The translations under genes were made by a program, and so were the position numbers. A stretch of 64,000 nucleotides of DNA, from positions 310,001 through 374,000 of the forward strand of contig NZ_JAHFZZ010000004.1 of NCBI RefSeq assembly GCF_018603905.1, in the 5' to 3' direction. The notes beneath the pieces are model-generated. The model was not told where the DNA came from. It did no database searches and was given only the letters and a program-made list of their open reading frames with translations. Of this stretch, positions 1-64,000 are shown piece by piece. Source of the DNA: Nonomuraea sp. NEAU-A123 (lineage in GTDB: Bacteria; Actinomycetota; Actinomycetes; Streptosporangiales; Streptosporangiaceae). Position 1 is the first letter of the stretch. Every line of letters starts with the position of its first letter.

Positions 1-2
1 GC

Positions 3-542
3 GACGCTTCGGTGGCTTCTGACGTTCGCGTGGTCTATGTCGAGAACGACCCCATGGTTCTGGCCAGTGCCCACGTCACCATCGAGCGCGTCCACGACCT
101 GGTACGGGTCGTGGAAGGTGACATACGACAGATCGACGAGATGCTCGCCGACGAGGTGGTGGCCCGGTTCATCGACTGGGAACGGCCTGTCGGGGTGTTG
201 CTCCTCTCCACTCACAGCCTCAGCGACGACGAGCTGGCGTCCTTCGTGATCAAGCGCCTGCGCCACGCCGTCGTGGACGGCAGCTACCTGGCGCTCCTAC
301 AGACCACCTTCGACGGGATCCCCGCCGAACTGCTGCCCGCCATCAACGACCTGCTGGCGATGACGCTGCCGGGACACGTGATCCGTACGCGTGCCGAGGT
401 GGCGGCCTTGTTGGACGGGCTCGAACTGCTGGAACCGGGACTGGTGTGGGTTCCGCTCTGGCGGCCCGACGGCTTGGACTCCCCATGTGCGGACCAGCCG
501 AGCTCGTCGGGCAATTACGGCGCCGTGGCCTGCCTTCCCTGA
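3..542 (+). CDS. SAM-dependent methyltransferase, DUF574 family, 5' end outside window
   Basis: The open frame runs in from the left edge without a stop, so only the last ~179 codons are present. The segment VVYVENDPMVLASAH is the second half of a Rossmann-type SAM site: an acidic residue closing beta-2, then the NDP motif typical of the actinobacterial DUF574 (Methyltransf_19) family, whose members are usually about 270 aa. The later stretch WERPVGVLLLSTHSL corresponds to the beta-4 core. Substrates of this family are largely unknown. An internal GTG at 12 is not the real start because the homologous sequence continues upstream of it. The gene ends inside a strong inverted repeat and faces the DUF4253 gene convergently. 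Family assignment is fairly secure; function is not. Confidence 0.8.
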   Translation, partial: DASVASDVRVVYVENDPMVLASAHVTIERVHDLVRVVEGDIRQIDEMLADEVVARFIDWERPVGVLLLSTHSLSDDELASFVIKRLRHAVVDGSYLALLQTTFDGIPAELLPAINDLLAMTLPGHVIRTRAEVAALLDGLELLEPGLVWVPLWRPDGLDSPCADQPSSSGNYGAVACLP

Positions 543-560
543 TACGCCTGCCACGGCGCC
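519..560 (+). terminator. Stem-loop across the stop codon of the methyltransferase
   Basis: Perfect 11-bp arms GGCGCCGTGGC (519-529) and GCCACGGCGCC (550-560) enclose a 20-nt loop that holds the TGA stop. There is no T-tract, as is common for high-GC actinobacterial terminators. Confidence 0.55.
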
Positions 561-580
561 TTCGCGGATGCCCGCGACCG

Positions 581-611
581 AGGGTCCGGCCTGATGCCCC
601 AGCCGGACCCT
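581..611. terminator. Bidirectional terminator between convergent genes
   Basis: Perfect 10-bp arms AGGGTCCGGC (581-590) and GCCGGACCCT (602-611) with an 11-nt loop lie between the stops of two convergent genes (542 and 640). Position and symmetry suit termination from both sides. Confidence 0.65.
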
Positions 612-639
612 CAGGGGCGCTGTGCTGTCCCGTCCAGCG

Positions 640-1458
640 CTAGTCCCACCAGAACGACCAGTAATGCCGGCCGATGATCTGCTCGGCGTAACTGTGCAGA
701 TCGCCCGGCCCCTGGACGACGTTGTCCGGGCAGAAGGTCCAGTGCTCGGCCGCCACGTGCAGCGCGTGCTCGGGCTCGACCGGCGGCGCGGCGACGCTCA
801 GCTCCAGCGTGTTGAAGCCGACGCCCACCACGCGGACCCCGAACCGGTCCTCCCAACTGCGCACCACCGCCGCCAGCGGCACCATCCACTCGTTGTGGTG
901 CAGCGCCCCCTGCCAGCCCATCACGGCCAGCGCGTCGGCACCCCGGTGCGCGGCGACCAGGCCGAGCGGCAGGCCCTTGGCCGACAGCTCACCGGCGTAC
1001 CAGTCGGCGACGGCGCCCGGGTCGGCCCTCAGCACCCCCGGCGGCGCCGGGCCCGGACAGAGCGCGCCGAACGGCTCCAGCTCCTCCAGGGCGTCCGGCG
1101 GCATCTTGCCGACCCACTCCTGCCACACCTCGGCCATGAACCCCTCGGCCGTGAAGTGCTCGATCATCAGCACCTCGTCCGGCACGACCTGGCCGATCGA
1201 CCAGGGCTGCGTGGACTCGTCCAGCAGGACGGGCCACAGGCCGCTACGCGCGTGGGCGGTCCGGAACCGCGCCCAGTCAGTGCCCGCCACGGCTTCGTCG
1301 CTCATCCAGAACGCCGGTCTGGCCGCCTCGCCCTGGTGCGTGTAGCCGGGATCGGGCCAGACGACGTCGCCCTCGGGCAGGCTGACCGGCAGGAGCCGCC
1401 CTCTGCCGCCGTCGGCGAACAGCTGGCACACCTCACGGGGCAGCTGATGATCGTTCAT
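640..1458 (-). CDS. DUF4253 domain protein
   Basis: This 272-aa protein has the DUF4253 signature in its C-terminal half: an ALAVMGWQGA segment, an SWEDRFG motif, the stretch VVGVGFNTLELSVA, and a tail rich in Trp/Tyr (YAEQIIGRHYWSFWW). The N-terminal half, with several Trp residues and no recognisable enzyme motif, is typical of actinobacterial members. There is no signal peptide or membrane segment, so it is probably cytosolic. DUF4253 proteins have no established function. It starts at ATG 1458 and is divergent from the esterase, with a palindrome between them. Confidence 0.8.
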   Translation of the reverse strand: MNDHQLPREVCQLFADGGRGRLLPVSLPEGDVVWPDPGYTHQGEAARPAFWMSDEAVAGTDWARFRTAHARSGLWPVLLDESTQPWSIGQVVPDEVLMIEHFTAEGFMAEVWQEWVGKMPPDALEELEPFGALCPGPAPPGVLRADPGAVADWYAGELSAKGLPLGLVAAHRGADALAVMGWQGALHHNEWMVPLAAVVRSWEDRFGVRVVGVGFNTLELSVAAPPVEPEHALHVAAEHWTFCPDNVVQGPGDLHSYAEQIIGRHYWSFWWD

Positions 1459-1514
1459 GCCCTACCGTTTCGCTACCGAATCCTGTCTCGGAGATGGTAG
1501 TGCCGACCGTTGCT

Positions 1515-1532
1515 CCAGGACTTTTGTCCTGG
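1515..1532. promoter_or_regulatory. 18-bp palindrome between divergent genes
   Basis: Arms CCAGGAC (1515-1521) and GTCCTGG (1526-1532) flank TTTT between the DUF4253 gene and the esterase. It could be an operator for either gene or a short hairpin in a 5' leader. No cognate regulator is identifiable. Confidence 0.4.
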
Positions 1533-1588
1533 GCGATCCCGTACAGGCGAATCTTCTGCCGGCCGCCCGCTTTCGAGACGGTGGAGGC

Positions 1589-3112
1589 ATGAAGATTCTG
1601 CTAGCGCTGGCCGTACTCCTCACCGGGTGTGCCGAGCCGGCCATCAGCGAGCCCGGGACCGTCGCGGATCCGGCGGTCGTCGAGACCGCTTCGGGGGCCG
1701 TGCGCGGCACGGTGACCTCGGCGAACCGTCTCTTCCAGGGCATCAGATACGCCACGGCGGCGCGCTGGGACTCGCCGAAGCCCGTGCCCGCGTGGCAGGG
1801 GGTGCGGGAGGCCACCAAGCCCGGCGCCCTGTGCCCGCAGGTCGGCACTCCGTACGCGCCGACCAGCAGCGACAACGAGGACTGCCTGTTCCTGAACGTC
1901 ACCACGCCCGCCGTTCCCGGCGGCGGACGGCCGGTCATGGTGTGGATCCACGGTGACGGCGCGGTCGGCGCGGGCCACTTCTCCGACGCCCGGAAGCTGG
2001 CCGCCAAGGGCGTGGTGGTCGTGACGATCAACTACCGGCTCGGCGTGTTCAGCGGGTTCGGCTACCCGGGGCTGCGTAACTCGGGCACGTTCGGCCTGCA
2101 GGACCAGCAGGAGGCGCTGCGCTGGGTCAGGCGCAACGCGGCGGCGTTCGGCGGCGACCCGGGCAACGTGACCGCCTTCGGCATCTCCTACGGCGCGCTG
2201 TCGATCGGCGGCCAGCTCTCCTCGCCGGGCGCCAAGGGTCTGTTCCAGCGGGCGATCATGCAGAGCGGCGAGACTCTGATGGACATGCCCGCCAACAGCG
2301 TGGTGCCGGGCGTGCCCGCCCTGCCGTCGTTCGCGTGGCGGCCCGCCGCCCAGGTGAACGCCATAGGGGAGGTGTACGCCAAGCAGCTCGGCTGCTCGGA
2401 CCTGGCCTGCCTGCGCGCGCTGCCGGTCAAGAAGATCCTTGAGGTTCCGCAGATCATGAACGTCTTCCAACCGTACGCGTACGGGAACGACGTCCTGCCC
2501 GAATCGCCGGCCGACGCGATGCGGAAGGGGCACGCCAGCCCGATGCCGGTGCTGGCGGGCACGACGAGGGACGAACACCGGATCTTTGTCGGAATGAATT
2601 ACGACGTCCAGGGCACCTCTCCGGTTTACCGGCAATTGCTAAAAGATGCGTTCGGAGCGAACGCTGAGCAAATTGCCCGGAAATATCCGGTAAGTCGCTA
2701 TAAGTCGCCGAGTATCGCTTGGGCTACCGTGTTGACCGATCGTATGTGGGCCCGGTCCACCCATGAGCAGAACGCGCTGCTGGCCAAGAGGGCACCGGTC
2801 TATGGCTACGAGTTCGCCGACCGGAAGGCGCCGATGTTCCTGCCGCTGGAGGCGGACTTCGACTGGGGCGCCTACCACGCGAGCGACCTGCCGTACATCT
2901 TCCCGGAGACCAAGGCCGAGCTGTCGCCCGCCCAGGAGCGGCTGTCCGGGCAGATGATGAGCTACTGGACGAACTTCGCCCGCACCGGCGACCCGAACGG
3001 CCGCGGGCTGCCCGCCTGGCCGCGTGTCTCCTCCGGCACCCTGTCCCTGGCCCCGGGGGCCATCCGGCCGGTCGACTACGCTGCCGAGCACAAGCTGGCC
3101 TTCTGGAAGTAG
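1589..3112 (+). CDS. Secreted lipoprotein carboxylesterase, type B
   Basis: A 507-aa alpha/beta hydrolase of the carboxylesterase B family, predicted to hydrolyse carboxylic esters outside the cytoplasmic membrane. Visible motifs are FQGIRYA near the N terminus, EDCLFLNV, the oxyanion stretch VMVWIHGDG, the nucleophile elbow GISYG (catalytic Ser) and a C-terminal FARTGDPNG block. I chose ATG 1589, not the upstream in-frame codons, because MKILLALAVLLTGCAEP is a clean lipoprotein signal with lipobox LTGC. The GGAGG just before this ATG is unusually close (1 nt). Codons for roughly residues 330-390 (2580-2760) are markedly A/T-ending compared with the rest. The next gene follows after 40 nt on the same strand. 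Confidence 0.88.
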   Translation: MKILLALAVLLTGCAEPAISEPGTVADPAVVETASGAVRGTVTSANRLFQGIRYATAARWDSPKPVPAWQGVREATKPGALCPQVGTPYAPTSSDNEDCLFLNVTTPAVPGGGRPVMVWIHGDGAVGAGHFSDARKLAAKGVVVVTINYRLGVFSGFGYPGLRNSGTFGLQDQQEALRWVRRNAAAFGGDPGNVTAFGISYGALSIGGQLSSPGAKGLFQRAIMQSGETLMDMPANSVVPGVPALPSFAWRPAAQVNAIGEVYAKQLGCSDLACLRALPVKKILEVPQIMNVFQPYAYGNDVLPESPADAMRKGHASPMPVLAGTTRDEHRIFVGMNYDVQGTSPVYRQLLKDAFGANAEQIARKYPVSRYKSPSIAWATVLTDRMWARSTHEQNALLAKRAPVYGYEFADRKAPMFLPLEADFDWGAYHASDLPYIFPETKAELSPAQERLSGQMMSYWTNFARTGDPNGRGLPAWPRVSSGTLSLAPGAIRPVDYAAEHKLAFWK

Positions 3113-3152
3113 CCGGCCCGCCGGAAGCGGACGCAGCGCGAGGGGAGGCGCC

Positions 3153-3758
3153 GTGATCAGGGTCATGATCGCCGAAGACCAGGGGATGATGCGCGACGCC
3201 CTGGCGCTGCTGCTCGGGCTGGAGGACGACCTGGAGATCGTCGCCCAGGTGTCCTCGGGCCACGAGATCGTACCGGCGGCCACGGAGCACCGGCCCGACG
3301 TGGCGCTGCTGGACATCGAGCTGCCCGGCCGCAGCGGTCTCGACGTGCTGCCCGTGCTGCGTGCCTCGCTGCCGGAGTGCGCGGTGCTGGTCGTGACCAC
3401 GTTCGCCAGGCCGGGCTACCTCAGGCGGGCGATGGAGGCGGGAGCGGCGGGGTTCCTGGTCAAGGACGGGCCGGTGGAGGAGCTGGCCGTGGCGATCCGC
3501 CGGGCGGTGGCGGGGGAGCGGATCATCGATCCCGCCCTGGCCGCCGCCGCGCTGAACGCCGGGCCCAGCCCGCTCACGGACCGCGAGCGGGACGTGCTGG
3601 CCGCCGCGCTCGACGGCTCCACGATCGCGGACGTGGCGGCGCGGCTGCACCTTTCCGAGAGCACGGTACGCAACCACCTGTCGTCCGCCATCGGCAAGAC
3701 GCACACCCGGAACAGGATCGAGGCCGCCCAGTTGGCGCGGCACAATGGGTGGTTGTGA
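3153..3758 (+). CDS. NarL/LuxR-type response regulator, orphan
   Basis: A 201-aa two-component response regulator. The receiver domain (about 1-120) shows the acidic pair in IAEDQ, the phosphoacceptor Asp in ALLDIELPG, the Thr in VVTTFA and Lys in FLVKDG. The C-terminal LuxR helix-turn-helix (about 140-200) contains LTDRERDVLAA and LSESTVRNHLSSAIGKT. GTG 3153 has an AGGGGAGG ribosome site; the upstream continuation of the frame is the esterase region. No histidine kinase adjoins it, so it is an orphan in this window. The architecture resembles DesR-like regulators, but its targets cannot be told. It overlaps the next gene by 4 nt. Confidence 0.9.
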   Translation: MIRVMIAEDQGMMRDALALLLGLEDDLEIVAQVSSGHEIVPAATEHRPDVALLDIELPGRSGLDVLPVLRASLPECAVLVVTTFARPGYLRRAMEAGAAGFLVKDGPVEELAVAIRRAVAGERIIDPALAAAALNAGPSPLTDRERDVLAAALDGSTIADVAARLHLSESTVRNHLSSAIGKTHTRNRIEAAQLARHNGWL

Positions 3759-4345
3759 TCCCCTTTGACGCGGTCCTCTGTGATCTAGATGGAGTGCTCC
3801 GCCATTTCGACCACGCGGCCCAGGCCGACATCGAGGCCCGTTACGGCCTGCCCATGAGGAAGACCGCCTTCGACCCCGACCTGATCGGCCCCGCCACGCT
3901 CGGCCACATCACCGAGGCCGAGTGGCTCGAGTCGATCGCCGTCGCGCTGGGCGGCGACGAGCGCGCCCGCCAGGCCGTCACCGAGTTCGCCGCGGTGCCG
4001 TTCTGGGTGGACGAGGAGGTCCGGGCGCTGCTGGCGCGCGCTCAGGAGCGGGTGCCGGTGCTGCTGGTCACCAACGCCATGGACACGCTGGAGGAGCACC
4101 TGGAGGGGCTCGGGCTCGCGTACTTCGCCGACGCGGTGGTCAGCAGCGCCCGGGTGGGGTTGGCCAAGCCCGACCGGCGGATCTACGAGCTGGCGGCCGA
4201 GCTGGCGGGCGTCGCGCCCGAGCGCTGCCTGTTCGTCGACGACCGGCCGGAGAACGTGGCGGGCGCCACGGCCCTGGGGATGACCGGCGTGCACTACCGC
4301 GGCATCGCCGACCTGACCGCCGTCCTCACCCCGGCCTTCGGTTAG
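3755..4345 (+). CDS. HAD-superfamily hydrolase
   Basis: A 196-aa haloacid-dehalogenase fold phosphohydrolase. Motif I is CDLDGVL, motif II is the Thr in VLLVTNAMD, motif III is the Lys in GLAKPDRRIYELAA, and motif IV is FVDDRPENV, all in the usual order. The start GTG 3755 overlaps the regulator stop as GTGA, so the two are probably translationally coupled. Its substrate is unknown; family members act on small phosphorylated metabolites. A GTG two codons upstream (3749) is an alternative start. Confidence 0.87.
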   Translation: MIPFDAVLCDLDGVLRHFDHAAQADIEARYGLPMRKTAFDPDLIGPATLGHITEAEWLESIAVALGGDERARQAVTEFAAVPFWVDEEVRALLARAQERVPVLLVTNAMDTLEEHLEGLGLAYFADAVVSSARVGLAKPDRRIYELAAELAGVAPERCLFVDDRPENVAGATALGMTGVHYRGIADLTAVLTPAFG

Positions 4346-4533
4346 AAGGGTCCCACCTGATGCGCGGGATCGGCCCGCACCTGAAGGTCGGGGAACCGGC
4401 GGCCGATCTCTCCCGCCTGCTCGGCGGGGATGGGCCGGCACCACTCGACCGGCGGCCTACCGGGAAAGCGCCGGAATGACACGCGCGCCTCGAAGGTGCC
4501 GGCAATGTTTCGGAGCACAGCATTATTCCGCAC
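4342..4533 (-). CDS. Possible small protein or gene remnant, 63 aa
   Basis: From about residue 11 to the end the codons are some 85% G/C in the third position, like real genes here, while the first ten codons and the upstream 100 bases are A/T-rich. Its stop overlaps that of the convergent HAD gene by 3 nt. I recognise no family. The abrupt composition change suggests either a short gene or the 3' remnant of a longer gene whose 5' part was lost. Apart from this the interval 4346-4671 holds only A/T-rich sequence and one terminator. Confidence 0.35.
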   Translation of the reverse strand: MRNNAVLRNIAGTFEARVSFRRFPGRPPVEWCRPIPAEQAGEIGRRFPDLQVRADPAHQVGPF

Positions 4534-4620
4534 AAATGCATATGGGCTCGCACAGGATGAGTGTTATCCCGGTCGAGCCGCATAAAAACCGTACAGAATT
4601 CAGATAAAAAACAACTGCTT

Positions 4621-4656
4621 GTTTCCGGCACGGCTCGCGCCTGCCGTGCCGGAAAC
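4621..4656 (-). terminator. Rho-independent-like terminator
   Basis: Perfect 14-bp arms GTTTCCGGCACGGC (4621-4634) and GCCGTGCCGGAAAC (4643-4656) with an 8-nt loop lie 15 nt after the stop of the minus-strand gene at 4672. On that strand a T-run follows (complement of 4604-4609). Confidence 0.8.
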
Positions 4657-4671
4657 GTTCAGCGGGTCCTG

Positions 4672-5802
4672 TCAGTAACTCCCGTAGGGAGACTGGCTGG
4701 ACGTCTTCGTCGGCGTGTGCGACGAATGGCTCGTCGGCGTGGGGCTTGCCGACGGCGTGCTCACCTGCGATCCCGTGCCCGCGGGCCGGATCAGGCCCAC
4801 CAGGCCGTGCTGGGTCTTCTCGATGCCCGCCGAGAACCACAGGGCGTTCTCGCCGCCGGTGGTCGCGGTGCCCTGCTCGAGGTCCCACAGACCCGGCAGC
4901 CAGATCGTCTTGCCGTTGCCGTCGCGCAGCGCGCCCAGGTGGCGGTTGCCGCGGTAAGCGTGGATCGTCCCGTCGCCGAAGTTGCCGACCAGCACCGATC
5001 CGGAGTACACGCCGAACTGCTTCGGTGCGGCGACGATGGCCCACGGGGCGTTGAGCCCGGTGCGTGCGATGCGGCCGAGCAGGCGTCCGCTCACGCTGTA
5101 GCGGCTGACGAAGCCCTTGCCGGCGCCCGGGATGGACTTTCCGGTCTCAGAGTCGCGCAGGGCATAGGCGACCCAGACGCTGCCACCACTGAACGTCACG
5201 TTGTACGGCTTGTACGTGGAGGGTACCGACGGGTCCCTGAACGCCCGGTGGGACAGGTTGATCTTCTCGAACTCTGAGTTCCACGCGGCGAGGCGCCCGT
5301 TGGCGAAGTCGGCGGCCAGCAGGAAGTCGCCGTCATCGGTGTTCACCATCGCGAGGCCCTTGTAGTCGGCACCCCGGGTGAAGGCCGCGATGATCGCGTT
5401 CTTCGGGTCCACCTCGGCGTTCCAGCCGCTGATCGCGCCACTCGGGCTGGCGAAGATGAACGAGGCGGGCTTGCCCTTGACGGTGAAGCCCTCGCCTGAA
5501 CTGTTGAACACCTGGCCCGTCGGAGCGCCACCGGGGATGGCCACCTCGGTCGCTTCCTTCTGGCCCGCTCCCGAGTAGACGGTGGCCGAGCCGGTGCCGG
5601 TGTTGGAGACCCACAGGGTCTTGCCCATGGCCAACCCCCAAGGGTTGACCAGTTTAGGATCAGTGACCGCTGCCTTCCCCTTGATGTCGGAAACGAGATT
5701 CACGACGTCAAACTTGGTATTCGTCGCTGCCTGTGCGGGGGCGGTGAGGGTCGTGCTCAAGACGACCGCACCAGCGCAGAGTGTGATGATGCGGAACCGC
5801 AT
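4672..5802 (-). CDS. Secreted TIGR03118-like beta-propeller protein
   Basis: A 376-aa exported protein. MRFRIITLCA... is a Sec signal with predicted cleavage after APAQA (residue 25). The mature part matches the conserved TIGR03118 family: NLVSDIKGKA, DPKLVNPWGLA, WVSNTGTGSATVY, and repeated propeller-like strands through PWAIVAAP and VLVGNFGDGTIHAY. A Ser/Thr/Pro-rich tail (about 348-376) looks like a wall-spanning or linker segment; I see no sortase motif. The family's function is not known. ATG 5802 is chosen because it begins the signal peptide; the frame stays open to about 6144, but that region belongs to ppgK on the other strand. Confidence 0.82.
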   Translation of the reverse strand: MRFRIITLCAGAVVLSTTLTAPAQAATNTKFDVVNLVSDIKGKAAVTDPKLVNPWGLAMGKTLWVSNTGTGSATVYSGAGQKEATEVAIPGGAPTGQVFNSSGEGFTVKGKPASFIFASPSGAISGWNAEVDPKNAIIAAFTRGADYKGLAMVNTDDGDFLLAADFANGRLAAWNSEFEKINLSHRAFRDPSVPSTYKPYNVTFSGGSVWVAYALRDSETGKSIPGAGKGFVSRYSVSGRLLGRIARTGLNAPWAIVAAPKQFGVYSGSVLVGNFGDGTIHAYRGNRHLGALRDGNGKTIWLPGLWDLEQGTATTGGENALWFSAGIEKTQHGLVGLIRPAGTGSQVSTPSASPTPTSHSSHTPTKTSSQSPYGSY

Positions 5803-5923
5803 CCGTGCCTCCTTGTTAGCGCTTGTGGCCGGAGATACGCGGGAGACGCAAGTGCGGTTCAGTAACGGCCAGAAATATTGCCGCAGAACGTCAATCGGGC
5901 CGTTTCTGGGGGAGTGGAGAGAC

Positions 5924-6637
5924 ATGGAAGTTTTGGGCATTGACATCGGTGGATCCGGGATCAAGGGCGCCCCTGTGGACACCGCATCGGGGCAGTTGAC
6001 GCAGGAGCGCCTGCGCATCCCCACGCCGCAGCCGGCCAAGCCGCAGGGCGTGGCCGAGGTCGTGGTGGAGATCGTCAAGCACTTCGGCTGGACGGGCCCG
6101 GTCGGCGTCACGTTCCCGGGCGTGGTGCTGAACGGCGTGATCATGACGGCCGCGAACGTTCACCACTCCTGGATCGGCGTCGACGCGACGAAGCTCTTCG
6201 ACGGCGCGACCGTCCTCAACGACGCCGACGCGGCCGGCATCGCGGAGATGAGGTTCGGCGAGGGTCACGGCCGTGAGGGGACCGTGATCATGCTGACGTT
6301 CGGGACGGGCATCGGCAGCGCGGTCTTCGTCGACGGCGTCCTGGTGCCGAACACCGAACTGGGGCACCTGCAGATCCACGGCAAGGACGCCGAGCTCCGC
6401 GCCTCCGACCGCGCCCGCGAGGAGCACGACCTGGCGTGGGACAAGTGGGCCGGCCGGGTGGAGGAGTATCTGCGGCACGTGGAGATGCTGTTCTGGCCGT
6501 CGCTGTTCGTCATCGGCGGGGGCGTGAGCAAGAAGGCGGACAAGTTCCTGCCGCACGTGCACGTGGACACCGCGATCGTCCCGGCTCGCCTCCGCAACGA
6601 AGCGGGGATCGTCGGCGCCGCTCTCGCCGTCAAATGA
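5924..6637 (+). CDS. ppgK: Polyphosphate glucokinase
   Basis: A 237-aa ROK-family sugar kinase that phosphorylates glucose with polyphosphate (and ATP) to feed glycolysis in actinobacteria. Visible are the phosphate-1 motif [22 protein letters not shown] with the catalytic Asp, [23 protein letters not shown], and the C-terminal [14 protein letters not shown] typical of PpgK. At 237 aa it is a little shorter than the usual ~260. ATG 5924 follows a GGAGTGGAGAG ribosome site. It is divergent from the secreted TIGR03118 gene and monocistronic in this window. Confidence 0.92.
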
Positions 6638-6650
6638 TCATCTTTGTGAC

Positions 6651-6688
6651 GCTCCGACCTGGGTGATCAAGAAAGATGGGGTCGGAGC
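6651..6688 (+). terminator. Possible terminator after ppgK
   Basis: Arms GCTCCGACC (6651-6659) and GGTCGGAGC (6680-6688) enclose a 20-nt loop 13 nt after the ppgK stop. The loop is long and no T-tract follows. The remaining 200 bases to the helicase show no gene. Confidence 0.4.
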
Positions 6689-6885
6689 GCAACCTGATGG
6701 GCTCCTCAGGAGTCTCATTAGTGACCGTGGTCGTCCACGACGACAACTCTGGGGAGAGTGGGCCCGTCTTGGGCGATCACGGTCGACGATGAGCGCTGGA
6801 TATTGAGATGCGGACAACCGCCGCCGTCGGGCAGCATGGGGCGGTTGGCTCCGGCGACGCGGGGCTCAAATATCCTGATAGCAGT

Positions 6886-9800
6886 ATGGGAACCTCTGCG
6901 TTGTCCTCTCCACTCACCGAGCTCCAGTCACGCCTGCCCGACCTGATGCCGCGAGACCAGCGGCGACTTCGGCGCAGGCTCGACGGCGTACGCCGGGTGC
7001 GCTCCCGCGAGGCCCGGGAAAAGATCACCGCGGAGATCGTCGCCGACGTGGAACGTGCTGAGCGACGCCTCGCCCGGCGCCGCGAAGCCGTACCAGAAGT
7101 GAGATATCCGGAAAACCTGCCCGTATCCCAGCGCAAGGACGACATCCTCGCGGCCATTCGCGACAACCAGGTCGTGATCATCGCCGGGGAGACCGGATCC
7201 GGCAAGACCACTCAGATCCCGAAGATCTGCCTGGAGCTGGGGCGCGGCGTCAGGGGCCTGGTCGGCCACACCCAGCCGCGCCGCATCGCCGCCCGCACGG
7301 TGGCCGAGCGCATCGCCGAAGAGCTGGGCACCGAGTTGGGCCAGACGGTCGGCTACAAAGTACGCTTCACCGACCAGGCGAGCGACCGCACCCTGGTCAA
7401 GCTGATGACCGACGGCATCCTGCTGGCCGAGCTGCAGAACGACCGGCTGCTGGAGCAGTACGACACGCTGATCATCGACGAGGCGCACGAGCGCAGCCTC
7501 AACATCGACTTCATCCTCGGCTACCTGAAGCAGCTCCTGCCCAAGCGCCCCGACCTCAAGCTGATCATCACCAGTGCCACGATCGACCCGGAGCGGTTCT
7601 CCCGCCACTTCGACGACGCCCCGATCGTCGAGGTCTCCGGCCGCACCTACCCGGTCGAGGTGCGCTACCGGCCGCTCGACGAGGATGACGACCAGACGCA
7701 GGGCATCGTCGACGCCTGCCGCGAGCTGGTCTCCGAGGGGCCCGGCGACATCCTGGTGTTCCTGTCGGGGGAGCGGGAGATCCGCGACGCCGCCGACGCG
7801 CTCGACAAGGCCGACTTCCGCAACACCGAGGTGCTGCCGCTGTACGCCCGGCTCAGCGCCGCCGAGCAGCACCGCGTGTTCCAGCGCCACACGGGCCGGC
7901 GCATCGTGCTGGCCACCAACGTGGCCGAGACGTCGCTGACCGTTCCGGGCATCAAATACGTGGTCGACCCGGGGTTCGCCCGCATCTCCCGCTACAGCCA
8001 CCGCACCAAGGTGCAGCGCCTGCCGATCGAGGCCATCTCGCAGGCGAGCGCCAACCAGCGCAAGGGCCGCTCGGGCCGGACGTCCGACGGCGTCTGCATC
8101 CGGCTCTACGAGGAGGAGGACTTCCTCAACCGGCCGGAGTTCACCGACCCGGAGATCCTGCGCACGAACCTCGCCTCGGTCATCCTCCAGATGACCTCGA
8201 TCGGGCTGGGCGACATCGAGGCGTTCCCGTTCGTCGAGCCGCCCGACCGCCGCCAGGTACGCGACGGCGTGAGCCTGCTGCACGAGCTGGGCGCGTTCGA
8301 CGGCCAGGGCGGCATCACCGGCGTCGGCCGCAAGCTGGCCGGGCTGCCGGTCGACCCGCGCCTGGGCCGGATGGTCCTGGAGGCGGAGAAGAACGGCTGC
8401 CTGCGCGAGGTCATGGTGATCGCCGCCGCGCTGTCGATCCAGGATCCGCGCGAGCGCCCCGTCGACAAGCAGCAGGCGGCCGACGAGAAGCATCGCCGCT
8501 TCGCCGACCCCGAGTCCGACTTCCTGTCCTACCTCAACCTGTGGAACCACCTGCGGGAGAAACAGCAGGAGCTGTCCTCCAGCGCCTTCCGCCGCCTGTG
8601 CAAGTCGGAGTTCCTCAACTACCTGCGCGTACGCGAATGGCAGGACATCTACAGCCAGATCCGCCACTCGCTCGGCGCCCAGCCCAACAGCACGCAGGCC
8701 GATCCGCAGCAGGTGCACGCCTCGCTGCTCGTCGGCCTGCTGTCGCACATCGGCGTCAAGGACGTCATGGAGAAGCGGACCCCCGACGGGCGCCGCCCGA
8801 TCCAGGAGTACATCGGCGCCCGCAACGCCCGCTTCGCCATCTTCCCCGGCTCCGCGCTGGCCAGGAAGCAGCCGCAGTGGGTGATGTCGGCCGAGCTGGT
8901 CGAGACCTCCCGGCTGTGGGCCAGGGTCAACGCAAAGATCGAGCCCGACTGGGTCGAGCCGCTCGCCCAGCACCTGGTCAAACGCACCTACTCCGAGCCG
9001 CACTGGGAGAAGAACCAGGGCGCGGTGATCGCGCTGGAGAAGGTCACCCTCTACGGCGTGCCCCTGGTGACCGGGCGAAAGGTCAACTACGGCCGCATCG
9101 ACCCCGACCTGTCACGCGAGCTGTTCATCAGGCACGCCCTCGTCGAAGGCGACTGGGACAGCCACCACCGCTTCCTCCAGGACAACAGGAGGCTGCTCGA
9201 AGAGGTCGAGGAGCTCGAGAACCGGGCCCGCCGCCGCGACATCATGGTCGACGACGAGGCCCTGTTCGACTTCTACGACCAGCGCGTCCCCGCCGACGTC
9301 GTCTCCGCGCGCCACTTCGACTCCTGGTGGAAGAAGGTCAGGACCACCGAGCCCGACCTGCTGACGTACTCGCCCGAGATGCTGGTCAACGAGGGTGCCG
9401 ACGTCAGCACCAACGACTACCCCGACGCCTGGCGGCAGCTCGGCCAGCGGATGAAGCTGACCTACCAGTTCGAGCCCGGGGCCGACGCCGACGGCGTCAC
9501 GGTGCACGTGCCGCTGGCGGTGCTCAACCAGGTCAGCTCCGACGGGTTCGACTGGCAGATCCCCGGCCTGCGCGACGAACTGATCACCGCCCTGATCAGG
9601 TCGCTGCCCAAGCACCTGCGCCGCAACTTCGTGCCCGCCCCCAACTACGCCAAGCAGGTGCTCGAAGGCGTACAACAGGGCGGCGAACCCCTGCTGGAGG
9701 CCGTGGAGCGGGAGCTGCTCCGGCTGACCGGGATCCGCGTGCCGCACGACGCCTGGCAGCTCGACCAGGTCCCCGACCACCTGCGCATCACCTACCGGGT

Positions 9801-10755
9801 GATCGACGAACGCAAGCGTACGATCGCCGAGGACAAGGACCTCGACGCGCTCAAGCGGCGCCTGGCGCCGCGCCTGCGCAAGACGCTCTCGGCCGCCGCC
9901 GACGACCTGGAGCAGTCGGGCCTGCACACCTGGAGCTTCGGCACCCTGCCCAAGGTCTTCGAGCAGGGCCGCATGAAGGGCTACCCGGCGCTGGTGGACG
10001 ACGGCGACTCCGTGTCGATCAAGATCTTCGAGACGGAGGCCGAGCAGCGCCGCTCCCACTGGCCCGGCACCCGCCGCCTGCTGCTGCTCAACGTCACCAA
10101 CCCGGCCAAGTCACTGCTGGGCGGCCTGTCCAACCAGGCCAAGCTGGCCCTGTCCCGCAGCCCGCACGGGGGCGCCGTGGCGCTGTTCGACGACGTGGTG
10201 AACGCGGCGATCGACAAGCTCATGCTCGACGTGGGCGGCCCCGCCTGGGACCCGGTCTCGTTCGACCGCCTCTACCAGCACGTACGAGCCCACCTGCACG
10301 AGACGTCGGCCGACGTCCTGGCCCGGACGGAACAGATCCTCACCGTGTGGCACGCGGTCGGCACCCGCCTCGACGCCCTCCGCCAGAGCGACTCCACCTC
10401 GGACGTCCGCGACCAGCTCGCCAAGCTCGTCTACGCGGGCTTCGTCACCGCGACGGGCCATCGGCGCCTGCCTGATGTGCTGCGATACATGCGAGCCATC
10501 GAACGCCGCCTGACCAAGCTGCCCGAGGAGCCGTGGCGGGACGAGGAGTGGATGGGCCGGGTGCACAAGATGGAGGACTCGTACGAGGACCTGCTGACCC
10601 GGCTGCACCCAGCGCGACGCTCGGACCCGGACGTGGTGGAGATCCGATGGATGATCGAGGAGCTCCGGGTCAGCTTCTTCGCCCAGACGTTGGGCACACC
10701 GACCCCGGTGTCGGAGAAGCGCATCACGAAGGCGATGGAGCGGCTCACGCCTTGA
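6886..10755 (+). CDS. hrpA: ATP-dependent RNA helicase HrpA
   Basis: A 1289-aa DEAH-box helicase. Motif I GETGSGKTTQ is near residue 101, the DEAHERS box near 198, motif III TSATI, and motif VI QRKGRSGRTSDG. The helicase-associated HA2/OB region follows, and the long C-terminal extension (about 700-1289) is the DUF3418 part specific to HrpA. These enzymes remodel RNA-protein complexes; bacterial HrpA has been linked to ribosome rescue, which is family knowledge rather than something seen here. ATG 6886 gives the N terminus MGTSALSSPL; an in-frame ATG at 6808 would add 26 poorly conserved residues. The last 11 nt overlap the convergent Uma2 gene. Confidence 0.93.
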   Translation: MGTSALSSPLTELQSRLPDLMPRDQRRLRRRLDGVRRVRSREAREKITAEIVADVERAERRLARRREAVPEVRYPENLPVSQRKDDILAAIRDNQVVIIAGETGSGKTTQIPKICLELGRGVRGLVGHTQPRRIAARTVAERIAEELGTELGQTVGYKVRFTDQASDRTLVKLMTDGILLAELQNDRLLEQYDTLIIDEAHERSLNIDFILGYLKQLLPKRPDLKLIITSATIDPERFSRHFDDAPIVEVSGRTYPVEVRYRPLDEDDDQTQGIVDACRELVSEGPGDILVFLSGEREIRDAADALDKADFRNTEVLPLYARLSAAEQHRVFQRHTGRRIVLATNVAETSLTVPGIKYVVDPGFARISRYSHRTKVQRLPIEAISQASANQRKGRSGRTSDGVCIRLYEEEDFLNRPEFTDPEILRTNLASVILQMTSIGLGDIEAFPFVEPPDRRQVRDGVSLLHELGAFDGQGGITGVGRKLAGLPVDPRLGRMVLEAEKNGCLREVMVIAAALSIQDPRERPVDKQQAADEKHRRFADPESDFLSYLNLWNHLREKQQELSSSAFRRLCKSEFLNYLRVREWQDIYSQIRHSLGAQPNSTQADPQQVHASLLVGLLSHIGVKDVMEKRTPDGRRPIQEYIGARNARFAIFPGSALARKQPQWVMSAELVETSRLWARVNAKIEPDWVEPLAQHLVKRTYSEPHWEKNQGAVIALEKVTLYGVPLVTGRKVNYGRIDPDLSRELFIRHALVEGDWDSHHRFLQDNRRLLEEVEELENRARRRDIMVDDEALFDFYDQRVPADVVSARHFDSWWKKVRTTEPDLLTYSPEMLVNEGADVSTNDYPDAWRQLGQRMKLTYQFEPGADADGVTVHVPLAVLNQVSSDGFDWQIPGLRDELITALIRSLPKHLRRNFVPAPNYAKQVLEGVQQGGEPLLEAVERELLRLTGIRVPHDAWQLDQVPDHLRITYRVIDERKRTIAEDKDLDALKRRLAPRLRKTLSAAADDLEQSGLHTWSFGTLPKVFEQGRMKGYPALVDDGDSVSIKIFETEAEQRRSHWPGTRRLLLLNVTNPAKSLLGGLSNQAKLALSRSPHGGAVALFDDVVNAAIDKLMLDVGGPAWDPVSFDRLYQHVRAHLHETSADVLARTEQILTVWHAVGTRLDALRQSDSTSDVRDQLAKLVYAGFVTATGHRRLPDVLRYMRAIERRLTKLPEEPWRDEEWMGRVHKMEDSYEDLLTRLHPARRSDPDVVEIRWMIEELRVSFFAQTLGTPTPVSEKRITKAMERLTP

Positions 10756-11293
10756 AGATGGAGGTGTCGAGCTCGAAGTCGATCGGGGCCGGCAGCCGGA
10801 GCGGGGTCCCGACCTCCACGGTGGCCGTCGTCCGATAGGCACCGTCTCTGATGTCGCTGTAGACGGTGATGGACGGCGGCTCGGCGACTGTGTCGATCAG
10901 CAGGTAGATCGGCACGCCGCCGGCCGCGTAGAGGGGAGGCTTCTCTACGCGGTCTCTGAGGGTGCTTCCGGCTGAGACGACCTCGGCGACCATGATCAGC
11001 CCTGAGGACAACAGCTCGCGGTTGTCCCAGTGGGGGCAATCGGCCGAAGACAGGACGAAGTCGGGCTGGACGGGCTCGTGTGAACCCTCGACGCACACAC
11101 CGACATTGCCGGTCCACCCTTCCCAGCTATGTCCTTCCAGGACGGGTATGAGCGCACGGAACAGCCCCATCGCGCAGTCAGCTTGCTCAAGGGTGCCGAC
11201 TGGGCTCACGATGAGGTTTCCGTTGATCACTTCCGCCCGGAAACCGGGGAGTTCGGGGAGGGCATCGAACAACTCTCGAGCGGTACGCGGCAT
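10745..11293 (-). CDS. Uma2-family putative restriction endonuclease-fold protein (copy 1)
   Basis: A 182-aa protein with the PD-(D/E)XK-like Uma2 (DUF820) core: Asp in QPDFVL, Glu in VAEVVSAGS, Lys in VEKPPLY, and the IYLLID strand. The putative catalytic residues are therefore present. Uma2 proteins are common in actinobacteria and cyanobacteria, and their biological role is unsettled. The C-terminal sequence is repeated exactly in the neighbouring gene, showing that the two arose by tandem duplication. It follows copy 2 on the same strand by 5 nt. Confidence 0.85.
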   Translation of the reverse strand: MPRTARELFDALPELPGFRAEVINGNLIVSPVGTLEQADCAMGLFRALIPVLEGHSWEGWTGNVGVCVEGSHEPVQPDFVLSSADCPHWDNRELLSSGLIMVAEVVSAGSTLRDRVEKPPLYAAGGVPIYLLIDTVAEPPSITVYSDIRDGAYRTTATVEVGTPLRLPAPIDFELDTSIFKA

Positions 11294-11854
11294 CCGGCTC
11301 AGGCCTTGAAGATGGAGGTGTCGAGCTCGAAGTCGATCGGCTTGGGTAGGTACAGCGGTGTGCCCATGACCACTCTGGTCGTCTGCTGGTAGGCGCCGTT
11401 TTTGATCTCGCTGAACACGGTGGCCGCCGGTTGGTCGGCGATCGGATCGATCAACAGGTAGATCGGCACTCCGCCTTGTGCGTAGACCTCCCGCTTCTCG
11501 TGGTGATCGCGATGGACGCTGCTCGGTGAGACCACCTCGGCCACCAGCAGGACATGAGAGGACAGCAGTTCGTATTCGCCCCAGCGACGGCAGTTGGGCG
11601 GCGACAGCAGGTAGTCCGGTGCGAGTGACTCACGCGAGCCCTCGATGCAGATGCTCACGGTGCCCACGGCAGCGCGCCAGCCGCGTTCCTTCCTGAGCGG
11701 CAGAAGGGCCTCACTCAGGTCGGAGGCGATCCAACCGTGCTCGGGGGTGCCCATTGGGCTCACGATCAAGTTCCCTTCGATGACTTCTGCCCGGAGGCCG
11801 GGCAGAGGGGGGAGGGCATCGAACAACTCTCGGGCGGTAGACGGCATCCGGCTG
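10749..11854 (-). repeat. 554-bp tandem gene duplication
   Basis: A 38-bp block at 10749-10786 recurs identically at 11303-11340. A second block at 11261-11299 recurs nearly identically at 11815-11853. Both pairs are exactly 554 bp apart, so the whole Uma2 coding unit was duplicated in tandem; the ends stayed conserved while the middles diverged. Confidence 0.85.
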
Positions 11855-11910
11855 TCGCTGGTCTGCTCCAGCTCGGTGTCTTCGTCGTCCCGAATTGCCA
11901 TGGCGACCAT
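11299..11910 (-). CDS. Uma2-family putative restriction endonuclease-fold protein (copy 2)
   Basis: A 203-aa paralogue of the downstream gene with the same intact Uma2 residues: Asp in APDYLL, Glu in VAEVVSPSS, Lys in HEKREVY, and IYLLID. It carries an acidic N-terminal extension (IRDDEDTELEQTSDS) that copy 1 lacks. The start may be 11910 or the next ATG at 11901. The two proteins are probably co-transcribed; whether they form hetero-oligomers is unknown. It is divergent from a HAD gene across a 10-bp-arm hairpin. Confidence 0.85.
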   Translation of the reverse strand: MVAMAIRDDEDTELEQTSDSRMPSTARELFDALPPLPGLRAEVIEGNLIVSPMGTPEHGWIASDLSEALLPLRKERGWRAAVGTVSICIEGSRESLAPDYLLSPPNCRRWGEYELLSSHVLLVAEVVSPSSVHRDHHEKREVYAQGGVPIYLLIDPIADQPAATVFSEIKNGAYQQTTRVVMGTPLYLPKPIDFELDTSIFKA

Positions 11911-11985
11911 TGAAATCTGTCCCTTCGTATTCGAACGGGCACGCTAAGTATTCCATCCGGCGCGGCAGAACGCACCCCGAACGGC

Positions 11986-12008
11986 CCCTCATCGAAGGTC
12001 GATGAGGG
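11986..12008. promoter_or_regulatory. Perfect hairpin/palindrome upstream of the HAD gene
   Basis: Arms CCCTCATCGA (11986-11995) and TCGATGAGGG (11999-12008) with a 3-nt loop lie between the divergent Uma2 and HAD genes. It could be an operator or a leader hairpin of the HAD transcript. Confidence 0.5.
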
Positions 12009-12043
12009 ATCCGTACAGTTGGGGGGACTATCCAGGAGGTTTG

Positions 12044-12697
12044 ATGATCAAGGCAGTGGTGTTCGACGTGGGCGAGACGCTCATCGACGAGACCCGCATC
12101 TGGTCCCGCTGGGCCGACCGGCTCGGTGTGAGCAGCTTCGTGCTGATGGGTGCGCTCGGCGGGATGGCCGCGCTCGACCGCTCCCACAGCGAGGCGTTCC
12201 AGCTCGTACGGCCCGGCATCGACGTACGGGCCGAGATCGCGGCCTGGGAACGGGACGAACCCCGCAGCCTGCGCAACCACTTCGACGCCGACGACCTCTA
12301 CCCCGACGTCCGCGAGAGCCTCAAGGCCCTGCGAGAGGCCGGGTACCAGGTGATCGTCGCGGGCAACCAGCCGGCCAGGGCCTTCGACGCGCTGGTCGCC
12401 ATGGACCTGCCCGTCGACTCGGTGCACACGTCGGAGGGCTGGGGCGTGTCCAAGCCCGCCCCCGAGTTCTTCGCCAAGGTGGCCGCCATCGCCGGGCGGG
12501 AGCCCGCCGAGATCCTCTACGTGGGCGACCGGCTGGACAACGACGTGCTCCCCGCCGCGCGGGCGGGCATGCGCACGGCGCTACTGCGCCGGGGCCCCTG
12601 GGGATACCTGCACGCCGAGCGGCCGCAGGCACGGGCCGCCGACATGATCGTCGACGATCTGCCCGCCCTGCTGCCCGCGCTGGAGCGGCTCACCTGA
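12044..12697 (+). CDS. HAD-superfamily hydrolase
   Basis: A 217-aa HAD phosphatase. Motif I is VVFDVGETLID, in which the second Asp of the usual DxD is a Glu (DVGE), as in many dehalogenase/epoxide-hydrolase-like members. Motif II lies in VIVAGNQPA, motif III is the Lys in GVSKPAPEFF, and motif IV is YVGDRLDNDV. ATG 12044 has an excellent AGGAGG site at 12034-12039. Substrate unknown. Its last codons and stop (ERLT-stop) are duplicated in frame 27 bp downstream. Confidence 0.87.
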   Translation: MIKAVVFDVGETLIDETRIWSRWADRLGVSSFVLMGALGGMAALDRSHSEAFQLVRPGIDVRAEIAAWERDEPRSLRNHFDADDLYPDVRESLKALREAGYQVIVAGNQPARAFDALVAMDLPVDSVHTSEGWGVSKPAPEFFAKVAAIAGREPAEILYVGDRLDNDVLPAARAGMRTALLRRGPWGYLHAERPQARAADMIVDDLPALLPALERLT

Positions 12698-12735
12698 GCT
12701 TGTCGCCGGGAGCGGCTCACCTGAGTTTGTCGTCG
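12682..12735. repeat. 27-bp tandem duplication of two gene tails
   Basis: 12682-12708 and 12709-12735 match at 25 of 27 positions. The unit contains the last codons and TGA of the plus-strand HAD gene (ERLT-stop) and, on the other strand, the last codons and TGA of the DUF5709 gene (DKLR-stop). Both stops therefore occur twice. Confidence 0.85.
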
Positions 12736-13040
12736 GGGTCGATGCGGACCGCGCGCTCCTCGGCGGACAGATCGCCGCCGTCCGCACCCCAATCCTCGCC
12801 CCACTCCTCGCTGTCCGTGTCCGGCGCCAGCCCCTCGTCGGGCTGGGTGAGCCGGTGCGCTTCGCGTGGAGTGCGTTCCCGATCCGGCGCCTCGCGCCGC
12901 AGCCGCTCGTCGAGCGTGTCCCCGTGCGCGGGGTCGTCCTCTTCTATGTCATGGGTGATACCGAGGTCGTCGGTCCACTCTTCGACCTCGATGCCCTGTT
13001 CGTCGCTGTAGCCGTGTCTATCCGGAGGTTGTTCGGTCAT
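12717..13040 (-). CDS. DUF5709 domain protein
   Basis: A 107-aa very acidic protein (Asp/Glu-rich throughout). It shows the actinobacterial DUF5709 pattern: YSDEQGIEVEEW near the start, GDTLDERLRRE in the middle, and DGGDLSAEERAVRI near the end. No signal, membrane segment or metal motif is visible. The family is widespread in actinobacteria and of unknown function. ATG 13040 is preferred over 13061, which would add a basic leader MRGKRAR unlike relatives. Confidence 0.82.
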   Translation of the reverse strand: MTEQPPDRHGYSDEQGIEVEEWTDDLGITHDIEEDDPAHGDTLDERLRREAPDRERTPREAHRLTQPDEGLAPDTDSEEWGEDWGADGGDLSAEERAVRIDPDDKLR

Positions 13041-13083
13041 ACGCGCTCTCTTACCCCGCACCAGGTCCCGAATCCTTGTGGGG

Positions 13084-14817
13084 TCAAACCGGTTCGAGCG
13101 GGCGGTCCCGGTCTACCAGGGCGGCGTAGTGGCCCTCCAGTGACATCAGTGTGTCGTGTGTGCCGCGTTCGACGACCCGGCCGCGGTCCAGGACGACGAT
13201 CTGGTCCGCGTCGCGGACCGTGGAGAGGCGGTGCGCGATCATGATCGTGGTGCGGCCCTCGGCCAGCGTGTCCAATGCCTCCTGTACGGCCCGTTCGGTC
13301 TGGGTGTCGAGGGCGCTGGTCGCCTCGTCGAGCACGAGCACCGGCGGGTTGCGCAGCAGGGTGCGGGCGATGGCCAGCCGCTGCTTCTCGCCCCCGGAGA
13401 ACCGGTAGCCGCGCTCGCCCACCAGCGTGTCGTAGCCGTCGGGCAGCGAGGCGATGTGGTCGTGGATGCGGGCCGCCCTGGCGGCGTCCTCCAGCTCCTC
13501 GTCCGTGGCCGACGGCCGGGCGAAGCGCAGGTTGTTGGCGATCGTGGCGTGGAACAGGTACGTCTCCTGGGAGACCACGCCGACCGTCTCGGCCAGCGTC
13601 TCGAAGGTGAGGTCGCGCACGTCCACCCCGTCGATCGTCACCCGGCCGCCGGTCACGTCGTAGAGCCGGGGCAGCAGGTAGCTGAGCGTCGTCTTGCCCG
13701 AGCCGGTCTCGCCGACGACGGCCAGGCTGGTGCCCGGCGGCACGGTGATGTCCACGCCGGCGAGCGTGGGCTCCTCGCCGTAGGAGAAGTCGACCCGCTC
13801 GTAACGGACCTCGCCGCGGACGCCGCTCAGCGTGCGGGTGCCCGGGTGGATGTCGACCGACAGGTCCAGGTACTCGAAGATGCGGCCGAACAGCGCGAGC
13901 GAGCTCTGCACCTCGACGCCCAGCCGCAGCAGCGACACCGCCGGCCTGAACAGGCTGACCTGCAACGTCGTGAACGCCACCAGCGTGCCGACGGAGATCA
14001 CGCCGGTGTAGCCGACCGCCCAGTAGACCAGCGCGGGCATCGCGGCCATGACGATCTGGATCGACGACTGCCGCCAGCGCCCCGCCATGCTGGACTGCAC
14101 GCCCAGTTCGGCCAGCTCGTCGGAGGCGTCGGCGAAGCGCTCGGTCAGCTCGGGCGAGCGGCCCATCGTCCGGCCGAGCAGGATGCCGCTGATCGACAGC
14201 GACTCCTGCACCATCGACGAGATCACGGCCAGTTTCCGCTGCCGCTCGGAGGTGATGCGGCGGCGTTCGCTGCCCACCTTGCGGCTGATCCCCACGAACA
14301 CCGGCAGCAGCAGGAGCGAGATCACGGTCAGCCGCCAGTCGAGCGCCAGCATGGCGACGATGGTGGCGATCACGGTGGTCAGGTTCGAGATGAGCGAGGT
14401 GGCGGTGGAGGTGACCACCGACTGCATGCCGCCGATGTCGTTGGCGATGCGCGACTGGACCTCGCCGGTCTTGGTGCGGGTGAAGAACGCCAGCGACATG
14501 CGCTGCAGGTGGCCGTAGACGGAGGTACGCAGGTCGTGCATGACCCGCTGACCGACCGTGGTGGAGACCAGCGTCTGCAGGACGTCGAACACGCTGGTGA
14601 TCACCGCGACCAGGATCATGCCCAGGGCGAGGAGCGCCAGCAGCATGGCGTCGCGGGACGGGATCGCCACGTCCAGCACCTCGCGCAGCAGGAACGGCGA
14701 GGCCAGCGAGACCAGCGACGACAGGAGGATGAGTGCGCCGACGACGGCCAGCCGGGCTCGGTAGGCGCGGAAGAGTTTGATGATGCGCCGCAACGGCGCG
14801 CGGGGTTCCTCAGCCAA
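13084..14817 (-). CDS. ABC exporter, fused membrane and ATPase half-transporter
   Basis: A 577-aa type-IV ABC half-transporter. About six membrane helices occupy residues 20-300. The ATPase domain follows, with Walker A GETGSGKTTL near 370, signature FSGGEKQRLAIA, Walker B VLVLDEATSALD and switch His in IAHRLSTV. Such proteins export lipids, peptides or drugs as dimers. The start is a TTG at 14817 preceded by AAAAGGAG. A MarR regulator is divergently encoded with a 69-bp gap, suggesting control of this exporter by the MarR protein and its ligand. The substrate cannot be predicted. Confidence 0.9.
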   Translation of the reverse strand: MAEEPRAPLRRIIKLFRAYRARLAVVGALILLSSLVSLASPFLLREVLDVAIPSRDAMLLALLALGMILVAVITSVFDVLQTLVSTTVGQRVMHDLRTSVYGHLQRMSLAFFTRTKTGEVQSRIANDIGGMQSVVTSTATSLISNLTTVIATIVAMLALDWRLTVISLLLLPVFVGISRKVGSERRRITSERQRKLAVISSMVQESLSISGILLGRTMGRSPELTERFADASDELAELGVQSSMAGRWRQSSIQIVMAAMPALVYWAVGYTGVISVGTLVAFTTLQVSLFRPAVSLLRLGVEVQSSLALFGRIFEYLDLSVDIHPGTRTLSGVRGEVRYERVDFSYGEEPTLAGVDITVPPGTSLAVVGETGSGKTTLSYLLPRLYDVTGGRVTIDGVDVRDLTFETLAETVGVVSQETYLFHATIANNLRFARPSATDEELEDAARAARIHDHIASLPDGYDTLVGERGYRFSGGEKQRLAIARTLLRNPPVLVLDEATSALDTQTERAVQEALDTLAEGRTTIMIAHRLSTVRDADQIVVLDRGRVVERGTHDTLMSLEGHYAALVDRDRPLEPV

Positions 14818-14860
14818 GTAGGACTCCTTTTCAGATGCTCCCTCAAACAGAGGTTAGCTC

Positions 14861-14868
14861 ATAATTAT
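14861..14868. promoter_or_regulatory. Candidate MarR operator
   Basis: The A/T-rich 8-bp palindrome ATAATTAT lies midway in the short gap between the divergent exporter and MarR genes, inside an otherwise GC-rich context. The location suits a shared MarR operator or a -10 region. Confidence 0.4.
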
Positions 14869-14886
14869 TCCGGTAAGCTGTCCGGC

Positions 14887-15306
14887 ATGCAGGACGTGGA
14901 GCTGTCGGAGCTCTTGCACCGGGTCAGCCGCCGTCTGCGGCACGGCTACGTTCATCGGCTCGTCCCCCTCGGCGTCAACCCGGGGCAGGCGCGGGCGCTG
15001 CGCGCGCTCGCCGACGCCGACCGGCCGCTCAGGATGGTGCAGCTCGCCGACGAGCTGCGGATCGTGCCGCGCTCGGTCACGCCCGTCATCGACGCGCTGG
15101 AGCAGGCGGGCCTGGTGCGCAGGGAGATCGATCCGGCCAACCGGCGCTCCACGCTGGTGGTGCTCACGGAGGCGGGCCGCGAGATGCACGAGCGGTCGCG
15201 GGAGGCGCGCAGGCAGGCGGGTCAGGACCTGTTCGCGGTCCTCTCCGAGGACCAGCGCGACCAGCTCAAGGACCTGCTCGGAGCGATCGACGGTCAGTTC
15301 GGCTGA
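14887..15306 (+). CDS. MarR-family transcriptional regulator
   Basis: A 139-aa winged-helix repressor-type protein. LRMVQLADELRI followed by PRSVTPVIDALEQAGLV is the helix-turn-helix, and REIDPANRRSTLVVLTEAG is the wing with the characteristic DxRxx-like turn. The flanking helices form the dimer interface. It is divergent from the ABC exporter and presumably senses a small molecule and controls both genes. ATG 14887 is the first plausible start; the upstream frame is shadow of the exporter. Confidence 0.9.
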   Translation: MQDVELSELLHRVSRRLRHGYVHRLVPLGVNPGQARALRALADADRPLRMVQLADELRIVPRSVTPVIDALEQAGLVRREIDPANRRSTLVVLTEAGREMHERSREARRQAGQDLFAVLSEDQRDQLKDLLGAIDGQFG

Positions 15307-16448
15307 GTGCCGCGAGGCGGTCTGTGCTCGATGACCGTACCGCCGACCGCCGTACCGCCGACCGCCGTATCGCCGACCACCGTGCTGCCGACCACAGTGC
15401 CGCCGACCACCGTGGCGAGGCAGGGCGGCCCGCTGAGCAGGGCGGAGTACGGGTAACGGCCACGGGCGTCGAACACCGCGAAGTCGGCCCGGCTGCCCGG
15501 CCCGAGCGAGCCGATCCGGCCCGTCCTGCTCGCCATGCCGAGCGCCTGGGCCCCGCCCAGTGTGGCGGCCTCGACCAGCCTGCGATCGAGCTCCCGGAGC
15601 CGCAGCCCGCGCCCCCTGGTCTGCTGCCTGATGGATCTGGCCAGGCTGAGCAGATCGGCCACCCGGCCGGAAGAGGCGGGGGCGCGGGTGCCGAAGGCGA
15701 CGCGGTTGCCCTCGTCCAGGAGCGTGAGCATGTCGTCAGGCGGCGACGGGCACAGGGCGGCCACGCTCCCGCGCAGCCGCAGCAGCTTGCGCTCACCGGG
15801 ATCGAGCGGCCGGCCGCAGGCCACGTGGCAGTGCGGCCCCAGGATGCCCGCCTCGTCGAGCGTCGCGGGCGAGTGGCGGTCCAGGTCGGCCAGCAGCCGC
15901 AGGCCGAACGTCCTGGCCAGCACCGCCACGTCCTCCAGCACCTGCGGGTCGGGCGTGTACGCGGCGATGCCCACCGTACGCGGCCGGTCGACCTCGCGGA
16001 TCGCGGTGATGACCGCGTCGCGCCCGGTCTCCTCCCAGACCTGCTCGGACTCGTACGACACCTCGACATAGGAGACGCCGGGCAGCCGGGCCGACTCGGC
16101 CGGGTCGGTGACGAGCCCGGCCCGCGCGGTCACCCCGGGCGGCGGCGGAGCCGCCGGGGCGCAGGCGTCCACCAGCCCCGCCACGATCATGCCCGGCCAG
16201 CGTTGCTCCCGGGTGACGGGGAAGTAGGCGAGCAGCTCATCCCGGAGCCCCACCTGAAGGATCCGGTCGCCCCGCACGGCGAGCGCGGCGCCACGCAGCG
16301 GCTCGGCGTCGATCGGCAGCACCAGCGGCGCCGAGTGGAGGACGATCGGCGCGGGCGTGCGGCTGCCGAGCTTCGGCCTTCGGCCAGCTGCGGCACGCTT
16401 CGCGGACGGCAAATCGGACTCCCCTTGTGGAAAGCACCCTCTCGGCAT
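15294..16448 (-). CDS. Amidohydrolase-superfamily protein lacking metal ligands
   Basis: A 384-aa protein with the overall plan of metal-dependent deaminases: an N-terminal beta cap (LVLPIDAEPLRGAALAVRGDRI), a TIM-barrel core and the closing SRADFAVFDARG strand. The normal HxH metal site after the first barrel strand reads GLVDACAPAAPP, and the later His/Asp positions are also replaced. It is therefore probably inactive as a metallohydrolase or has a changed role. The C terminus holds a repeated VGGTV block encoded by 15-bp tandem repeats. ATG 16448 is preferred to a TTG at 16475. The gene follows the PucR-type gene on the same strand and overlaps the MarR gene end by 13 nt. Confidence 0.75.
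   Translation of the reverse strand: MPRGCFPQGESDLPSAKRAAAGRRPKLGSRTPAPIVLHSAPLVLPIDAEPLRGAALAVRGDRILQVGLRDELLAYFPVTREQRWPGMIVAGLVDACAPAAPPPPGVTARAGLVTDPAESARLPGVSYVEVSYESEQVWEETGRDAVITAIREVDRPRTVGIAAYTPDPQVLEDVAVLARTFGLRLLADLDRHSPATLDEAGILGPHCHVACGRPLDPGERKLLRLRGSVAALCPSPPDDMLTLLDEGNRVAFGTRAPASSGRVADLLSLARSIRQQTRGRGLRLRELDRRLVEAATLGGAQALGMASRTGRIGSLGPGSRADFAVFDARGRYPYSALLSGPPCLATVVGGTVVGSTVVGDTAVGGTAVGGTVIEHRPPRGTQPN
15333..15417 (-). repeat. 15-bp tandem repeat in the amidohydrolase C terminus
   Basis: Five to six imperfect 15-bp units (GACCGCCGTACCGCC and variants) run through 15333-15417. The minus-strand frame reads VGGTV, VGSTV, VGDTA, VGGTA, VGGTV in tandem. The period keeps the frame. 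Confidence 0.85.
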
Positions 16449-16475
16449 TAAACGTGAGCCCGGCCTGCCGTGCAA

Positions 16476-17657
16476 TCATGGGCCGGGCCGGGCGTCCCTG
16501 GGCCGATACCTACCCGAAAGCCGGGCGAGCTTGAGGCTGAGATGCAGGGCCAGCCGCTCGCCGCCGTCCTTCAGGTCGGTGCGGGCCAGCTCCTCCAGCC
16601 GCTGCAGCCGGTAGTAGAGGGAGGTGCGGTGCAGGCGCAGCGCCCGCGACGTGGCCACCGCGCTGCCGGCCAGATCCAGGTACGTCTCCAGCGTCTCCAG
16701 CAGTGGCAGGTGCTGATCGTCGGCGAGCAGCTCCGCCAGCCCCGGATGCAGCTCGTGGTGGGCGAGATGGGTGAGCATCCGGTAGACGCCGAGCCGGGCC
16801 CACTCCACCGACCGGCCGAGATCGGGCACCCGGGCGGCCACCTCGGCCGCGTGCCGCGCCTCCGCGTACGACCCGGCGGCCTCGGCCAGCGCGGGCCTGG
16901 CCCGCCCGATCCCGACCACCACCGGGATCGACATCGCCGCGTGCAGCTCGTCGGCCGCCACCGGGCCGCCCGCAGTGAGCAGCACGGCGTGGTCGAAGCG
17001 GACCAGGTGCAGCGGGTGGTGCCCGCTCAGCCGCCGCCGCAGCGTGAGCAGGCCCTGCTCCAGCGCGAGCCGGAGCGCCTCGTCCGGTTCGTCCGACAGC
17101 GGCCTGGCCACCAGTACGGTCACCGGCTGGGCCTGCGGGAAGGCGCCTGCCTCGATGAGCTGCCTGGCCGAGTCCGGTTCGCCGAGCAGCAGGCCGGTGA
17201 CCGCCTCCAGCTCCCGGTGCGAGGCCAGCCCCGTGGCCAGGCTCTCGTGGAAGAGCGCCAGGGCCAGGGCGGGCGCCGCCGCGGCGGCCTCGGCGATCTG
17301 CTCACCGGACATGGCCGGCCCGGAGTCGATGAACCAGAGGAAGCCCAGCAGCCCGGCGTCGTGGCGTACCGGAACGCAGACCCGGGGGAGCAGGCTCAGG
17401 TGCGGCGCGCCCGGGATGCGTAACGGGCCGGGCGCGTCGTGGATCCCGGCGGAACGCACCCACTGGCGTACCTCGGGCGTGCTGTGCCGGCGCAGGATCG
17501 AGTCGCGGCGGATGTCGTCCATCGTGCCGTACTGCTCGCTGTAAGCGACGACGCGTTGCACGCGGTCCTCCAACAACAGCGGTCTGTCAAGGCGAGCCGC
17601 GAGCTCGTCCACGGTCCGCTGGAGATCCGCCACCACGTCACCTGGACATTTCATCAT
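16476..17657 (-). CDS. PucR-family transcriptional regulator
   Basis: A 393-aa regulator. The N-terminal third is a GAF/PucR-like sensor region (RVQRVVAYSEQYG ... PVRHDAGLLGFLWFIDSG). The middle holds a GGDEF-like fold remnant typical of this family (GIGRARPALAEAAGSYAEARHA). The C terminus has the PucR helix-turn-helix (TLETYLDLAGSAVATSRAL, LHRTSLYYRLQRLEELA). It has the length and order of actinobacterial PucR/CdaR proteins. It probably regulates itself and the downstream amidohydrolase-like gene. Confidence 0.87.
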   Translation of the reverse strand: MMKCPGDVVADLQRTVDELAARLDRPLLLEDRVQRVVAYSEQYGTMDDIRRDSILRRHSTPEVRQWVRSAGIHDAPGPLRIPGAPHLSLLPRVCVPVRHDAGLLGFLWFIDSGPAMSGEQIAEAAAAAPALALALFHESLATGLASHRELEAVTGLLLGEPDSARQLIEAGAFPQAQPVTVLVARPLSDEPDEALRLALEQGLLTLRRRLSGHHPLHLVRFDHAVLLTAGGPVAADELHAAMSIPVVVGIGRARPALAEAAGSYAEARHAAEVAARVPDLGRSVEWARLGVYRMLTHLAHHELHPGLAELLADDQHLPLLETLETYLDLAGSAVATSRALRLHRTSLYYRLQRLEELARTDLKDGGERLALHLSLKLARLSGRYRPRDARPGP

Positions 17658-17733
17658 TTGTCGGAACGACCCCTACACGTCTTCCCTACAACTGATCGAT
17701 GATCTCCGTCAACTTCGTCTATAACGTCTTTCC

Positions 17734-19842
17734 GTGAATGCCCCCAAGAAGCTGCTGAAAGGTCTGCTGGCGGCCCTCGTGCTGATTCCGATGAGCCTTG
17801 TGGCGACCCCGGCTTCCGCAGCACCCCCCACAGATGATCCCGAGTACCCCTGGCGGCAGAACCACTGGCCGCAGACCCAGCCCTGGCAACAGGACGCACC
17901 CACCGACGGCCAGGCACTCCGCGGCCGTCCGACGGGCGGCATCGAGCCGATCGACCCGCAGAACTGGGAGAACCCCGACCACATGACGTGGGCGGACTAC
18001 AAGAAGGTGCCGGGCACCAACTGGAACGACCCGGCGGTCAAGGGCTCCAAGCGCACCTTCAAGGGCGCGTTGGTGCTCCTGGACTATCCGAACCAGCCGT
18101 TCGTGGTCACCCAGCCCAAGGGCTCGACGATCTACGCCAACCCGAGCGCCGAGGCCCACGACATCCCTCGTGACCAGGTGGCCAAGTTCTACCAGGACTT
18201 CCTCAACACCCCGAACGCCCTCAACAAGGGGCACACCATCCATGAGTACTGGATGGAGGACTCCGGCGGTCGCTACGGAGTCGAGCTGACCGGCTTCGGC
18301 CCGTACACGATGCCGGGCAAGGACCACGAGTACGCCATGGAGTTCCAGGGCGGCACCGCCTGCCCGGCGGGCGACCGGTGCGACAGGAACCTGCGCACCG
18401 ACGGGAACGCCGCGTTCATCGGCGCGATCGGCGAGGAGGCCGCCAAGCAGTTCGACTTCATCTTCTACGTGAGTGCCGGCCAGGACGAGTCGTCCACCTG
18501 GCAGGAGTTCGGGATGATGAAGTTCCCCACCAAGGAGGACGTGACGGACGAATGGGGTCCGCCCGACCCCAACCTGCCGAACTGGGCCCAGACCCGCTAC
18601 GTCGACTGGACCTCCTGGCAGGCCGGCTCCAACTTCTGGCCCAACGCCAACATCGGCGTCGACTCGGTCCAGGCCGAGAGCTCCGGCATGGCCGTCTACG
18701 CCCACGAGTTCAGCCACATCCTGGGCGTACTGGACAACTACAACAACCCGTACAGCATCCCGGCCCGCCGCGCCTACACCGGCATCTGGGAGATGCTCAG
18801 CCGGGGCAGCTTCAACGGTCCCGGCGGCCCGCACTCCCGCTGGCTGATCCCGCCGACCTCCGGCGCGTCCATGGGCGCCCAGCACATGCTGCGCAACAAG
18901 ATCAAGCTGGAGATGGTCGACGAGCAGAACGTGCTGCGCCTGTCGCGCGAGGCCCTCGACGAGTCGGGCCTGGTGAAGGCCAGGGTCATCGCCCGCGAGG
19001 CGCAGCCGGGCAAGAGCGAGCTGTCGGGCGTCAACATCGCCTTCGACACCGGCGACAAGAGCCCGGCCTGCAGCACGCAGACCAACCCGCTCTGTGACGG
19101 CGGCGGCTACGAGAACTACACGGTCGAGGTCGTCGACCGGGTCGGCACCGACTCCTTCACCCCCGACTCCGGCGTGCTCGTGGCCAAGACCAAGAACCAG
19201 GACCGGGCGCCGTTCGAGTGGGTGATCGACGCCAACCCGCAGGACATCGGGATGACCGACTACGTCATGCCCGACGGGACCAAGGTGCCGATCACGATCG
19301 GCGACTACCGCCAGCTCGCCGACGCCCTCTTCCACGCGGGCACCGGCTCCGGCAGCCAGTACGAGTACGTTGACCAGGCCAACCGCCTGCACTTCTACGT
19401 GACCGACCTGAAGCGCGGCCGCGACGGCACCCTGTCGTACACGGTCGCGATCCGCTCGCTCGACGGCGCGGGCCCGCAGAAGCGCGGCGTCAAGGTGCTC
19501 CCCGCCGCCGGGATCCCGACCGGCAAGGGCTACTCGACCTGCAAGTTCCCGCTGTTCAACACCGGCAAGGCGGCCCCCGCGCAGGGGACGCACCCCGAGG
19601 ACGTCAGCGCCTACCTCAACTCCGACGTCTACCGGCTCAAGGCCGAGGTGCAGGGCAAGGGCTGGACCACCCAGCTGCCCAACGCCCTGGCCGCCGTCGA
19701 CTTCGGCAAGCAGGAGGTGGTCGCGGTCAACGCCGTGCGCGCCTCGGGCGGTGACCGGCACGCCAAGGTCACGCTCACCGCGACCTCGGAGAGCGACCCC
19801 ACCAAGACGGTGACGGCCACCTGTCCGGTGATCGGCCTTTAG
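17734..19842 (+). CDS. Secreted M6-family (immune inhibitor A-like) metalloprotease
   Basis: A 702-aa exported zinc protease. The signal peptide ends at TPASA (about residue 29). The catalytic motif HEFSHILGVLD begins at His 324 and gives the HExxHxxGxxD zinc site of M6 peptidases. The upstream GRYGVELTGFGPY and FDFIFYVSAGQDES blocks, and the substrate-side YTGIWEMLSRGSFNGPGGPH after it, are family features. The remaining C-terminal ~300 residues are a beta-rich domain. It starts at GTG 17734 and ends before a strong terminator. It likely acts in extracellular protein degradation. Confidence 0.92.
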   Translation: MNAPKKLLKGLLAALVLIPMSLVATPASAAPPTDDPEYPWRQNHWPQTQPWQQDAPTDGQALRGRPTGGIEPIDPQNWENPDHMTWADYKKVPGTNWNDPAVKGSKRTFKGALVLLDYPNQPFVVTQPKGSTIYANPSAEAHDIPRDQVAKFYQDFLNTPNALNKGHTIHEYWMEDSGGRYGVELTGFGPYTMPGKDHEYAMEFQGGTACPAGDRCDRNLRTDGNAAFIGAIGEEAAKQFDFIFYVSAGQDESSTWQEFGMMKFPTKEDVTDEWGPPDPNLPNWAQTRYVDWTSWQAGSNFWPNANIGVDSVQAESSGMAVYAHEFSHILGVLDNYNNPYSIPARRAYTGIWEMLSRGSFNGPGGPHSRWLIPPTSGASMGAQHMLRNKIKLEMVDEQNVLRLSREALDESGLVKARVIAREAQPGKSELSGVNIAFDTGDKSPACSTQTNPLCDGGGYENYTVEVVDRVGTDSFTPDSGVLVAKTKNQDRAPFEWVIDANPQDIGMTDYVMPDGTKVPITIGDYRQLADALFHAGTGSGSQYEYVDQANRLHFYVTDLKRGRDGTLSYTVAIRSLDGAGPQKRGVKVLPAAGIPTGKGYSTCKFPLFNTGKAAPAQGTHPEDVSAYLNSDVYRLKAEVQGKGWTTQLPNALAAVDFGKQEVVAVNAVRASGGDRHAKVTLTATSESDPTKTVTATCPVIGL

Positions 19843-19847
19843 CTGAA

Positions 19848-19882
19848 GGATGGGGTACGGCTGGCGCGGCCGTACCCCATCC
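19848..19882 (+). terminator. Strong terminator after the M6 protease
   Basis: Perfect 14-bp arms GGATGGGGTACGGC (19848-19861) and GCCGTACCCCATCC (19869-19882) with a 7-nt loop lie 6 nt after the stop codon. No T-run follows. Confidence 0.8.
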
Positions 19883-19911
19883 GCTTGAATCACCCCCGGA
19901 GGGGGTGTTCG

Positions 19912-22434
19912 TTGACAGGGCAGCTGCCAGACAAGCCGCCTAAGCGGCGTAGGAAGGTGCCACTGGCCGCACCGGTCTCGGCGGGCATCGCGGCCGCGGC
20001 GGCCAGCGTCCTGGCCGCCTCCGTCGACTGGGAGATCCCGCCCGTCGCCAAGGTGAGCGTGACCATGGCGGCGGCGCTCCTCGTCGGGCTGACCACCTGG
20101 GCCACGACCGAGGGGCGGTCCAAACGCGAGGCGGCGGCCGAGCCGTCCTCGCGTGCGCCCGACCAGTGGCCGCCCGTCCCCGAGCACTTCACCGGGCGCT
20201 CCGAGTCGCTCGCGGAGCTGCGGACGGTCTTCGGCGGGCGGCGCAAGTCCGGCGGCGTCTCGCCGCCGCTGGTGGTCTCCGTGTACGGCCGGGGCGGCGT
20301 CGGCAAGTCGGCGCTGGTGGCCAGGTTCGGGCAGGAGATCGCCGGCGCGTTCCCCGACGGGCGCCTGTATGCGGACCTGCGGGGCGGCGTCGACGCCCCG
20401 GTGCGCCCGGAGGAGGTGCTGATCGGGTTCCTGCGCGCGCTCGGCGTCCGGCTGACCACCGACCCCGGCGGCCTCGACGAGCTGCGCAAGCTCTGGCTGA
20501 CCTGGACCAAGGACCGCAGGATCTTCATCGGGCTGGACAACGCGCACGGCGCCGACCAGGTCAAGCCGCTGATCCCGGCCGAGCCGGGCTGCGCCGTGCT
20601 GGTCACCTCACGCCAGCCGCTGTTCCTGAACGGCACCCACGACACCCAGCTCGGCGTGTTCAGCGAGGCCCACGGCGTGGAGCTGCTGGCCAGGCTGGCC
20701 GGTGGCGCCCGGGTGGTCGACGACCTCGACGCCGCCAAGGAGATCGTCCGGATCTGCGACTACCTGCCGCTGGCGATCAACATCTGCGGCGGCCGGCTGG
20801 CCACCCGCGAACACTGGACGCTGCGGCAGCTGGCCGACCGGCTGGCTGACGAGCGCCGCCGCCTCGACCAGCTCGAACTCGCGCAGACCGTCGACAAGAG
20901 CGTGCGCGCCTCCGTGCAGCTCAGCTACGACGACTGCACCGGCATGCAGCGCCGCCTGCTGCGCCTGCTGTCCGCGCTCACCTCGCCCGACGTGCCCGGC
21001 TGGGTGGCGGGTGAGCTGCTCGACATCTCCGGGCTCGACGGCGCCGACCAGCTCGAGGCGCTGATCGACGCGCAGCTCGCCGAGAGCTCGGGCGTCGACC
21101 CGACCGGCGCCATGCGCTACCGCCTGCACGACCTCGTCCGGCTGTTCGCCATCGAGCTGGCCGAGGGCGACGACCAGGACCGGCGCAGGGCCGCCATCGA
21201 GCGGGTGCTGTCCGGTTACCGCCGCCGCGCCGAGGAGGCGGCCCAGGACCGCTGGCCGCAGGACTGGAGCCGCGGCGGGCGCAGCTCCGGCGTCGAGGGG
21301 CAGATGCACGCGGGCGACTGGCTCAACGCCGAGCGGCTCTCGCTGATCGCCATGATCAACCTGGCCAGGCAGCTCGAGCTGTGGGAGCTGACCTCGGGGC
21401 TGGCCAGGGCGTTCTGCTCGCTCTGTCACTCACTGCGCGCCTACTGGGCCGACTGGCACGCCGCGGCCGAGGCCGGCTGCGAGGCCGCCCGGCACACCGG
21501 TGACCGGCGCGCCCTGGCCATCGCGCTGCTCGACCGGGCGGCCGTGCAGGGCGGTCTCGGCGGCCACGAGCTGGGCCGGGTGGGCGCCGAGCAGGCGTTG
21601 GAGATCTTCACCGAGCTCGGCGAGTCGTGGTGGGCGGCCAGGGCGATGCGCACGATCGGCATGGGGCTGTTCAACGACGGCCACCTCGACCGCGCGCAGG
21701 ACTTCCTGATCGGCGCCATCACCGCGTTCAAGGGCGAAGAGGACTTCTGGTGGATGGCCCGCACCCAGCGCAACCTTGCCGAGATGCGGCTCGCCGAGCG
21801 GCGGCCCGAGGAGGCCAGGGATCTGCTCGAAGACGCCCTGGAGGTGTTCAAGCAGGCGGGCAACCGCTACTCCGAGGCCCAGACGCTGCGTGCCTACGGC
21901 GAGGTGCTCGCCGCGCAGGCCCGCGGCAGGCGCCGCGAAGGCGAGCACCGGGCCGCGCTCGAGGGCTTCACCAAGGCGGGCTTCAGCCTCGACCGGGCCG
22001 CCGAGATGTTCCGGCAGCGCGGCGAGCTGTGGGAGGAGGCCCGCTGCCTGCGCGCGGCCGGGGAGGTCGGCGACCCGTCCAACGGGCTGCGCGAGCTCGA
22101 CTTCGTCCGGCGGGCGGAGGAGATCCTGACGGCTCTGGGCGACTCGTGGGGCGTGGCGCGCACCGCGCTGTCGGCCGGCCGGGCCCTGGCCAGGCTGGGC
22201 CGGATCGAGGAGTCGGAGCACGAGCTGCGCCGGGCCGTACACGCGTTCGAGGAGCTCGACGACCGGTGGTGGATGGCGCTCAGCCTGCGCTACCTCGGTG
22301 AGGCGCACCTCGACTCGGGCGGGCCGCACGCGGCCGTCGAGCCGCTGAAGCAGGCCAGGGACATCTACCGCAGCCTCGGCAACGAGGCCGGCATGCGCAG
22401 GACGCTGGAACTGCTCAGGAAAGTGGAGTCCTGA
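19912..22434 (+). CDS. Membrane-anchored STAND ATPase with TPR repeats
   Basis: An 840-aa NB-ARC/STAND protein. A basic stretch (PKRRRK) precedes two hydrophobic helices (about 16-37 and 45-63) that should anchor it in the membrane. The NTPase has FTGRSESLAELR, Walker A GRGGVGKSAL near residue 126, a Walker B-like IFIGLDNAHG, the sensor LVTSRQP and the GxP-like CDYLPLAINI. About eight TPR-like helical pairs fill residues ~480-840. No N-terminal effector enzyme is seen. TTG 19912 is chosen because GGAGGGGG lies just upstream; TTG 19885 is the alternative. The end overlaps the convergent membrane-protein gene by 20 nt. Confidence 0.85.
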   Translation: MTGQLPDKPPKRRRKVPLAAPVSAGIAAAAASVLAASVDWEIPPVAKVSVTMAAALLVGLTTWATTEGRSKREAAAEPSSRAPDQWPPVPEHFTGRSESLAELRTVFGGRRKSGGVSPPLVVSVYGRGGVGKSALVARFGQEIAGAFPDGRLYADLRGGVDAPVRPEEVLIGFLRALGVRLTTDPGGLDELRKLWLTWTKDRRIFIGLDNAHGADQVKPLIPAEPGCAVLVTSRQPLFLNGTHDTQLGVFSEAHGVELLARLAGGARVVDDLDAAKEIVRICDYLPLAINICGGRLATREHWTLRQLADRLADERRRLDQLELAQTVDKSVRASVQLSYDDCTGMQRRLLRLLSALTSPDVPGWVAGELLDISGLDGADQLEALIDAQLAESSGVDPTGAMRYRLHDLVRLFAIELAEGDDQDRRRAAIERVLSGYRRRAEEAAQDRWPQDWSRGGRSSGVEGQMHAGDWLNAERLSLIAMINLARQLELWELTSGLARAFCSLCHSLRAYWADWHAAAEAGCEAARHTGDRRALAIALLDRAAVQGGLGGHELGRVGAEQALEIFTELGESWWAARAMRTIGMGLFNDGHLDRAQDFLIGAITAFKGEEDFWWMARTQRNLAEMRLAERRPEEARDLLEDALEVFKQAGNRYSEAQTLRAYGEVLAAQARGRRREGEHRAALEGFTKAGFSLDRAAEMFRQRGELWEEARCLRAAGEVGDPSNGLRELDFVRRAEEILTALGDSWGVARTALSAGRALARLGRIEESEHELRRAVHAFEELDDRWWMALSLRYLGEAHLDSGGPHAAVEPLKQARDIYRSLGNEAGMRRTLELLRKVES

Positions 22435-23296
22435 GCAGCTCCCCGGCGGACTGCCGGGCCTGGTAGATGCTCTCCTCGAACAGCTTGCGCACGTGCGCGG
22501 CCTGGTCGGCCAGCTCCCTGATGTGCGTACGGGCCAGGTCGTCATGGACCGTCTCGGCGAGGAGCCGCTGGTAGTCAGGCGTCCGCGCGGCCAGCGCCTC
22601 CAGCCGATGGTGGGCGTGGAAGACCTTGTCGGCCTTGACCACCTGCTTGGCGTACTTCTCCAGGTGCCGCACCCGCCGCGACAGCGAGGTCCAGGCCGCG
22701 TCGAGCGCGGTGGTGTACGGCTTGAAGGCGTCCTCCATGCCGGAGGGCAGGTCGCGGGGGATGAGCCGGCGGTGCTCGGCGTGCATGGACGACAGCTTGG
22801 CCAGCCGCTGGGCGATCTGCCACACCTCCTCCGGCAGTGTCACCCGGTTGTCGATGGTGTCGATCAGCCCTGCCCTGTTCACCTGGGAGTTCAGGATCGC
22901 GTCCACCGCGTCCTGGGCGCGGCGCAGCAGCATCTGGCAGGGATAGTCGAGGTCTTCGGGTAGGACGTAGTGGGCGGCGTACTGGTAGGCGAGCCGGAGC
23001 CGTCGTTTGGTCGCCCGGCGCGTCGGCTCTATCGCCATCCACCGCATCAACCCGATCATGCCCATCCCGAGCGCGGCCACGACCGCGACGCCCTGATTGG
23101 TGAGGGCCAAGATCATCAGCAGCAGGCCGGGAAGGACCAGGAGGAGGGCGAGATTGTACGGGGGGTCCATCAGGCGGCCGGCTCTGGCCATGCGGAGGAA
23201 ATGCGGGCTGGTTCGCAGCTGGAAGGAGATGTCCGGAGGCAGGGATGGATCTACCACCAGCTGCGGGGGCAAGGCGCGCGGATCCATACAGTTCAT
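22415..23296 (-). CDS. Membrane protein of unknown function with helical cytosolic domain
   Basis: A 293-aa protein I cannot assign to a family. Two adjacent hydrophobic segments (about residues 47-64 and 68-85: LALLLVLPGLLLMILAL and VAVVAALGMGMIGLM) form a membrane hairpin. The following ~200 residues are predicted helical and charged, with a coiled-coil look (RRVRHLEKYAKQVVKADKV). The start is ATG 23296 or ATG 23287 (MDPRALPP); neither has a clear ribosome site. Its tail-to-tail overlap with the STAND ATPase gene is notable but does not prove joint function. Confidence 0.75.
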   Translation of the reverse strand: MNCMDPRALPPQLVVDPSLPPDISFQLRTSPHFLRMARAGRLMDPPYNLALLLVLPGLLLMILALTNQGVAVVAALGMGMIGLMRWMAIEPTRRATKRRLRLAYQYAAHYVLPEDLDYPCQMLLRRAQDAVDAILNSQVNRAGLIDTIDNRVTLPEEVWQIAQRLAKLSSMHAEHRRLIPRDLPSGMEDAFKPYTTALDAAWTSLSRRVRHLEKYAKQVVKADKVFHAHHRLEALAARTPDYQRLLAETVHDDLARTHIRELADQAAHVRKLFEESIYQARQSAGELLRTPLS

Positions 23297-23352
23297 GCTG
23301 CGTTATGAACCTCGAATCCGCTCATATTTGAGAGACATATAGGGTCTAAACG

Positions 23353-24144
23353 ATGAACGAGATGACGCGATGGATCGATCTGGAAGGCGCCGTCAACGTA
23401 CGTGACCTGGGTGGACTCACCACCCATGACGGCGGCGTCACCCGCTATGGACGGATTTTTCGGGCCGACAATCTTCAAGGGCTCACCGACAAAGACGTGT
23501 CTCGGCTGGTCGGCGAGCTCAAGTTGCGGCACGTGGTGGACCTCCGCTCCAACGCCGAGGTCACGCTGGAGGGCCCCGGGCCGCTGACCCGGATGCCCGA
23601 GGTGAGGCATCATCATTTGACGCTGTTCGCCGAGGGAGGCAGGCACACCGACGTCGAGGCCGACACCATCGACGGCGAGCGGGTGCTGCCCTGGCAGGAG
23701 CGTCAACTCGACGATGACCTGCGGACGACCGGGTTCTACTACGGTTACCTGCGCGACCGGCCCGACGCGGTGGTGGCCGCGCTGCGGGCCATGGCGCTGA
23801 ACGACGGCGCGGCCGTGGTGCACTGCGCGGCCGGCAAGGACCGCACCGGGGTTCTGTCGGCGCTCGCTCTGGAGGTGGCGGGGGTCACCCGGGAGTCGAT
23901 CATCGCCGACTACGAGGCCACCGGGGAGCGGCTGGAGCGGGTGCTGCGGCGGCTGCGGGGGAGCGCCACCTACCGCGACGACCTCGACTCGCGGCCCGCC
24001 GACGACCACATGCCCCGGGCGCGGTACATGGAGCAGTTCCTGTCGGTGCTGGAGGAGCGCTTCGGCGGGCCGATCGCCTGGCTGGAGTCGCATGGGTGGA
24101 CGGCGGCGGACACGGAGGCCATGCGCGCCCGGCTGCGCGAATAG
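23353..24144 (+). CDS. Tyrosine-protein phosphatase
   Basis: A 263-aa dual-specificity-like phosphatase of the bacterial Y_phosphatase3 group. The N terminus has NVRDLGGL and RIFRADNL, diagnostic of the family. The P-loop is HCAAGKDRTG with catalytic Cys and Arg, and the general-acid region is around FYYGYLRDRPD. Members dephosphorylate phosphotyrosine or phosphoinositides. It has no signal peptide, so it is cytosolic. It is monocistronic and convergent with the oxidoreductase gene. Confidence 0.9.
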   Translation: MNEMTRWIDLEGAVNVRDLGGLTTHDGGVTRYGRIFRADNLQGLTDKDVSRLVGELKLRHVVDLRSNAEVTLEGPGPLTRMPEVRHHHLTLFAEGGRHTDVEADTIDGERVLPWQERQLDDDLRTTGFYYGYLRDRPDAVVAALRAMALNDGAAVVHCAAGKDRTGVLSALALEVAGVTRESIIADYEATGERLERVLRRLRGSATYRDDLDSRPADDHMPRARYMEQFLSVLEERFGGPIAWLESHGWTAADTEAMRARLRE

Positions 24145-24150
24145 GCGCTG

Positions 24151-25200
24151 TCAGGTGTCTTCGCGTGGCTGGACGACGACGCGCTCGGCCGCCGACAGGC
24201 GGGCCGCCTCGAGGACGGCCAGCGCGTCGATCACGCTTTCGGGGCTCACCGGCGGCGGCGTGCCCGCGCGCAGGCAGGACTCGACGCCGCGGTAGAAGTC
24301 GAGGTATGCCCCGTGCTCGGTGGGGACCGCGGCTTTGGCGTCCTCCGTCCCTAGAAGACCCCACATCTCCTCGTTCTCCGCGCCGAACCCCGGCGAGTCG
24401 GGTGAGATCCCGGCGCGCAGGCGTTCCTCCTGCACGTCCATCCCGTGCTTGACGTACGCCGCCCGCGAGCCGAGCACCCGGAACCGCGGCCCGAGCTGCG
24501 CGGCCATCGCGCCGGCCCACAGGTGGGACCGGGCGCCACCGACATGGGACAGCGCGATGAATGTGTCGTCGTCGGCGGCCACCCCCTCGCGCCGGACGTC
24601 GCTCTCCGCGTAGACGTCACGCACCGGGCCGAGCAGCTGCAGCGCCTGGTCGACCAGGTGGCTGCCCAGGTCGTAGAGCAGACCGGCGACCTCCTCGGCG
24701 CCACCGCTCTCCCGCCAGCCGCCCTTGGGCACCGGCCGCCAGCGCTCGAACCGGGACTCCAGGCGCAGCACGTCGCCGAGGCGGCCTTCCTCGGTGAGCC
24801 GGGTCAGGGTGCGGAAGTCGCCGTCCCAGCGCCGGTTCTGGAACACGGTCAGCATCAGTTTTCGCTCGGCGGCCAGCCGTACGAGCTGGCGGGCCTCCTT
24901 GGCCGTACGGGCCAGGGGCTTGTCGACCACGACCGGCTTGCCGCGGGTGAGCGCTTCGGTGGCCACCGTCACGTGGGTCTTGTTCGGTGAGGCGACGACC
25001 ACGAGGTCGCAGCGGTCCCACAGCTCGTCCAGGACGGGCACGGCGACCGCCCCGTAGCGGGTGGCCACCTCGTCGGCCCGCACGGGGTTGCCGGTGACGA
25101 CGGCGGACAGCCGCAGGCCGGGTGTGGCGTGGATCAGGGGCGCGTGGAAGAACGCGCCCGCTGTGCCATACCCGACCAGGCCGACCTCGATCTCGCTCAT
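24151..25200 (-). CDS. Gfo/Idh/MocA-family oxidoreductase
   Basis: A 349-aa NAD(P)-dependent dehydrogenase. The Rossmann fold starts with GLVGYGTAGAFFHAP, and the family's EKP motif appears as VVDKPLA with Lys retained. The C-terminal alpha/beta domain begins around FQNRRWDGDFRTL. The form resembles YdgJ/inositol- or sugar-dehydrogenase-like members. The substrate is not predictable. The PAC2 gene lies upstream on the same strand with 21 nt between. Confidence 0.9.
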   Translation of the reverse strand: MSEIEVGLVGYGTAGAFFHAPLIHATPGLRLSAVVTGNPVRADEVATRYGAVAVPVLDELWDRCDLVVVASPNKTHVTVATEALTRGKPVVVDKPLARTAKEARQLVRLAAERKLMLTVFQNRRWDGDFRTLTRLTEEGRLGDVLRLESRFERWRPVPKGGWRESGGAEEVAGLLYDLGSHLVDQALQLLGPVRDVYAESDVRREGVAADDDTFIALSHVGGARSHLWAGAMAAQLGPRFRVLGSRAAYVKHGMDVQEERLRAGISPDSPGFGAENEEMWGLLGTEDAKAAVPTEHGAYLDFYRGVESCLRAGTPPPVSPESVIDALAVLEAARLSAAERVVVQPREDT

Positions 25201-25221
25201 CGCCCCAGCGTAACGCGGGGG

Positions 25222-26121
25222 CTAGTCGTCGTCGCGTTCGGCCAGGAAGCGTTCGAACTGGGCGGCGAGTTCGTCGCCGGTGGGCATCGCGGTGGTCTCG
25301 GCGATCAGGTTCTCGCGGTCGGCGCCGCCCGCGAACGCGTCGTACTGCTGCTCAAGGCCGCTGATGGCCGTGGACAGCTCGCTCGACGCCTGGATCTGCT
25401 CCTCGATCTCGGTCGTGGTGCGCTGGGCCGCCTCGCGCAGCGCGTCCAACGGGAAGAGCAGGCCGGTGCCCCGCGTGACCGCCTCCAGGGCGGTGACCGC
25501 GGCGTGCGGGTATTCGGCCTGCGACAGGTAATGCGGCACGTGCACCGCGTAGCCCAGCGCGTCGTACCCCTTGGCGCCCAGGCGGAACTCGATCAGGGCG
25601 GCGATGCTCCCCGGCACCTGGACCCGGCCGAACGAGCTGGTCTGGGCATTGATGAGCTCGGGACGGCTGGCGTGCATGGTGATGCCGAGCGGGCGGGTGT
25701 GCGGGACCGCCATCGGGATGCCGTGCAGCGTGACCATTTTGCTGACCTTCAACTGGTCGGCGAGGGCGCCGACCGCCCGGGTGAACAGCTCCCACTCACG
25801 GTCCGGCTCGGGGCCGCTCATCACCAGGAACGGGGTGCCGGTGGCGTCCTTCGCGGCGTACACGGCCAGCTCAGGGCTCTCACACTCGACCCATCGGTCG
25901 GTGTCGAAGGTCATGATGGGCCGCCGCGAGCGATAGTCGAGGAGGCGATCCACGTCGAACGTCGCCACTGTCCGGTGCTCCAGCTCCGCCAGCAGGTGGC
26001 CCAGCGCGAGGCGTCCGGCACCACCCGCGTCGACGAAGCCGTCGAAGTGGTACAAGAGCACGGGATCGGCCAGCTCAGGCGCATCGTCTGCGAGCTTGTA
26101 GAGATCCGTCGGGTCGAACAC
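25222..26121 (-). CDS. PAC2-family protein
   Basis: A 299-aa protein of the PAC2 (proteasome assembly chaperone-like) family common in actinobacteria. Visible blocks are the N-terminal HFDGFVDAGGAG, YRSRRPIMTFD, LVMSGPEPDREW, TLHGIPMAVPHTRP and VPHYLSQAEYP. The C-terminal third is helical and acidic. Actinobacteria encode proteasomes, but a chaperone role for these bacterial members has not been shown to my knowledge. It starts at GTG 26121, divergent from the ankyrin gene. Confidence 0.88.
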   Translation of the reverse strand: MFDPTDLYKLADDAPELADPVLLYHFDGFVDAGGAGRLALGHLLAELEHRTVATFDVDRLLDYRSRRPIMTFDTDRWVECESPELAVYAAKDATGTPFLVMSGPEPDREWELFTRAVGALADQLKVSKMVTLHGIPMAVPHTRPLGITMHASRPELINAQTSSFGRVQVPGSIAALIEFRLGAKGYDALGYAVHVPHYLSQAEYPHAAVTALEAVTRGTGLLFPLDALREAAQRTTTEIEEQIQASSELSTAISGLEQQYDAFAGGADRENLIAETTAMPTGDELAAQFERFLAERDDD

Positions 26122-26214
26122 GGTTGGACAGCCTTTCCCTAGGTACTCTCTCCAGAACCTACGATGAGCCGCAACGATTCCGTGCAGGGCACCCTATCGA
26201 GGCAGAATGAGGGC

Positions 26215-26607
26215 ATGGACGGGGACCCGGAGCTCGAGGAGTTCGCCACCAGGATGTTCGACCTGGCCAGGGCGGGCGACACGGAGACGCTGCGCGCCTA
26301 TGTGGACGCGGGTGTTCCGGCAAATCTCACCAATAGCAAAGGTGACACTTTGCTGATGCTTGCGGCTTATCACGGTCACGCCGCCACCGTCCAGATGCTC
26401 GCGGAGCAGGGTGCTGATCCTGGGAGAGCGAACGACCGTGGCCAGACACCTCTGGCGGGTGCCGTGTTCAAGAAGGAGTCTGCCGTGGTCAGAGCGTTGC
26501 TCGACGCGGGTGCGGATCCGGCCGCCGGAAACCCTTCCGCGGTGGACACGGCTCGAATGTTCGCGAACGACCAGTTCCTTGAATGGTTCCGGCAAATAGG
26601 GCGATAG
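26215..26607 (+). CDS. Ankyrin-repeat protein
   Basis: A 130-aa soluble protein with three ankyrin repeats. The clearest is GDTLLMLAAYHGHAATVQML (about 48-67), then GQTPLAGAVFKKESAVVRAL. Such proteins act through protein-protein contacts. ATG 26215 has a GAATGAGGG site; the upstream in-frame ATG 26164 has none. Its stop lies ~124 nt before the likely terpene synthase start. A similar short ankyrin protein accompanies catalases or hydrolases in other bacteria; no such partner is seen here. Confidence 0.85.
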   Translation: MDGDPELEEFATRMFDLARAGDTETLRAYVDAGVPANLTNSKGDTLLMLAAYHGHAATVQMLAEQGADPGRANDRGQTPLAGAVFKKESAVVRALLDAGADPAAGNPSAVDTARMFANDQFLEWFRQIGR

Positions 26608-26731
26608 TGCGAAATATGGCGAAATGTCCGGGAAGTTATCGAGTGTGGCCTTTCGAACAGTCCATCGTCATGCTGTAAGTGTGGTTACATCTGCGCACTC
26701 CTTCAGTAGGCGACCGCTTTGCATCCCTCCA

Positions 26732-27682
26732 TTGCCATGCCCGTTCCCGAACGAGATCAACGTGCACGCCACGGAGATCGACTCGGAAAGCCACGCATGG
26801 CTGGCCGCCTCGCACATGCTCGCCGGAGCCGACACGATCGAGCACTTCCGGCGCTCAAAGATCGGCCTGCTCGCCGCACGTACCAACCCCACCGTGCAGC
26901 GGGCCAGCCTCAGGCTGATCAACGATTGGTACAACTGGCTCTTCGCGTTCGACGACGCGTTCTGCGAGGGCGAGCTGATGGGACACCGGGCCTCCGCGCT
27001 GGCCCGCGCCCTTCCGCCGCTCCTTGAGATCCTCGACGGCCGCAAGGAAGCCGATGCCACCGATCCCTTCGGGCTCGCCCTGAGCGAGTTGCTGCACCGC
27101 ATTTCGGACACCGCCACGCCTGCACAAGTGGACCGGTGGCGCATCACGGTAAAGGAGTATCTCTTCGCCCAGATCTGGGAGGCGGCCAACCGCGAAGTCG
27201 ACCTGATCCCCACGCCCGAGGACTACGTGCTCATGCGCCGCATCACCGGGGCCACCTACACCTGCCTCGCGCTCATCGACGTGGGTGGCGGCTACCGGCT
27301 GGAAGCGGAGGAATGGCATCATCCGGACGTGCGCGTGCTCTCCGACCTCGCCTGCGATCTCATCGGCTGGGACAACGACCTGCTCTCGTACGCCAAGGAA
27401 CGCGGCAACGACAAGGCCCGGCACAACCTCGTCACGGTGCTGGCCACGCACAAGACGCTCACGCTGCAAGAGGCGCTGCAAGAAGTGGCGAAGATGCACA
27501 ACGACGCCATCGCGGCCTTCCTCGACAGGCGCGCGGCGCTCGACCACTGGGCCTCGCTCCCGGTGCGTAACTACGTGCGCGGCCTCGAACACTGGGTGCG
27601 CGGGCACATCGAGTTCTCGCTCGGCAGCGCCCGATACGTTCACGCCTGGCCGACCGACACTCGCTGGCCGCAGGCCGTCTAG
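26732..27682 (+). CDS. Terpene synthase, class I
   Basis: A ~316-aa class I terpene cyclase. The N-terminal PFPNEINVHA matches the conserved proline-rich entry motif. The Mg-binding Asp-rich motif is FDDAFCE (Asp codons 26951-26956). The NSE triad is NDLLSYAKE (Asn codon 27374, Ser 27386, Glu 27398). The downstream RY pair is in SARYVHAW. The frame is open back to ATG 26624, but codons there are A/T-ending and noncoding in style, so I place the start at TTG 26732 (GTG 26762 is possible). The product, probably a sesqui- or diterpene, cannot be named. No prenyltransferase lies alongside, so it draws on general isoprenoids. Confidence 0.87.
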   Translation: MPCPFPNEINVHATEIDSESHAWLAASHMLAGADTIEHFRRSKIGLLAARTNPTVQRASLRLINDWYNWLFAFDDAFCEGELMGHRASALARALPPLLEILDGRKEADATDPFGLALSELLHRISDTATPAQVDRWRITVKEYLFAQIWEAANREVDLIPTPEDYVLMRRITGATYTCLALIDVGGGYRLEAEEWHHPDVRVLSDLACDLIGWDNDLLSYAKERGNDKARHNLVTVLATHKTLTLQEALQEVAKMHNDAIAAFLDRRAALDHWASLPVRNYVRGLEHWVRGHIEFSLGSARYVHAWPTDTRWPQAV

Positions 27683-29790
27683 CCGAGATCTCCTGGGGCG
27701 TCCAGCTCGCCGAGCGCGAGCGCGGACGCCTCATCGAGGTCGAGCCGCGTGCCCTCGTTGAAGGCGTCCCGGTAGACGTCCTCGCCCATCGCCTTCTGGC
27801 ACTCCTTGACGCACTGCTCGTGGTCGCTGGTCATGAACGGCGCGCCGAGCATCGGCAGGCCGGCCGTCTTCCAGTTCTGGTGGAGCGCGCCGAGCAGCCG
27901 CGCCGCGAGCGGCGCCTGATCCATGGCGGCGAAGATCCGGGCCGTGGTCTCCAGCACCAGCAGCGTGCCGAGCGTGTCGTGGAAGTGGCGCTTGATCCGC
28001 AGCCCCTCGCGCGCGCTCTGCAACGCGTCCGCGGCCCGGCCCGTCGCCAGCCTGGGCAGGCACAGCGCCCACTGCGCGTAGGAGCTCAGCCACAGCTCGC
28101 CGCGTTCCCTGCACACCTGCAGGCAGTCCTGCAGCAGGGACTCGGCCTCGTAGAGCTCACCTTGCGCCGACAGCACCAGCGACAGCTCGACGATGGCCGG
28201 CAGCAGGCCCGGGTTGAGCTCCTTGTTGTCGGTGTTGAACTCGATCGCCACACCCAGCAGCGCGCTGGCCTTCTGCAGGTCGCCCTGCAGCAGGGCCGCC
28301 GTCCCCTGCATCTTGGAGGCCAGGATGACCGCCTTGGAGTCGCCGACCCTGACCGCCTCGGTGCTGCACTGCTCGGCCGCCGCCAGGGCGCCGGCGCTGT
28401 CGCCCTGGGCGCTGCGGACATAGGAGAGAACCCAGAGAGCCTTGCACCGCTCCTTGCTCACTCCCGGATTGGCCTGCAGGGCGCGTTCCAGATAGAGCCG
28501 GCCTTCGCGTACGAACCCGCAGCAGATCCACATGAACCACAGCGACGACAGCAGGGTCAGCGCCAGCACGGACTCGCCGGGCGTGCGCAGCGCGTGTTCG
28601 AGCGCCACCCGCACGTTGTCGTGCTCCTGGCGCATGCGGATGAACCAGTAGATCTGCCTCGGCCCCGACCAGGCGTCCTCGCTGCGCTGCGCCAGGCTCA
28701 GGTAGTACTCCAGATGCTTGCGCCGCATCTGCTCGGTCTGCCCGAGTTTGTCGAGCCACTCCTCGCCGTACTCCGCCAGCGTGTCGATGAGCTTGTAACG
28801 GACTCCGGCGTGGTTGCTCCTGATCAGCAGGATCGACTTCTCCACCAGCCCGGTGACCAGGTCGGTGATGTCCTCGGACCGTAGCCGCTCGTCGGAGCAG
28901 ACGAACCTGGCCGCGTCGAGCTCGAAGTCGCCGGCGAACACCGACAGCCGCGCCCAGAGCAGCCGCTCCGCCGGCTCGCACAACTCGTGGCTCCACCCGA
29001 TCGCCGCGCGCAGGGTCTGATGGCGCGGCAGCGCCGTACGGCTGGCGCCCGCGAGCAGGCTGAACCGGTCGGTCAGCAACCCGAGGATCTGGTCGACGGA
29101 CAGCGCCCGCAGGCGTACGGCGGCCAGCTCGATCGCCAGCGGAATGCCGTCGAGCCGGCGGCACAGCTCGGCCACCGCGCCGATGTTCTGCTCGTCGAGC
29201 ACGAAGTCGGGCATCACCGCGCCGGCCCGCAGGCCGAACAGCTGCACGGACTCGTTGGTGAACAGGCTCTCGGTCGGATCGTCGCCCGGCACCTGCAGCG
29301 GCGGGACGGGTATCACGTGCTCGTACGGCAGGTGCAGCGACTGGCGGCTGGTGGCCAGCACCTTCAGATTAGGCGCGCGCTCCAGCAGCTCCTCGACCAG
29401 CTCGGCACAGCCCTGCACGAGATGCTCGCAGGTGTCGATGATGAGCAGCATGTCGCGGTCGCCGACCCACTCCGACAGCGACTCGGACTCGGTCCGCGAC
29501 GACTGGTCGGCGATGCCCAGCGCCGACGCGATGGTGTGCTTGACCATCCCCGCGTCCTGCAGCCGGGCCAGGTCGGCGAACCAGACGCCATCCTCGTACT
29601 GGGAGCGGATCTGGTGCGCCAGCCGGAGCACCGTGCGGGACTTGCCCACACCGCCGATGCCGGTGACCGTCACCAGCCGGGACTCGGCGAGGTGTCGCTT
29701 GAGATTGGCGAGCAGGCGAGTCCGACCCACGAAGCTGGTCAGCTCCGACGGCAGATTGCCTTCTCGCCGCCAGCCGGTCGGGGTGGCCAT
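27679..29790 (-). CDS. STAND (NB-ARC/TPR) ATPase, AfsR/LuxR-like without DNA-binding domain
   Basis: A 703-aa protein. LPSELTSFVGR is the hallmark just before the ATPase in actinobacterial SARP/LuxR-type STAND regulators. Walker A is GIGGVGKSRT (44-53), Walker B MLLIIDTCEHL, sensor LATSRQ, and GIPLAIELAA follows. The C-terminal half consists of TPR-like helices ending in LLGALHQ-type repeats. No winged helix precedes it and no LuxR HTH follows, so it is a stand-alone sensor/scaffold. ATG 29790 (MATPTGWRREGNLPSE) has a GAGG site; the open frame upstream is noncoding in style. It overlaps the terpene synthase end by 4 nt, convergently. Confidence 0.85.
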   Translation of the reverse strand: MATPTGWRREGNLPSELTSFVGRTRLLANLKRHLAESRLVTVTGIGGVGKSRTVLRLAHQIRSQYEDGVWFADLARLQDAGMVKHTIASALGIADQSSRTESESLSEWVGDRDMLLIIDTCEHLVQGCAELVEELLERAPNLKVLATSRQSLHLPYEHVIPVPPLQVPGDDPTESLFTNESVQLFGLRAGAVMPDFVLDEQNIGAVAELCRRLDGIPLAIELAAVRLRALSVDQILGLLTDRFSLLAGASRTALPRHQTLRAAIGWSHELCEPAERLLWARLSVFAGDFELDAARFVCSDERLRSEDITDLVTGLVEKSILLIRSNHAGVRYKLIDTLAEYGEEWLDKLGQTEQMRRKHLEYYLSLAQRSEDAWSGPRQIYWFIRMRQEHDNVRVALEHALRTPGESVLALTLLSSLWFMWICCGFVREGRLYLERALQANPGVSKERCKALWVLSYVRSAQGDSAGALAAAEQCSTEAVRVGDSKAVILASKMQGTAALLQGDLQKASALLGVAIEFNTDNKELNPGLLPAIVELSLVLSAQGELYEAESLLQDCLQVCRERGELWLSSYAQWALCLPRLATGRAADALQSAREGLRIKRHFHDTLGTLLVLETTARIFAAMDQAPLAARLLGALHQNWKTAGLPMLGAPFMTSDHEQCVKECQKAMGEDVYRDAFNEGTRLDLDEASALALGELDAPGDLG

Positions 29791-29902
29791 GGGCGACCTC
29801 ACGGGGGATAGACGACACCTGCCTTCGCATCGTACTCTCGCGGCTCTTGGCGGTCCGGGGTTCGCCGCGTAGGCCGGGGATGGGTTTGTCCCTCTGGGTA
29901 GC

Positions 29903-30037
29903 ATGTATGCCGTGAGTGAATTCCTCCCGGAGCAGACGGGCGACGACACGGACCTCGGCTGGGGCGACTGGCGCGACTCCCAGGACACCGACCCGGACTC
30001 CTTCTACTTGGACGACAAGCCACCCCATTGGGGCTGA
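29903..30037 (+). CDS. Small acidic protein ending KPPHWG (44 aa)
   Basis: A 44-codon ORF with G/C-ending codons in nearly every position. It begins at ATG 29903 (or GTG 29912, giving 41 aa). The protein is strongly acidic, with EFLPEQTGDDTDLGWGD near the start and DDKPPHWG at the end. I recall short actinobacterial hypothetical proteins with the same LPEQT / GWG / RPPHW layout, which supports a real gene. It is divergent from the STAND gene and ends 45 nt before the TetR gene's end. Function unknown. Confidence 0.65.
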   Translation: MYAVSEFLPEQTGDDTDLGWGDWRDSQDTDPDSFYLDDKPPHWG

Positions 30038-30050
30038 TCGTCCGCGCTCT

Positions 30051-30090
30051 TCTAGGCGCTTCTAGGCGCTTCTAGGCGCTTCTAGGCGCG
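30051..30090. repeat. Four 10-bp tandem repeats at the TetR gene end
   Basis: Three copies of TCTAGGCGCT and a fourth, TCTAGGCGCG, run head to tail. The fourth contains the TAG stop of the minus-strand TetR gene, so the stop codon with its surroundings has been multiplied downstream of the gene. Confidence 0.9.
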
Positions 30091-30651
30091 GAGGCCGTCG
30101 AGCAGCAGGCTGAGCAACTGGTCGGCCTGCTCGCACTTCCCGGGTTCGCCCTCGGTGGCCAGAGCGATGGCGTTCACGAACTTCAGCAACTGCCGCACGG
30201 TCACATCCGCCCGGATGTCACCGGCGCTCTGCGCCCGCTCCAGCAGCGCCGTGGCCGTGGCGAACACGGCGCTCCGGCACCACGACACATCGGTCTCCGT
30301 GACTCCCATCGCCGTCATGAGCGACGCGGCCACCCCGCGGTCGGTGCTCCCTTGGGCGACGACCGCCCTGAGCCACTCCACCAGTCCCTCACCCGGCGAC
30401 GGGGCGGTCAGCAACCCCTCTCCCAGGTGGCACAACGCCGCGATGTGGTCGCGATAGACCGCTTCGAGCAGCGTTTGACGGGTCGGGAAGTGCCGGTAGA
30501 GCGTCGCGTTGCCGACGCCGGCGCGCTGGGCGATGTCGTCGAGCGGCGCGTCCGCTCCCAGCTCGGTGAAGGCCGCCCTGGCCGCCGCGATGAGCCGCTC
30601 GTAGTTGCGTAGCGCGTCCGCCCGCAGCGGCCGGGTGGTCGGTCGCGTCAC
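30082..30651 (-). CDS. TetR-family transcriptional repressor
   Basis: A 189-aa repressor. The N-terminal HTH is LDDIAQRAGVGNATLYRHFPTR; the ligand-binding helices follow, including LLTAPSPGEGLVEWLRAVV, as in the common actinobacterial SCO-type subgroup. GTG 30651 is preferred because AGGAGAG sits 4 nt upstream; the frame remains open to 30717 across the operator. It is divergent from the crotonase-NmrA pair and should repress that operon and itself through the two palindromes at 30675 and 30710. Confidence 0.9.
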   Translation of the reverse strand: MTRPTTRPLRADALRNYERLIAAARAAFTELGADAPLDDIAQRAGVGNATLYRHFPTRQTLLEAVYRDHIAALCHLGEGLLTAPSPGEGLVEWLRAVVAQGSTDRGVAASLMTAMGVTETDVSWCRSAVFATATALLERAQSAGDIRADVTVRQLLKFVNAIALATEGEPGKCEQADQLLSLLLDGLRA

Positions 30652-30674
30652 TTCTCTCCTGTTGTTGCGAAAGT

Positions 30675-30687
30675 GGGGACTGTCCCC
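30675..30687. promoter_or_regulatory. TetR operator candidate, site 1
   Basis: GGGGACTGTCCCC is a palindrome directly upstream of the TetR start. The same layout recurs 35 bp away, so this is a likely binding site for the adjacent TetR protein. Confidence 0.7.
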
Positions 30688-30709
30688 GTATCGTACCTCA
30701 AAGTTAACC

Positions 30710-30722
30710 GGGGACATTCCCC
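30710..30722. promoter_or_regulatory. TetR operator candidate, site 2
   Basis: GGGGACATTCCCC has 5-bp palindromic arms identical to those of site 1 and lies 24 bp before the crotonase start. The two sites probably cover the two divergent promoters in the 94-bp gap. Confidence 0.7.
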
Positions 30723-30745
30723 GTTTACCCGTGCGGAGGTCGAAG

Positions 30746-31498
30746 ATGCCGGGACAGTCCAGCGGGGTCGTGGGCAGGTACGGTCAGCACTTCGTGATGG
30801 AGCGGCGAGACGGTGTGCTCCTCCTACGGATGCACACGGGCGGCGGCCCGGCCGTCATGTCACTGGCCCTGCACAACGCGTGGGGCCAGGCGTTCCAGGA
30901 GGTGGGGAACGATCCGGACACCGAGCTGCTGATCATCACCGGCACCGGCGACTCCTGGATGGCCGGGCTGGAGCCGGGACTGCGCGAGCGGCGGCCATAC
31001 CGCGAATGGACGTCCGAAGCCCGCTACGCGACCTACTACGACGGCCTCAAGCTGCTGGAGAACCTGGTTTTCTCGGTGGACGTGCCGACCATCGGCGCCA
31101 TCAACGGGTCCGGGTTCCACCACGAGCTCGCGCTGGTCTGCGACCTCACCCTGTGCACGCCCGCCACGGTCTTCGACGACACGCACTTCCCCGCGGGCGC
31201 GGTGCCCGGCGACGGCCAGCATCTGGTCTTCCAGGAACTCATGGGCCTGAAACGCGCCGCGTTCTCGCTCTACACCGGCGCGGGCATCGACGCCCGGCAG
31301 GCGGCGGAGCTGGGCCTGGTCAACGAGGTCGTAGACGCCGACCGTCTGCTCCCACGCGCCTGGGAGCTCGCCGAGACGATCATGGCCGCGCCTCGCACGA
31401 CGCGCCGCCTCACCCACGCCGTACTCCAGCGGCCCTGGAGGCGGCGCCTGGTCGACGACCTGGCCTTCGGTCGTACACACCAACTGTTCGACGCGTGA
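30746..31498 (+). CDS. Enoyl-CoA hydratase/isomerase (crotonase) family protein
   Basis: A 250-aa crotonase-fold protein. Visible are ELLIITGTGDSWMAG, the oxyanion-hole region IGAINGSGFHHELALVCDL, and ARQAAELGLVNEVV near the end. The usual acidic catalytic residues are not conserved where expected, and FHHE replaces the common GGG(C/A)E, so the reaction could differ from hydration. ATG 30746 follows a GCGGAGG site. It probably forms an operon with the NmrA gene (23-nt gap) under the divergent TetR. Confidence 0.85.
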   Translation: MPGQSSGVVGRYGQHFVMERRDGVLLLRMHTGGGPAVMSLALHNAWGQAFQEVGNDPDTELLIITGTGDSWMAGLEPGLRERRPYREWTSEARYATYYDGLKLLENLVFSVDVPTIGAINGSGFHHELALVCDLTLCTPATVFDDTHFPAGAVPGDGQHLVFQELMGLKRAAFSLYTGAGIDARQAAELGLVNEVVDADRLLPRAWELAETIMAAPRTTRRLTHAVLQRPWRRRLVDDLAFGRTHQLFDA

Positions 31499-31521
31499 TC
31501 CAGCCATTCGGAGGAGAAAGC

Positions 31522-32427
31522 ATGAACGAGAACATCATCCTGGTCACGGGCGCCACCGGCACCCAGGGCGGCGCGGCGGCGCGCGAGCTGCTGGCCGCCG
31601 GGTGGCGAGTCCGGGCCCTCGTGCGCGACCCGGCCGCCGCCGGCGCCCGCGTCCTGGCAGACGCCGGGGCCGAGCCGGTCCGCGGCGACATGGGCGACCG
31701 CGCCTCCCTCGACGCGGCCGCCCATGGCGTGTACGGCGTCTTCAGCGTCCAGCCGACCCTGGGCTATCCCGGGACTCCGCCGGACTTCACCATCGGCGAC
31801 GAGATCCGGATGGGCAGGAACGTCGCCGACGCGGCCGACGCGGCCGGGGTCCGGCACTTCGTCTACACGTCGGTCGGCAGCGCCGATCGCGACCACGGCA
31901 TCCGCCGCTGGGAGAGCAAGCTCGAACTGGAACGCTACGCCAGGGGGCTCGGTCTGCCGACCACCTTCTTGCGGCCGGTCCGCTTTATGGAGAACCAGGT
32001 CGACCTGCGGCTCGGCGTCCGGAACGGCGTCCTGATCGATGTCATCCACCCGGATGTCCCGGTCCAGCTCATCGCCGCCACCGACATCGGCGCCTTCGCC
32101 GCGCTGGCGTTCACCCATCCGGACGAGTACGTGGGTGCGGCGCTCGAACTGGCCGGGGACCAGCTCACGATGACCGAGATCGTCACCGCTATGGAGCAGG
32201 CCATCGGGCAGCCCATCGCCTACCAGGCGATCCCCCGAGAGGCGCTCCTGAACAAGGACCCGGACGCGCTCGCGGGCTACGAGTTCGCCAACCACGGGGG
32301 CGGCTGGCACGCCGACATCCCCGCCCTGCGCAAGGCACACCCCGGTTTGATGGACTTCGCCACCTGGCTGACCCGCGAGGGCACTGCCAAGTTCATCGCA
32401 GAGCAGCTGCCCGCCACCGCAGGCTGA
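31522..32427 (+). CDS. NmrA-like NAD(P)-binding protein
   Basis: A 301-aa atypical short-chain dehydrogenase. The N-terminal Rossmann motif is VTGATGTQGGAAAREL (GxxGxxG). The NmrA/HSCARG hallmarks VRALVRDP, GDMGDRASLDAA and VYTSVGSADRDHGI follow; the last replaces the catalytic Tyr-x-x-x-Lys. Such proteins sense NADP or act as quinone-type reductases. A GGAGGAGA site precedes ATG 31522. It is likely induced together with the crotonase gene by the TetR ligand. Confidence 0.88.
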   Translation: MNENIILVTGATGTQGGAAARELLAAGWRVRALVRDPAAAGARVLADAGAEPVRGDMGDRASLDAAAHGVYGVFSVQPTLGYPGTPPDFTIGDEIRMGRNVADAADAAGVRHFVYTSVGSADRDHGIRRWESKLELERYARGLGLPTTFLRPVRFMENQVDLRLGVRNGVLIDVIHPDVPVQLIAATDIGAFAALAFTHPDEYVGAALELAGDQLTMTEIVTAMEQAIGQPIAYQAIPREALLNKDPDALAGYEFANHGGGWHADIPALRKAHPGLMDFATWLTREGTAKFIAEQLPATAG

Positions 32428-32456
32428 CGACTCCAGCGGCGGTGGCGATACTGTAC

Positions 32457-32580
32457 CCCTGCGGGGGTGGCGGGACTCTTAGCTGACCGCGTCCAGGCCG
32501 ATCGCGTCCTTGCCGGGGTGGCGAGACTCCCACTGACCAGGCCCTTGCGGGGGTGGCGGAACTCCTAGCTGACCACGTCC
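32457..32580. repeat. Three degenerate repeats copying the permease tail
   Basis: Units at 32458-32494, 32508-32542 and 32543-32580 share a (T/C)GCGGGGGTGGCG core followed by GACTC and CTGACC. The third includes the ABC-2 permease stop (DVVS-stop on the minus strand); the first reads DAVS-stop, a duplicated gene tail. No gene lies in the 137-bp gap. Confidence 0.75.
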
Positions 32581-33413
32581 TTGCGGCGGAAGCGGCGGAA
32601 GGCCACGGCGATCAGGATGGCCGCGTAGGTCACCGACACCGAGGCGCCCTTGGCCATGCCGCTCCAGTCGAGCTCCGGTGCCAGGGCATCGAGCCAGGCC
32701 GTGTTCCAGAAGGTCGGCAGGAACTCCCGCAGCGACCCCAGCGCCTCGACCGCCTGCAGGATGGTGCTGACGATCCACAGGCCCATGGCCCCGCCGACCG
32801 CGCCGAGCGGCGAGTCGGTCATCGTCGAGATGAGGAACGCCAGCGCCGCCACCACCAGCTGGCTGACCAGGGAGTAGCCAATCACGATGCCGAAGCGCGG
32901 CAGCACGTCGAGCGCAGCGATCGTCTCACCGGTGCCGGGCACCTGGATGTCGTGCCAGCCGAACGCCAGTGTGCCGGCGAGCAGCGCCATCAGCGGCAGG
33001 CAGATCACCGCCGCCGCCGAGTAGCCGAGCGCCACGATGATCTTCTGTCGCAGCAGCCGATCACGCGGCACCGGCGCCGCCAGCAGGTAACGCAGCGACG
33101 ACCAGCTCGCCTCGCTGGCCACGGTGTCACCGCAGAACAGGGCGACGGCCACGACCAGCAGGAAACTGGCCGACACCGACAGAGCGAACGCCGCGAAGTT
33201 GAGGCCACTGGCCGTCGCCAGGTCGGAGATGCGCAACGCCGACTGCTGCTGCCCGCTGGACTGCGGTCCGAACTGGAAGGCGATCACCAGGATCCACGGC
33301 AACGCGAGCAGCAGCCCGAACATGACGAGCGTGCGCCGCCGCTTGAACTGCCTGACGATCTCGACCCTCAGCGGCAGCGTGCGGCCCGGCGCGTAGCCGG
33401 TCGCGGCGGTCAT
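32565..33413 (-). CDS. ABC-2 type transporter permease
   Basis: A 282-aa integral membrane protein with six hydrophobic helices: FGLLLALPWILVIAFQF, FALSVSASFLLVVAVALF, AAAVICLPLMALLAGTL, LVSQLVVAALAFLIS, AVGGAMGLWIVSTIL and ASVSVTYAAILIAVAF. SWSSLRYLLAAPVPRDRLL is the cytoplasmic coupling helix of ABC-2 permeases. It should pair with the ATPase domain of the hydrolase-ABC fusion just upstream. ATG 33413 overlaps the stop of the 57-codon repeat ORF, suggesting coupled translation. The substrate is unknown. Confidence 0.9.
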   Translation of the reverse strand: MTAATGYAPGRTLPLRVEIVRQFKRRRTLVMFGLLLALPWILVIAFQFGPQSSGQQQSALRISDLATASGLNFAAFALSVSASFLLVVAVALFCGDTVASEASWSSLRYLLAAPVPRDRLLRQKIIVALGYSAAAVICLPLMALLAGTLAFGWHDIQVPGTGETIAALDVLPRFGIVIGYSLVSQLVVAALAFLISTMTDSPLGAVGGAMGLWIVSTILQAVEALGSLREFLPTFWNTAWLDALAPELDWSGMAKGASVSVTYAAILIAVAFRRFRRKDVVS

Positions 33414-33583
33414 GAACCCTCCTCGACAACGGTCACGACTTCTTCTCTTCGGTGGCGGACCACGATGCTCTCCGCGGCCGGGTGGCGGGTCACGATGCTC
33501 TCTCTCACCAGGTGGTGGGTTGCGACGCTCGCTCCGGCCAAGGGGCCGGTCGTGACGCGCTCTGTGAGCAGGGGGCCGGTCAC
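33410..33583 (-). CDS. 57-aa decapeptide-repeat microprotein ORF linking ATPase and permease genes
   Basis: GTG 33583 overlaps the stop of the fusion gene as GTGA, and the TGA at 33412-33410 overlaps the permease ATG. The ORF thus fills the whole intergenic gap in one frame. It reads as five 10-residue units, e.g. VTGPLLTERV, TTGPLAGASV, ATHHLVRESI, VTRHPAAESI, VVRHRREEVV, then TVVEEGS. Units begin with a V/T-T pattern and often contain an acidic residue near position 8. It is alternately basic and acidic with no membrane segment. The encoding DNA is a 30-bp tandem repeat. It could be a translated coupling element, a small subunit, or repeat DNA that happens to stay open. Confidence 0.5.
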   Translation of the reverse strand: MTGPLLTERVTTGPLAGASVATHHLVRESIVTRHPAAESIVVRHRREEVVTVVEEGS

Positions 33584-33600
33584 GACTGCTGGCCGATGAG
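33451..33600. repeat. 30-bp tandem repeat, five copies
   Basis: Exact 30-bp periodicity begins at 33451, 33481, 33511, 33541 and 33571. Copies start with GGTGGCGG or GGGGCCGG and contain a TCACGATGCTC-like core. The last copy includes the stop of the ABC fusion gene. The period keeps one minus-strand frame open throughout. Confidence 0.9.
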
Positions 33601-36291
33601 GTCGAGGAACACGTCTTCGAGTCGGGGGCCGTGGCCGTTGGTGGAGACGGCGGCGCTGAGCAGCACCGATACCGGGCCCGCCGAGACCAGGCGGCCTCTG
33701 TGCATGACCACGGCGTGGCTGCACGTCTGCTCGACCTCGGCCAGCAGGTGGCTGGAGACGATCACCGTACGGCCGTCGCGGGCGTAGCGCTTGAGCACCT
33801 CGCGCATCTCCCTGATCTGGGGCGGGTCGAGGCCGTTGGTGGGCTCGTCGAGCACGAGCAGGTCGGGGAGCCCGAGCATGGCCTGGGCGATCGCCAGCCG
33901 CTGCCGCATGCCCTGCGAGTAGGTGCGTACGGCCCGATCCAGCGCCTTGCCCAGATCCGCGATCTCCAGCGCGTCGTCGAACCGGGCGTCGGCGGTGGGA
34001 CGGCCGGTGGCGGCCCAGTAGAGCTCGATGTTGTCGCGGCCGGACAGGTGCGGCAGGAAGCCGGGTCCTTCGACGAACGACCCGAGTCTGGACAGCACGG
34101 GCGCGCCGGGGGTCACCCGGTCGCCGAAGATGCGGACCTCACCGGCGTCGGGGTGGATGAGCCCCAGCATCATGCGCATCGTGGTCGTCTTGCCCGCGCC
34201 GTTGGGACCCAGCAGACCCAGCACCTGACCGCGCTCGACCCGGAACGACAGGTTGTCCACGGCCAGCTCGCCGTTGCGGTAGGCCTTGGTGAGCCCGCTG
34301 ATCTCCAACGGCACCGCCTCGTCTGGCGACGGGTCAGAGGTGAACGGGTCGCCGTCCGCCACAAAGGTGCCGGAGTGGTTGCCGTCCTTCTGGGCGGTGG
34401 TGGTCTGGCCGTTGTCCGACACGAAGGTGTCGACGCCGCTGTCGTCCATCTGGACGGTGGTGGACCCGCTTCCGTCCCGGACGGTGGCGGCCTTTCGGGT
34501 GAAGGGGGTGCGGCGGCGGGATGGTGTGCGGCCGGTGGCCAGGATGATGGCGGCCAGGGCGATGGCGGCCAGCGGCATCGCCCACACCCACCACGCCACC
34601 CCGGTCGTGGGTGCGGCCAGTGCGGCCACCGTCGGTACGGCGAGGGCGGGGGCGGCCAGGCCGATCCGGTAGGAGGCGGGTTCGGCGGGTGTCGCGTAGC
34701 CCATGTCGGTCGTGGTCACCGCCAGCCGCAGCCGGTGTCCCACCGCGAAGCGGAAGTCGACGGCGGGCAGCGTGACCGTGGTCTCCACGCTCTCGGCGCC
34801 GTCCGGAACCGTCACGCGCAGCGGCGAGACCAGCCCGGCGGGCAGGTTGGGCGGCTGGGCGGTGTCGGCCACGTCGTAGAGCTTGGCGAACAGCGTCACC
34901 TGGCCCTTGCCGTAGACCTTCAGCTTGACCGACGGGCTGCCGGTGAGCTGGAGCGGCGCGGTGAGCGGCGCCGACTCGAAGGTGGCCACCTGGCCGGGCA
35001 TGTCGAGCCCGACGCTGAGGTTGGTGGTGCCGCCCCCGCCGAGCAGGCCGCCGACGCCGGGCACCGTGGAGATGGAGGCGGGGGAGCCGCCGGGCGGGTT
35101 GGCGATGTTCTGTTCGGGGCCGGTGAGCGGGATCGCGGTGGTGGCGGTGCCGCCGAGGCCGGGGTAGGAGCCGGACTCGGGGTGGAGCCTGATGCGCTGG
35201 CGGGTGCCCGGGTCGCGGCCGCCGTCACGGGTGACGGTGAACTTCTGCGGGACCGGTGAGCCGTCACCCTTGAGGTAGTGGCCGAACCAGCCGGCCGTCT
35301 GGTCGTAGAGCCAGTCGACCTCGCCGTTGCCGCCGTCGTGGCCGCCGTCGAACCAGGCCAGGCTCACCGGCGTGCCGGCCGAGGCGATCGCCTTGGCGTT
35401 GGCGTCGGCCTGGCCGAGCGGGAACAGCGAGTCGCGCTGCCCCTGGATGAGCAGCGTCGGCGCCTTGATGCGGCCGGCCACAGCGACCGGGCTGGACTTG
35501 CGCAGCAGCTCGATCGCCTCGGGCGTGGCCCGGCCGGTCTTGGCGACCTGCTGGTACATCTCGCAGACCGCGGGCAGGAACCTGCCGCACCTGGCCTGCT
35601 CGGCCGTCAGCGGCACGCTCTGCTGGGTGAGCGCGCCGAGCCCCTGAGCGGCGCCGCCGCCCTGGACCGGGGCGCCGCGGCCGAAGAAGAAGCCCGCCCA
35701 CATGCGCTTGAACACGCCGTTGGCCGGGCCCTGGCCGCCACCGTCGGGGAACAGCGCGTCGGCCAGGTCGGCCCAGGTGATCTGCGGCACGATCGCGTCC
35801 ACGCGGGTGTCGTAGGCGGCCGCCATCAGCGAGATGGCCCCGCCGTAGGAACCGCCCGCGATGCCCACGCGCGGGTCGCCGGCCGCGTCGAGCCGGACCT
35901 CGGGCCGCTTGGCCAGCCAGTCGATGAGCTGCTTGACGTCCTTGACCTCGTAGTCGGCGGAGTTGAGCGCGATCTCGCCGGTCGAGCGGCCGAAGCCGCG
36001 CGCCGACCAGGTCAGCACCGCGTAGCCGTCCTGCGCCAGCCGCACCGCCTGCTGGCGGACGCTCTGCTTGCTGCCGCCGAAGCCGTGCGCGAGCAGCACG
36101 GCAGGCGCCTTCCCGCCACCCGCGGCCGGGAAGAACGTCGCGTCGAGCTCGACCCGCTGGTCATCGGCCGGCCCGTCCACGACGGAGATGCGCTGGTCGA
36201 GACCCCGCACTTCGGGCGCGGACGGCCACACCAGCCACGTCACCACCCCGGCGAGGGCGAGCACCGCGACCAGCGCGGCCACACGTTTCAT
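33580..36291 (-). CDS. Fusion of membrane-anchored alpha/beta hydrolase and ABC transporter ATPase
   Basis: A 903-aa two-part protein. Residues 5-22 form an N-terminal anchor. An alpha/beta hydrolase of the CocE/X-Pro dipeptidyl-peptidase type follows: LLAHGFGG, nucleophile GGSYGG with Ser 148, Asp in GQRDSLFPLG, His in DGGHDGG, and a beta-sandwich PepX_C-like domain (about 345-550). A second membrane helix (about 563-586, VWAMPLAAIALAAIILA) leads into a linker carrying two 18-residue repeats (about 607-645). The ABC ATPase then shows Walker A GPNGAGKTT near 695, signature YSQGMRQRLAIA and Walker B LLVLDEPTNGLDP. The topology puts the hydrolase outside and the ATPase inside. Its permease partner is encoded downstream. 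Confidence 0.88.
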   Translation of the reverse strand: MKRVAALVAVLALAGVVTWLVWPSAPEVRGLDQRISVVDGPADDQRVELDATFFPAAGGGKAPAVLLAHGFGGSKQSVRQQAVRLAQDGYAVLTWSARGFGRSTGEIALNSADYEVKDVKQLIDWLAKRPEVRLDAAGDPRVGIAGGSYGGAISLMAAAYDTRVDAIVPQITWADLADALFPDGGGQGPANGVFKRMWAGFFFGRGAPVQGGGAAQGLGALTQQSVPLTAEQARCGRFLPAVCEMYQQVAKTGRATPEAIELLRKSSPVAVAGRIKAPTLLIQGQRDSLFPLGQADANAKAIASAGTPVSLAWFDGGHDGGNGEVDWLYDQTAGWFGHYLKGDGSPVPQKFTVTRDGGRDPGTRQRIRLHPESGSYPGLGGTATTAIPLTGPEQNIANPPGGSPASISTVPGVGGLLGGGGTTNLSVGLDMPGQVATFESAPLTAPLQLTGSPSVKLKVYGKGQVTLFAKLYDVADTAQPPNLPAGLVSPLRVTVPDGAESVETTVTLPAVDFRFAVGHRLRLAVTTTDMGYATPAEPASYRIGLAAPALAVPTVAALAAPTTGVAWWVWAMPLAAIALAAIILATGRTPSRRRTPFTRKAATVRDGSGSTTVQMDDSGVDTFVSDNGQTTTAQKDGNHSGTFVADGDPFTSDPSPDEAVPLEISGLTKAYRNGELAVDNLSFRVERGQVLGLLGPNGAGKTTTMRMMLGLIHPDAGEVRIFGDRVTPGAPVLSRLGSFVEGPGFLPHLSGRDNIELYWAATGRPTADARFDDALEIADLGKALDRAVRTYSQGMRQRLAIAQAMLGLPDLLVLDEPTNGLDPPQIREMREVLKRYARDGRTVIVSSHLLAEVEQTCSHAVVMHRGRLVSAGPVSVLLSAAVSTNGHGPRLEDVFLDLIGQQS

Positions 36292-36339
36292 GCTGGTGAG
36301 CCTACTTTCCGCACCTGAGAAACCCCTGAGACGGACGGG

Positions 36340-36774
36340 TCAGCCCAAGATCGCGTAGACGGTGGACGCCCGCGCGGCCGACTCGGCGGCTCCGTCGGCC
36401 GTCAGCGTGACCTCCGAGAAGGCCAGCGTGCGGCCGAGCTTGGAGATGCGCACGTCGATGAGCAGATCCTGGCCCGCGACCGGCCGCTGGAACGTCGTCG
36501 ACTGCTGCACCGTGGTCATCGGCACGAACCCGCCCCGCGCCGAGGAGATCGCGATGACCGTGGCGGTGTCGGCGGCGGCCATCATGGCCTGGCCGCACAG
36601 CCCGCCGCCCTCCCTGGCCAGCGCGTCGGACCAGGGCAGGCACACCACCGCGTGGCGCTCGCCCAGCTCCCGCACGCGCAGCCCGAGCTGCTGGATCCAG
36701 GGCGCGAAGTAGTCGCGCAGAATGGCCTCACCGTCTTCTGGAGTCACCGGCCCATCATGCACGCTGGGAACCAT
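36340..36774 (-). CDS. PaaI-type hotdog thioesterase
   Basis: A ~144-aa hotdog-fold protein of the acyl-CoA thioesterase (PaaI/4HBT) type. CGQAMMAAADTATVIAI is the central hotdog helix with its Asp, FVPMTTVQQSTTFQRPV the following strands, and LLIDVRISKLGRTLAFSEV the last core strands. ATG 36774 would share its bases with the divergent P450 start; GTG 36747 (VTPEDGEAIL), giving 135 aa, is an equally good start that leaves room for a promoter. It lies 48 nt upstream of the hydrolase-ABC gene on the same strand. Confidence 0.82.
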   Translation of the reverse strand: MVPSVHDGPVTPEDGEAILRDYFAPWIQQLGLRVRELGERHAVVCLPWSDALAREGGGLCGQAMMAAADTATVIAISSARGGFVPMTTVQQSTTFQRPVAGQDLLIDVRISKLGRTLAFSEVTLTADGAAESAARASTVYAILG

Positions 36775-38140
36775 GAGCGAGGAGACGCGGCGAGAGCCTG
36801 TGGACAACTTTCCACCACGGACGCCGCCTGTGGACAACCCGCCGACGCCGCAGATGCCGCTGCCAGTAGGTGATGTCTTCTTGCCGTCCACGTACGCGCA
36901 GGCCGTACCGTACGAGCTGTATGACCGGCTGCGGCGGGAAGCCCCCGTCTGCAGGATTCCGGAGCCGGCCGTGGGTCCCTGGCGCGAGGGGCCCGGCTAC
37001 TGGGGCGTGTTCCGGCACGCCGATGTCAAGCACGTGCTGCGCGCGGCCGATGACTTCTCCTCGCACCTGGGCGCCACGCAGATCCGCGACCCCGACACCC
37101 CCGCCGACCTGGCCTTCGTACAGGCGATGATGCTGAACACGGACCCGCCTGACCACTCCCGGCTGCGCAGGATCGTGGCGGCCGCGTTCACGCCGCGCGC
37201 CGTGCGGGCGCTGGAGCGGACGATCGCCGAGCGGGCCGCGTCGCTGTTCGCCGCGGGCACGTGCGACTTCGTGGAGATCGCCGCCGACCTGCCCGTCTGG
37301 ACGCTCGCGCACGTCATGGGCGTGCCGGACGAGGACAGGCGGCTGCTGTACGACTGGGCGTCCCGGGTGATCGGCTACCAGGACGCCGACTACGCGGGTC
37401 TGTCCACGGCCGACGCCGCGTCGCTCAGCCCGATCGGCCGTCTCGCCACCGCCTCCCGTCCGCGGCTCGAACCGGGCATGAACCCCCGCTCCAGGGCGGC
37501 GTTGGCGGACATGTTCGCGTACGCGCACGCCCTGGCGGAGGCCACACACGGCGAGTCGGTCATGGCGGCGATGATGGACGGCGGACTGACCGAGGCGGAG
37601 TTCGAGAACATGTTCTTCCTGTTCGCCGTCGCCGGAAACGAGACGCTGCGCAACGGCATCCCCGGCGGCCTGCTCACCCTCCTCGACCACCCCGCCGAGC
37701 TGGCCCGCCTGCGCGCCGAGCCGTCCCTGCTCGGTTCGGCGGTGGAGGAGATGCTGCGGTTCTGGCCGCCCGTCATGGACTTCCGCCGTACGGCCACCCG
37801 CGACCTCACGCTCGGCGGCCGGCGCATCCGGGCGGGCGAGAAGGTGGTCGTCTACCACGCCTCCGCCAACCGCGACCCGTCCGTCTTCCCCGACCCCGGC
37901 CGGTTCGACGTCGCCCGCACCCCGAACGACCACGTCAGCTTCGGCTTCGGCCCGCACTTCTGCCTCGGCGCCCACCTGGCGCGCGTCCAGTTCCGCGCGG
38001 TCTTCACCGAGCTGCTCTCATGGGACGTCGAGCTCGCGGGCGCGCCCGTCCGGCTCACCTCCAACTTCCAGAACGGGCTCAAACACCTCCCCGTACGGCT
38101 GACCCGCCACCGCGGAAAATCGGTTGACCTCGGCTCATAG
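36773..38140 (+). CDS. Cytochrome P450
   Basis: A 455-aa soluble bacterial P450. The I-helix motif is AGNET (in FAVAGNETLRNG), the K-helix ExxR is EEMLR, and the heme loop is FGFGPHFCLGAHLAR with Cys near residue 397. The AGNET form is typical of CYP125/142-like sterol or terpenoid hydroxylases, though the family cannot be fixed by eye. The first 27 residues are Pro-rich with a repeated PVDN, encoded over two DnaA-box-like 9-mers; ATG 36854 (MPLPVGDVFLP) may be the true start. It needs ferredoxin partners encoded elsewhere. The methyltransferase gene follows after 10 nt. Confidence 0.92.
   Translation: MSEETRREPVDNFPPRTPPVDNPPTPQMPLPVGDVFLPSTYAQAVPYELYDRLRREAPVCRIPEPAVGPWREGPGYWGVFRHADVKHVLRAADDFSSHLGATQIRDPDTPADLAFVQAMMLNTDPPDHSRLRRIVAAAFTPRAVRALERTIAERAASLFAAGTCDFVEIAADLPVWTLAHVMGVPDEDRRLLYDWASRVIGYQDADYAGLSTADAASLSPIGRLATASRPRLEPGMNPRSRAALADMFAYAHALAEATHGESVMAAMMDGGLTEAEFENMFFLFAVAGNETLRNGIPGGLLTLLDHPAELARLRAEPSLLGSAVEEMLRFWPPVMDFRRTATRDLTLGGRRIRAGEKVVVYHASANRDPSVFPDPGRFDVARTPNDHVSFGFGPHFCLGAHLARVQFRAVFTELLSWDVELAGAPVRLTSNFQNGLKHLPVRLTRHRGKSVDLGS
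36799..36837. promoter_or_regulatory. Two consensus DnaA-box-like 9-mers, 30 bp apart
   Basis: TGTGGACAA occurs at 36799-36807 and again at 36829-36837; it is the complement of TTGTCCACA, the actinobacterial DnaA-box consensus. They lie in the putative 5' coding region of the P450, or in its promoter if translation starts at 36854. Confidence 0.4.
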
Positions 38141-38150
38141 GCTCGGCCGC

Positions 38151-38969
38151 ATGGAGGAGATCGACTATCTTTCCGTCAACCGCGCCAACTGGGACGAACG
38201 CGTCCCCATCCACGTGGCCAGCGACTTCTACGACGTCGCCGCGTTCCGGGGCGGAGCCGGCACGATCAGGGAGTTCGAGCTGGCCGAGGTGGGCGACGTG
38301 ACCGGCCGCGACCTCGTCCACCTGCAGTGCCACTTCGGCCTCGACACGCTCTCCTGGGCGCGGAGAGGGGCCCGGGTGACCGGGCTCGACTTCTCCGAGA
38401 CCGCCATGACCAAGGCCCGGGAGCTGGCCGAAGACGCGGGGATCGGGGCGAGGTTCGTCGCGGCCGACGTGTACGACGCGGCCGAGGCGCTGGGGGAGAC
38501 CTACGACATCGTCTACACCGGCATCGGCGCCCTGGTCTGGCTGCCCGACCTCACCCGGTGGGCGCGCACGGTGGCGTCGCTGCTGCGGCCGGGCGGGTTC
38601 CTGTATCTGGCGGAGTTCCACCCCTTCGCCGACATCCTGGACTCCGAGACGGGGACGACGGTGACGTACGACTACTTCGACCACGGCCCCCAGGTGTGGC
38701 GGTTTCCGCACACGTACACCGGCTCCGAAGTGCTGGAGAACGACACGACGGTCCAGTTCCAGCACGGCATCGGCGAGGTGGTCAGCGCGGTGGCCGCCGC
38801 CGGGCTGCGGGTGGAGTTCCTGCGCGAGCACGACCACACGCTCTACCTCCGCTTCGGCACGCTGCGGCCCGACGGCCCGCGGTTCCGGCAGCCCGAGGGC
38901 AGACCGGCGGTCCCGCTCATGTACTCGCTGCGCGCCTCAGCCAGTGGCGGATCGTCTCCGGCAGTCTGA
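38151..38969 (+). CDS. SAM-dependent methyltransferase
   Basis: A 272-aa class I methyltransferase. The N terminus NRANWDERVPIHVAS is typical of a common actinobacterial group. Motif I is VHLQCHFGLDTLSWARRGA, the acidic motif II GLDFSETAM, then VYTGIGALVWLPDL and LLRPGGFLYLAEFHPF. The substrate is unknown. ATG 38151 lies 10 nt after the P450 stop, so the two are likely co-transcribed; the methylation could act on a P450 product, which is inference only. Confidence 0.9.
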   Translation: MEEIDYLSVNRANWDERVPIHVASDFYDVAAFRGGAGTIREFELAEVGDVTGRDLVHLQCHFGLDTLSWARRGARVTGLDFSETAMTKARELAEDAGIGARFVAADVYDAAEALGETYDIVYTGIGALVWLPDLTRWARTVASLLRPGGFLYLAEFHPFADILDSETGTTVTYDYFDHGPQVWRFPHTYTGSEVLENDTTVQFQHGIGEVVSAVAAAGLRVEFLREHDHTLYLRFGTLRPDGPRFRQPEGRPAVPLMYSLRASASGGSSPAV

Positions 38970-39049
38970 CCCCGAACCGCTCATACCAGGCAGATCACGA
39001 GTGACATGGGCGCATTGTTCCTGAGGAAAGGCATCGTAAGATTTCCGCC

Positions 39050-40237
39050 GTGAAGGCTCCCGCAATCATCAAGACCGCCGCCGACTGGGCCTTGCCGTAC
39101 TGGACCCGGGGGCAGGCGGGGCGCGAGACGCCGCCCGACCTGTTCAGGGTCCTCTACTACGGCTGGCTGGTGGCGCTCACGTTCAAGCTGCTCGGCTCGG
39201 CCTGGGACGTCTCGTGGCACTTCAAGTGGCTGCGCGACGACCTGGCGCCTCCCCACCTGCTCAACTCCGCCGGTACGGCCCTGGCCCTCGCACTGACCGT
39301 GATCCACGGCTACACCGGCTACGGCGTGGACAAGGCGGCGCTGAGGCTGATCCAGTGGGGCACCGGGGTGTTCCTCGTCGCCGTGCCGCTCGACCTGATC
39401 AACCACCGGGTCAACGGCCTGGACATCACCTCGTGGAGCCCGTCCCACCTCATGCTCTACACCGGCACGTTCTTCATGATCGCCGGGGTGATCCGCGGCT
39501 GGTTCATGGGCGCGCCGCCCGGCAGGGAGCGCACGGTCATGCTGGGCGCCTACTTCGCGTTCTTCCTGGAGAACGTGCACTTCCCCGAACAGCACCAGGA
39601 GTACGGCATCCTGTCGATCGGCGCCTGGGACAACCACGCCCCCTACGCCGAAGACATCCTGCTGCGGTTCGCCGCCGACCAGATGGGCCGCCCGGTCGAC
39701 GGGGTGATGATGACCCGCTTCTCCCTTCCCGTGCCGGATTTCCTGTATCCGGTGTACGCGGTGGTCGTCGGGGTGACCGTGCTGGTCGTGGCCCGGATGA
39801 TGATCGGCAGGTTCGGCGCGGCGACGCTGGTGGCCGCCTCCTACGTGGGGTTCAGGGCGGTGGTCTGGCCGATGCTGACGTTCACCGGCTTCCCGCCGTC
39901 CGCGGTGCCGTTCTTCCTGGTGATCGGCGGCCTCTGCGTGGACCTCGCGTTCGCGGTGCGGCTTTCCTCGCGTGGTCTGGCGCCGGTGCGCGCGGTGCTC
40001 GGGGCGGCCGCGGCGACGGCCGCCGTCTACGGTGCGCTGGTCGCGCAGAGCTCGATCATGGGCCAGGTGTACGGCGCGCTGAAGGGGCAGACCGGCCTGC
40101 TCGGCGCGCCGCCCCTGGTCATGTCGTCGGCCGTCTGGGCCGGGCTGGGGTTGATGGCCGCCTGGCTGGCCTGCGAGTGGTTCGCGACGCGGCGTCAGCC
40201 GATCGAGGCCCGGGTGATCGCCACCGCCACGCCGTAG
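39050..40237 (+). CDS. Multi-pass membrane protein of unknown function
   Basis: A 395-aa integral membrane protein with about nine to ten helices. Conserved-looking polar features sit at helix ends: SAWDVSWHFKW, APPHLLNSAG, INHRVNGLDITSWSPSHLM and ENVHFPEQHQEYG, rich in His and Trp and suggestive of metal or heme contact. I recognise no named family, although similar proteins accompany copper genes in actinobacteria. It starts at GTG 39050. Its end overlaps the convergent copD-like gene by 43 nt, so it is on a separate transcript. Confidence 0.8.
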   Translation: MKAPAIIKTAADWALPYWTRGQAGRETPPDLFRVLYYGWLVALTFKLLGSAWDVSWHFKWLRDDLAPPHLLNSAGTALALALTVIHGYTGYGVDKAALRLIQWGTGVFLVAVPLDLINHRVNGLDITSWSPSHLMLYTGTFFMIAGVIRGWFMGAPPGRERTVMLGAYFAFFLENVHFPEQHQEYGILSIGAWDNHAPYAEDILLRFAADQMGRPVDGVMMTRFSLPVPDFLYPVYAVVVGVTVLVVARMMIGRFGAATLVAASYVGFRAVVWPMLTFTGFPPSAVPFFLVIGGLCVDLAFAVRLSSRGLAPVRAVLGAAAATAAVYGALVAQSSIMGQVYGALKGQTGLLGAPPLVMSSAVWAGLGLMAAWLACEWFATRRQPIEARVIATATP

Positions 40238-41220
40238 GCCAGCCCCATCAGGGCGACCTCGGCCGCCACCCAGCCGACCACGGCCGTGGGTTCGGCCCGG
40301 CGGATGAGCGGCATCAGCCGGAACCGGACGTGCGCGGCCAGCGGCACCACCAGCGCGGTGAGCATCAGCTTGACCACCACCAGCACCCCGTAGTGGCTGG
40401 TCACGATGGCGCCCGGCAGCTCCACGCCGGGCGTCAGCGCCATCGTGCCGAGCCCGGTGATCAGCCCCGACAGGCCGACCAGCAGCAGGCAGACGGTCGC
40501 CATCCTGGAGAAGCGCGGCAGCGCGACGGCCAGCAGCGACGGGCGCGGCGCGACGAACACCGCCGTCGCCACCAGCCCGCCCGCCCACGCCGCCGCGCCC
40601 ATCACGTGCGTCTCCATCGCGATCATGATGGGGTCGTGCCAGACGGAGTTGACCGCGTGACCGGTCACCGGAATGGGCAGCAGACCGAACAACGCCACGA
40701 TGATCCGCAGCTCGGCGGGCACCTTCTCGCCGAACCGCACCGCCATCAGCCCGATGCCCGCCGCCATGAGCGCGCACGCGGCGCTGAACAGGAGCCCCTG
40801 GCCGGTGCCGACGCCGTCGACGTACGCGGCGATCATGCCGAGTGTGGGCAGGCCGCCCGGGTTCAGCTCGGCCGTCTGGAACACGATGGTCAGCAGCGCG
40901 CAGACCGCCCACACCCACGCGGCGGTGACGGTGAGCGGCCGCGTCCTGCGCAGGACCGGCTCGGTCAGCTCAGGCGCGTCGAAGCCGAGCAGCTTGGGCA
41001 CCAGGCTCAGCCCCACGACGGCCACGGCGGCCAGATCGAGCAGCACCCGCACGACCGGCAGCCCGTACGCCACGATCGGCCCCGGCATCGGGATGCCCGG
41101 CACCGCCTCCTGCGCGGTGAACGTGCTGGCCACCACGGCCGCGACGATCGCGCACACCGCGAACGCCCCGACCACCCAGCGCCCGCCGACCCGCGGCCTC
41201 GGGGGAGCGGCGATCGTCAC
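40195..41220 (-). CDS. copD: CopD-family copper resistance membrane protein
   Basis: A 341-aa membrane protein with about eight to nine helices matching the CopD/YcnJ family. Conserved His residues appear in PVTGHAVNSVWHDPI, METHVMGAAAWAGGL and VTSHYGVLVVVKLML. CopD proteins work with CopC in copper uptake or handling across the membrane. GTG 41220 overlaps the CopC stop as GTGA, so the pair is translationally coupled. Confidence 0.9.
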   Translation of the reverse strand: MTIAAPPRPRVGGRWVVGAFAVCAIVAAVVASTFTAQEAVPGIPMPGPIVAYGLPVVRVLLDLAAVAVVGLSLVPKLLGFDAPELTEPVLRRTRPLTVTAAWVWAVCALLTIVFQTAELNPGGLPTLGMIAAYVDGVGTGQGLLFSAACALMAAGIGLMAVRFGEKVPAELRIIVALFGLLPIPVTGHAVNSVWHDPIMIAMETHVMGAAAWAGGLVATAVFVAPRPSLLAVALPRFSRMATVCLLLVGLSGLITGLGTMALTPGVELPGAIVTSHYGVLVVVKLMLTALVVPLAAHVRFRLMPLIRRAEPTAVVGWVAAEVALMGLAYGVAVAITRASIG

Positions 41221-41852
41221 GCGTCCGCCCTCTCGCCGCCACGAGTGTCACCGTCGCGGTCGCCGGTCACAACGCGGCCCGCGGCCTCGCCGACCCGTGT
41301 GTCGCCATCGGGCGCCGGGGTGCGAGCGCGGCGCAGGGCCACGGCCGTGCCGGCGGCCAGCACCAGCAGCGCTCCCACGATCCAGACGACGGCCATCCCC
41401 GCCCCGCCGTTCGCCGCCGCTTCGGCGGCGTCGGCTCCGGTGGCGCCCTGGGCCGGGTCTTGCGTGCCGGAGTCCTTCTGCACGGCCGTGGCGTCCGCCG
41501 CGAGGGTGAAGCCGATCTTGCCCGTGACCGGATGCCCGTCGGCCGACAGGATCCGGTAGCCCACCACATAGGCTCCGCCCGCGCGCAGCGGTTTGACCTT
41601 GACCGACACCTTCTCGGCGGCGACCTCGGCCGATCCGTCGGCCCACGCCGTGCCGTCGGCGCCGGTCACGCCCACCTGCGCGTATCCCTGGCGTACCGCC
41701 TGGTCGAAGACGAGCGTGATCCGCGCGGGCGCGGCGGTCAGCGTCGCCCCGTCCTTGGGATCGCTGCCGACCAGCACGTTGTGCGCTTGCGCCGGGAGAG
41801 CGACGCCCACCCCGGCGAACGCGAGCAGCACGATCACGCATAGCCGCCTCAC
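41217..41852 (-). CDS. copC: CopC-family copper-binding exported protein
   Basis: A 211-aa protein. A Sec signal ends at ALPAQA (about residue 23), so His 24 becomes the N-terminal ligand of the mature protein, the usual Cu(II) site, together with the His in LSADGHPVTG. The CopC beta-barrel (about 24-118) is followed by an Ala/Gly-rich linker, a C-terminal helix (VVWIVGALLVLAAGTAVAL) anchoring it to the membrane, and a charged tail. I place the start at GTG 41852, because the GGAGG ribosome site overlaps the upstream in-frame GTG at 41858. Confidence 0.9.
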   Translation of the reverse strand: MRRLCVIVLLAFAGVGVALPAQAHNVLVGSDPKDGATLTAAPARITLVFDQAVRQGYAQVGVTGADGTAWADGSAEVAAEKVSVKVKPLRAGGAYVVGYRILSADGHPVTGKIGFTLAADATAVQKDSGTQDPAQGATGADAAEAAANGGAGMAVVWIVGALLVLAAGTAVALRRARTPAPDGDTRVGEAAGRVVTGDRDGDTRGGERADA

Positions 41853-41940
41853 GAACACCTCCAGTTTCGCCGCCGGGCGGGCCGGTGAACCGTGCCCTAC
41901 AACTCAACGATCGTTTCCAGAACCCGCATATCGTCTCACC

Positions 41941-42699
41941 ATGACGAACCTGTTCGGCGGCGCCGCCCCTTACTACGCCAAGTACCGGCCCGGCCACGGA
42001 GAGGAGGCCATCGACTGCCTGGCGCGGGCGTTCGGCCCCGCCAGCCGGGTGCTCGACCTCGGCTGCGGCCCCGGTACGGTGGCGATCCCGCTGGCGGCCG
42101 CCGTGCGCGAGGTGATCGCCGTGGACCCGGACGCCGGCATGCTGGCCGAGGGCGGGCGCGTCGCCGCCGGTACGCCGAACATCCGCTGGCTGTCCGGCGA
42201 CTCCACGACGCTGGCCGCATTGCCGCCCTTCGACGACGTCGTCATGGGCAGGTCGTTCCACTGGATGGACCGCAGAGCCGTCCTGGCCGAGCTGGACCGG
42301 CTGCTGCCGCCGGACGGCGCGGTGGCCCTCGTCGGGCCTTCCCGCGACCCGGGCGAGCATCCGTGGGAGCCGGTCGTCCGGCCGGTGCGCGCCGCGTTCG
42401 CGTCGGACGAGCTGGTGGCGGTCAACTCCTTCCAGGCTACCGGGGAGCACCACGACGACGTGCTCGTGGACTCGCCGTTCGACCGGCTGGAGTCGAGCCG
42501 GTTTGAACAGTGGCTGACCTGGGACCTCGATGCCGTGCTCGGGTTGCAGCTGTCGTACTCCTACACCACTCCCAGCAAGCTCGGCGACCGGGTGGCGGAG
42601 TTCACCGACGCGGTCAGGCAGGTGCTCATCGCCGACAACCCGTCGGGCGTGTGGGAGGAGCGGGCGGTCACCGAGGTGCTGATCGCCCGCCGCTCCTGA
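41941..42699 (+). CDS. SAM-dependent methyltransferase
   Basis: A 252-aa class I methyltransferase of the UbiE/Coq5-like Methyltransf_11 type. The N-terminal NLFGGAAPYYAKYRPG is typical of this group. Motif I is VLDLGCGPGTVAIPLA, the acidic beta-2 end VIAVDPDAGML, and beta-4 is DDVVMGRSFHWMD. Substrate unknown. It is divergent from copC; a 10-bp palindrome, AACGATCGTT (41906-41915), lies in the gap and could be an operator. Confidence 0.9.
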   Translation: MTNLFGGAAPYYAKYRPGHGEEAIDCLARAFGPASRVLDLGCGPGTVAIPLAAAVREVIAVDPDAGMLAEGGRVAAGTPNIRWLSGDSTTLAALPPFDDVVMGRSFHWMDRRAVLAELDRLLPPDGAVALVGPSRDPGEHPWEPVVRPVRAAFASDELVAVNSFQATGEHHDDVLVDSPFDRLESSRFEQWLTWDLDAVLGLQLSYSYTTPSKLGDRVAEFTDAVRQVLIADNPSGVWEERAVTEVLIARRS

Positions 42700-42701
42700 C
42701 C

Positions 42702-43655
42702 TCAGGCCCAGATGCCCATGACCTGCCAGATCCGCCTGGTGAGAGCGTTCACCAGGCCGATCTCGGAGCACAGCTCGCGGGTCCTGCCCACCGAGTCGCG
42801 GATCTCCCGCTTGGCCGCCGGGTCGCGCAGGTACACCTCGGCCACCACGTCACGCGGGATGGCGAACCGCCTGATCATCGGCCCGGGCGGCGCCAGCATG
42901 ATCCTGGCCATGATCCCCAGGATGATCGGCGAGGCGACACCCAGCATGAGGCGCCGGTATCGCGGCATCCTCGGCACCCGGTCGCGCAGGTAGTGCCGGG
43001 CGAACGAGATGTGCCTGGCCTCCTCCGCGATGTGGATGCGCATGATCGTCTCCTCGAGCGGGTGATGGGCCCGGTCGTCCTTGAGCACCTTGCGCTGGAC
43101 GTGGTCGATCGGGTCCTCGCCGCCGAGCACGAACACGAAGAACAGCTCGGTCGAGATCAGCGGGATCCAGGGGGCGACCTGCGCGAGCAGGCTGAGCGGC
43201 CCCGGCATGCCGCGCACCGGGAGTTTCGTGCGGTTGACGAACTCCTGGAACATCATCCCGTGATGCCCCTCTTCGATGGTCTCGTGGTAGACGTAGCGGA
43301 ATTCGGGGGCTCCGTTCGGCAGTCGATAGGCGTAGTTGAGCAGGCCCCGTTTGAGCAGGTTCTCGAACTGCAGCCCGATCTTCATCGCCGTGGCCACCCG
43401 CCACAGCCCGATCCTGGCCCGCGTCTCGGGGGAGCGGGCGAGGTACCACGGATGGCCGCCGAGCCGGTCGACCTCGGGCAGCTCCCAGCGGGGATCGCTC
43501 TGGTCGACGAGGAACTCCGGATCGTCCCAGGGGATGTCCTTGTACGGCTCCCAGTGCTTGTCGACCGACGCCTTCGAGAGGCGTTCGATGACCGCCTCGT
43601 AGGTGCTCCGGTCGTCGTTCTCCCTGGCGGCGGTAGAGCTCGGTGCGCGTGTCAT
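42702..43655 (-). CDS. AurF-like diiron oxygenase
   Basis: A 317-aa protein of the AurF / p-aminobenzoate N-oxygenase family. Diiron ligand motifs are visible as HETIEEGHHGMMFQEF (ExxxH type) and HIAEEARHISFARHYL (EExxH), with further Glu/His in the helical core. Known relatives oxidise aryl amines to nitro groups or hydroxylate other substrates. ATG 43655 follows GAGGAGCAGG; the track start at 43694 would begin in the promoter. A TACAAT -10 element (complement of 43681-43686) suggests its own promoter. The TetR gene lies just upstream. Confidence 0.87.
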   Translation of the reverse strand: MTRAPSSTAARENDDRSTYEAVIERLSKASVDKHWEPYKDIPWDDPEFLVDQSDPRWELPEVDRLGGHPWYLARSPETRARIGLWRVATAMKIGLQFENLLKRGLLNYAYRLPNGAPEFRYVYHETIEEGHHGMMFQEFVNRTKLPVRGMPGPLSLLAQVAPWIPLISTELFFVFVLGGEDPIDHVQRKVLKDDRAHHPLEETIMRIHIAEEARHISFARHYLRDRVPRMPRYRRLMLGVASPIILGIMARIMLAPPGPMIRRFAIPRDVVAEVYLRDPAAKREIRDSVGRTRELCSEIGLVNALTRRIWQVMGIWA

Positions 43656-43721
43656 CGCCTGCTCCTCTCCTCGCCCGGTAATTGTACGAAGCATCTAATA
43701 AGAGAGGAAGAGTGAGGCGGG

Positions 43722-44321
43722 TCACAGATCGTCCGGGCTGATGCCCACCTCGGCAGCGGCCGTCCTGCGGACGAGCTGGGTGGCCCAGCGGCGCGTCACG
43801 ACCTTGGGGTGCACGTGGATCTGGATGGCCAGCCCGTCGTGCAGTGCGAAGATCCGCCAGGTGGACTCCTCGGGATCGGGGCAGACGAAGTCGCCCGACG
43901 CCACGCCGGCCTCGATGATCCCGCGCAGCACCACCCTGCCCCGGCTGTCGAGCCGTCGCGAGGTCTGCTCCAGCTCTTTGTTCCGCATGGACTCCGCCCA
44001 CGCGTCGATCCACAGCCGCCAGCCCTCTGCCGAGCCCGCGGGGGAGGAGCGCCGCAGCAGGAAACGGAGTTTTTCGCGCGGGGGGCTCGGCGAGCGCTCG
44101 ATTTCGTCAAGAAGGTCGAGATGGATCCGAGCGGCGTAGGCGAACGCCTGCGCGAACAGCTGATCTTTGGTCTCGAAGTGGTAGAAGAGCAATGCCTGGC
44201 TCACACCGGCGGCTCTGGCGATGTCGACCGTCCTGGTATGCCCGAACCCCTGCTCGGCGATGACCTCGCAGGCCGTCTTCAGTAAATCCTCGCGCCGTAA
44301 TCGGCTGAAACCCCGTGTCAC
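43722..44321 (-). CDS. TetR-family transcriptional regulator
   Basis: A 199-aa repressor. The N-terminal HTH reads TVDIARAAGVSQALLFYHFETKD; the C-terminal part (ALHDGLAIQIHVHPK) resembles the BetI-like TetR_C_6 ligand domain. It starts at GTG 44321. It lies upstream of the AurF-like gene on the same strand and may control it; no clear palindrome is seen between them. Confidence 0.88.
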   Translation of the reverse strand: MTRGFSRLRREDLLKTACEVIAEQGFGHTRTVDIARAAGVSQALLFYHFETKDQLFAQAFAYAARIHLDLLDEIERSPSPPREKLRFLLRRSSPAGSAEGWRLWIDAWAESMRNKELEQTSRRLDSRGRVVLRGIIEAGVASGDFVCPDPEESTWRIFALHDGLAIQIHVHPKVVTRRWATQLVRRTAAAEVGISPDDL

Positions 44322-44332
44322 AGCGGGCCACT

Positions 44333-45682
44333 TTAACTACTAGCCCGGGGGATTTGTAGGACAAACCGGGCACCGGTGTCGGAATCTTCGACCGTGAGAG
44401 TACCACCGTGCGCCGTGGCGATCTCGCGGGCGATGGACAGCCCGAGCCCCGTGCCCCCGTCGTCGCGGTTGCGCGAGGTGTCCAGCCGGGTGAACCGGCG
44501 GAACACGGTCTCGCGCTGCTCCGGAGCGATCCCCGCGCCGTCGTCCTGGACCTCCAGTACGGCCCCGCCGCCCCGCTCGTCGACGGTCACGGTGATCGTG
44601 GACTCGGCGTGCCGCTCGGCGTTGTCGAGCAGGTTCGCCAGCAGCCGGGTCAGGCGCAGCCGGTCACCGGTCACCACCACCCCTGTACGCAGGCGCCGCT
44701 CCACCCGCTTGCCGGGCGCCCTGCGTACCAGCTCCTCCTCGACCAGTTCGGCCAGGTCCACGTCGGCCCCGACGCCGGGCGCGCCCGCGTCGAGCTTGGC
44801 CAGCGTCAGCAGGTCGGTGACGATGGCCTGCAGCCGATCGAGGCTCGACAGCAGGGCCACGGCGGTCCGCGGCCAGTCGGCCTCGTCCGGGTGGAGCATG
44901 GCCTCCTCGATCTGGGTGCGCATGGCGGTGATCGGGCTGCGCAGGTCGTGCGAGGCGTCGGCGGCGAACCTGCGCTCCTGCTCGACCGCGTGCTCCAGCC
45001 GGTCCAGGGTCTGGTTCACGGTCCAGGCGAGGTCGTCGAGCTCGTCCCGGTGCGGCAGGGGCGGCACCCGGCGACCCAGGTCCGTGGCGGTGATCTCGGC
45101 CAGCTCGGTCTTGATGTTCGTGACGGGCCGCAGCGCTCTGTTCACCGTCAGCCAGGACACGTAGGCCGTGATCGAGGAGAGCAGCAGCACGCCGAGCAGT
45201 ACGCCCAGCACGTAGAGCGGGCTGATGTACCAGGGGACGACGGGGATGTAGGCGTAGACCATCCAGAACGTCGCGCCGACCGGCGTCCGGTACCCCACGG
45301 CGATCAGGCACTCTCCGCCCGCTACCCGCGAGGTGCAGACGACGTTGTCCACCCGGTTGTCGTCGCCCGTGGACGTGTCCGTGGTGAGCGGCGGCTGGCC
45401 CAGCAGCCGCGGACTGGCCTGCCGCACCATGCCCTGGTCGTCGACCACCTGGATGAGGTCGACCTCCTCGGTGTTCACCATCGGCCTGATCCGCTCCGGG
45501 GGGATCCGCTGGACGGCGAGCGCGACCCGGCGCGCCGTCTTGGCCGCGTGCTCGGTCTCGTAACCGGTGAGCAGGGCGTGCACGAGTGGTGTGATGAGCA
45601 TCGCGGTGACGGCGTAGCCGGCCAGCGTGGAGAGCAGGGCGACCACCGTCAGTCTGCGCCGCACCGACCACTTGGCGAACAC
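44333..45682 (-). CDS. Sensor histidine kinase with HAMP domain
   Basis: A 449-aa membrane kinase. Two helices (about 12-32 and 153-178) flank an extracytoplasmic sensor domain containing two Cys (VVCTS, GGECL) that could form a disulfide. HAMP (about 179-232) follows, then the H-box ASHDLRSPITA with His 245, N-box LLDNAERHA, G1 DDGAGIAPEQ, F-box FRRFTRLD and G2 GTGLGLSIA. It starts at GTG 45682, 3 nt after the paralogous kinase. No response regulator is adjacent. Confidence 0.9.
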   Translation of the reverse strand: MFAKWSVRRRLTVVALLSTLAGYAVTAMLITPLVHALLTGYETEHAAKTARRVALAVQRIPPERIRPMVNTEEVDLIQVVDDQGMVRQASPRLLGQPPLTTDTSTGDDNRVDNVVCTSRVAGGECLIAVGYRTPVGATFWMVYAYIPVVPWYISPLYVLGVLLGVLLLSSITAYVSWLTVNRALRPVTNIKTELAEITATDLGRRVPPLPHRDELDDLAWTVNQTLDRLEHAVEQERRFAADASHDLRSPITAMRTQIEEAMLHPDEADWPRTAVALLSSLDRLQAIVTDLLTLAKLDAGAPGVGADVDLAELVEEELVRRAPGKRVERRLRTGVVVTGDRLRLTRLLANLLDNAERHAESTITVTVDERGGGAVLEVQDDGAGIAPEQRETVFRRFTRLDTSRNRDDGGTGLGLSIAREIATAHGGTLTVEDSDTGARFVLQIPRASS

Positions 45683-45685
45683 CCC

Positions 45686-46909
45686 TCAGCCCTCCGCGAT
45701 CGGCAGCCGCATCACGAATCGGGCGCCGCGGTCGGAGTCCTCCAGGGTCAGGGTGCCCTCGTGGGCCAGCGCGATCTCGCGGGCGATGGCCAGCCCGAGC
45801 CCGGTGCCGCCGGCGTCGCGCTCGCGCGCGGCGGCCAGCCGGGTGAAGCGCTGGAACGCGACCTCCCGCTGGTCGGGCGCGATGCCCGCGCCGTCGTCGA
45901 GGACTTCGAGTACGGCCAGCCCGAGGTGGCGCCGTACGGACACCACGACCTGGGACTCGGCGTGGCGCTCGGCGTTGTCCAGCAGATTGGTGAGCAGGCG
46001 GGCCAGTTGGAGCCGGTCGCCCATGACGGTCACGCCCGGCCGCAGCTCCGTGATCACCGGCTTCGACCGTCGCCTGGCCGTCTCGGCGCCGGCCAGCTCG
46101 GCCAGGTCCACGGGCTCGCGGTCGGCGGGGGCGCCCGCGTCGAGCCTGGCCAGCGTCAGCAGGTCGCCGACGATGGCCTCGAGGCGGTCCATGCTGCCCA
46201 GCAGCGCCACCCCGGTCCGCCGCCAGTCGGCGTCGGCGGGGTACAGCAGGGCCTCCTCGATCTGGACGCGCATGGCGGTGATCGGGCTGCGCAGGTCGTG
46301 CGAGGCGTCGGCGACGAACCTGCGCTGCCGCTCGACCGCCTGCTCCAGCCGGGCGATGGGCGTGAGGGTCCTGCTCACCGCCCGCGACACCCCGAACCAG
46401 GTCAGCGCCACCAGGGCGAGCGAGTCGCCGCCCAGGAACCCCAGCACGGCCGGGTGGACGTACCGCGGGACCATGGCCCTGGCCGCGTAGACCAGCCAGT
46501 CGCCGTCCCGCTCGTAGACGCGCAGGACGACCAGGATCTCGCACCTGCCGGGGAAGTCGGGCAGGTCGCACACGACCTGGGTGCGGCCGGCGTTGTCGTG
46601 GTCGGGCGTCAGCCGGCTCATGGGCGGACGGCCGGTCAGGTTCTCCGTCGTGGACACCACGCGCCCGGCCGGGTCGACGACCTGGATCCCGTCCACCTCG
46701 CTCCTGATCCGCGCGGGCAGCTCGTCCCGCTTGACCAGGTGCACGACGCGCAGGGCGGCGGTGAGCGCCTCGTTCGTGCGGTACTCGACCGCCGTGGTGC
46801 GCACCGCGTACAGCACGAACGCGCTCACCACGACGCACAGCAGCGCCATGGCGACGCTCGCGAACAGCGTCAGCCGCGCACGCACGGACCGCCCGAACCG
46901 TGTGACCAC
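45686..46909 (-). CDS. Sensor histidine kinase, paralogue without HAMP
   Basis: A 407-aa kinase closely similar to its downstream neighbour: sensor with the matching Cys pair (VVCDLP, GRCEIL), H-box ASHDLRSPITA with His 204, N-box LLDNAERHA, DDGAGIAPDQ, FQRFTRLA and GTGLGLAIA. Between the second membrane helix and the phosphoacceptor helix the ~45-residue HAMP linker is missing: VSRAVSRTLTPIARLEQAV leads straight to the H-box. The kinase may therefore signal differently or depend on its partner. It starts at GTG 46909. Confidence 0.9.
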   Translation of the reverse strand: MVTRFGRSVRARLTLFASVAMALLCVVVSAFVLYAVRTTAVEYRTNEALTAALRVVHLVKRDELPARIRSEVDGIQVVDPAGRVVSTTENLTGRPPMSRLTPDHDNAGRTQVVCDLPDFPGRCEILVVLRVYERDGDWLVYAARAMVPRYVHPAVLGFLGGDSLALVALTWFGVSRAVSRTLTPIARLEQAVERQRRFVADASHDLRSPITAMRVQIEEALLYPADADWRRTGVALLGSMDRLEAIVGDLLTLARLDAGAPADREPVDLAELAGAETARRRSKPVITELRPGVTVMGDRLQLARLLTNLLDNAERHAESQVVVSVRRHLGLAVLEVLDDGAGIAPDQREVAFQRFTRLAAARERDAGGTGLGLAIAREIALAHEGTLTLEDSDRGARFVMRLPIAEG

Positions 46910-47039
46910 ACCTTTCCCCCCGGCGATCAGCCGATCACACTAAGTCACCGCCATCCTAATTAACGGAGATTCGGCGACAAATCAGCATAAAACGCCAACA
47001 GAACAGTGCTCTATGCGTGCCGCATCCGGCTGGTTAGAG

Positions 47040-47053
47040 TAAGTGAGCACTGA
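47040..47053. promoter_or_regulatory. Candidate operator before the acyl-CoA dehydrogenase operon
   Basis: TAAGTGAGCACTGA has AGTG/CACT half-sites in inverted order 16 bp before the GTG start. The layout resembles TetR-type operators of fatty-acid genes. The rest of the gap 46910-47068 is relatively A/T-rich and otherwise unremarkable. Confidence 0.35.
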
Positions 47054-47068
47054 TGCCAGGGAGACGAT

Positions 47069-48235
47069 GTGAACCTTGATGAGTATCGGCGTACCGCCAG
47101 GGCCTGGCTCCTCGACAACGCCCCGTCCGGCGAGTCCCCCGAGGGCGACCCGGTCGCCAGGGCCAAAGACTTCATGGCCAGGCTCTACGACGCCGGATAC
47201 TCCGGCATCACCTGGCCGGCGCGCTGGGGCGGCCAAGGGCTGACGCAGGCGGAGGAGCGCGCGTTCGCCGCCGCGGCCCGCGACTTCACCTTGCCCATCT
47301 ACGTCTTCTCGATCGGCCTCGGCATGACCGGCCCGACGCTGGTCGACCGGGGCACCGACGAGCAGCGCGAACGCTTCCTCCGGCCGCTCCTGCGCGGCGA
47401 GGAGATCTGGTGCCAGCTCTTCTCTGAGCCGGGCGCGGGCAGCGACGTGGCCAGCCTGCAGACCAGGGCCGTACGCGACGGCGACGACTGGATCGTCAAC
47501 GGCCAGAAGGTCTGGACCTCGGTCGCCCACCACGCCGACTGGGGGCTGCTGCTGGCCCGCACCGACGTCGAGGTGCCCAAGCACAAGGGTTTGACCATGT
47601 TCGTGGTCGACATGCGCCATCCGGGCGTGACGGTCAGGCCCCTCAAGGACATGACCGGCCGGGCCAACTTCAACGAGATCTTCTTCGACGACGTCCCCAT
47701 CCCCGACGAGCACCGTGTCGGCGACGTCAATGACGGCTGGAGTGTCGCGGTCACGACCCTCCTGCACGAGCGGCTGTCGATCTCGGCGGGCGTCGGCATG
47801 GGCACGGGCAAGGACGACCCCACCTCGCTGGCGGCGTTGCGCCAGGTGGTCGACACCGCCGACCCGCTGGTCAGGGACGAGCTCGTCGAGCTGCACATCC
47901 GCTCGCGCGCGCTCGCGCTGTTCAACCAGCGCCTGTCCCAGGAGACCAAGGCGGGGATCTTCCCCGGTGCCCGCGGCAGCGCCGCCAAGCTGCTGCTGGC
48001 CGAGCTGTACCTGTTCCAGGCGGACCTCGCGACCCGGCTCGTCGGGCCCGAGTCGGTCGTCGGCGGCCACCCGCTGGCCCACGCGATCTCCCAGGCCCCG
48101 GGCATGTCGCTGGGCGGCGGCACCAACGAGATCATGCGCAACATCATCGGCGACCGCGTGCTCAACCTGCCGCCCGAACCCCGGGTGGACAAGACCGTGC
48201 CGTTCAAGGACCTGAAGGTGGGGACACAGGGGTGA
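47069..48235 (+). CDS. Acyl-CoA dehydrogenase, larger subunit type
   Basis: A 388-aa flavoprotein oxidising acyl-CoA to enoyl-CoA. Blocks seen are GITWPARWGGQG, LFSEPGAGSDVASL (FAD/acyl contact), VNGQKVWTS, and the C-terminal GGTNEIMRNIIGDRVL. A GTG start follows AGGGAGACGAT. It overlaps the next acyl-CoA dehydrogenase gene by 4 nt. Paired, unequal ACAD genes like these encode heterotetramers in actinobacterial steroid and branched-acid degradation, so the two proteins probably form one enzyme. Confidence 0.92.
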   Translation: MNLDEYRRTARAWLLDNAPSGESPEGDPVARAKDFMARLYDAGYSGITWPARWGGQGLTQAEERAFAAAARDFTLPIYVFSIGLGMTGPTLVDRGTDEQRERFLRPLLRGEEIWCQLFSEPGAGSDVASLQTRAVRDGDDWIVNGQKVWTSVAHHADWGLLLARTDVEVPKHKGLTMFVVDMRHPGVTVRPLKDMTGRANFNEIFFDDVPIPDEHRVGDVNDGWSVAVTTLLHERLSISAGVGMGTGKDDPTSLAALRQVVDTADPLVRDELVELHIRSRALALFNQRLSQETKAGIFPGARGSAAKLLLAELYLFQADLATRLVGPESVVGGHPLAHAISQAPGMSLGGGTNEIMRNIIGDRVLNLPPEPRVDKTVPFKDLKVGTQG

Positions 48236-49317
48236 AGCTCGTACTCAGCCAGGAGCAGCAGGAGCTGCGCGCCGCCGTCCGTGCGTTCCTGGCCGCGGCC
48301 TCGCCGCTGCCCAAGGTCCGCGACGGCTACGACCGGGAGGTGTACGCGCGGCTCAACGGGGAGCTCGGCCTGTCCGGGCTGATCGTCCCCGAGGAGTACG
48401 GGGGAGCGGGCGCGGGCTTCGCGGAGCTGGCCGTCGCGCTGGAGGAGACGGGCGCCGCGCTGCTGCCCGGACCCTTCCTGGCCACGGTGTTCGCCACGAT
48501 CGCGCTGACCCGGGTGCCGGACAAGGAGCTGCTGACCGGCATCGCCGAAGGCCGCGTCGTGGCCACCCTCGCCCAGCCACCGGCCGACTCCGACGTGACC
48601 GCCTCATCGGGCTCGCCGGGCTCGTCGAGGGACTCGGGCGAGCTGGGTGAGGCCGGCGGTGGCGTGACCGTGCGCGGCACGCTGGCGCAGGTGCTGGGCG
48701 GCATGGAGGCCGACGTGCTCGTGGTGCCCGCGCTGACCGGCGACGGCGTGGTCATGACGGCCGTCGACCTGACCGGGCCCGGCGTCACCAGGACCGCCCT
48801 GGAGACGCTCGACCTGACCCGCGGCCAGGCCCAGGTGACCTTGGACGACGCGCCGGCCCGGGTGATCGGCCCGGCGGCGCCGGGCGTCGGCGACCGGCTC
48901 GCCGTGGCGCTGGCGGCCGAGCAGCTCGGCGTGCTGCGGGCCGCGCTGGACGCCATCGTCGCCTACGCCAAGATCAGGGTCGCCTTCGGCCGGTACATCG
49001 GCTCCTACCAGGGGGTCAAGCACAAGCTCGCCGACATGCACTGCAAGCTGGAGCAGGCCGAGTCGATCGTCCGCTTCGCCGCCTGGGCCGCCGACGAGTC
49101 GCCGGACGAGCTGCCCGCCGCCGCGGCGCTGGCCCAGGCGTACGTGGGGCGGGCCTGCTTCGAGGTGGCCCGCGACCACCTGCTGCTGTACGGCGGCATC
49201 GGCTACACCTGGGAGCACGACGCGCACCTGTTCTACAAACGGGCCAAAGCCGACGAAGTGCTGCTCGGCCCGCCGCGCATCCACCGCGCCCGCCTCGCCG
49301 ACCTGCTGGAGCTGTGA
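48232..49317 (+). CDS. Acyl-CoA dehydrogenase, smaller subunit type
   Basis: A 361-aa second ACAD. It keeps IVPEEYGGAGAGFAELAVALEE and the C-terminal RVAFGRYIGSYQGVKHKLADMH and LLLYGGIGYTWEHDAHLFYKRA. The middle is shortened and carries a Ser/Gly/Glu insertion (about 122-145) not usual in ACADs. Start GTG 48232 overlaps the upstream stop as GTGA. In heteromeric ACADs one subunit often lacks part of the active site; both here should be tested together. Confidence 0.9.
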   Translation: MKLVLSQEQQELRAAVRAFLAAASPLPKVRDGYDREVYARLNGELGLSGLIVPEEYGGAGAGFAELAVALEETGAALLPGPFLATVFATIALTRVPDKELLTGIAEGRVVATLAQPPADSDVTASSGSPGSSRDSGELGEAGGGVTVRGTLAQVLGGMEADVLVVPALTGDGVVMTAVDLTGPGVTRTALETLDLTRGQAQVTLDDAPARVIGPAAPGVGDRLAVALAAEQLGVLRAALDAIVAYAKIRVAFGRYIGSYQGVKHKLADMHCKLEQAESIVRFAAWAADESPDELPAAAALAQAYVGRACFEVARDHLLLYGGIGYTWEHDAHLFYKRAKADEVLLGPPRIHRARLADLLEL

Positions 49318-50801
49318 TGGACATCAACGGCCTGCCCGGCTTCTACGCGATCGCCTCCGCCGACCCCGACCGGCTCGCGGTCATCGACGTGGACGGGTCC
49401 CGGACCACGTACGGCGAGCTGCTCGCCCGGGTCAACCAGGTGTCACACGGCCTGCGCGCCCGCGGGCTCATCGACGGCGACGTGGTGGCCGGCGTGCTGC
49501 CGAACGGCCTCGACGCGGTGATCATGCTGATGGCCACCGGGCAGATCGGCCTCTACTACGTGCCGATCAACTGGCATCTCACCGAGGCGGAGGTGACCTA
49601 CATCCTGGACGACTGCGACGCCAAGATCGTGGTCACCGCGGACGGCCACGTACCCGGGAGCGAGATCGGCACGGCCGGGCTGGCCCAGGGGCAGCCCGAG
49701 GACGCGCCCGGCGGGCGGATGTCCGGGGCGGTCATGTGGTACACCTCCGGCACCACCGGCTTCCCCAAGGGCGTGCAGCGGCGGCTGTCCGGAGCCCAGC
49801 CCGAGGCGCTCGTCCCGCTCTACGTGTGGTTCTTCGGCGAGATCGTGGACCTGGTGCCCGGCGAGGCCGTGCACCTGGTCACCTCGCCGATGTACCACTC
49901 GGCGCCGTGCGCCCACACGCAGTTCGCGCTGCACCTCGGCCACACCGTGGTGATCACGCCGCGCTTCGAGCCGGAGAGCATCCTGGAGCTGGTCGAGCGC
50001 CACCGGGTGACGAACGCGATGATGGTGCCGACCATGTTCCACCGGATGCTGCAGCTGCCCGCCGAGGTCAGGGCGCGCTACGACGTGTCGAGCCTGCGCC
50101 AGGTCATCCACACCGGCGCCGCCTGCCCGGTGGCGGTCAAGCAGGGGATCATGGACTGGTGGGGGCCGGTGCTCTACGAGTACTACGGCTCGACCGAGTC
50201 GACGATCGCCTTCTCGGTCAAGCCCCGGGACTGGCTGGAGCGGCCCGGCACGGTGGGCAGGCCGGCGCCCACGTTCGAGGCCAAGATCCTCGACGAGGCC
50301 GGGGAGGAGCTGCCGCCCGGCGAGCCGGGCATGATCTACGTCAAGTCCAGCATGGGCACCTTCGAGTACCGCAAGGACCCGGCGAAGACGGCCGCCAGCA
50401 TGCGCGGCGACTGGTACGCCCCCGGCGACATCGGCTTCCTGGACAAGGACGGCTTCCTGTTCCTGTGCGACCGGCGCACCGACCTGATCGTGTCCGGCGG
50501 GGTCAACATCTACCCGGCCGAGATCGAGGCCGCGCTGCTGGAGCACCCCTCCGTGGCGGACGTGGCCGTCATCGGGGTGCCCGACGAGGAGTGGGGGCAC
50601 AGCGTGGTCGCCCTCGTCCAGCCCGTGGCGGGCGTCACGGGCGACGCCGAGCTCACCGCCCAGTTGCTGCGGCACTGCGAGCCGCGCATCGCCCGCTTCA
50701 AGCACCCGAAGGTGATCGAGTACCGGGACGCGCTGCCCCGCACGCCGACGGGGAAGCTGTCCCGGTCCAAGGTCAGGCAGGAGTTCCTGGACGCGCGGTG
50801 A
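49317..50801 (+). CDS. Acyl-CoA synthetase (AMP-binding)
   Basis: A 494-aa ANL-superfamily ligase. P-loop WYTSGTTGFPKGV, A4/A5 region YEYYGSTEST, A7 GDWYAPGDIGFLDKDGFLFLCDR, A8 DLIVSGGVNIYPAEIE and the C-terminal catalytic Lys in TPTGKLSRSKV are all present. It should activate a carboxylic acid to its CoA ester for the two dehydrogenases upstream. ATG 49317 overlaps the ACAD stop (TGATG); an in-frame GTG at 49314 is the alternative. It overlaps the convergent C45 hydrolase gene by 29 nt. Confidence 0.92.
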   Translation: MDINGLPGFYAIASADPDRLAVIDVDGSRTTYGELLARVNQVSHGLRARGLIDGDVVAGVLPNGLDAVIMLMATGQIGLYYVPINWHLTEAEVTYILDDCDAKIVVTADGHVPGSEIGTAGLAQGQPEDAPGGRMSGAVMWYTSGTTGFPKGVQRRLSGAQPEALVPLYVWFFGEIVDLVPGEAVHLVTSPMYHSAPCAHTQFALHLGHTVVITPRFEPESILELVERHRVTNAMMVPTMFHRMLQLPAEVRARYDVSSLRQVIHTGAACPVAVKQGIMDWWGPVLYEYYGSTESTIAFSVKPRDWLERPGTVGRPAPTFEAKILDEAGEELPPGEPGMIYVKSSMGTFEYRKDPAKTAASMRGDWYAPGDIGFLDKDGFLFLCDRRTDLIVSGGVNIYPAEIEAALLEHPSVADVAVIGVPDEEWGHSVVALVQPVAGVTGDAELTAQLLRHCEPRIARFKHPKVIEYRDALPRTPTGKLSRSKVRQEFLDAR

Positions 50802-51906
50802 AGACCAGCTCGTCGGTGTAGCGCGGCCCGTCCGGCCCGTCGCCCAGATAGAAGCGGGTCGACAGCGTACGGTCGGCCGTGTCGAACACCGTGCTCCAGA
50901 TCGTGCGGAACGGCAGGTCCTGGTCCGGCCCCACCTCGGCCAGGCTCTTGCGCAGGTCGGCCGCCGACATGGTGGCGCCCTTGCTCCGCTCGTACAGCGA
51001 GCGCAGCCGCCCGAACGTCTGGAGGCTGGCCTCGGTGTCCGGGGGCAGGTTCATCGGGTCGGGGTTGAGGTGCAGCAGGTGGTTGGTGACGCACAGCGGC
51101 GCGTCGCCGAACTCGATGATGTGCTCCTTGCCGTCCTTGCCGCGCTCCCACACGAACGCCCCGCCGTGCGCGTCGGCGACGAGGTAGTGCAGCGGCGCGC
51201 CGTGGTCGTACTGCTTCGCGCCGAGCAGCGCCTGCTTGGCCTGCTCCACGTTCTCGCAGGTGTCGACGACGAACCTGGGCAGTTGTACGCTGTTCAGCCC
51301 GACCTGCGGGGCGGGGTCCCGCGGTGGCGCGGCGGTGACGATGTCGGCGATGAGCAGCATGACGACAAGGCCGGCCTCGTTGACGCCGTCCATGCAGCCG
51401 TCGAGTTCGTTCATCGTGATGACGGTCGAGGCCAGGCCGGTGTCGGGCACCGTGGTGATCACGTACGGCCTGGACGACATCGGCAGCTCGTCCGGCCGTG
51501 GCGCCTGGCCCATGATCTCGCTGGTGGTCACGGTGAAGAAGTCGTAGTTGCGGCCCACCCTGCCGTGGCCGTCGGTGCTCGCGGACGGCGGGCACCACAG
51601 CGCCGAGCAGCCCGAGCCCGCGGGCGCGTAGCTCAGCCCGTCGAGGGCCAGCTCGTCCTGGTCGGGGTCGAGACCGAGCGCCGCGGCGGCGCCGTCCATG
51701 CGGGCGTGGTGCTGCGGCCAGTGCCGCTCGAACCAGGTCCGGCGGGCCCGGTTGACGGCGGGGTCGAGCGGCCTCGGCGCCCAGCCGAGCCGGCGGGCCT
51801 CCTCGGTGAGCGCGCGGCCGATCTCCGTCTGGCTGCCGTGGAGGGTCAAGTGCCGGACGAGCTGGAAGTCGGTCCGGCCGCCGGCGATCTGCTTCATGTT
51901 CTTCAT
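50773..51906 (-). CDS. C45-type autoproteolytic acyltransferase/hydrolase (Ntn fold)
   Basis: A 377-aa protein related to isopenicillin N acyltransferase and other C45 Ntn hydrolases. The conserved nucleophile region reads GSGCSALWCPPS, with Cys 100 as the likely processing site and N-terminal nucleophile. VGRNYDFF, MNELDGCMDGVNEAGLVVMLL and VTNHLLHLNPD are the other family blocks. Relatives cleave or transfer acyl groups on amides. No signal peptide is seen. It is encoded opposite the acyl-CoA synthetase, which suggests, but does not prove, release and activation of an acyl chain. Confidence 0.85.
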   Translation of the reverse strand: MKNMKQIAGGRTDFQLVRHLTLHGSQTEIGRALTEEARRLGWAPRPLDPAVNRARRTWFERHWPQHHARMDGAAAALGLDPDQDELALDGLSYAPAGSGCSALWCPPSASTDGHGRVGRNYDFFTVTTSEIMGQAPRPDELPMSSRPYVITTVPDTGLASTVITMNELDGCMDGVNEAGLVVMLLIADIVTAAPPRDPAPQVGLNSVQLPRFVVDTCENVEQAKQALLGAKQYDHGAPLHYLVADAHGGAFVWERGKDGKEHIIEFGDAPLCVTNHLLHLNPDPMNLPPDTEASLQTFGRLRSLYERSKGATMSAADLRKSLAEVGPDQDLPFRTIWSTVFDTADRTLSTRFYLGDGPDGPRYTDELVFTARPGTPA

Positions 51907-51961
51907 GCCCGCCAGGCTGCCGCTGGCCGCTGACCATTCTCCTACCGTCCGCTGACCGCCC

Positions 51962-52927
51962 TCATCGGCGAGGGCCGTTCACCGCGCGGCGGTAGCGGTC
52001 CGACAGCCGCAGGACGTGCTCGGCCAGCTCCGGCGGGTCGAGCACCTCGAAGTCCACGCCGATGAACCCGATCCACACGGCCATCCCGTGCAGGTCGTCG
52101 CCGCCCAGCCTGGCCAGGCAGGTGGCCTCGTCGACCGGCTCGATCTCCAGCCCCAGCGGCAGCCGGCGCATCGCCTCGGCCGGGCTGTGCAGCAGCACCG
52201 TCGCGCGATAGCGCCACATCGCCGTGTTCACGCCCTTCTCCACGTACGCGGCCACGTCACCGTCGCCCGGCAGCTGGCGGGGCGTGAACCGCGGCCCCGT
52301 GGCCGGTGTGCGCAGCAGGACGCGGTCCCCCCGGAACGTCCGCCAGTCCCGCCGCTCGATGTCGTAGCCGACCAGATACCAGCGGCCGCGCCGGTGCACG
52401 AGCCGGTGCGGCTCGACGTCGCGCAGGCTCGAGGAGCCGTCGTGGCCGGTGTAGTCGAAGCGGAGCCGTTCGTGGTCGCGGGCGGCGTTGGCGATCGTGG
52501 TCAGCACCTCGGGCGCCACCGAAGGGCCGCCGCCGGGGATCTGGACCGTGTAGGTGTTCAGGGCGTTGACCCGGCGCCGCAGCCGAGACGGCAGCACCTG
52601 CTCCAGCTTGGCCAGGGCGCGCACGGAGGTCTCCTCGATGCCCTGGACGCCGCCGCCCGCCGCCCGGCCGAGCCCGACGGCCACCGCCACGGCCTCCTCG
52701 TCGTCGAGCAGCAGCGGCGGCAGCGCGGCCCCGGCGCCGAGCCGGTAGCCGCCCGCGACGCCCGGCGTGGCGTGCACCGGGTAGCCGAGGCTGCGCAGCC
52801 GCTCGACGTCGTTGCGGATCGTCCTGGTCGAGACCCCGAGCCGCGCGGACAGCTCGGGCCCTGACCACTCCTTGTGCGCCTGGAGCAGGGAGAGCAGCTT
52901 GAGCAGGCGGGCCGAGGTGTCCAGCAT
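51962..52927 (-). CDS. WYL-domain transcriptional regulator
   Basis: A 321-aa regulator. The N-terminal HTH is WSGPELSARLGVSTRTIRNDVERL. The WYL domain includes VEPHRLVHRRGRWYLVGYD and DWRTFRGDRV, and the C-terminal WCX extension ends at LRLSDRYRRAV. WYL proteins bind nucleic acid or nucleotide-like ligands and regulate many processes including defence. A truncated, frameshifted relative lies at 62167-62829. Targets here are unknown. Confidence 0.9.
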   Translation of the reverse strand: MLDTSARLLKLLSLLQAHKEWSGPELSARLGVSTRTIRNDVERLRSLGYPVHATPGVAGGYRLGAGAALPPLLLDDEEAVAVAVGLGRAAGGGVQGIEETSVRALAKLEQVLPSRLRRRVNALNTYTVQIPGGGPSVAPEVLTTIANAARDHERLRFDYTGHDGSSSLRDVEPHRLVHRRGRWYLVGYDIERRDWRTFRGDRVLLRTPATGPRFTPRQLPGDGDVAAYVEKGVNTAMWRYRATVLLHSPAEAMRRLPLGLEIEPVDEATCLARLGGDDLHGMAVWIGFIGVDFEVLDPPELAEHVLRLSDRYRRAVNGPRR

Positions 52928-53004
52928 GCCTACCAGTCTGCCCGCTATCGCGGAAAGCCTCGTTCCGTATTAAGGACGATCTCGCCGAGTCGCTCCAGCC
53001 GGAA

Positions 53005-53949
53005 CTACTCGACGTTGACCAGCAGCACCGCCTTGCCGACCAGTTCCCTGGACGCCAGGGCGGCGTGCGCCTCGGCCGCCCGCTCCAGCGGCACGGCCAG
53101 GCCGATCACGGTAGCGAGCCGGCCCGCCGCCGTCTCGGCCATCGTCCGTTCGGCCAGCCGCCTGAACCGCTCGGGCGTGAACTGGACCTGCTCCATGCCG
53201 ACCAGGCGGACGCCCCGCGCCTCGGCCTCGCCCGGGTCCACCTGGGCGGTGGAGCCGCTCGGCACGCCGTACGCGAAGAACGTCCCGCCACGCGCCACCA
53301 GGTGGAACGCCGCGCTCCCGACCTGGCCACCGACACCGTCGAACACGACATCGAAGCCGCCTGTGAGCTCGTCATAACCGAGCGTCGTGGTAGCGCCGAA
53401 ACGTACCGCGGCCTCGCGCTTGGCCGGGTCGTGGGCCGCGGCCGTGACCTCGGCGCCCGCCGCGGCGGCGAGGCGCACCAAGGGCAGGCCCAGCGCCCCA
53501 CCCGCGCCCGTGACCAGCACGCGGGCGCCCGGTTTGAGCTCGGCGGCGTCGATCAGGCTGAGCGCCGCCGGACCCACCTGGATCAGCGCGCCCGCCTCGC
53601 GCGGGCCCACCTCGTCGGGCACCGCGACCAGCGTGTCCAGCTCGGCCACCGCCCGCTCGGCGTACCCGCCGGACGGAAGGAGCGCGGCCACCCGCCTCCC
53701 CGTCCACGCCGGGTCGACGCCCTCGCCGACGGACAGCACCCGCCCGGCCACCCCCGTGCCGGGTACGTACGGCGGCCGGAGCGGGAACCACTCCTTGCCC
53801 CACCCCGCCCGCAACTGCGCGTCGATGGACATCACATCCACGACGGAGACGCCGATCACCACCTGCCCCGGACCCGCCACCGGATCCGGGGCCCGCTTGA
53901 CCGCCAGCACCTCGGGACCGCCGAAACCTGTCACCTCGACAACGTTCAT
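53005..53949 (-). CDS. Zinc-type alcohol dehydrogenase / quinone oxidoreductase
   Basis: A 314-aa medium-chain dehydrogenase. PYVPGTGVAGRVLSVGEGV is the quinone oxidoreductase signature. The NADP-binding motif is VLVTGAGGALGLPLVRLAAAAGAEVTA, and the tail GLAVPLERAAEAHAAL is typical. No structural zinc cysteines are seen, as in QOR-type members. A perfect 11-bp-arm palindrome lies 14 nt upstream, implying control by a MerR/SoxR-like or similar dimeric activator that is not encoded in this window. Confidence 0.9.
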   Translation of the reverse strand: MNVVEVTGFGGPEVLAVKRAPDPVAGPGQVVIGVSVVDVMSIDAQLRAGWGKEWFPLRPPYVPGTGVAGRVLSVGEGVDPAWTGRRVAALLPSGGYAERAVAELDTLVAVPDEVGPREAGALIQVGPAALSLIDAAELKPGARVLVTGAGGALGLPLVRLAAAAGAEVTAAAHDPAKREAAVRFGATTTLGYDELTGGFDVVFDGVGGQVGSAAFHLVARGGTFFAYGVPSGSTAQVDPGEAEARGVRLVGMEQVQFTPERFRRLAERTMAETAAGRLATVIGLAVPLERAAEAHAALASRELVGKAVLLVNVE

Positions 53950-53962
53950 GGCACCGAGTCTG

Positions 53963-53986
53963 TGACCTCAACCTCGGTTGAGGTCA
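53963..53986 (-). promoter_or_regulatory. Perfect MerR/SoxR-like promoter palindrome
   Basis: Arms TGACCTCAACC (53963-53973) and GGTTGAGGTCA (53976-53986) with a 2-nt spacer. On the minus strand it begins with TTGACC, a -35 hexamer, so the palindrome fills the promoter spacer before the dehydrogenase gene. CCTCAA/TTGAGG arms of this kind are typical of MerR-family operators such as SoxR boxes. It overlaps the last codon of the transporter gene. Confidence 0.7.
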
Positions 53987-55414
53987 ACCGAACAGTTTCT
54001 GCGCCTGCTGGATCACCGTCAGCACGGTGAGCGTGCCGAAGAAGGCGATGGACCAGACGAGCGCGCCCAGCCGGTACGACCTGACCTTGATGGCCGCCGG
54101 CAGCGACCCGCGGTTGAGCACGATCAGCAGGATCGAGTAGACGAACATCATCACCGCCGCGAAGCTGGCCGAGAACACCAGCAGGATCAGCGGCTGGTCG
54201 AACCCGAGCAGCAGGATCGTGATGCCGATCAGGGCCATCGCCCACACCACGATGAAGTACACGCGGTTCACGGACATGGCCCTGTCCCGCAGGTAGACGG
54301 TCTTGATCGTGTCGGAGGCGAGCCGGGAGGTGTAGTCGACGATGCCCATGGCCGAGGCGAACAGCGACAGCGCCCCGATCACCCAGAACAGCACGCCGAA
54401 CCACGGTCCGACCGTCGTCTTCAGCGCCTCCCCCTCGACCTGGAGGAACCCGATGCCGTTGGCCAGCCCCGGCTTACCGAACACCGTGGAGTAGGCGAGC
54501 ATCGACATCAGCGCGATCGTCAGGAACGACACCAGCGCGAACGTCGACGCCTGCTCGATGTTCGCGAAGCGCCACCACTGGCGCCACCGGGCCAGGTTCT
54601 CCTTGGTCGGCGCGAACTGGAAGCCCGTCGACGCGGCCGCCTCCTCCTGGCCGGTGACCGGGCTGACCAGGCGCGGCACGTACAGGCCCATGCCGAAGCC
54701 CTTGTCGCGGATCCAGTTGCTCTGGCACAGGTTCTGGCCGCCGCCCGCGCCCGCGTAGGCGATCGCGCCCATCAGCAGCGCGAACTCCAGCGGCGGCACG
54801 GGGAACCGCGCCCCGACGGTCAGGCCCTTGCCCAGCGCGACCCAGCTCTCGGCGTTGATGGCGAACAGGATCGCGACCACCGCGAGTATCAGCACCAGGG
54901 CGATCTTCACGAAGATCACCCGTTCCAGCAGGACGTAGATGACGGGCGCCATCGTCAGCCCGATCGCGATCACCAGCAGCATGCCGATCGCGATCCAGCG
55001 CACGCTGCCCTCGCCCGTGCCGGTCAGGTAGGTCATCATCGTGGCCGACGTGGTCACCCAGCCGGGCCACAGGTTCGAGCCGAGTGTCATCAGGACGAAA
55101 ACGAGGCCCCAGTGCTTCCACATCCTGCTGAAACCGGTCAGCGCGGTCTCGCCGGTGGCCAGCGTGTAGCGCTCGATCTCCATGTTGAGGAACCACTGGG
55201 TGATGATGCCGATCGCGGCGCCCCAGATGAAGACCAGGCCGACCTGGGAGGCGATGTACGGCCAGAGGATGAACTCGCCGGACGCCAGTCCGACCCCCGC
55301 GCCCACCAGGCCGGGGCCGATGATGCGCCAGGTCGTTCGAGGGGGGTCAGGCAGGTCGCGGACGGTGACGGGCGGGAGGACTCGTGCGGGAACGGTCGGG
55401 GTGAACTCCGCCAT
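53984..55414 (-). CDS. Nramp-superfamily transporter lacking the metal motif
   Basis: A 476-aa membrane protein with about eleven helices in the LeuT-like Nramp pattern. The first helix reads GPGLVGAGVGLASGEFILWP where metal-transporting Nramps have DPGN, so the usual Asp/Asn ligands are absent. Helix 6 likewise (LLMGAIAYAGAGGGQN) lacks the MPH motif. It is probably a transporter for something other than Mn/Fe. A TTAC/GTAA inverted repeat lies 35 nt upstream. The dehydrogenase gene follows on the same strand but behind its own promoter. Confidence 0.85.
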   Translation of the reverse strand: MAEFTPTVPARVLPPVTVRDLPDPPRTTWRIIGPGLVGAGVGLASGEFILWPYIASQVGLVFIWGAAIGIITQWFLNMEIERYTLATGETALTGFSRMWKHWGLVFVLMTLGSNLWPGWVTTSATMMTYLTGTGEGSVRWIAIGMLLVIAIGLTMAPVIYVLLERVIFVKIALVLILAVVAILFAINAESWVALGKGLTVGARFPVPPLEFALLMGAIAYAGAGGGQNLCQSNWIRDKGFGMGLYVPRLVSPVTGQEEAAASTGFQFAPTKENLARWRQWWRFANIEQASTFALVSFLTIALMSMLAYSTVFGKPGLANGIGFLQVEGEALKTTVGPWFGVLFWVIGALSLFASAMGIVDYTSRLASDTIKTVYLRDRAMSVNRVYFIVVWAMALIGITILLLGFDQPLILLVFSASFAAVMMFVYSILLIVLNRGSLPAAIKVRSYRLGALVWSIAFFGTLTVLTVIQQAQKLFG

Positions 55415-55449
55415 GCCGATCTCCTTGCTCGACGTGCGTAAGCATCACA

Positions 55450-55465
55450 TTACATAGATCAGTAA
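55450..55465. promoter_or_regulatory. Candidate operator upstream of the Nramp-like gene
   Basis: TTACATAGATCAGTAA has inverted TTAC/GTAA ends in an A/T-rich 69-bp gap between the GNAT and transporter genes. It could be an operator or part of the promoter. Confidence 0.35.
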
Positions 55466-55483
55466 CATGAGTGGAATAGCCTG

Positions 55484-56266
55484 TTAACCCGTCTCCACCA
55501 CGTATTCCCCATTATCGGTAAAACCTGTGACCCGCCCGCCCGACCCCATCAGCCCGCCGAGCACCTCCCGCACCGCCAGCCGCCACGCACGGGCCGCCTC
55601 CGGGTCCTCACGGCGCAGCGTCTCGATGTCGCACGGCGTCCCGACCAGCACCACCGGCCCGTCCGCGGGGCCGATCACCGGCCGCGCCCCGCTCACTTCC
55701 ACCCCGCGCGTGTACGGCCCGGCTGACGGCTCCGGCGGCGGCTCCGTCAGCCGCCAGACCGCGAGCAGCCGGTCGGACGCGTCGCCCTCGTTGATCGCGT
55801 CGGCCATGACGCCGTAGAAGTCCTCCAGGTAGCGCTCCGGCCGGGCGCCCAGCTTGGCCAGGTTGAACCGGGCGTTCCTGCGTACGAGCGGGTCGAACGT
55901 CCAGGTGATCCTGACCAGCCCGCGCTCCACGCACCAGGCCCGCTGGTGCAGCTTGAGCGCGTAGCCGATGCCGCGCCCGATCGCCGCCCCCGTCACGTGC
56001 GAGTGCAGCGTCCGCTCCGCCGCGAGGAAGCCCACCGAGGCCCCGACCAGCCGGTCGCCCTCGTACGCCCCGGCCACGTAGCCGCCCGTGTGCGCGAAGC
56101 CGATCATCAGCTCCACCGGCACGGGCGCGTTGCGCGGGTCGGGGTGCCAGATGTCGTCGTACAGCCGGTAGACGTCCTGGAAGTCGTGGATGTCGCGAAG
56201 TTCGCGGATCGTCACACCGGTCTTCTCGGCCGCCTCGCGGGCGGCGGCCGCTTCCGCACTCGTCAT
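55484..56266 (-). CDS. GNAT-family acetyltransferase
   Basis: A 260-aa protein with a GNAT core in its first ~165 residues: IRELRDIHDFQDVYRLYDDIW, YVAGAYEGDRLVGASVGFLA, the acetyl-CoA loop AAIGRGIGYALKLHQR, and RITWTFDPLVRRNARFNLAKLG. It belongs to the COG3375-like group, whose substrates are unknown. The C-terminal ~95 residues are a separate small domain. It is third in an apparent minus-strand operon after the monooxygenase and dipeptidase genes (23-nt gap). Confidence 0.87.
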   Translation of the reverse strand: MTSAEAAAAREAAEKTGVTIRELRDIHDFQDVYRLYDDIWHPDPRNAPVPVELMIGFAHTGGYVAGAYEGDRLVGASVGFLAAERTLHSHVTGAAIGRGIGYALKLHQRAWCVERGLVRITWTFDPLVRRNARFNLAKLGARPERYLEDFYGVMADAINEGDASDRLLAVWRLTEPPPEPSAGPYTRGVEVSGARPVIGPADGPVVLVGTPCDIETLRREDPEAARAWRLAVREVLGGLMGSGGRVTGFTDNGEYVVETG

Positions 56267-56289
56267 TGCGTCTACCTACCCGCCACCTG

Positions 56290-57318
56290 TCAGACCAGCC
56301 GTTCCGTGAGGAACCGGTGCACGTTGCCACCGATGATCTTCGTGACGTCCTCCTCCGGCAGGCCGCGCTTGAGCAGGCCCTCGGTGACCATGGGCAGCCC
56401 CGATGGGCCCTCCAGGCCGGGGATCGCGGACTTCGGGTCGAGGCCCTCGATGAGGTCGCCCTCGCAGCAGGGCGGCGTCAGCTCGTCCATGACCTCGCGG
56501 ATGAAGTCGGGGCCGAGCCCGACGTGGTCGATCCCGGCGACGCCCGCGACGTGCTCGATGTGGTCGAGCAGGCGGTCGAGCGAGATGTCCGCCGCGCGGT
56601 CGGTGAGGAACGGCGCGAAGAAGTTCACGCACACCACGCCGCCGGTCGCCGCCACGCCGCGCAACTGGTCGTCGGTGAGGTTGCGGTGATGGTCGCGCAG
56701 CGCGCGGGCCGAGGAGTGGGTCGCCATGACCGGCTTGGCGGCCAGTTCCAGCACGTGCGCGACACCCGGCGCGCTCAGGTGGGAGATGTCGAAGACGATG
56801 CCGAGCCGTTCCATCTCGCGCAGGGCCTCGACGCCGTGCGAGGTCAGGCCGCCGCCGGTGGCGTCCTCGCCGCTGCCGTCGGCCAGCGGCGTGCGCCCCC
56901 AGTGCGCGATCGAGGCCACCCGCACGCCCAGCCGGTGGACGGTCGAGATCAGCTCCACGCTCGCGTCGAGCCCCGGCATGCTCTCCAGCGCGATGACCAG
57001 CGCGATCACGCCGTCGCCGAGAGCCCGGTCGATGTCCGGGCCGTCGAGGCAGATCCGCACCCGGTCCGCGTTGCCCTCCGCGAGCACGTGCGCGCACTCG
57101 ATCATGCGCAGTGTCTGCCGCAGGGCGCCCTCGGGGCGGTACTGGTCGTCGATGAAGACCGGCAGCACCTGGAGGTTCACGCCGCCCGCCGCGAGCTGGC
57201 GCAGCCATCGCTCACGGAAGAACGAGGCCCACCGCGCGGGCGGCCGGGCGGAGACCGCCATCAGCAGGTCGTTGTGGGTGTCGGCCACGACAGCACGCTG
57301 GTGCAGGGGGAATGTCAT
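56290..57318 (-). CDS. Membrane dipeptidase (peptidase M19)
   Basis: A 342-aa binuclear zinc dipeptidase of the renal dipeptidase family. Ligands are visible as His 15 and Asp 17 in VADTHNDLL, Glu in ALESMPG, and His residues in FDISHLSAPG and PVMATHSSARAL; GLGPDFI closes the site. Bacterial members cleave dipeptides, including D-amino-acid ones, and sometimes beta-lactams or cyclic peptides. It has no signal peptide, so it is cytosolic. ATG 57318 lies 20 nt after the monooxygenase stop. Confidence 0.92.
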   Translation of the reverse strand: MTFPLHQRAVVADTHNDLLMAVSARPPARWASFFRERWLRQLAAGGVNLQVLPVFIDDQYRPEGALRQTLRMIECAHVLAEGNADRVRICLDGPDIDRALGDGVIALVIALESMPGLDASVELISTVHRLGVRVASIAHWGRTPLADGSGEDATGGGLTSHGVEALREMERLGIVFDISHLSAPGVAHVLELAAKPVMATHSSARALRDHHRNLTDDQLRGVAATGGVVCVNFFAPFLTDRAADISLDRLLDHIEHVAGVAGIDHVGLGPDFIREVMDELTPPCCEGDLIEGLDPKSAIPGLEGPSGLPMVTEGLLKRGLPEEDVTKIIGGNVHRFLTERLV

Positions 57319-57338
57319 GCTTGGGACCGTACCGCCGG

Positions 57339-58778
57339 CTAAGGGGAGCCGGTCGGACGGTAGGCGGAGAGCGGAGGCCGGGCCGTCAGCCGGCGGTAGA
57401 GCGTCGTGCGGCCGGGCCAGTTGTTCGTGACGCGGCCGTCGGCCGTCTTGTACCAGCTCTGGCAGCCGTTGCCCCACACCATCCGCGCCATCGCCGCGTC
57501 GAGCTGCCTGCTCCACGCCGCCATCACCTCGGGCCGCACTTCGATCGGCCCCTTCTCCGACAGGTACGGCAGGCAGGACATGATGTGGTTCACCTGGCAT
57601 TCGATCATGAAGATGATCGAGTTGTGGCCCAGATTGGTGTTCGGCCCGTACAGCAGGAACAGGTTCGGGAAGTCCGGCACCGCGATGCCCAGGTACGCCT
57701 CCGCCCCGCCCTTCCACCGCTCCCGCAGCGACTGGCCGCTCCGTCCCGTGACCTCCATCGGCGCGAGGAACTCCGTGCTCTTGAACCCGGTGGCGTAGAC
57801 GATCGTGTCCACCTCGTACGGTCCCTCGGTGGTCTGGATGCCCTTCGGCGTGATCCGGACGATCCGGTCCGTCACCACGTCCACGTTCGGCCTGGTCAGG
57901 GCGGGATAGAAGGCGCTGTCGATGACGACCCGCTTGCAGCCCGGCGGGTAGCCGGGGGTGAGCCTGGCGCGCAGGGCCGGGTCGGGGACCTGGTCGCGTA
58001 GGTGGTCCAGAGCCCGCTTCTTGAGCAGGCCGACGCTCCAGCCCTGCGCCAGGGCGGGGTAGAGGGTGCCTTCGGCGTACCGGTAGATCCACTCGCGGTA
58101 GGCGCGCTGGAGGCCGGGGACGAAGTGGAACGCGAGCCTGGTCAGGGGGCCGAAGGCGGCGTCGGGCTTGGGGATCACCCAGTTGGGGGTGCGCTGGAAC
58201 ACGGTCAGGTGCTCGGCCTCGGCGGCGACGCGCGGTATGAGCTGGGCGGCCGACGAGCCGTTGCCGATCACCGCGACCCGCCTGCCGGTGAGATCGTGGT
58301 CGTGGTTCCAGCGGGCGGAGTGGAAGGACGTGCCCGCGAAGTCGTCCATTCCCGGGATGTCGGGCAGGCGGGGGCGGTTGAGCTGGCCGACGCCCATGAC
58401 GACGACGTCGAAGGTCTCGGTGGCGCCGGCCGTGCTGACCTGCCAGTGGGAGCCGTCGAAGACGGCCCGCTCGACCTCACTGCTGAAACGGATTTTCCGC
58501 CTGACGCCGTATTTATCAGCGCAGTGCGCTAAATAGGCGAGAATTTCGGGTTGTTCCGGGTAGCGGCGGGTCCAACTCGCGTACTTTTCGAAGGAATAGG
58601 AGTAGAGGTGCGACGGGATGTCGCAGCCCGCGCCCGGGTAGCTGTTGTCGCGCCAGGTGCCGCCCAGATCGGCCGCCTTCTCGAAGACCGTGTAGGAGCG
58701 GATCCCGGCCCGTTCGAGCTGGATCGCCATGCACAAGCCGCCGAAACCCGCTCCGATGATCGCGACCCTGGGTGCCAT
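57339..58778 (-). CDS. Baeyer-Villiger-type flavin monooxygenase
   Basis: A 479-aa FAD/NADPH monooxygenase. FAD site is IIGAGFGGLCMAIQLE, the NADPH site VIGNGSSAAQLIP, and between them is FAGTSFHSARW, which fits the BVMO fingerprint FxGxxxHxxxW. GTWRDNSYPGAGCDIPSHLYS is also diagnostic. These enzymes insert oxygen next to ketones. Codon 83 is a TTA leucine (58532-58530) inside an A/T-rich patch (58480-58610), so translation could depend on the rare bldA-type tRNA. It heads a likely operon with the dipeptidase and GNAT genes. Confidence 0.92.
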   Translation of the reverse strand: MAPRVAIIGAGFGGLCMAIQLERAGIRSYTVFEKAADLGGTWRDNSYPGAGCDIPSHLYSYSFEKYASWTRRYPEQPEILAYLAHCADKYGVRRKIRFSSEVERAVFDGSHWQVSTAGATETFDVVVMGVGQLNRPRLPDIPGMDDFAGTSFHSARWNHDHDLTGRRVAVIGNGSSAAQLIPRVAAEAEHLTVFQRTPNWVIPKPDAAFGPLTRLAFHFVPGLQRAYREWIYRYAEGTLYPALAQGWSVGLLKKRALDHLRDQVPDPALRARLTPGYPPGCKRVVIDSAFYPALTRPNVDVVTDRIVRITPKGIQTTEGPYEVDTIVYATGFKSTEFLAPMEVTGRSGQSLRERWKGGAEAYLGIAVPDFPNLFLLYGPNTNLGHNSIIFMIECQVNHIMSCLPYLSEKGPIEVRPEVMAAWSRQLDAAMARMVWGNGCQSWYKTADGRVTNNWPGRTTLYRRLTARPPLSAYRPTGSP

Positions 58779-58814
58779 GGCGTCCTCCGCGTGTCAGGAT
58801 CCACTTACGGTACG

Positions 58815-58829
58815 CCGAACCTCGTTCGG
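58815..58829. promoter_or_regulatory. Palindrome between the BVMO operon and the Nif3 operon
   Basis: CCGAAC and GTTCGG arms separated by CTC lie in the 105-bp divergent gap, 37 bp before the BVMO start. The layout suits a dimeric repressor; the regulator is unidentified. Confidence 0.45.
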
Positions 58830-58883
58830 ACGACACCCTTCGCCGCTCACGTACCCGGGCCGGGCGGCCGGTAGTCTGCGCAG

Positions 58884-59693
58884 GTGGCTGGAGCAACGCT
58901 GGCGGATGTGATCGAGGAGCTCGAGGCGGCCTACCCGCCCGCCCGGGCCGAGTCCTGGGACGCGGTGGGCCTGGTCTGCGGAGACCCGGCGCAGGAGGTG
59001 CGGCGGGTGCTGTTCGCGGTCGACCCGGTGGCGGCCGTCGCCGAGGAGGCCGTCGAGTGGGGCGCCGACCTGATCGTCACCCACCATCCCCTCTACCTGC
59101 GCGGCACCACCAGCGTCGCCGCGACCACACCCAAGGGCCGCCTCCTCCACAAGCTGATAAAGAACGACATCGCCCTCTATACCGCCCACACCAACGCCGA
59201 CGTGGCGAACCCCGGCGTCTCCGACGCCCTGGCCCGCGCCGTCGGCCTGACCGGCGATCTGGTGCCGCTGCGCCCGTTCCCCGACGACCCGTCGCGCGGG
59301 CTCGGCCGCATCGGTGACCTGCCGTCGGAGATGACGCTGGGGGAGTTCGCCGAGCGGGCCGTCGCCGGGCTGCCGGAGACCGCGCACGGCATCCGCGTGG
59401 CGGGCGCCCTGTCCCGTCGCGTCGCCCGCGTCGCCGTCAGCGGGGGAGCGGGCGACTCCCTCCTCGGTACGGCGCGCGCCGCGGGGGTGGACGTGTTCCT
59501 CACCGCGGACCTGAGACACCACCCGGCCAGCGAGTTCGTCGAGCAGGGCGGGCCGGCGCTGATCGACGCCGCGCATTGGGCCACCGAGTGGCCATGGCTC
59601 GACAGCGCCGCGTCCATCCTGGGTTCGAGTGGCGTTACCGTTGAGACGCGTGTCTCCGCCACGGTCACCGATGCTTGGACAAGAGGATATTGA
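58884..59693 (+). CDS. Nif3-like dinuclear metal centre protein
   Basis: A 269-aa member of the Nif3/DUF34 (YbgI) family. Metal-binding residues appear in LIVTHHPLYLRG, LYTAHTNAD and the C-terminal DAAHWATEWPW, with ADLRHHPASEF adding ligands. The precise function of the family is unresolved. It starts at GTG 58884. The order Nif3, zinc-ribbon protein, RNase H-phosphatase is conserved across actinobacteria and is seen intact here, with a 2-nt gap to the next gene. Confidence 0.92.
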   Translation: MAGATLADVIEELEAAYPPARAESWDAVGLVCGDPAQEVRRVLFAVDPVAAVAEEAVEWGADLIVTHHPLYLRGTTSVAATTPKGRLLHKLIKNDIALYTAHTNADVANPGVSDALARAVGLTGDLVPLRPFPDDPSRGLGRIGDLPSEMTLGEFAERAVAGLPETAHGIRVAGALSRRVARVAVSGGAGDSLLGTARAAGVDVFLTADLRHHPASEFVEQGGPALIDAAHWATEWPWLDSAASILGSSGVTVETRVSATVTDAWTRGY

Positions 59694-59695
59694 TC

Positions 59696-60436
59696 ATGAA
59701 AGCAGCCCCTGAAGCCCAGAAGCGACTGCTCGACCTGGCTGACCTGGACTCCGTGGTCGACCGGCTGGCGCACCGCCGCCGCACCCTGCCTGAGCTGGTG
59801 GAGATCGACGAACAGTCGAAGCGATACGCCAAGCTCGCCACCGACGTGATCGAGGCCGAGACCCAGGCCGGCGACCTGGCCCGCGACCAGACCAAGGCCG
59901 AGAACGACGTCGACGCCGTCCGCAGCCGCGCCGACCGCGACCAGAAGCGGCTCGACTCCGGCAGCGTGAGCTCGCCGAGGGACCTGGCGAGCCTCCAGTC
60001 CGAGATCGCCTCCCTGCAGAAGCGCCAGGGCGACCTCGAAGAGATCGTGCTGGAGATCATGGAACGCCGTGAGGCGGCCGACACCAAGGTCATCGACCTG
60101 GTCGCGCAGCGCGACGAGATCGCCGCCACCCGCTCCGCCGCCGAAGACCGCCGCGACGTCCTGCTCGGCGACATCGACAAGGAGGCGGGCGAGGCCCAGT
60201 CCCAGCGCGCCGGCATCGCCGGCGAGATCCCCGCCGACCTGCTCGCGCTCTACACCAAGCTCAAGGATCAGTACGGTGTCGGCGCCGCCATGCTCAGGGG
60301 CGGCCGGTGCCAGGGCTGCAAGGTGGCCCTGTCGATCGCCGAGATGAACCGCATCAAGGCCGCGCCGCACGACGAGGTGCTGCGTTGCGACGAATGCCGC
60401 CGCATTCTCGTACGTACTCCCGAGTCCGGCCTGTGA
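59696..60436 (+). CDS. Coiled-coil protein with C4-type zinc ribbon
   Basis: A 246-aa protein. Residues ~15-170 are a long coiled coil (many Glu/Lys/Arg heptads, e.g. SLQSEIASLQKRQGDLEE). The C-terminal ribbon has two CxxC pairs, GGRCQGCKVAL and LRCDECRRILV, that should bind one zinc. This is the family that sits between Nif3 and RNase H-phosphatase genes in actinobacteria; a nucleic-acid-binding role is often suggested but not established. ATG 59696 is preceded by AAGAGGAT. Its stop overlaps the next start as GTGA. Confidence 0.9.
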   Translation: MKAAPEAQKRLLDLADLDSVVDRLAHRRRTLPELVEIDEQSKRYAKLATDVIEAETQAGDLARDQTKAENDVDAVRSRADRDQKRLDSGSVSSPRDLASLQSEIASLQKRQGDLEEIVLEIMERREAADTKVIDLVAQRDEIAATRSAAEDRRDVLLGDIDKEAGEAQSQRAGIAGEIPADLLALYTKLKDQYGVGAAMLRGGRCQGCKVALSIAEMNRIKAAPHDEVLRCDECRRILVRTPESGL

Positions 60437-61620
60437 CCTCCTACATCGTCGAAGCGGACGGCGGCTCGCGCGGCAACCCCGGGCCCGCCGGCTACGGTGC
60501 CGTGGTCATGGACGCCGCCGACCGCCAGGTGCTGGCGGAGGCGGCGGAGGCGATCGGCGTCACGACCAACAACGTGGCCGAATACCGCGGGCTGATCGCC
60601 GGGCTGACGGCGGTGCTCGACCTGGGGGGCGAGGGGGCCCCGGTGGCGGTACGCATGGACTCCAAACTGGTCGTCGAGCAGATGGCCGGCCGCTGGAAGA
60701 TCAAGAACGAGGGCCTGCGCCCGCTCGCCCTGGAGGCCGGCAAACTGGCCAGGCGGCTGCGGGTGACGGAGTGGACCTGGATCCCCCGCGAACAGAACGG
60801 GCACGCGGACCGGCTGGCCAACGAGGCGATGGACGCCGCGGCCAAGGGGCTGGCGTGGCGGGCGGGCGGCTCGGCCGTACAGGCTGGGCCCCGCACCTCC
60901 CCGCGATCCACCCCGACCGATGTGTCGGCCCCCTCCGCCTCCCTGGCCACCGCCCAGCAGCGGAACCAGCCGAACAGCGGCACCGGCTGGAGCCCACCGA
61001 CCCGAGTGTCGACGTCCCTGCTCCTGCTGCGCCACGGCGAGACCCCGCTGTCCGTCGAACGCCGCTTCTCCGGCCTGGGCGACGCCGAACTCACCGCCAA
61101 CGGCCTGGCCCAGGCGGCCGCGGCCGCCGAGCGCCTGTCCCGCGAGCCGTACCATCTGGACGCGATCGTCAGCTCCCCCCTCAAGCGCGCCAGGCAGACC
61201 GCGGAGGCGGTCGCCCAGCGCACGGGGCTCGGCGTGGAAGTGGACGACGACCTCAGAGAGGCCGATTTCGGCGCCTGGGAAGGCCACACGTTCACGGAGG
61301 TCCAGCGCGGCTGGCCCGCCGAACTCGCCGCCTGGCTCGCCGACCCGAACACCGCACCCCCCGACGGCGAGAGCTTCGAGGCCGTGGCCCAGCGCATCCG
61401 GCGAGCGGAGGAGCGCCTGGTCGAGCGGTATGAAGGCCGGACGGTGCTCATCGTGTCGCACGTGACGCCCATCAAGACGCTGCTGCGGTTCGCGCTGATG
61501 GCGCCTCCGGTGACGTTGTACCGCATGCACCTGGATCTGGCGTGCCTGTCGCTGATCGAGCACTACGCCGACGGCCAGTCCGTGGTGAAGTCCTTCAACG
61601 ACACCTCCCACCTTCGCTGA
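60433..61620 (+). CDS. Bifunctional RNase H / acid phosphatase (CobC-like)
   Basis: A 395-aa two-domain enzyme. The N-terminal RNase HI domain has DGGSRGNPGPAGYG, a Glu in NNVAEYRGL, MDSKLVVEQM and the late Asp in HADRLANEAM. After a Pro/Ser/Thr linker (about 145-195) comes a histidine phosphatase: LLLRHGETPLSVERRFSG, ADFGAWEG and IVSHVTPIKTLL. The M. tuberculosis counterpart combines RNase H with alpha-ribazole phosphatase activity, so it joins RNA:DNA hybrid removal with a cobalamin step. Start GTG 60433 overlaps the upstream stop. Confidence 0.93.
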   Translation: MTSYIVEADGGSRGNPGPAGYGAVVMDAADRQVLAEAAEAIGVTTNNVAEYRGLIAGLTAVLDLGGEGAPVAVRMDSKLVVEQMAGRWKIKNEGLRPLALEAGKLARRLRVTEWTWIPREQNGHADRLANEAMDAAAKGLAWRAGGSAVQAGPRTSPRSTPTDVSAPSASLATAQQRNQPNSGTGWSPPTRVSTSLLLLRHGETPLSVERRFSGLGDAELTANGLAQAAAAAERLSREPYHLDAIVSSPLKRARQTAEAVAQRTGLGVEVDDDLREADFGAWEGHTFTEVQRGWPAELAAWLADPNTAPPDGESFEAVAQRIRRAEERLVERYEGRTVLIVSHVTPIKTLLRFALMAPPVTLYRMHLDLACLSLIEHYADGQSVVKSFNDTSHLR

Positions 61621-61654
61621 CCTCCCGCCGGAACGTCGCTGATCCCTCAGACCT

Positions 61655-61691
61655 GTAGATCGGCGGAAGATCTACGGGGGTTTGGTAAACT
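61655..61691 (+). promoter_or_regulatory. rnpB promoter region with hairpin
   Basis: An inverted repeat GTAGATC (61655-61661) / GATCTAC (61669-61675) is followed by TAAACT (61686-61691), a -10 element correctly placed for RNA starting near 61699. The hairpin may also end the upstream operon. Confidence 0.55.
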
Positions 61692-61698
61692 TCCAGCT

Positions 61699-62096
61699 AG
61701 ACGAGCCGGCCGGGCGACCGCGTCGGGCCCTTCGCGGGCCCGCCGAGGAAGGTCCGGGCTCCACAGGGCAGGGTGGTCGGTAACGCCGACCCGGGGCGAC
61801 CCGCGGGACAGTGCCACAGAAAGCAAACCGCCTCCCGATCTTTCGGGCGGTAAGGGTGAAACGGTGGTGTAAGAGACCACCAGCGCCCACGGCGACGTGG
61901 GCGGCTAGGTAAACCCCACCCGGAGCAAGGTCAAGAAGGGACGCTCTCCGGAGCGTCCCGCGCGCGACGTTCGAGGGCTGCCCGCCCGAGCCGCGCGGGT
62001 AGACCGCTTGAGGCCGCCGGCAACGGCGGCCCTAGATGGATGGTCGCCCCTTCGTTCCGACGAAGGACAGAACCCGGCCTACAGGCCGGCTCGTCT
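61699..62096 (+). ncRNA. rnpB: RNase P RNA, bacterial type A
   Basis: The ~398-nt catalytic RNA of RNase P, which cuts tRNA 5' leaders. The ends pair as helix P1: AGACGAGCCGGCC (61699-61711) with GGCCGGCTCGTCT (62084-62096). The universally conserved core is present: GAGGAAGGTCCGGGCTCC (CR I region), ACAGAAAGCAAACCGCC near 61815, GGTAAGGGTGAAACGGTGG, and the 3' conserved AGATGGATGG and ACAGAACCCGGC. The RNA lies directly after the RNase H-phosphatase operon on the same strand. No protein gene is credible across it. Confidence 0.97.
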
Positions 62097-62166
62097 CACA
62101 CTCTTCGCTCCTGCCCGGCAAGGAGATCACCATCTCTGAGCATGTACGGCACGTGGGCATGCTGGT

Positions 62167-62829
62167 TCAGCTGTGAGTCGCCCGCGTGTACCGGTCGGCG
62201 AGACGGTGCAGGTGCGTGAGGAGTTCCGGCGGCCCTGTGACGTGGAAGTCCGCGCCGAGCAGGCCCAGATAGACGCCGAGGGTCTCGATGGTGTCCGCGC
62301 CGGTGTGCAGGACGCAGGTGTGTTCGTCGACGCGCTCGACCGTGCCGACCGCCGGGCTGATCAGGTCGGCGACGACCTCGGCCGGCGCGTGCACGGTGAC
62401 CCGTGCCCGATAGCGCCAGGCGGCGGCGGATACCCGGCGTGACAGTATGCGGCGACGTCGTCGTCGGGCAGGTCGCGCGGTGTGAAGCGGGGGCCGGTCG
62501 GGGTGCGAGGCCGTATCCGGTCGGCGCGGAAGGTACGCCAGTCGTCCCGCTCGACGTCCCATGCCAGCAGGTCAGCGGCGGCCCCAGTTGACCAGCCGGT
62601 ACGGCTCGACGGTGCGCACAGTGGCCGTACCCTCATGGTCGCGGTAGTCCAACCGGAGCTGTACGCGTTCGCGGCAGGCCGCGGCCAGGGCGGTCAGGAT
62701 TGACGGGTCGACACGGGGACCGGCGTCATCGCGGGGAACCGGCACCGTGTAGGTCTGCAGGGTGCTGACCCGGCGCCGCAGCCGGGACGGCAACACCTGC
62801 TCCAGCTTCGCCAGCGCCCGCAGGGACGC
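62167..62829 (-). pseudogene. Frameshifted, truncated WYL-domain regulator
   Basis: Three overlapping frames continue one another as a WYL protein. SLRALAKLEQVLPSRLRRRV to VEPYRLVNW is in the first (to about 62585), LLAWDVERDDWRTFRADRI to DDDVAAY in the second, and AAAWRYRARVTVHAPAEVV to LADRYTRATHS in the third, ending at TGA 62167. The intact paralogue at 51962-52927 aligns through all of them. The N-terminal helix-turn-helix is missing, so the gene is dead. It lies 70 bp after rnpB, pointing the other way. Confidence 0.85.
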
Positions 62830-62936
62830 CGCGCACATCCCGCGCCAATCCGGTCTCGCGTTGTCGACGCCTTCGCCTCGAAGGAAAAGACGTTGCAGGT
62901 CAACGCTCACATATCAAAGGGATCAAGGGTTCGAAA

Positions 62937-63470
62937 CTAGGAGGCGGGTACGATCCCGTCGTCGTTGGCTGTTGGAGCCGAACCAGAAGGCGCCCACCAT
63001 TGCTCGCCGTCGAATTCCGGTGGGCGGCGAACGGAAGAGGGCTTCGAGCGGGCAGGGTATGTGGTCCCTTTTGTATCTTTGCGGCCGATTCGCGTTGATA
63101 TAGTAGCCACATCTGCGGACGTGTACGCGGTGCGGGTGCCAGAAATAGACATATCAGCGGCCTCGGCTAACGCCCTCAGCCTGTAAGGCTCTGGCCGAAC
63201 GAACTCCCTGGCGTATGCGACTATCAGCCGCATCTGTTGCTGTATATCCCTTTTTTGCGCAGCGAGCTCGTCGAGCTTTGCGAGGACGGGATCTTCTGAG
63301 GTGGAGGCACGTGCCGCCATCATCAGGTCCGCCGTGATCGTGCGTCGCTGCTCTCGTAATGCCTTCAGGCGGGCTTCATACTCCTTTGAGCCTTCGTCTG
63401 CGCCGATGGTGATGTTCGGGATGAGGATCTTGGCGAGTTCGTGTGCGATTTCTTCCACGCGATGCAGCAT
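62937..63470 (-). CDS. Coiled-coil protein with possible helix-turn-helix
   Basis: A 177-aa protein of no certain family. Residues ~25-95 are a charged coiled coil (EYEARLKALREQRRTITADL, KLDELAAQKRDIQQQMRLIV). Then YRLRALAEAADMSISGTRTAY looks like an HTH of the kind seen in small actinobacterial proteins, followed by a basic, disordered tail. The region has clearly lower G/C than the rest of the window, suggesting acquisition. ATG 63470 has no strong ribosome site. A palindrome ~60 bp upstream may be its own operator. Confidence 0.6.
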   Translation of the reverse strand: MLHRVEEIAHELAKILIPNITIGADEGSKEYEARLKALREQRRTITADLMMAARASTSEDPVLAKLDELAAQKRDIQQQMRLIVAYAREFVRPEPYRLRALAEAADMSISGTRTAYTSADVATISTRIGRKDTKGTTYPARSKPSSVRRPPEFDGEQWWAPSGSAPTANDDGIVPAS

Positions 63471-63529
63471 CCGGTAAAGAGTGCAGAGATCGCAAGAACT
63501 TCTTCAATATGCACGCGGGGTGCGGGGTT

Positions 63530-63550
63530 GTGGGGAGAAATATTCCCCAC
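63530..63550. promoter_or_regulatory. GTGGGGA-N7-TCCCCAC palindrome
   Basis: Perfect 7-bp arms (63530-63536 and 63544-63550) around the A/T-rich spacer GAAATAT lie 60 bp upstream of the coiled-coil/HTH gene. Operator-like; the remainder of 63471-63738 holds one terminator and no gene I can support. Confidence 0.55.
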
Positions 63551-63664
63551 CTGGAGATGTGCTCTCTCCCCCTCTGGTGGAAAGAAGCGCGCTTGGAGCA
63601 GTAATCGCATCTTGGCGCTAAAAGGATCTTGTGGAATTCTCGAGGTACGCGCAGGTGCGGCATA

Positions 63665-63693
63665 AAGGGTCGCTCGCAAGGCGAGCGGCCCTT
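63665..63693. terminator. Stem-loop terminator in a lower-GC gap
   Basis: AAGGGTCGCTCGC (63665-63677) pairs with GCGAGCGGCCCTT (63681-63693) through 12 Watson-Crick pairs and one G-U, with a 3-nt loop. It is flanked by short A and T tracts, so it could terminate on either strand. Confidence 0.65.
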
Positions 63694-63756
63694 CTGTCTG
63701 TAGCAGAAAGGCCGCTCTCGCGGGTCCTCGATACGCTCATGCGAAGGGAATCCGCT

Positions 63757-63960
63757 GTGAAGAGAATACTCGGAAGGCGTCACGAGCCGGAAGTGATGGA
63801 GCAGGAGAAGGGCAAGCAACCGCTCCCTCAGAGATGGGTGGTCATTCTCTTTGCGTCTCTGCTCGCGGGGACGATGGCTGGATCATCTGCCGGCTCGTCC
63901 GCGGTCGGCGTCGCCACCGCTCTCACGATCGCCGGCTTCTTACACTCCGCAATGGGATAG
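63757..63960 (+). CDS. Small membrane protein of unknown function
   Basis: About 67 aa if read from GTG 63757, which has AAGGGA 8 nt upstream; ATG 63739 would add six residues. A basic N terminus (KRILGRRHEPE) is followed by one long hydrophobic stretch, WVVILFASLLAGTMAGSSAG, and a second weaker one (VATALTIAGFLHSA), separated by a Gly/Ser repeat. It looks like a one- or two-helix membrane peptide. I recognise no family. The last 40 bases of the window hold no feature. Confidence 0.5.
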   Translation: MKRILGRRHEPEVMEQEKGKQPLPQRWVVILFASLLAGTMAGSSAGSSAVGVATALTIAGFLHSAMG

Positions 63961-64000
63961 CGTCCGGGCCTGTCATGGGTTGTCCGCCAGGGCGGCGGCG

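Follow-up and report, generated by a model that had tools for sequence, protein, structure and literature searches.

The soil actinomycete Nonomuraea sp. NEAU-A123 carries, within the 64,000-nt stretch of its DNA analysed here (the window), two adjacent genes joined by a short open reading frame. The product of the upstream gene (P0003) gives profile matches to CocE/NonD, Peptidase_S15 and ABC_tran, and that of the downstream gene (P0002) to ABC2_membrane_2; by these matches the ABC ATPase fusion and the permease named in a preliminary description of the locus are real. The features, in window coordinates, are:

33580..36291, minus strand: upstream gene, a CocE/NonD (S15-type) hydrolase fused to an ABC ATPase, 903 aa (profile matches)
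32565..33413, minus strand: downstream gene, an ABC-2 permease, 282 aa (profile match)
33410..33583, minus strand: bridging (putative relay) ORF of 57 codons with GTG start and TGA stop (ORF reading and junction census)
33451..33590, minus strand: imperfect 30-nt tandem array of 4.6 copies, whose units echo the junction motif TCRTGACC
33580..33583, minus strand: GTGA, the 4-nt overlap of fusion stop and bridging start (sequence)
33410..33413, minus strand: ATGA, the 4-nt overlap of bridging stop and permease start (sequence)
33418..33424, minus strand: GAGGAGG, Shine-Dalgarno-like, 4 nt 5' of the permease ATG (read from the sequence; putative role)
32505..32586, minus strand: second array, period 35, 2.3 copies, across the permease stop and unrelated to the bridge array

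The 57-codon GTG...TGA frame (33583..33410) fills the gap between fusion and permease as had been described, and translates as VTGPLLTERVTTGPLAGASVATHHLVRESIVTRHPAAESIVVRHRREEVVTVVEEGS*. Both 4-nt overlaps are likewise present, the GTG lying in the TGA of the fusion (GTGA, 33583-33580) and the TGA in the ATG of the permease (ATGA, 33413-33410). The 30-nt tandem repeat reported for the gap is real (33451-33590) but imperfect, with 69% matches and a score of 89 over its 4.6 copies, and it extends 11 nt into the upstream gene. The statement that one frame alone stays open does not hold: across the gap two forward frames out of three are free of stops, the second being that of the permease, in which no start codon precedes the permease ATG. 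In dinucleotide-shuffled versions of the gap the bridging frame is open in 39%. The -4 overlap, described as the usual operon style of this genome, is the commonest co-oriented spacing (193/1059 pairs) in a sample of 1.894 Mb made up of the window, L047-L058 and L186-L265; gene calls in this and the other genome counts come from a simple in-house script, not a standard annotator. A DNA search of the genome with the array returned the array itself (3.5e-122) and no second copy, the next match having E = 0.017 over 25 bases. Since a separately sequenced sister species also has the array, an assembly error is an unlikely source.

At the junction with the 35-nt array (32505-32586) the sister species is ~85 nt shorter. 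The units of this array match at only 80%, whereas the adjoining genes differ by a few percent, and because of this low match the array has either been lost in the sister or is changing very fast. Elsewhere in the window (30049-30089) a perfect 10-nt repeat, 4.1 copies of CTTCTAGGCG with CTAG in each unit, enters the 3' end of a minus-strand gene by 8 nt.

The fusion-permease junction was read in 165 loci, 109 of which are distinct once identical ones are removed. A tree of 57 sequences places N. guangzhouensis, N. aurantiaca and N. rhizosphaerae closest at this locus (clade supports 0.87, 0.98 and 0.96). By script, 100/109 junctions have a single NTGA overlap with the NTG in the permease frame, with either no gap or a longer permease N-terminus; hand reading adds L155 to the in-frame class, giving 101/109. 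Because nearly all junctions are thus direct or in-frame, the ancestral state is, on this comparison, one 4-nt overlap (NTGA). Double 4-nt bridges occur in 6/109 junctions belonging to five lineages: the window (57 codons), N. guangzhouensis (66), N. rhizosphaerae (41), G029 (23), Sphaerisporangium corydalis (29) and G238 (22). One junction (L032) holds a long insertion without a bridge, which may be IS-like, as judged by its terminal palindromes, and one, the class-level outgroup L046, lacks NTGA, its permease starting 2 nt past the ABC stop. In every junction read except these two, an unbroken chain leads from the ABC stop to the permease start.

The N-terminus of the permease is itself highly variable: in the 100 junctions classed as direct or in-frame, anywhere between 47 and 206 nt separate the ABC stop and the body of the permease. 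Such variation is seen in L090/L076 (N. aurantiaca), L107 (N. endophytica) and other Streptosporangiaceae.

The preliminary description had proposed looking for the open frame and both overlaps in related genomes, and N. guangzhouensis keeps all three, with 66 codons to the 57 of the window. Its array exceeds that of the window by one 30-nt unit but is short of one codon, the two indels being 30 and 3 nt long. N. rhizosphaerae (L010), which the tree puts in the same clade with support, has a different array with a 15-nt period and an intact bridge. The peptides of the N. rhizosphaerae, G029 and window bridges are mutually unrelated, and N. aurantiaca has an in-frame extension of 45 codons at the position of the bridge.

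The two overlaps had been regarded as independent couplings, hard to reach by chance. This estimate fails because it counts one event as two: a duplication spanning the junction copies a single overlap to both ends of the new DNA. In S. corydalis (L136) and in another member of its genus (L293) C-terminal codons of the ABC gene are repeated beside the second overlap, and the stretch around the overlap in both is, from this arrangement, evidently tandemly duplicated. In the window gap the motif TCRTGACC occurs three times with at most one mismatch (0.20 in shuffles) and five times with at most two (1.80 in shuffles); in the N. guangzhouensis gap there are five occurrences with at most one mismatch (0.26 in shuffles), and in that of N. 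rhizosphaerae the motif has no matches. The junction echo of the window would accordingly be older than the plain duplications of L136 and L293, and both of its supposed couplings most likely descend by copying from a single ancestral overlap.

In this genome two more bridging ORFs were noticed that overlap the adjoining gene on either side (G000:C12:288592-288682 and G000:C1:316852-316956), each lying in an array that straddles the end of the upstream gene. In the former, 29/36 sites agree between the surroundings of one overlap and those of the other, which resembles a junction duplication.

The 1.894 Mb sample contains 227 tandem arrays with periods of 10-120 nt, of which 138 are genic, 66 intergenic and 23 boundary-straddling. 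The boundaries crossed are 24 gene ends as against two gene starts, at co-oriented and convergent junctions alike, and the intergenic DNA of this genome seems to grow by echoing gene ends. When junctions were compared with N. guangzhouensis (117 with a counterpart, 152 tried), 21 differed by 15-150 nt. Divergence between the two species is 2.7, 1.8 and 6.7% at the three codon positions of 95 genes, 3.7% in 42 length-stable gaps and 12% in 17 length-changed ones; the bridge array, at ~17-17.8%, ranks fourth of 66 gaps.

Junction differences of 15-150 nt are divisible by three in 13/21 cases against N. guangzhouensis and in 7/12 against N. aurantiaca (G000:C34:280001-474000 compared with G065 and G060), which is above one in three. 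As the measured stretch includes gene ends, the excess may reflect coding constraint or repeat units of 3n.

The amino-acid sequence of the bridge appears to be unconstrained. Between the window and N. guangzhouensis 29/171 aligned sites differ, distributed 9/12/8 over the codon positions. A dN/dS below 1 had been suggested as a sign of translation; the ratio in the bridging frame is 0.78, but for this one species pair it is 0.79 and 0.80 in the other two frames, so that nothing distinguishes the frame that is supposedly read. The peptide has no family match in Pfam or NCBIfam, and no homologue was found on plasmids at E up to 1. A conserved microprotein was considered and rejected, purifying selection particular to its frame being absent from the one pair compared.

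The open frame, as distinct from the peptide, is perhaps under selection. Using shuffle-based openness, at least 5/6 out-of-frame expansions would turn out as bridges with a probability of 0.004; treating N. rhizosphaerae and the window as a single expansion raises this to 0.013. Both values assign 0.05 to the insertion case L032. Phase alone is not significant (5/6, p = 0.11; 4/5, p = 0.19). Shuffle openness across the six bridges is 39-85%, a null which underestimates the openness of L136 and L293, where the bridges are duplicates of coding sequence. In 6/6 bridges the highest codon score of the three belongs to the bridging frame. As the shuffle P for this coding-bias advantage ignores repeat periodicity, control arrays were relied on instead: an advantage at least as large as that of the window was seen in 2/81 open frames of 18 other intergenic arrays with periods divisible by 3, and in 1/38 open frames of other intergenic arrays with other periods. 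The codon score of the window bridge exceeds those of 94.5% of 475 intergenic gaps and lies below those of 96% of gene pieces. In the in-frame extension of N. aurantiaca the frame expected to be read is not the best-scoring one, and genome-wide the relay frame scores best in 9/16 relay gaps of at least 40 nt.

Co-oriented gene pairs 10-300 nt apart number 582, and 60 of them have NTGA at both ends (51.6 expected). Counting frames that begin at the NTGA stop in the 1.894 Mb, 19/23 relay-phase gaps (the window's own included) are open where 13.6 are expected (P 0.004), as are 14/20 in-frame gaps (14.0 expected) and 4/17 other-phase gaps (7.2 expected; relay against other-phase, Fisher p = 3e-4). 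This relay-phase excess was noticed post hoc. In 0.8 Mb of G010, G065 and G060 the open gaps are 3/4 relay, 11/13 in-frame and 2/6 other-phase; all four relay gaps come from the sister species G065, one being the bridge junction itself, and within this sample G010 and G060 have none. The excess of relay-phase openness, seen in this genome and not independently replicated in those 0.8 Mb, is therefore not put forward as general. One bridge, at G000:C34 (near 323083), is open here and interrupted by stops in the sister species.

We consider it about an even chance (roughly 0.5) that the bridging ORF is a translational relay grown from a duplicated junction, the sequence of its peptide being immaterial while the open frame and its overlaps are retained. 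In the ancestral NTGA arrangement the TGA of the fusion would overlap the permease start, and ribosomes finishing the first gene would restart on the second. A tandem duplication spanning this junction would then have placed a copy of the overlap at either end of new spacer DNA, leaving an open bridge when its phase was right, and gain and loss of units together with rapid change would have produced the 30-nt array. Ribosomes terminating on the fusion would restart on the GTG and translate the array, and termination at the bridging TGA would deliver them to the permease ATG; what would matter is the open frame and the two overlaps, whichever amino acids are encoded. We infer that the array began as a junction duplication, that its frame is translated, that coupling is transmitted through it and that it has been kept for that reason.

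How far a spacer interferes with coupling varies among published cases. According to PMC10666635, a spacer of ~20 nt nearly abolishes termination-reinitiation in E. coli and Haloferax, while studies cited in PMC12548453 report coupling unaffected up to +25 nt and, in one case, kept at +62 nt; because of the latter reports a spacer need not cut coupling. A spacer of 166 nt would cut off the permease unless this gene initiates by itself, for which GAGGAGG is present, or the spacer is translated. The strong Shine-Dalgarno sequence of the permease itself speaks against a relay.

A close rival to the relay is a neutral by-product, in which junction-spanning duplications accumulate because neither flanking product is damaged by them, the ORF being incidental and GAGGAGG serving for initiation of the permease. 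We regard this as quite possible, though not as our first choice. Changes in junction length are common (the 21/117 given above), arrays straddle 3' ends rather than 5' starts (24 as against 2) at co-oriented and convergent junctions alike, and the bridge array is the fourth most diverged of the 66 gaps; moreover one duplication phase in three yields a bridging frame, GC-rich DNA is often open (the 39-85% of the shuffles), and the genome's relay excess was not independently replicated. Harder to accommodate are the recurrence of bridges at this junction in five lineages, with one clear out-of-frame exception, and the coding-like bias of the bridging frame in two unrelated arrays.

The remaining explanations are far less probable. 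An RNA element (attenuator, terminator or processing site built of hairpin units) is suggested by short palindromes in some units, such as CCGGCC CCTT GGCCGG, but seems improbable: folding is not clearly above that of shuffles (z -1.19 in the window, -0.70 in N. guangzhouensis), there is no Rfam match, and a simple scan found no terminator-like site; a promoter search likewise found nothing. Slightly harder to credit is that the bridge is what is left of an earlier N-terminal permease extension, now out of frame near its 3' end and without a present role. N. aurantiaca, of the same clade, has its 45-codon in-frame extension at the equivalent place, long and variable permease N-termini occur in many other Streptosporangiaceae, and the coding-like bias is compatible with coding ancestry; against this, blastn of the array with the N. 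aurantiaca gap matched the two flanks and nothing between, and the two bridges of another genus are plain junction duplications. This reading is about where the bridge came from, and a relay role would be consistent with it. The preliminary description had given two readings. One, a peptide whose translation couples the two genes, is retained here as a hypothesis. The other was a microprotein with a function of its own such as that of a transporter subunit, and the open frame, the coding-like codon bias and the position within a transporter operon agree with that. Such a product is nevertheless the most improbable of these, being absent from 103/109 distinct junctions, unrelated in sequence among N. 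rhizosphaerae, G029 and the window, free of frame-specific constraint (dN/dS ~0.8 in all frames, substitutions 9/12/8) and without a family match.

The known elements most like the putative relay are the mycobacterial interspersed repetitive units (MIRU), which go back, reportedly, to Supply et al. 1997. The copy number of MIRU varies in tandem, and their insertion site has been named 'DTGA'. According to PMC12548453, they are short repeats whose ORF couples to the neighbouring gene at -4 nt; they appear mobile, are present across many mycobacteria, and leave expression little changed on insertion. It had been stated that no equivalent of the bridge is described, and as far as that source goes MIRU are a described parallel. 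The bridge resembles them as a repeat ORF with -4 overlaps (GTGA, ATGA), known here from its sequence, and its array also varies in tandem copy number between the window species and N. guangzhouensis. It differs in having no interspersed family in its own genome (next match E = 0.017 over 25 bases), in that other species have arrays of unrelated sequence at this position, and probably in its origin: MIRU appear mobile, whereas this array looks home-made, its units echoing the local junction and two relatives showing local duplications. By analogy the bridge would work like a MIRU, yet by the test of an interspersed family it is none.

Both ends of the bridge are ordinary -4 overlaps, of the kind at which termination-reinitiation on ATGA or GTGA is described in PMC6728339, PMC10666635 and PMC12548453, so that the 4-nt overlap expected of a translationally coupled pair is found twice; what differs is that two overlaps stand in series across a 166-nt spacer. 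Another small ORF between two operon genes, also at a transporter gene, is mgtQ in the mgtC-mgtB gap of Salmonella, a translated ORF which controls translation of the transporter gene (PMC8092293). It encodes eight residues, lies 51 nt past the mgtC stop with its own Shine-Dalgarno sequence, and reportedly acts through stem-loops and ribosome-destabilising residues; the overlaps at both ends and the repeats present in the bridge are not described for mgtQ in the available text of that paper. The upstream "ribosome delivery" ORFs treated in PMC12548453 would share with a relay a function in being read rather than in the peptide, but they lie upstream of one gene, whereas the bridge links two and varies by repeat units.

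Neither bridges formed by junction duplication nor intergenic arrays in Nonomuraea were found described in the open-access papers searched; the new element here is local origin by junction duplication together with recurrence at one site. A wider proposition is that NTGA pairs generate MIRU-like relays of their own by junction duplication, that open bridges are kept for coupling whatever peptide they encode, and that this has been repeated at this junction in the Streptosporangiaceae. We hold this to be doubtful, though possible.

Double overlaps which look too perfect for chance can come from a single event, and this bears on the annotation of small ORFs within operons. If the relay is true, the need for a reading frame is separated from the need for a peptide, and there would be a class of sequence-independent small ORFs that conservation screens miss. 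The six junctions would then supply naturally varied bridges between the same two genes, with lengths of 22 to 66 codons and mostly unrelated sequences, in which coupling over a spacer could be measured directly. Should relays also be self-made, junction duplication would be a general route by which coupled operons acquire spacer DNA, and a source from which new small genes could arise.
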